Assembly (NCBI GenBank): GCA_023399455.1
Contig: JAEWPN010000186.1
Span: 1-14,359 of the forward strand
DNA length: 14,359 bases
Source: Bacillota bacterium
Lineage (GTDB): Bacteria; Bacillota; Clostridia; Lachnospirales; Lachnospiraceae
Reading direction: 5' to 3'
Notes under the pieces: generated by a model
Told to the model about the DNA's origin: nothing
Databases searched by the model: none
The model's input: only the letters and a program-made list of their open reading frames with translations
In this document: piece after piece, positions 1 through 14,359 of the stretch
Position numbering within the stretch: position 1 is the first letter of the stretch
Layout: each line of letters opens with the position of its first letter
Position numbers and translations under genes: made by a program

Positions 1-249
1 CCAATCGTTGAGCAGGGGATAGCGGATGGCTCGATTCAGACACAATATTCCGCGGAGCTTTCTGAGCTGATAGTGCTGGCCGCTAATTTCTGGCTCAATC
101 CTATGATTTTTAACAATACACCCGAGGAGTGTTATAGAAAGCTCATGGTGTTCGATCAAATGCTGCGCGGCTTTGGACTGGATGTTTTGGATGACGAAAT
201 GATAAATAGGCTGCAGGAGCTGGCACAGATTTATCAGGATAGTAAATAG
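1..249 (+). CDS. TetR/AcrR-type regulator, C-terminal end (truncated by window edge)
   Basis: An open frame enters from the left edge and ends at TAG 247-249, giving 82 residues. The segment is helical with no membrane stretch (for example LSELIVLAANFWLNPMIFNN and CYRKLMVFDQMLRGFGLDVL), which resembles the ligand-binding and dimerisation half of TetR-family repressors. The DNA-binding N-terminus lies outside the window, so the family call rests on this tail and on context. The gene sits directly upstream of an MFS exporter whose promoter contains a 17-bp palindrome, the usual arrangement for a local efflux repressor. Another all-helical regulator type cannot be excluded. Confidence 0.6.
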   Translation, partial: PIVEQGIADGSIQTQYSAELSELIVLAANFWLNPMIFNNTPEECYRKLMVFDQMLRGFGLDVLDDEMINRLQELAQIYQDSK

Positions 250-311
250 ATTGACGCAGTCGTTTCTTTTGTTTTAGATATATGGACAGAAATATATTTA
301 TAACAGACGTT

Positions 312-340
312 TTGACACCTGCTTTTTATAAATATACATA
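312..340 (+). promoter_or_regulatory. Putative promoter of the MFS transporter gene
   Basis: A perfect -35 hexamer TTGACA lies at 312-317. The -10 is weak: TATACA at 333-338 (15-bp spacer) or TACATA at 335-340 (17-bp spacer). It is the only promoter-like element between the regulator stop and the MFS start. It runs into the palindrome at 338-354, so a protein bound there would cover the -10 and start-point region. Confidence 0.55.
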
Positions 341-354
341 CCGACGTTCGGTAT
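338..354 (+). promoter_or_regulatory. Palindromic operator, probable TetR-type site
   Basis: ATACCGA-CGT-TCGGTAT is a perfect inverted repeat with 7-bp arms and a 3-bp centre. It lies between the promoter and the ribosome binding site (AAGGAG, 358-363) of the MFS gene. Size and symmetry fit a TetR dimer, and a regulator tail ends only about 90 bases upstream. The link to that regulator is inference. Confidence 0.65.
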
Positions 355-372
355 TATAAGGAGATTGAAATT

Positions 373-1611
373 ATGAATGAAAAGTTATTTTCTAAGGATT
401 TTACTTTGGTAGCGGTGGGGCAGATTATCTCCCTATTCGGCAATGCTGCCCTTAGGTTCGCCCTGCCTTTATATCTGCTGAATCAAACTGGTTCTTCCGC
501 GCTTTACGGAACGGTTACCGCTTGTGCCTTTATTCCGGCAATCCTTCTCTCGCCGGCAGGAGGTATTATCGCAGACCGAGTGAATAAACGAAATATCATG
601 GTCATATTGGACTTTCTTACTTCGGCGCTTATATTGATATTCTTTTTAAGTATGGGTAGGGCAAATATCATCCTTTTGATCGGAGGTATGCTTATGCTCT
701 TATATGGTATTGCCGGATTTTATCAGCCGTCGGTTCAAGCCAGCGTTCCTGCATTAGTTGGCAAGGATAAACTCATGACAGCGAATTCTATTATCAATTC
801 CATCAGTTCACTTTCCTCTTTGCTGGGACCGGTATTGGGTGGTATTTTATATAGCATATATGGCCTTAAGACGGTACTTATACTTTGCTTTGCCTGCTTT
901 CTGCTTGCAGCGGTTATGGAGATTTTTATCGTGATTCCCTTTGAAAAGAGAGAGCGCGGAGAAAACATATGGGAAACTGCAAGATGTGATTTTACAGAGA
1001 GCCTTATCTTTATTCGAAAAGAGAAACCTATTATCGGAAGGGTTCTGCTTGTGGTTTGTGCGATCAATCTTTTTATGTCGGCAATGATTATCGTAGGTTT
1101 GCCCTACCTGATTACGGAGGTACTTAGCTTTTCCCCTGAGCAGGCGAATAGGCTCTATGGATTTGCGGAAGGTGCGCTGGCAGCCGGGGGAATCGCGGGA
1201 GGGATCCTCACGGGAATTTTCGCAAAAAGGCTGGCTGTTAAAAAAGCCGGACATTTGCTGCTGGCATGTGCCGTCTGCGTTTTCCCTATCGGAATATCCC
1301 TGGCAACTAGTTCCTCTGATATTGTAAACTACATAGTGATAAGCACATGCTGTTTTATTCTTATGGCAATTTCCACCATGTTCACGGTACAAATGCTTTC
1401 CTTTGTCCAAGCGGAAACGCCGCCTGGTATTGTTGGTAAGGTAATTGCGTTAATTCTTACGGCTTCCATGTGTGCGCAGCCGATAGGCAGTGCCTTCTAC
1501 GGTATTCTTTTTGAAAGCTGGAAAGGCTTTGAGCATGCGGTAGTGCTGCTTGCGGGGACGATATCTCTCGGAATCGCTATTGGAACAAAAAAAATATTTA
1601 AAAATCTATGA
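373..1611 (+). CDS. MFS efflux transporter (DHA3/MefA-EntS-like, MFS_3 type)
   Basis: A 412-residue polytopic membrane protein with about 12 hydrophobic segments, the normal MFS size. The loop after helix 2 carries a motif-A version, GGIIADRVNKRN (residues 63-74), with the conserved D68-R69 pair. The second half of the N-domain contains a motif-C-like SLLGPVLGGIL, typical of drug/H+ antiporters. Overall it resembles the MefA/EntS group that exports macrolides, siderophores or other small molecules by proton exchange. AAGGAG at 358-363 sets the ATG at 373. The TetR-like regulator upstream and the operator in its promoter suggest induction by a toxic or exported compound, but the substrate cannot be read from the sequence. 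Confidence 0.85.
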   Translation: MNEKLFSKDFTLVAVGQIISLFGNAALRFALPLYLLNQTGSSALYGTVTACAFIPAILLSPAGGIIADRVNKRNIMVILDFLTSALILIFFLSMGRANIILLIGGMLMLLYGIAGFYQPSVQASVPALVGKDKLMTANSIINSISSLSSLLGPVLGGILYSIYGLKTVLILCFACFLLAAVMEIFIVIPFEKRERGENIWETARCDFTESLIFIRKEKPIIGRVLLVVCAINLFMSAMIIVGLPYLITEVLSFSPEQANRLYGFAEGALAAGGIAGGILTGIFAKRLAVKKAGHLLLACAVCVFPIGISLATSSSDIVNYIVISTCCFILMAISTMFTVQMLSFVQAETPPGIVGKVIALILTASMCAQPIGSAFYGILFESWKGFEHAVVLLAGTISLGIAIGTKKIFKNL

Positions 1612-1622
1612 TTCGGAATTAA

Positions 1623-1651
1623 ATGAAAAAATTCAAAAAGTCTGCTATAAT
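1623..1651 (+). promoter_or_regulatory. Extended -10 promoter of mgsA
   Basis: TATAAT at 1646-1651 is a perfect -10, preceded by TG at 1643-1644 (extended -10). The -35 position holds ATGAAA (1623-1628), a 4/6 match with a 17-bp spacer. A start near 1658 would give a roughly 95-nt leader before mgsA. I see no terminator after the MFS gene, so read-through from it is also possible. Confidence 0.6.
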
Positions 1652-1754
1652 ACAAAATGGAAGGCTATAGGAAAACACAGCCTAAAAGTTCAAGAATATT
1701 TTTGATACTTACAAATGCTTAAAATCATACGTAAAGTAAGGAGAAACGAATTGC

Positions 1755-2237
1755 ATGGAAAAAGACTTTATCACACTTACAATTGGGAAACAGAAAAATA
1801 TCGCACTGATTGCTCATGATGCCAAAAAGGCCGATTTGATCAAATGGTGTCAGGATAACAGGGAGATATTAAAGGGGCACTTCCTTTGCGGAACGGGAAC
1901 GACGGCCCATATGATCACGGACAGCACCGGGCTTCCCGTAAGAGGATATAACAGCGGCCCGTTAGGAGGAGACCAACAGATAGGCGCGAAGATCGTAGAA
2001 GGAAGGATCGATTTTGTAATATTCTTCTCGGATCCGCTGACAGCGGCGCCTCATGATCCTGATGTCAAGGCTTTGCTCAGAATCGCCCAGGTGTACGATA
2101 TACCAATCGCGAATAATAAAGCGACCGCTGATTTCCTCATTCAGTCAAAACTGATGAATGAAAGCTATGACCACGATGTTATCAACTTCAGCAAGAATAT
2201 CGCTGAAAGGGCGACTAGTATGAAGGAGAATGCCTAA
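1755..2237 (+). CDS. mgsA: Methylglyoxal synthase
   Basis: Converts dihydroxyacetone phosphate to methylglyoxal and phosphate, a cytosolic bypass that releases phosphate when sugar phosphates accumulate. The 160 residues match the usual 150-160. The active-site set is complete and offset by two from E. coli MgsA: H21, K25, the GPLGGDQQIGA segment with D73, and FFSDPLTAAPHDPDVKAL with D93, H100 and D103. AAGGAG at 1738-1743 supports the ATG at 1755; a TTG four bases earlier is out of frame. It has its own extended -10 promoter and converges on the GntR gene with only 29 bases between stops. None of the GntR-type operator copies lies in front of it, so it is probably not part of the neighbouring regulon. 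Confidence 0.96.
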   Translation: MEKDFITLTIGKQKNIALIAHDAKKADLIKWCQDNREILKGHFLCGTGTTAHMITDSTGLPVRGYNSGPLGGDQQIGAKIVEGRIDFVIFFSDPLTAAPHDPDVKALLRIAQVYDIPIANNKATADFLIQSKLMNESYDHDVINFSKNIAERATSMKENA

Positions 2238-2266
2238 AAGGTCATAGAAATATAAAATAATAAATA

Positions 2267-2929
2267 TTAGCTAAGCGTAGTTATAATGCGCTCCCCTACC
2301 TTTTTTACATGCTCCCGCATGGCTAACACGGCAAAATCTTTTTGATTATTTTCCAGAAAGCGGATAATAGAGGCGTGCTCTTCTATAGCGTTTTCCTTAT
2401 AGGGAGGTAAGGTTCCGGATAAGATATTGATTCTTATCATAATGGGCCCCAGATTTTCTATTGTTTCCACTAAAATAGAGTTGTCGCACAAATGAGCTAT
2501 TTCGTTATGGAACATAGTATCGAGAAGGGCATATTGATAATTATCTTCCGAATGCTTTTCGACCAATTCGCTCTGGGCCTTTTGAATCTCCTTTATTTTA
2601 TGTAGTTTTTCTGCGGCGATGGGAAAGGAAATAAGTTCGATTCCAAGAGGCTCCAGATTAGACCTCATAACGGTGATGTCGTCCACGTCCTTCTGAGTAA
2701 TGGTAGACACATAGATATGTCCCGTTACATCGCAAGCGGCAAGCTTTTCATATACGAGCTGCTGCAGGGCGGAACGGATGGGGGTACGGCTTATGGACAG
2801 AGTAGCGCTAAGCTGTTCTTCCGTCAACGGTGTACCCGGCTCTAATTTATTTAGCAATATGGCTTCTTTTATAGAATTATAAGCTTGTTCTTTCAAGGTG
2901 AGCGTTTTTTGAATGGGTTGTAGTTTCAT
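2267..2929 (-). CDS. GntR-family regulator with FCD ligand domain
   Basis: A 220-residue one-component regulator. Residues about 10-75 form the GntR winged helix (LKEQAYNSIKEAILL, then the recognition region LSISRTPIRSALQQL). Residues about 80-215 form the all-helical FCD domain with the metal-type residues D137, H141, H185 and H207, which in this family hold a divalent ion beside an organic acid or amino acid ligand. The ATG at 2929 is chosen because AGAGG (plus-strand complement 2937-2941) lies 7 bases upstream. An in-frame GTG at 2956 would add nine residues but falls inside the 17-bp operator. The gene is divergent from the RocB operon, and copies of the same motif lie before itself, that operon and the ABC operon, so it is the likely repressor of all three. 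The inducer is unknown. Confidence 0.92.
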   Translation of the reverse strand: MKLQPIQKTLTLKEQAYNSIKEAILLNKLEPGTPLTEEQLSATLSISRTPIRSALQQLVYEKLAACDVTGHIYVSTITQKDVDDITVMRSNLEPLGIELISFPIAAEKLHKIKEIQKAQSELVEKHSEDNYQYALLDTMFHNEIAHLCDNSILVETIENLGPIMIRINILSGTLPPYKENAIEEHASIIRFLENNQKDFAVLAMREHVKKVGERIITTLS

Positions 2930-2941
2930 AAAATATCCTCT

Positions 2942-2958
2942 CTGTATTCTGTACACAT
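2942..2958 (-). promoter_or_regulatory. GntR operator copy A (autoregulatory site)
   Basis: Read on the minus strand this is ATGTGTACAGAATACAG. It matches copies B (3051-3067) and C (9927-9943) at 13 of 17 positions common to all three, in the pattern ATGTrTACAGwAyACrG. It lies about 14 bases downstream of the candidate -10 of the GntR gene and just before its ribosome binding site, as expected for self-repression. It is the least symmetric of the three copies. Confidence 0.72.
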
Positions 2959-2971
2959 TTATATTAAAAAT

Positions 2972-3001
2972 ATTTTACTACATAATTTCTTGGTAATGCA
3001 A
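2972..3001 (-). promoter_or_regulatory. Putative promoter of the GntR gene
   Basis: On the minus strand, TAAAAT (2977 down to 2972) is a 5/6 -10 hexamer. TTGCAT (3001 down to 2996) is a weak -35 at an 18-bp spacer. A start near 2965 would put operator copy A within the first 25 transcribed bases. The -35 is poor, so the assignment is tentative. Confidence 0.4.
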
Positions 3002-3022
3002 CAAAAAAATAAAGATTTATAG

Positions 3023-3051
3023 TTGACAAGTGTAAAAAAGTATGTTAAAAA
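3023..3051 (+). promoter_or_regulatory. Promoter of the RocB catabolic operon
   Basis: Perfect TTGACA at 3023-3028, 17-bp spacer, then TAAAAA at 3046-3051 with TG at 3043-3044 (extended -10). The last base of the -10 is the first base of operator copy B, so the predicted start (about 3058) lies inside the operator. Binding there would block polymerase directly. Confidence 0.7.
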
Positions 3052-3067
3052 TGTATACAGTACACAG
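3051..3067 (+). promoter_or_regulatory. GntR operator copy B
   Basis: ATGTATACAGTACACAG. The core GTATAC-A-GTACAC is an inverted repeat with 6-bp arms and a 1-bp centre, degenerate in one arm. It overlaps the -10 edge and predicted start of the RocB operon promoter and matches copies A and C. The local identity with copy C continues upstream through the A-rich stretch that precedes the motif. Confidence 0.78.
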
Positions 3068-3078
3068 AACTATAAAGC

Positions 3079-3113
3079 AAAGAGGCTTCTACGAAATCGT
3101 AGAGGCCTTTTTT
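3079..3113 (+). terminator. Intrinsic terminator in the RocB operon leader (possible attenuator)
   Basis: AGGCTTCTACG (3083-3093), loop AAAT, then CGTAGAGGCCT (3098-3108) form an 11-bp stem with one G-U pair, followed by TTTTTT (3108-3113). Flanking A and T residues can lengthen the stem. The U-tract faces rightward, and the upstream gene (GntR) points left, so this hairpin does not end a preceding plus-strand gene. It lies after the promoter and operator of the RocB operon and 31 bases before its start codon, which marks it as a leader terminator. The antitermination signal is not evident: only about 20 nt of transcript precede the stem. Confidence 0.78.
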
Positions 3114-3144
3114 ACATTCTGGAAAAAGAAAGGGGAGATATCGT

Positions 3145-4770
3145 TTGATCAATGAAGATATGCTGATGCTCACAAAGGAGCTGGTAAATATCAATAGTGT
3201 TAATACCACGGATGGGGAGCGGGAAATCGGTTTGTTTATGGAAGCATATATAAGAGAGATTCCCTATTTCAAGAGGCATCCTGATCAGGTAATCGTGAGA
3301 GAATTAAAGGATGATCCGCTTCACCGCCGAAATGTAATGGCGTTATTGATCGGAGAAAAAGAAAGAAAGAAAAGAACGCTGCTGTTTCACGGGCATACGG
3401 ATACCGTAGGAATTGAGGAATATGGCGCACTAAAGCCATTTGCATGCAAACCGGATGAATTAATGGAGGCGCTGGCGGGCTTGGATCTGGCACCGGAGGT
3501 AAGAGAGGATCTGGAATCCGGCAATTATCTGTTTGGAAGAGGGAGCTGCGATATGAAGAGCGGCGATGCGGTTTTTCTCGGCATTTTAAAAGAAATGTGC
3601 GGGCAGGTTCAGAATCTTAGCGGAAATATTCTGGTATCCTTCAATCCGGTGGAAGAAAACCTGCATACGGGTATCATAGAGGGACTGGATATTTTAGAGG
3701 AGCTGAAGAAGACCTATGAGCTGGAATACATACTGGCGATCAACAACGATTTCATATGCCCTTTGTTCCCGGACGACCAGATAAAAACTTTGTATACAGG
3801 AACTGTTGGCAAACTGCTTCCCTGTTTCTATATACAGGGAAAGGAAACCCATGTGGGACAGTGCTTTGAAGGTTTTGATGCATCCATGGTCGCGGCCGGA
3901 CTGGTGGATAAGATTAATTTGAACAGCGCTTTTTCGGACGAATATGAAGGGGAATATACCTATCCGCCCTCTGTGCTGAAAATGAAAGATTTAAAACCAT
4001 GGTACAATGTGCAGACAGCTTCGGAGGCATTCGTATACTTTAATTATTTTGTTCATAATGCCTCTATGGAGGAGATCATCGGGAAATTAATTACGGCGGC
4101 TAAAGAGGTAATGCAGGAGGCGCTGGCAAAAATCAATGAAATGAGCGCGCGTTTCAGTAAGCTGAGCGGCCAGGCACATAAGGATTATGAGTACCCTTAC
4201 CGGATAATGACCTATGAGGAGCTTTGGCAGATTGCAAAAGACAGAGGCTGTACGGAAAAGGATTTGGAGAGCAGGATTTTGGACGAAATGAAAAAGGGGA
4301 CGGATAAAAGAGAAATTCCTATCCAGACGGTTCGGTATCTCCTTCATGCGGCCGGCATTACTGTTCCGGCAGTGATTTTGTACTTTGCAGCGCCTTATTG
4401 CCCTCATAATACGCTGCAGGGTAAAGAGGAAGAAATAATTTCCCGGATACGGAAAATCGTGCAGGAGGTATCTGATGATACGGGGGAAACTTTTCGCTTT
4501 ATGAAGTTCTTCCCAAGCCTTTCCGACAGCAGTTATCTGAAAATAGACGATTCGGAGGAATCCCTCGGGCTTCTTACGGACAACTTTCCCGGAATGAAGG
4601 AGTTATATCCTATACCGGTAGATCAGATCAAAAGGCTCAATATTCCGGCAGTCAATTATGGCTGCTATGGAAAAGATGCTCATAAGTGGACGGAAAGAGT
4701 GAATATTCCGTATACCTTTGAAGTATTGCCGCAGCTGCTGCGTAAGACGATTGCGTTCTATTTACAATAA
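3145..4770 (+). CDS. rocB: RocB-type M20 metallohydrolase
   Basis: A 541-residue cytosolic protein of the M20 zinc peptidase/amidohydrolase family. It is the long RocB type (B. subtilis RocB is of similar size) rather than the 370-450-residue ArgE/DapE type. The di-metal set is visible: HGHTDTVG (H84, D86), GRGSCDMKSG (D136), NPVEEN (base E170, ligand E171), KETHVGQ (H236) and GKDAHKW near the C-terminus (H513). The start is TTG: AGGGGAG at 3131-3137 is 7 bases before it, while the first in-frame ATG (3160) is too far away. In Bacillus rocB lies with arginine catabolic genes, and its exact reaction is not something I can state. Hydrolysis of an amide, carbamoyl or peptide bond in an arginine-like substrate is inference. 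First gene of the operon. Confidence 0.88.
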   Translation: MINEDMLMLTKELVNINSVNTTDGEREIGLFMEAYIREIPYFKRHPDQVIVRELKDDPLHRRNVMALLIGEKERKKRTLLFHGHTDTVGIEEYGALKPFACKPDELMEALAGLDLAPEVREDLESGNYLFGRGSCDMKSGDAVFLGILKEMCGQVQNLSGNILVSFNPVEENLHTGIIEGLDILEELKKTYELEYILAINNDFICPLFPDDQIKTLYTGTVGKLLPCFYIQGKETHVGQCFEGFDASMVAAGLVDKINLNSAFSDEYEGEYTYPPSVLKMKDLKPWYNVQTASEAFVYFNYFVHNASMEEIIGKLITAAKEVMQEALAKINEMSARFSKLSGQAHKDYEYPYRIMTYEELWQIAKDRGCTEKDLESRILDEMKKGTDKREIPIQTVRYLLHAAGITVPAVILYFAAPYCPHNTLQGKEEEIISRIRKIVQEVSDDTGETFRFMKFFPSLSDSSYLKIDDSEESLGLLTDNFPGMKELYPIPVDQIKRLNIPAVNYGCYGKDAHKWTERVNIPYTFEVLPQLLRKTIAFYLQ

Positions 4771-4804
4771 GGCCCGCCACATGAGGCAGATAGGAGTGAA
4801 CATC

Positions 4805-5971
4805 ATGAAAAACATAGTATTAAGCGGGAGAAAAATAGTAATGGGTAACGGTGCCCTCTCTTTTCTTAAGGAGCTGAAATATGATAAGGCATTGATCGTC
4901 ACAGGAGGAAGCTCGATGATAAGAACGGGCGTCATCAAAGAGGCAACGGATTATCTGGAGCATAAGGGCGGTGAGGTGAAGGTGCATGCAGGAGTTGTCT
5001 CCGACCCTACGATCGAAGAGGTTATGAGAGGAGTTGCTGTCATGAAGGAATTTAAGCCTCAGGCCGTAATAGCCATAGGAGGCGGTTCCGCGATGGATTG
5101 TGCGAAAGCAATGCTTTTATTTTATGAATTTCCAATGCTTACCTTTGAGAATGTGCTGGAAATAAATGCCCGGGGCGAAATTCCGAAGGGGCGGAAAACA
5201 GAGCTTATCTGTGTTCCCTCCACATCGGGAACCGGATCGGAGGTAACGAGAGGAACGGTAATAACAGACCTTGAAAAACAATTAAAGGTTCCCATTATGA
5301 CAGATTGCCTAAGGCCGGATATTGCGATTTTAGACGGAAGGCTTCCGATGACAATGCCGAAGAATATTGTGGCTGAAACAGGAATGGATGCGCTGACACA
5401 TGCTATGGAGGCTTATATCAATCACAATCTGGATGAATTCGATGAAGCCTTGTGCAGCGGGGCTATTACGGGAATTATGAAATGGATGCCCGTGTCATAT
5501 AGGAAGGAGAACGAAGAAGAAATGCTGGCGGCACGGGAGAAGGTACATTATTATCAAGCGATGGCAGGCATAGGCTTTGCAAATGTAGGGCTTGGGATGG
5601 TACATGGTATCGCCCATTCCTTCGGAGCCGTTTTTCACATGGCGCATGGGCTTACCAATGCAATTATTCTGCCTTATGCCCTGGCATATAATCGCCGGAA
5701 TAGCGAAGTGGAGAATAAATTAAGGGAACTGTCCTATCGCTGCCGTTGTAACGATATCGTAGAAGAAATAAAAGAGCTTGCAAAACAGTTGAATATTCCT
5801 TCCAGTATTGCAGGTGCAGGAGTAGAAGAGAAAGATTTTCTGGAAAAGTATGATATTCTGACCGATCATGCCATGCTTGGTGCAACGAGAGTTAACCCGG
5901 TACCGATAGATATGGATACGATGGAGAAGTTCATAAATGCGGTTTATTATGGTACGGATATAAACTTTTAG
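4805..5971 (+). CDS. Iron-dependent (group III) alcohol dehydrogenase
   Basis: A 388-residue NAD(P)-dependent alcohol/aldehyde oxidoreductase of the Fe-ADH family, about the usual 380-390. GGGSAMD (92-98) binds the dinucleotide. D195 and H199 (TGMDALTHAMEAY) with H267 and H281 (GMVHGIAHSFGAVFHMAHG) form the iron site with the same spacings as FucO. The ATG at 4805 is set by AGGAG (4792-4796); an in-frame ATG at 4718 lies inside the upstream gene without a supporting site. It follows RocB by 34 bases and precedes an omega-aminotransferase gene by 12. That pairing fits reduction of the semialdehyde made by transamination, as in GABA or 5-aminovalerate fermentation (4-hydroxybutyrate or 5-hydroxyvalerate dehydrogenase type). 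The true aldehyde is not determined. Confidence 0.92.
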   Translation: MKNIVLSGRKIVMGNGALSFLKELKYDKALIVTGGSSMIRTGVIKEATDYLEHKGGEVKVHAGVVSDPTIEEVMRGVAVMKEFKPQAVIAIGGGSAMDCAKAMLLFYEFPMLTFENVLEINARGEIPKGRKTELICVPSTSGTGSEVTRGTVITDLEKQLKVPIMTDCLRPDIAILDGRLPMTMPKNIVAETGMDALTHAMEAYINHNLDEFDEALCSGAITGIMKWMPVSYRKENEEEMLAAREKVHYYQAMAGIGFANVGLGMVHGIAHSFGAVFHMAHGLTNAIILPYALAYNRRNSEVENKLRELSYRCRCNDIVEEIKELAKQLNIPSSIAGAGVEEKDFLEKYDILTDHAMLGATRVNPVPIDMDTMEKFINAVYYGTDINF

Positions 5972-5983
5972 GAGGATGGGACA

Positions 5984-7261
5984 ATGAAGAGCATGTATGA
6001 AAGATGTATGGATGTAATGCCGGCGGTAGCAAGACGGGCAACAACACTCGGCATAACGGATTCCGAAGGCTGTTATGTATTTACGGAGGATGGCAGAAAG
6101 ATTCTTGATTTCGCAAGCGGTGTGGCAGTGAATAACATCGGATGCAGGAATGAGAGGGTGATAAATGCCATTAAGGAGCAGATGGAAACCATGATCCACG
6201 TGGGTCATAATGTGGTTTACTATGAAGCCTACGTGAGGCTTGCCGAACAACTTGTGGAACTGACGGGAGGAGATACCAAGGTATATTTCAGCAATTCCGG
6301 AGCGGAAGCGAATGAAGGCGCCATTAAGCTTGCTAAGTACGTGACAAAGCGTCCCGGCGTGATCAGCTTTAAGAATTCTTTTCACGGAAGAACTATAGGA
6401 ACGATATCTATAACCGGTTCCAATGCCGCGTATCGGAAATATTATGAGCCTCTGTTACCAAGCGTATATTGGGCCGACTATGCGAATTGCTACAGATGTC
6501 CTTTCGCACAGAAGAAGGACACCTGTCATATGGAATGCCTCGGCCAGTTCGAGCAGATCTTTTCCAGACTTATTGCGCCGGAGTGTGTAGCGGCTATTGT
6601 CGTAGAGCCCGTTCAGGGAGAAGGCGGATATATTGCTCCGCCTAAGGAATTCTTAACAGGACTTAGGAAAATATGTGATGATCACGGTATTGTTCTCATA
6701 TTTGATGAGATACAGACCGGAATCGGCAGAACGGGTGAGTTGTTCGCTTTCCAGACCTATGGGGTAAAGCCGGATATCCTTACTTCTGCAAAGGCATTGG
6801 GCGGCGGTATTCCGCTGTCGGCAGTCATTGCCAAAAAAGAACTGATGGACTTATGGCCGGCTGGCGCCCACGGAGGCACTTTCGGAGGAAATCCGCTGGC
6901 TTGTGCCGCAGGCCTTGCGACTCTTCAGGTAATTGAAGAGGAGAAACTGCTGGAGAACTGCAAAGAAATGGGAAGCTATTTTAAAGAGAGGCTTTCGGCT
7001 CTGCAAAAGAAATTCGCCTCCGTAATCGGCGATGTTCGTGGGATAGGCCTGATGCTGGCAATGGAAATCGTTAAAACAGGGAACGAACCGGATGCCGCTC
7101 TTACCGATAAGATAAAAAATAGGGCATTGGAAAAGGATTTGCTCCTTTTGACTTGCGGAGCCGATCATAATGTGGTTCGTTTTATCGCTCCTCTCATCAT
7201 AACGAAGAGTGAGATAGATAGTGTAATAGAAATAATAGATGAAATTTTAAGCGAAAAGTAG
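5984..7261 (+). CDS. Class III PLP aminotransferase (GABA/ornithine omega-aminotransferase type)
   Basis: A 425-residue fold-type I aminotransferase of the acetylornithine/ornithine/GABA group. Visible parts are SGAEAN (105-110, phosphate cup), HGRT (134-137), EPVQGEGG (E208), FDEIQTGIGRTG (D241, pyridine-nitrogen contact) and SAKALGGG with Schiff-base K270. An unusual C-x2-C-x8-C-x3-C cluster (C169, C172, C181, C185) suggests a structural metal site; I recall similar cysteine motifs in some broad-range archaeal class III enzymes. It would move a terminal amino group, from ornithine, GABA, 5-aminovalerate or similar, to 2-oxoglutarate or pyruvate and yield a semialdehyde for the ADH encoded just upstream. 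The strong AGGAGG (5970-5975) overlaps the ADH stop codon, indicating one operon. Exact substrate unknown; amino acid racemase/epimerase relatives exist in this family. Confidence 0.92.
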   Translation: MKSMYERCMDVMPAVARRATTLGITDSEGCYVFTEDGRKILDFASGVAVNNIGCRNERVINAIKEQMETMIHVGHNVVYYEAYVRLAEQLVELTGGDTKVYFSNSGAEANEGAIKLAKYVTKRPGVISFKNSFHGRTIGTISITGSNAAYRKYYEPLLPSVYWADYANCYRCPFAQKKDTCHMECLGQFEQIFSRLIAPECVAAIVVEPVQGEGGYIAPPKEFLTGLRKICDDHGIVLIFDEIQTGIGRTGELFAFQTYGVKPDILTSAKALGGGIPLSAVIAKKELMDLWPAGAHGGTFGGNPLACAAGLATLQVIEEEKLLENCKEMGSYFKERLSALQKKFASVIGDVRGIGLMLAMEIVKTGNEPDAALTDKIKNRALEKDLLLLTCGADHNVVRFIAPLIITKSEIDSVIEIIDEILSEK

Positions 7262-7271
7262 GCGGAATATT

Positions 7272-8198
7272 ATGGTGCTTTTTCAACAAATGCTTATATT
7301 TTTTATTATAATGCTACTGGGATATTATGGCGCTCGAAAAGGCATATTGGATGACGTTACTGGAAAGAGCCTGTCGTGGCTGGTAGTTCATATTGCCAAT
7401 CCCGCATTGATATTGTCAGGCTGTGCAGGAGGACAGATGGTGGTAAAAGAGCTGCTGTTCACAGGTATACTGGCCGTCTTGCTCTTTTTGGTTTTGATAA
7501 TATCGGCAGAAATCGTCATACCGATGTTTTTTCACGAAAGGGAAAAGAGGGGCGGCTATAAGGTGATGCTTGTTTTTTCCAACATGGGATTTATGGGATT
7601 CCCGCTGATTTCGGCAGTCTATGGTCAATCCGCCATAATGTATGCCGCTATTTTTCTCATTCCCTTTAACCTTTTAATTTATACTTATGGAATTTTCCGC
7701 ATTGGTAAAATGGGTAAAAGGGAAGACTTGGAGGGCAGAAAGACCGTGCAATGGAAACCGATGTTGAATAGCGGAGTCATTGCATGTCTGTTAGCAATTG
7801 GAATCGAAGTGACCCGCTTTCCGGTTCCTGAAATGTCAATGAAGCTGATTGAAATGCTGGGCGGAATGACCGCACCGCTTAGTATGTTGATTATTGGGGC
7901 ATCTTTTCGGTGACTTTCCACAAAAAAACTAATCACAGATAAGAAATTATTGGGCTTTTCTTTTTTGAAATTAATGGCACTTCCTGTGGCAGGCATGTTG
8001 TTTCTTAAGCAGTTTGTGGAAAATGAAGTTCTGCTTGGCGTCTGCTTCATCGTATTGGCAGCTCCTGCAGGAAGTATGGTGGTTATTCTGAGCAAGCAGT
8101 ACGGAGGCGACGAGAATACGGCAGTTAAGGGAGTAGCGTTTACTACACTGCTGTCCGTACTTACTATGCCTTTGGCCGCAAAGCTCGCAGGCTTGTAA
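7272..8198 (+). pseudogene. AEC-family carrier, frame broken by two compensating homopolymer changes
   Basis: Together the two open pieces (7272-7913, 213 residues; about 7950-8198, 82 residues) make a roughly 308-codon auxin-efflux-carrier-type membrane protein of normal length. About ten hydrophobic helices and the family pattern VFSNMGFMGFPL are visible. Both pieces are in the same frame but are separated by TGA at 7911. Removing one T from the T4 run (about 7904-7907) and adding one A to the A7 run (7922-7928) restores continuous, family-like sequence GASFGDFPQKKLITDKK with no stop. So either this copy is inactivated or the assembly carries two homopolymer errors. The rest shows no decay, which favours error or a very recent lesion. 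AEC proteins move organic acids or amino acids; here it could export a fermentation acid or import substrate. Its ribosome binding site (GGCGG) is weak, so translation may be coupled to the aminotransferase, which ends 10 bases earlier. Confidence 0.82.
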
Positions 8199-8234
8199 CA
8201 GACAGTAGATTCATACAGATAGGAGGTATCAGAT

Positions 8235-9221
8235 ATGGCGACTTTACAAATGTACATGGATAGAAGTAAGATCGATAACTTATTCACATCCGAAGTATTT
8301 GAGGAAGTATGGGGGGAAGGCTTTGGGGTGAATAATTCTGTGGGTAAAATTAAAAGGATTCTAATGCACTGCCCGGGAGAAGAATTAGAGCAGCTCGCCA
8401 ACGGAGAATATGAGGAAGAAGCCGGCGCAAGGATTTTGAAAAGTAAAGAGGGAAGGATTAGAAATTATTTCAAGTCTTATGAGCTTCCGGACATCGGACT
8501 GATGCGGGAGCAGCATAACCGGATGGCGGATATACTGAGGGCGAACGGAACGGAAGTGCTTTATTTAGAGGACCCGGCAAATTATTGGACCAATCTGACC
8601 TTTACCAGAGATGTGGCGCTGATGCTGCCGAAGGGAGCTGTGCTGACAAGGTTTGCCATGTATTTTCATCAGGGAGACACATGGCTTACGCAGAAACTAT
8701 TGGCGGAGCAGAATATTCCTATTTTAGGTGCGATACAAGGAAATGGTACAGTAGAGGGTGGTTCCTTTTCCATGCTGGATCCAAAGACGGCTGTTATTGG
8801 GCGATCCGTCCGTGTGAACGACGCAGGAATCGAACAACTCCGGACCTTGCTTTCCTATCAGGATATCGAGCTGATTGTAGTGGATATGCCCGCTTATTAT
8901 ATTCATCTGGATGAAGCTTTTGTGCCCGTTGATAAGGATAAGGTTCTGGTAAGCACCTTTATTCTTCCCCATTGGTTCTTAAAGCTGTTACAGGAGAGGG
9001 GGTACCGGCTGATTGAGACGGACAGGGAGGACCCTATGCTGACCAATAACTGTATCGCCATGGAGCCGGGGAAGGTATTATTCTCTTCAAAGGGTGTGAA
9101 TACGAGAAAGAACCTTGAGGAAGCAGGCGTCGAAGTGGTTGCGGCGGATATCTCGGAGATTAACAAGCTGGGAGGAGGAATCCACTGTTCCACGCTGCCG
9201 TTGTTAAGGGAATCGATATGA
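8235..9221 (+). CDS. Guanidino-group-modifying hydrolase (arginine deiminase/DDAH-like amidinotransferase family)
   Basis: A 328-residue protein of the GME fold (PF02274 type) that attacks a guanidino or ureido carbon through a cysteine adduct. The set is complete: FTRD (123-126), GTVEGGSFSMLD (E174), YYIHLDEAF (H224, D226) and GGGIHCSTLPLLRE (nucleophile C318). It is shorter than classical arginine deiminase (about 410) and near DDAH and citrulline-hydrolase-like members in size. It may therefore act on free arginine, a methylated or chain-modified arginine, a guanidino acid, or citrulline. No carbamate kinase or ornithine carbamoyltransferase gene accompanies it, so this is not an ordinary ADI pathway cluster. 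AGGAGG at 8221-8226 supports the ATG. Its presence beside RocB is the best clue that the operon substrate has a guanidino or ureido group. Confidence 0.87.
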   Translation: MATLQMYMDRSKIDNLFTSEVFEEVWGEGFGVNNSVGKIKRILMHCPGEELEQLANGEYEEEAGARILKSKEGRIRNYFKSYELPDIGLMREQHNRMADILRANGTEVLYLEDPANYWTNLTFTRDVALMLPKGAVLTRFAMYFHQGDTWLTQKLLAEQNIPILGAIQGNGTVEGGSFSMLDPKTAVIGRSVRVNDAGIEQLRTLLSYQDIELIVVDMPAYYIHLDEAFVPVDKDKVLVSTFILPHWFLKLLQERGYRLIETDREDPMLTNNCIAMEPGKVLFSSKGVNTRKNLEEAGVEVVAADISEINKLGGGIHCSTLPLLRESI

Positions 9222-9253
9222 GCGGGGACAATTTCGCCAAAGGAGGAAGCGAT

Positions 9254-9880
9254 ATGAGCAAATATGTAATTACCATAACCAGACAATTTGGAAGTATGGG
9301 GCGCCCCATTGCCCAAAAGCTGGCTAAACGGCTGGGCATCAACTATTATGACCGCGACATTGTGGATATGACTGCTAAGGAGATGAATGTGCCGGTCTCC
9401 GTCATAGGGGAGCTGGAAGAAGCGGTGCAGGGTAAGTTCTTTCGCATGAAATATCCTCTGGGTATGGGAACCAGCGATATGCAGAACGATATTTTCGATA
9501 CGCAGCGTAAGCTTATCCAAGGTATCGCAGATAAGGAATCCTGCATTATCGTAGGAAGATGTTCCGACTATATTTTGCACGAATATCCGAACAGTCTTCA
9601 TGTCTTTATCTATGCTCCTGATGAGATTAGGTATGAAACCTGTATACAAAAGTTTTGTATGCAGCCCGATGAAGCCAGGAGAATGATGCTGGAGGTGGAC
9701 AAGGCAAGAGAGCGTTATCATAAAACCTATGCAGGATATCTGCCTCAGGATTACCGTTATAAAGATTTAATGCTTGACAGCAGCCTGCTGGGAGTGGATG
9801 GAACGGTAACGTATCTGGAGCAGTTGGTGAATCTGTATGTAACAAAGGACAATGATAAAAAAAATAAAGTGGAAAAATAG
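9254..9880 (+). CDS. Cytidylate-kinase-like family protein
   Basis: A 208-residue protein with the N-terminal pattern of the AAA-type cytidylate kinase-like family (VITITRQFGSMGRPIAQKLAKRLGINYYDRDIV). The loop GSMGRPIA replaces a classical GxxxxGKS Walker A, as is usual in this family. A later CIIVGRCSDYIL is the second conserved block. Housekeeping Cmk is longer and has a standard P-loop, so this is a paralogue of unknown substrate. AAGGAGG (9240-9246) with a 7-base gap supports ATG 9254; an ATG at 9218 overlapping the upstream stop has no such site. It is the last gene of the RocB operon. It could phosphorylate a small molecule or act as a regulator; neither can be shown here. Confidence 0.82.
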   Translation: MSKYVITITRQFGSMGRPIAQKLAKRLGINYYDRDIVDMTAKEMNVPVSVIGELEEAVQGKFFRMKYPLGMGTSDMQNDIFDTQRKLIQGIADKESCIIVGRCSDYILHEYPNSLHVFIYAPDEIRYETCIQKFCMQPDEARRMMLEVDKARERYHKTYAGYLPQDYRYKDLMLDSSLLGVDGTVTYLEQLVNLYVTKDNDKKNKVEK

Positions 9881-9882
9881 TA

Positions 9883-9911
9883 TTGACAAGTATATACGCA
9901 CATGATAAAGT
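9883..9911 (+). promoter_or_regulatory. Promoter of the ABC transporter operon
   Basis: TTGACA at 9883-9888 starts two bases after the stop codon of the kinase-like gene. A 17-bp spacer leads to TAAAGT (9906-9911) with TG at 9903-9904. The first nine bases, TTGACAAGT, equal those of the RocB operon promoter. Another TAAAAA (9921-9926), abutting operator copy C just as in the RocB promoter, lacks a matching -35. With the first choice the start is near 9918 and the operator lies at about +10 to +26. Confidence 0.6.
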
Positions 9912-9926
9912 ATAAGAAATTAAAAA

Positions 9927-9943
9927 ATGTATACAGTATACGG
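9927..9943 (+). promoter_or_regulatory. GntR operator copy C
   Basis: ATGTATACAGTATACGG. Its core GTATAC-A-GTATAC (9929-9941) is a perfect 6-1-6 inverted repeat, the most symmetric of the three copies. It stands between the ABC operon promoter and its leader terminator. The match to copy B includes the preceding A-run, so the two promoter regions look like copies of one regulatory module. Confidence 0.78.
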
Positions 9944-9973
9944 TACGAATTATTCCACATATGGAAGAAAACG

Positions 9974-10011
9974 AAGGCGTTTGATTTGAAATAGAATCAG
10001 GCGCCTTTTTT
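9974..10011 (+). terminator. Intrinsic terminator in the ABC operon leader
   Basis: AAGGCGTTTGATT (9974-9986) pairs with AATCAGGCGCCTT (9995-10007) in a 13-bp stem with two G-U pairs and an 8-nt loop, followed by a six-T run (10006-10011). It can end read-through from the RocB operon. It also lies downstream of a promoter and operator C, so transcripts starting at 9883 must pass it to reach the ABC genes. This is the same order as in the RocB leader. Confidence 0.78.
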
Positions 10012-10030
10012 GTAATAAGAAAGTTTTGGT

Positions 10031-10161
10031 TTACTGTTCACACAGCAGCTTAACACTCGCTGTTAAGCTTCGTAAGAACGTGATTCAGGAGATGATTTCT
10101 GCTTCGCAAAGCGAATTTAAATGCGGAAATCATGGGTTGCTGTGAACGGAGTGAACAGTAA
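10031..10161 (+). repeat. Nested inverted-repeat element in the ABC leader (cloverleaf-like)
   Basis: The ends TTACTGTTCAC (10031-10041) and GTGAACAGTAA (10151-10161) are perfect 11-bp inverted repeats. Inside are a 9-bp perfect hairpin (AGCTTAACA 10047-10055 / TGTTAAGCT 10061-10069, loop CTCGC) and a second hairpin (10092-10102 / 10123-10133, one G-U) whose tip is TTCGC-AAA-GCGAA. A competing pairing of ACAGCAGC (10042-10049) with GTTGCTGT (10136-10143) exists. The GTGAAC unit occurs twice on the right side (10142-10147 and 10151-10156). No open frame of note. It could be a small palindromic or MITE-like repeat that landed in the leader, or a regulatory RNA domain. I do not recognise it as a known riboswitch. 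Confidence 0.6.
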
Positions 10162-10198
10162 CAGTTCTTGACTCACTATTCGGAAAGGAAGGGCAATT

Positions 10199-10936
10199 AT
10201 GGAGAATACGAAAATTTTATCCATTAGAAACGTATCCAAAAATTATAATTCTCTTCAAGTGCTTAAAAAAATCAATCTGGACATTAAACGAGGGGAAGTG
10301 GTCGCCATTATCGGACCCTCCGGCTCAGGCAAGAGTACGCTGCTTCGCTGTATGAACGCACTGGAAACGGTGAACGGAGGAGAAATCTGGTTCAAGGACC
10401 AATGCTTTACGGAAAAGTTTAAGAGCTATGACCGTTTAAGGCAGGATATCGGCATGGTATTTCAGCACTTCAATTTATTTCCGCATATGACGGTACTGAA
10501 GAACATTATGATTTCTCCGCTTAAGGTGAAGAAGAGACCGAAAGAGGAAATGATGGCAAAGGCTCTGGAATTATTGCGGATTGTAGGACTGGAGGATAAA
10601 AGGGAAGTCTACCCGGAGATGCTTTCGGGCGGACAGAAACAAAGAATTGCTATTGCAAGGGCACTCGCAATGGAGCCGGAAATTTTATTATTCGATGAAC
10701 CTACCTCAGCGCTGGATCCCGAGATGGTAGGAGAAGTGCTGAACACTATGAAAAATCTGGCGGAGTCTGGAATGACTATGGTCGTAGTAACACATGAAAT
10801 GGGATTCGCCAGAGAAGTAGCGGACAGAGTGGTTTTTATGGATGAAGGAATCATCATGGAGGAAGGAACGCCTAAACAGATATTTGAAGATACGCAGAAT
10901 GAACGGGTAAAGGCGTTCTTAGAAAAAATGTTATAG
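10199..10936 (+). CDS. Polar amino acid ABC transporter, ATP-binding protein (GlnQ/HisP type)
   Basis: A 245-residue ABC ATPase of the polar amino acid uptake family. Present are Walker [10 protein letters not shown] (39-47), Q-loop Q89 ([15 protein letters not shown]), signature LSGGQKQR (142-149), Walker [14 protein letters not shown] (162-174) and switch H199 ([17 protein letters not shown]). The last motif and the length are typical of GlnQ/HisP/ArtP-type subunits. AGGAAGGG (10186-10193) precedes the ATG. It is the first gene of the second unit, behind a 280-nt leader with operator C, a terminator and the nested repeat. It powers import through the permease encoded next. Arginine, ornithine, glutamine or a related molecule are all possible substrates. 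Confidence 0.95.
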
Positions 10937-10951
10937 AAAGAGGGAAAGAAA

Positions 10952-11644
10952 ATGGCAGGAGTATTACAGGTTATATACAAATACCAGATTCTTATTTGGA
11001 ATGGCACTAAAATAACATTGTTGATATCTGTATTGACAGTGATTTTAGGATTGATATTCGGTACCTTAATGGCATTTATGAAGCGGAGCAGAAGCAGAAT
11101 TCTAAGAATAATCGCAGGAATCTATGTGGAATTCATCAGGGGTACGCCGGTACTGGTACAGATTTTCATTGTATTTTACGGACTTCCGCTCATGGGAATC
11201 AATATTCCCTCAATCATGCTGGGAGGAACGGATATTTCCAGACTGCTGTCAGGCATCATTGCCCTAAGTGTGAACTCTACGGCATATATTTGCGAAATCG
11301 TCAGAAGCGGTATTCAGTCCATTGACATAGGGCAGACAGAAGGCGGCAAGGCACTCGGAATGAACAGCTTTAGAACGATGTGGTATGTGATTCTTCCCCA
11401 GGCCGTCAAAAATATTCTTCCGGCAATGGGCAATGAATTTGTTACAGTAATTAAGACCTCTTCACAGGTATCGGTCATCGGGATTGCAGAACTTATGTAT
11501 GCGGCAGATACCATACGGGGGATCAGCTTCCGTCCGATGGAGCCCTTAGTCATCGTAGCAATGATCTATTTCATTATTACCTTCACACTGTCCTGCATGA
11601 TCAAGCAGGTGGAGAAAAGGCTGAGGAAAAGCAGCCGAAGATAA
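10952..11644 (+). CDS. Polar amino acid ABC transporter, permease (HisM/GlnP type)
   Basis: A 230-residue inner-membrane protein with about five hydrophobic helices, the normal size for a HisMQ/GlnP permease. The family entry motif VEFIRGTPVLVQIFIVFYGLP is at 59-79. The cytoplasmic EAA-like coupling loop (EGGKALGMNSFRTMWYVILPQA, about 130-151) contacts the ATPase. Only one permease gene is present, so the channel is probably a homodimer. It begins 15 bases after the ATPase stop and is followed after 13 bases by the dehydrogenase gene, indicating one transcript. Confidence 0.94.
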   Translation: MAGVLQVIYKYQILIWNGTKITLLISVLTVILGLIFGTLMAFMKRSRSRILRIIAGIYVEFIRGTPVLVQIFIVFYGLPLMGINIPSIMLGGTDISRLLSGIIALSVNSTAYICEIVRSGIQSIDIGQTEGGKALGMNSFRTMWYVILPQAVKNILPAMGNEFVTVIKTSSQVSVIGIAELMYAADTIRGISFRPMEPLVIVAMIYFIITFTLSCMIKQVEKRLRKSSRR

Positions 11645-11657
11645 AGGAGGAGAGGAT

Positions 11658-12656
11658 ATGAAGGTTGTTATTACCGATTATCCGGATGTTTTAGGAAGAA
11701 ATCTGGATTATGAAAAGGAAATCCTGGAAAGCGGCATTGAAAAATGCCGGACCATCATATATCCCTATCGCGGCGACAGGGAGGAGTTCAAAAATATAAT
11801 TGCTGATGCGGATGCCGTGCTGACAGCTTTTGTGAATATGGATCAGGAAATCTTGAACTGTGCGGAAAAATTGAAATGTGTCTGCTTCAATGCGACCGGT
11901 TATGATTTCATTGATTATGAGGCGGCGTGCAGAAGAAATATAGGAATTGTTCCTATCGGTGAATATTGTACGGGCGAGGTAGCGGACCATACGATGGCAT
12001 TGATTCTTACTCTTTTAAGAGGCGTGAAGCATTATACGAAAGACATTGAGGAGAGGAAAACATGGCAGTATTATTCGGGGCAAAAGCTTAGGCGTCTTAG
12101 AGGAATGCAGATGGGCATCTTCGGATTGGGAAAGATAGGAAGAGCGGTAGCCGGGCGTGCGCAGGCCTTTGGTATAAGGGTCGTCGCCTATGATCCGTAT
12201 CTGCCGGAGGAGACGGCAAAGCAGGCGGGTATCGAGCTGGTGGATATAGATTATATTCTGGAGAATTGTCATATTATTTCCAACCATATGAACCAGACAA
12301 CGGAAAACCATTATTTTTTTAACAAAGAGCGCTTTGAACGGATGAAGCAAAAGCCGGTATTCATCAATGTGGGACGCGGCGGTGCCGTAGATGAAAAGTC
12401 TTTGGCGTGGGCGCTGGAACAAGAGCTTTTGTTTGGAGCCGGGTTAGATGTTCTCGAGGAGGAAAAACCGGATTTGGATCATAATGCTCTGATCGGACGG
12501 GAGAACGTGATCATTACTCCCCATGCCGCTTTCTATACCGAAGAATCATTGAAGGATCTGCAGAGAATTTCTTGTGAAAATGTCGTCCATTATTTGCGGG
12601 GGGAATACGAACAGGTAAATAGAATTGTAAATAAAAGCCGTATTCAAATTGGGTAA
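11658..12656 (+). CDS. D-isomer-specific 2-hydroxyacid dehydrogenase
   Basis: A 332-residue NAD(P)-linked oxidoreductase that interconverts a 2-oxo acid and a D-2-hydroxy acid. The dinucleotide motif is GLGKIG (156-161) with acidic D179 after the second strand, which favours NAD. The catalytic triad is R240 (NVGRGGAVDE), E269 (DVLEEEKPD) and H289 (TPHAAFYTEES). The strong AAGGAGG (11644-11650) overlaps the permease stop. Its place between permease and binding-protein genes is unusual and suggests that it acts on the imported compound, for instance reducing a 2-oxo acid formed by transamination. Glyoxylate/hydroxypyruvate, D-lactate and phosphoglycerate members share these motifs, so the substrate is open. 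Confidence 0.92.
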   Translation: MKVVITDYPDVLGRNLDYEKEILESGIEKCRTIIYPYRGDREEFKNIIADADAVLTAFVNMDQEILNCAEKLKCVCFNATGYDFIDYEAACRRNIGIVPIGEYCTGEVADHTMALILTLLRGVKHYTKDIEERKTWQYYSGQKLRRLRGMQMGIFGLGKIGRAVAGRAQAFGIRVVAYDPYLPEETAKQAGIELVDIDYILENCHIISNHMNQTTENHYFFNKERFERMKQKPVFINVGRGGAVDEKSLAWALEQELLFGAGLDVLEEEKPDLDHNALIGRENVIITPHAAFYTEESLKDLQRISCENVVHYLRGEYEQVNRIVNKSRIQIG

Positions 12657-12724
12657 CTGAAAGGACTGCCCGGAAAGGGTGGAAATTTTAAGATAAGTTT
12701 CATCATAATAAGGAGGAGAAGTTT

Positions 12725-13666
12725 ATGAAGAAAAGAAAATTGACAGCATTGATTATGTCCGCTATTATGGGAGCCATGCTTTTCACAGGCTGCGGCAGTT
12801 CTCAAAGTGAGGCGACGGACGAGGCGAGCACTCAGCCTGCGGCAGAAAGCAGCGAGGAAGCTTCCGTCGAAGAGGAGGCGGAAACAGACGAAACGGTTAC
12901 GGAAGCAGCGGATACAGAGGAAACTGCACAGGCGGACGGACCGGTGCTCGCATCCATTAAGGAAGCCGGAAAGTTAGTTGTGGGAACGGCTTCGGGTTAT
13001 CCCCCATATGAATTTATTGACATTACATCTCCCGATCAGGCGGTAGTTGGAATCGATATGGAGCTTGCTAAGAAAATTGCGGAAGAGTTAGGAGTAGAAC
13101 TGGAGATCCAGGATATGACCTTTACTTCTTTAATATCTTCTATCCCTACGCACAAGGTGGATATGGCGATTGCCGGTATCTCTATTACAGAAGAGAGAAA
13201 AGAGACCATGGATTTCTCGGAGCCTTATCTGGAGGCTGCTCAGAAGATTCTGATTTTGAAGGAAAACACAGAAAAATATAATACATTGGAATCGTTCTCC
13301 GGGGAAGCGGTAGCAGCGGAAAAATCGACGACTCAGGAAGCCGTTGCGCAGGAATTAATGGCGGATTCGCCGTTGGTTTCCTTAGAAAAAGTACCCGACT
13401 GCCTTATGGAATTGCAGAATGGCAAGGTTGCCGGTGTAGTGGTGGAAGGCATAGTAGGAGAACAGTATGTCTTCGCATATGATAATATTGTATTCAGCGA
13501 TGCAGATATGGAGAGGAGCAAGACCTCTGCGGTCGCATTGGACAAGGGGAATGAAGACTTGATTGCAATCATCAATAAGGTAATTGCAGAAAACGTTGAA
13601 AACGGCAACTTCGATAAGTGGGTGGAGGAGTACAGCGAGAAGGCTGCAGCCAATGCTAAGGAGTAA
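12725..13666 (+). CDS. Extracellular solute-binding lipoprotein (SBP_bac_3, amino acid type)
   Basis: A 313-residue lipoprotein. The lysine-rich N-terminus, hydrophobic core and lipobox LFTGC predict cleavage before C23 and anchoring to the outer face of the membrane. Residues about 24-72 form an acidic Glu/Ser/Thr/Ala-rich flexible linker. From about 75 the family 3 fold begins (KLVVGTASGYPPYEFID, VVGIDMELAKKIAEELG, DMAIAGISITEERKETMDFSEPYL). It captures the substrate for the ABC permease encoded upstream. AAGGAGG (12710-12716) supports the ATG. It is the last gene of the operon, separated from the permease by the dehydrogenase gene, and is followed by a strong terminator. Ligand class is polar amino acids or analogues; specificity cannot be read. 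Confidence 0.94.
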   Translation: MKKRKLTALIMSAIMGAMLFTGCGSSQSEATDEASTQPAAESSEEASVEEEAETDETVTEAADTEETAQADGPVLASIKEAGKLVVGTASGYPPYEFIDITSPDQAVVGIDMELAKKIAEELGVELEIQDMTFTSLISSIPTHKVDMAIAGISITEERKETMDFSEPYLEAAQKILILKENTEKYNTLESFSGEAVAAEKSTTQEAVAQELMADSPLVSLEKVPDCLMELQNGKVAGVVVEGIVGEQYVFAYDNIVFSDADMERSKTSAVALDKGNEDLIAIINKVIAENVENGNFDKWVEEYSEKAAANAKE

Positions 13667-13704
13667 CATCTAAATTATTATAAAACTTTGTGTCAGGAAT
13701 TAAG

Positions 13705-13749
13705 AAAGGGACCGCCGCACGAGCGATAGAATAGTGCGGCGGTCCTTTT
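13705..13749 (+). terminator. Strong intrinsic terminator between convergent genes
   Basis: GGACCGCCGCAC (13709-13720) and GTGCGGCGGTCC (13734-13745) form a perfect GC-rich 12-bp stem with a 13-nt loop. It is extended by a G-U pair and A-T pairs and followed by TTTT (13746-13749). It ends the ABC operon. A-rich bases on the left flank make it usable in the opposite direction for the DUF368 gene too. Confidence 0.92.
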
Positions 13750-13784
13750 CCCGGCTGATAATTTATTCCCGCGAGGGTATTTGA

Positions 13785-14359
13785 TTAATCCTCCGGCTTA
13801 TATCTCTTTTCCAGCATGCTCATCCAGTAGCCCAGTGCGGCTCCGGCAGCACACATAATGACACATATTATCGTACCGGCACTGAGATAGTTGAAGTCCC
13901 TCGGTATGATCATCACAGTAGAGGCAAAGACTATGCCCAAGATAAAATGGAACAGACCCGCATATGCTCTGGAGAAAATATAATCCATCAATTTCGCAAG
14001 AAGAAGTACACAGGCGAGTCCGCCGATTGCCAGAGGAATGAGAACGCCCATGTCTATAGTCTTAATGCCGTCAGCCATGGCCTTGTACATTCCCATGTAA
14101 ACTAAGAAATTAGACGGGCTGAGTCCTGGAACGATAACACCGAGTCCGATCAGTGCACCTGCTAACATCCATGTGCCGAAGTTCTGCGGAACACCGGTAC
14201 TGAACAGCTCTTCACCGTAAAACAAGAATACCAGGCCAATAATAAATGTAATAACGAGAATAACGATATGTTTGCTGCTTCGTCCCTTCTTACCGGCCTG
14301 TTCCCACAGGGCGGGTACCGTTCCTACAATACAGCCGACAAAGAACCAAAGTATATATG
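13785..14359 (-). CDS. DUF368 membrane protein (undecaprenyl phosphate translocase family), 5' part outside window
   Basis: On the minus strand an open frame ends at TAA (13787 to 13785) and stays open to the right edge, giving 190 visible C-terminal residues. The segment YILWFFVGCIVGTVPALWEQAG, near the window edge, and GLGVIVPGLSPSNFLVYMGMYKA are the two PALW/PG-type re-entrant repeats typical of DUF368 (PF04018). About five further hydrophobic stretches are visible. DUF368 proteins have been shown in other bacteria to recycle the lipid carrier undecaprenyl phosphate across the membrane. A TTG at 14225 could look like a start, but the family sequence clearly continues upstream of it. The gene converges on the ABC operon and is probably unrelated to it. 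Confidence 0.85.
   Translation of the reverse strand, partial: YILWFFVGCIVGTVPALWEQAGKKGRSSKHIVILVITFIIGLVFLFYGEELFSTGVPQNFGTWMLAGALIGLGVIVPGLSPSNFLVYMGMYKAMADGIKTIDMGVLIPLAIGGLACVLLLAKLMDYIFSRAYAGLFHFILGIVFASTVMIIPRDFNYLSAGTIICVIMCAAGAALGYWMSMLEKRYKPED

Follow-up and report, generated by a model that had tools for sequence, protein, structure and literature searches.

What does this locus break down, and into what? The window, by which we mean the whole 14,359-nt stretch analysed here (contig JAEWPN010000186.1, assembly GCA_023399455.1, a Bacillota bacterium of the Lachnospiraceae), carries genes for a RocB-type hydrolase, an iron-containing alcohol dehydrogenase (Fe-ADH), a class III aminotransferase (AT3), an AEC-family carrier, a GME-superfamily hydrolase, a polar amino acid ABC importer and a D-isomer-specific 2-hydroxyacid dehydrogenase (D2HDH). 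Pfam and NCBIfam profile searches found all of these genes, as named in a preliminary description, and one absent from its list: a putative cytidylate-kinase-like gene to which we assign no role (9254..9880, + strand; Cytidylate_kin2, PF13189, 164.7 bits), present in 9 of the 23 clade loci discussed below. The description had the set share one operator. The operator holds, but the genes form two operons, and the 318 bp between them contain the third operator site; the intergenic gaps inside each operon are 10–68 bp. We propose, with a probability of roughly 0.45, that arginine is imported, deiminated, relieved of its ureido group, transaminated and reduced to a hydroxy acid, under the control of a GntR repressor and leader terminators. 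Gene co-occurrence and the operators of one regulator support the earlier idea that these genes together break down a guanidino amino acid and end in reductive steps; the product and the order of its steps are those that we infer.

The usual arginine-route genes had been described as absent. Inside the window this is correct: ornithine carbamoyltransferase (OTC) and carbamate kinase are not among the named genes, as judged from open reading frame translations and profile searches of the window. Elsewhere in the nearest genome (G001) it is not, since genes of both kinds lie outside the cluster: an OTC gene over its cut-off and a carbamate-kinase-like gene at 317 bits, under its 358-bit cut-off. 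A short OTC-like gene in G001 ends about 0.5 kb ahead of the window start. A full-length carbamate-kinase-like gene is present in 12 of 14 genomes tested, which counts against our reading.

Uptake would be the task of the ABC importer. Its ATPase (10199..10936, + strand) matches NCBIfam amino acid importer ATPases, the best at 320 bits, with the best 25 matches all under their cut-offs; the permease (10952..11644, +) passes TIGR01726. The best PDB matches of the substrate-binding lipoprotein (12725..13666, +) are 4h5f, 4ymx, 4i62 and 6svf, which we take to be arginine-binding proteins. The importer may thus carry arginine, or an alpha-amino guanidino acid very similar to it.

The GME-superfamily hydrolase (8235..9221, + strand) resembles arginine deiminase (ADI). 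It matches the Pfam ADI model at 90.9 bits, its best structural match is ADI, and alignments show that the catalytic Cys318, His224 and Glu174 and the guanidino-binding Asp126 and Asp226 are all present (residue roles from PMC3474736). Two residues that touch the alpha groups of the substrate in ADI, Asn120 and Arg193, are kept. ADI and DDAH bind the carboxylate with two arginines; one of them is Arg193, and the other is His145 here. The protein misses the cut-offs of TIGR01078 (ArcA; 89.4 of 489.1 bits), the DDAH models of NCBIfam (best 69.5 of 340 bits) and the ArgZ/AgrE arginine dihydrolase model NF052232 (45 of 450 bits), and the alignment has a gap where ArcA-size rows carry a helical insert of about 85 residues. 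It may therefore be best described as a deiminase without the ArcA insert, predicted to hydrolyse the guanidino group with release of ammonia, leaving a ureido group and thereby citrulline from arginine. The ADI pathway (ArcA, OTC, carbamate kinase) shares this Cys-dependent deimination and the same catalytic residues; the window differs in its insert-less enzyme, far under the ArcA cut-off, and in having RocB and a reductive tail in place of OTC and carbamate kinase. The nitroimidazole hydrolase NnhA ties in Z with the weakest ADI entry (33.4), but at an rmsd of 2.7–3.0, so the fold alone is no proof that arginine is the substrate.

Several substrates had been put forward, of which a guanidino amino acid fits best. 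CtlX, also a GME-superfamily protein, converts citrulline to ornithine without carbamate kinase; the available text of PMC9007349 gives its marker as FTRD changed to FPNN and HLD to HTN, with Asn at both guanidino-binding Asp positions. FTRD and HLD are intact in the window enzyme and its G001 copy, and a CtlX-type citrullinase was therefore rejected. Because the Asp pair and most alpha-group contacts are kept and the marker is absent, citrulline is unlikely as a direct substrate of the GME enzyme, and guanidinobutyrate is less likely than a guanidino amino acid. Since the enzyme keeps Asp where CtlX has Asn, RocB would be the one to process citrulline here.

Replacement of the carboxylate-binding Arg by His145 is confined to the rumen clade, the window included; Arg is kept in Sporolactobacillus and in the other GME type. 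This change would suit an arginine analogue (for instance a methylarginine, an analogue with an alpha-hydroxy group, or indospicine, canavanine or another plant toxin encountered in the rumen) processed by the same deiminase-type chemistry, as would the isolate names of many relatives, which indicate cow and horse sources and, in the RUG names, presumably the rumen. We consider such a substrate unlikely, as the remaining ADI substrate-contact residues are kept and the binding protein resembles arginine-binding proteins. Indospicine is broken down by rumen cultures, and the responsible enzyme could not be named by the authors of that work (PMC8226729, available text). Indospicine itself was rejected, since its breakdown yields 2-aminopimelic acid, which offers a class III transaminase no far-end amine.

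The RocB-type M20 metallohydrolase (3145..4770, + strand) is a putative citrulline or ureido hydrolase by homology, sharing 67% identity with P0010, which bears the name RocB. In alignment A1, H84, D136, E170, E171 and H513 are invariant and D211 nearly so; we take these to be the M20 metal ligands, and the protein thus combines homology to an annotated RocB with a complete ligand set. A probable citrullinase function of RocB has already been published for Bacillus subtilis (PMC4813224, available text). The enzyme here would remove the ureido group as CO2 and ammonia, leaving ornithine, in place of OTC and carbamate kinase.

RocB could instead act upstream, releasing arginine or ornithine from acylated precursors (as a deacylase) or from peptides (as a dipeptidase), with the GME enzyme a dihydrolase of the ArgZ/AgrE kind that takes off the guanidino group as a whole, or with citrulline as the end product. 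This reading, which we hold to be rather less probable than ours, draws on the nearest solved RocB folds (DapE, ArgE, CPG2 and peptidases), a comparison in which deacylase, peptidase and carbamoylase are not told apart. Outside the clade, relatives of RocB also adjoin ADI-pathway genes (ArcA and OTC in L083; ArcA, OTC and carbamate kinase in L086), where a citrullinase looks redundant, and an Amidohydro_3 protein lies near RocB in L107 and L064. In mycobacteria, the related insert-less GME gene Rv2323c, beside transaminase and permease genes in the rocDE cluster, is needed for arginine use, and the gene list in the available text of PMC4569260 is without RocB, as well as without the Fe-ADH and D2HDH of the window. 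On the other side, the window enzyme fits ADI structurally better than ArgZ, scores poorly with the dihydrolase model, as given above, and retains the Asp pair that binds the guanidino group. A class III transaminase also needs a free amine, and RocB accompanies AT3 in 14 of 14 loci, a weak count because possession of clade RocB was the criterion for choosing them. One structure entry in the fold comparison is titled as the ArgZ/AgrE N71S variant; we presume that Asn71 is the key ArgZ residue and Asp126 its equivalent here. The available parts of PMC8262935 and PMC11659421 do not name the key residue. The cyanobacterial enzyme shares the insert-less GME fold and takes arginine to ornithine (PMC8262935), but the window protein has no ornithine cyclodeaminase domain.

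Returning to RocB as the ureido-removing enzyme, a role as pure partner of GME is too simple: the clade locus L107 has RocB, AT3 and Fe-ADH without GME, and several outside relatives stand by ArcA-size genes. A ureohydrolase near RocB in L062, under every cut-off, was rejected as a GME replacement, as the same genome has a GME gene elsewhere.

Ornithine would then lose its amino groups to 2-oxo acids through transaminases, and dehydrogenases would reduce the resulting carbonyls. At the far end, AT3 (5984..7261, + strand; Pfam Aminotran_3; NF005993 at 613 bits over a cut-off of 574) is predicted to work with Fe-ADH (4805..5971, +; Pfam Fe-ADH; an upstream TTG start is listed at 4718). At the alpha end, D2HDH (11658..12656, +; Pfam 2-Hacid_dh and 2-Hacid_dh_C) would pair with an alpha-type transaminase found in many relatives. 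The solved structures nearest to AT3 are GABA transaminases (E 5e-97 to 4e-94); 3ruy, whose chain is named ornithine aminotransferase, lies further away (E 2e-54), and a RocD-type enzyme was rejected. The entry 7vno (E 2e-94) is named a hypothetical GABA transaminase and is, we assume, an archaeal ornithine transaminase. The B. subtilis Roc pathway likewise has RocB and a transaminase acting on an amine, but it uses arginase, which the window lacks, a RocD-type transaminase, and oxidation by RocA where we propose reduction.

The affinity of AT3 to GABA transaminases, and the suitability of Fe-ADH for semialdehyde reduction, would also fit a guanidino or ureido acid without an alpha-amino group, for example 4-guanidinobutyrate, passing through GABA and succinate semialdehyde to 4-hydroxybutyrate. 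We regard this as very improbable: the importer is of amino acid type, the alpha-group contacts Asn120 and Arg193 are kept, nothing would be left for D2HDH and the relatives' alpha-type transaminases to do, and Fe-ADH reaches 175 of 500 bits with the 4-hydroxybutyrate dehydrogenase model.

The hydroxy acid formed from arginine would probably leave through the AEC-family carrier (7272..8198, + strand; Pfam Mem_trans). In the window this gene is interrupted by an in-frame stop at 7911–7913, which counts against the export part of the route; in G001 it is one uninterrupted open frame of 315 codons.

Comparative loci keep the hydrolase, transaminase and reductase genes together, and some carry two transaminase/reductase couples. 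Carriers with names include Lachnospiraceae bacterium KM106-2, Anaerosacchariphilus polymeriproducens and Sporolactobacillus spathodeae. Gene families were scored with our own cut-offs and seeds; L001–L013 and L031–L060 were dropped as duplicates of longer loci, and L027, L028, L099 (truncated) and L100 (without RocB) were scored but are not counted in the 23 clade loci. As 21 of the 23 came from GME searches, their possession of GME is not an independent result, and unbiased GME rates come only from the RocB searches. Fe-ADH occurs in 10 of 23 clade loci, always with AT3 (10/10), and D2HDH in 12 of them; the 30 loci outside the clade contain neither. The p values of this contrast ignore relatedness among loci; absences outside are undercounted, as several of those loci lie on short contigs, and some outside genomes supply more than one locus. 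L108–L110, outside the count of 30, have no aminotransferase above 150 bits, no Fe-ADH and no D2HDH. The same contrast, with the position of both dehydrogenases inside the co-regulated operons, makes it distinctly improbable that arginine follows the ordinary course through ornithine and glutamate semialdehyde to proline or glutamate while the dehydrogenases serve unrelated fermentation needs. That course would give the transaminase its normal product, and Sporolactobacillus loci hold only GME, RocB and AT3, plus the importer in L030, of the families searched.

Both transaminase types are present in 4 of 23 clade loci. In its full form, the system could strip all four nitrogens from arginine, the deiminase and RocB releasing those of the guanidino group and two couples exchanging the amino groups for hydroxyls, to give a 2,5-dihydroxy C5 acid. 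This extension is doubtful. In L095 and L096 the alpha-type transaminases score above the cut-off set for histidinol-phosphate transaminase, which lowers the probability of the extension and makes their action on ornithine presumptive; 4 of 12 D2HDH loci, including G001, are without a nearby alpha-type transaminase. If true, the sum would be redox-neutral with glutamate dehydrogenase, arginine would become an electron sink where glutamate is used for growth, and the result would be a doubly controlled way of using arginine anaerobically that yields no ATP and involves neither a selenoprotein nor a B12 enzyme.

The occurrence of related gene sets in other bacteria points to a route for arginine that is probably undescribed; a literature search covering few subscription journals and no preprints gave no description of this gene set among the matches listed. 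How much ammonia is released and nitrogen lost depends in part on the breakdown of arginine by bacteria of the gut and rumen. If our reading is right, RocB, which was named long ago but whose reaction is unproven, gains a testable role and a context, possible citrulline use by some anaerobes without carbamate kinase is explained, and arginine-derived hydroxy acids are predicted in rumen and gut metabolomes.

RocR regulates the B. subtilis Roc pathway; here a GntR/FCD-family repressor gene (2267..2929, − strand; both Pfam domains over cut-off) diverges from the catabolic operon, and GntR genes adjoin the cluster in relatives too. The pattern ATGTRTACAGWAYACRG has three exact copies in the window: O1 before the repressor gene (2942..2958, −; exact also in G001), O2 before rocB (3051..3067, +) and O3 before the importer operon (9927..9943, +). 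Five matches at up to 3 mismatches compare with 0.18 expected and at most 2 in every one of 200 shuffles, statistics that are partly circular, as the pattern was derived from the sites themselves. Equivalents of O2 with at most 1 mismatch precede rocB in L094, L014, L015, L016 and L020, and O3 has counterparts at the matching place in 5 relatives with 3–4 mismatches. In G001, 14 further matches at 2 mismatches, none better, compare with 5 for a reversed control, and a regulon beyond the locus was dropped. Promoter-like sites, by consensus match only (10/12 each), lie at 3023..3052 (+, TTGACA-18-AAAAAT) for the rocB operon and 9883..9911 (+, TTGACA-17-TAAAGT) for the importer operon. The repressor may thus control both operons through the three operators.

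Each operator in front of an operon is followed by a leader terminator hairpin: 3079..3112 (+; 15 pairs, loop of 4, T-run) between O2 and rocB, and 9973..10008 (+; 15 pairs) between O3 and the ABC ATPase gene. Both show two-sided changes, the first across 6 loci; their full pairing across loci is partly by construction, as the hairpins were chosen for pairing, and the strong-terminator criteria were fixed only after they had been seen. The first hairpin is missing from the initial terminator and promoter scan. A known riboswitch was rejected, as Rfam gave no match at gathering score in the whole window; the first leader alone (2930–3150) gave 23 weak matches, all far under gathering scores. 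Expression would then require read-through of a conserved intrinsic terminator in each leader, making operator and terminator together a compact control device.

In the window, two operons run in the same direction and a regulator gene of the GntR/FCD type (2267–2929, minus strand) diverges from them; a methylglyoxal synthase gene (1755–2237) lies immediately upstream of the regulator. Operon 1, on the plus strand, encodes a RocB-type M20 hydrolase (3145–4770), an iron-containing alcohol dehydrogenase (Fe-ADH, 4805–5971), a class III aminotransferase (AT3, 5984–7261), an AEC carrier (7272–8198), the arginine-deiminase-like GME hydrolase (8235–9221) and a cytidylate-kinase-like protein (9254–9880). 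Operon 2, 318 bp further on and also on the plus strand, encodes an ABC ATPase (10199–10936), an ABC permease (10952–11644), a D-2-hydroxyacid dehydrogenase (D2HDH, 11658–12656) and a substrate-binding lipoprotein (12725–13666). Gaps within the operons are 10–68 bp. The AEC gene has an in-frame stop at 7911–7913; its frame is uninterrupted in G001, the genome nearest to the window (93% of sampled words), and the stop may be either a sequencing error or a natural break. The cytidylate-kinase-like gene, whose protein might phosphorylate a product, occurs in 9 of 23 loci of the clade holding the window RocB, with two copies in L018. In G001, a short OTC-like carbamoyltransferase gene (L093:3486–4316), which scores under every curated cut-off, lies outside the window, about 0.5 kb before it begins.

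Using the pattern ATGTRTACAGWAYACRG, derived from the sites themselves, we found 5 matches with up to three mismatches in the window, versus 0.18 expected. Three are exact: 2942–2958 (minus), 3051–3067 (plus) and 9927–9943 (plus). The shared operator of the preliminary description is thus borne out, as is its gene set, which is divided between two operons rather than forming a single unit. In the 4.7 Mb of G001, the same three sites are the only exact matches; single-mismatch sites are absent, and two-mismatch sites number 14, versus 5 in a reversed control. Among 14 cluster loci scanned, L093, the G001 locus, carries all three operators. In L094, L014, L015, L016 and L020, the copy ahead of rocB departs from the motif at no more than one position, and that ahead of the ABC gene at three or four. 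In the remaining eight, every match has at least three mismatches; weak ones, with three or four, lie near these two genes in L021, L023, L025 and L026. Because the matches are confined in this way, the two operons look, from sequence, like a small private regulon. From the position of its gene, we infer that the GntR protein binds the three putative operators.

Each operon has a strong intrinsic-terminator hairpin in its leader, between the operator and the first gene (3079–3112 and 9973–10008), and across the six loci examined every one of the 12 leaders has such a hairpin. Under strong criteria set after the hairpins had been seen (at least 11 pairs, 4 G-C, 6 T), these loci contain 13 plus-strand terminators, 11 of which are these operon leaders; the second leader of L020 falls under the threshold. 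A looser scan of the window listed the second hairpin and not the first. Stem sequences vary among species while pairing is kept. Since the hairpins were chosen for pairing, the informative part is the two-sided changes, seen in 5 of 12 pairs of the rocB stem (72/72 cells paired; covariation 0.61 versus 0.28 in shuffles) and 5 of 13 of the ABC stem (76/76; 0.52 versus 0.27). No Rfam family matched the window at gathering score. The first hairpin leaves 32 bp to the start codon and no upstream same-strand gene needs a terminator, indicating that it belongs to the rocB leader; the second could also terminate operon 1. We infer that attenuation or antitermination may operate at these hairpins. 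A dispersed repeat of about 135 bp (10027–10165) lies between the second hairpin and the ABC gene, with 42 whole or partial matches in G001 and none in G266 or G032.

The association of RocB with GME extends beyond the window. In 299 genomes of the family, RocB (E up to 1e-40) occurs in 13, GME (E up to 1e-20) in 11 and both in 9 (p = 8e-13, uncorrected for relatedness), in one locus in all nine. Across 391 genomes of the class, 23 of 30 with RocB have a GME or ArcA-type (arginine deiminase) match, versus 54 of 361 others (p = 2e-12, likewise uncorrected). An aminotransferase lies near RocB in all 12 clade members found by RocB (G001, G266, G032, G083, G048, G070, G123, G250, G106, G084, G626 and G609), and GME within 10 kb in 10; G609 has GME elsewhere in the genome and G106 none at E up to 1e-20. 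In the 23 clade loci, 21 of them obtained through GME searches, GME is present in 22 and at least one aminotransferase in all (AT3 in 14, alpha-type in 13, both in 4). Importer parts occur in 18, and D2HDH in 12, eight with an alpha-type aminotransferase. Fe-ADH is found in 10 loci, always with AT3. The 30 loci outside the clade have GME or ArcA-type genes in 6, an aminotransferase in 1, importer parts in 2, and neither Fe-ADH nor D2HDH. L096 carries RocB, GME, a HisC-like aminotransferase, D2HDH, Fe-ADH and AT3 in one continuous run, and L061, from another family, carries RocB, GME, a class I aminotransferase, AT3, Fe-ADH and D2HDH. Both L095 and L096 encode HisC-like proteins that score over the cut-off for histidinol-phosphate transaminase, so these proteins are placed in the pathway by gene order alone. 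We found no description of this gene set in the literature searched; each enzyme family is already known; what looks new is their combination, together with the RocB subclade and the terminators in the leaders.

Since transaminase and reductase genes come in pairs, hydroxyls may take the place of amino groups. The best PDB matches of the importer are 4h5f, 4ymx, 4i62 and 6svf, which we take to be arginine binders. Citrulline would be the product of the GME step, and RocB, the sole candidate for this in the window, would convert it to ornithine. G626 has the cluster and only weak, partial carbamate kinase matches; a full-length carbamate-kinase-like gene is present in 12 of 14 genomes tested, including G001, and three score over the cut-off. 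Two arrangements speak against this scheme. RocB relatives sit beside arginine deiminase pathway genes in L086, and L107 combines RocB, AT3 and Fe-ADH with an Amidohydro_3 neighbor and no GME. An ArcA-size gene follows the RocB relative in L082, L083 and L086, with OTC (ornithine carbamoyltransferase) next in the latter two, an arrangement that bears on RocB function. One reading that reconciles L086 and L107 is that RocB hydrolyzes ureido or acyl-amino acids generally. The GME-free L107 locus (L107:1163–12062), with its clade RocB, also encodes a second Amidohydro_3 protein, an APH-type kinase and a second class III transaminase, and is possibly a sister pathway.
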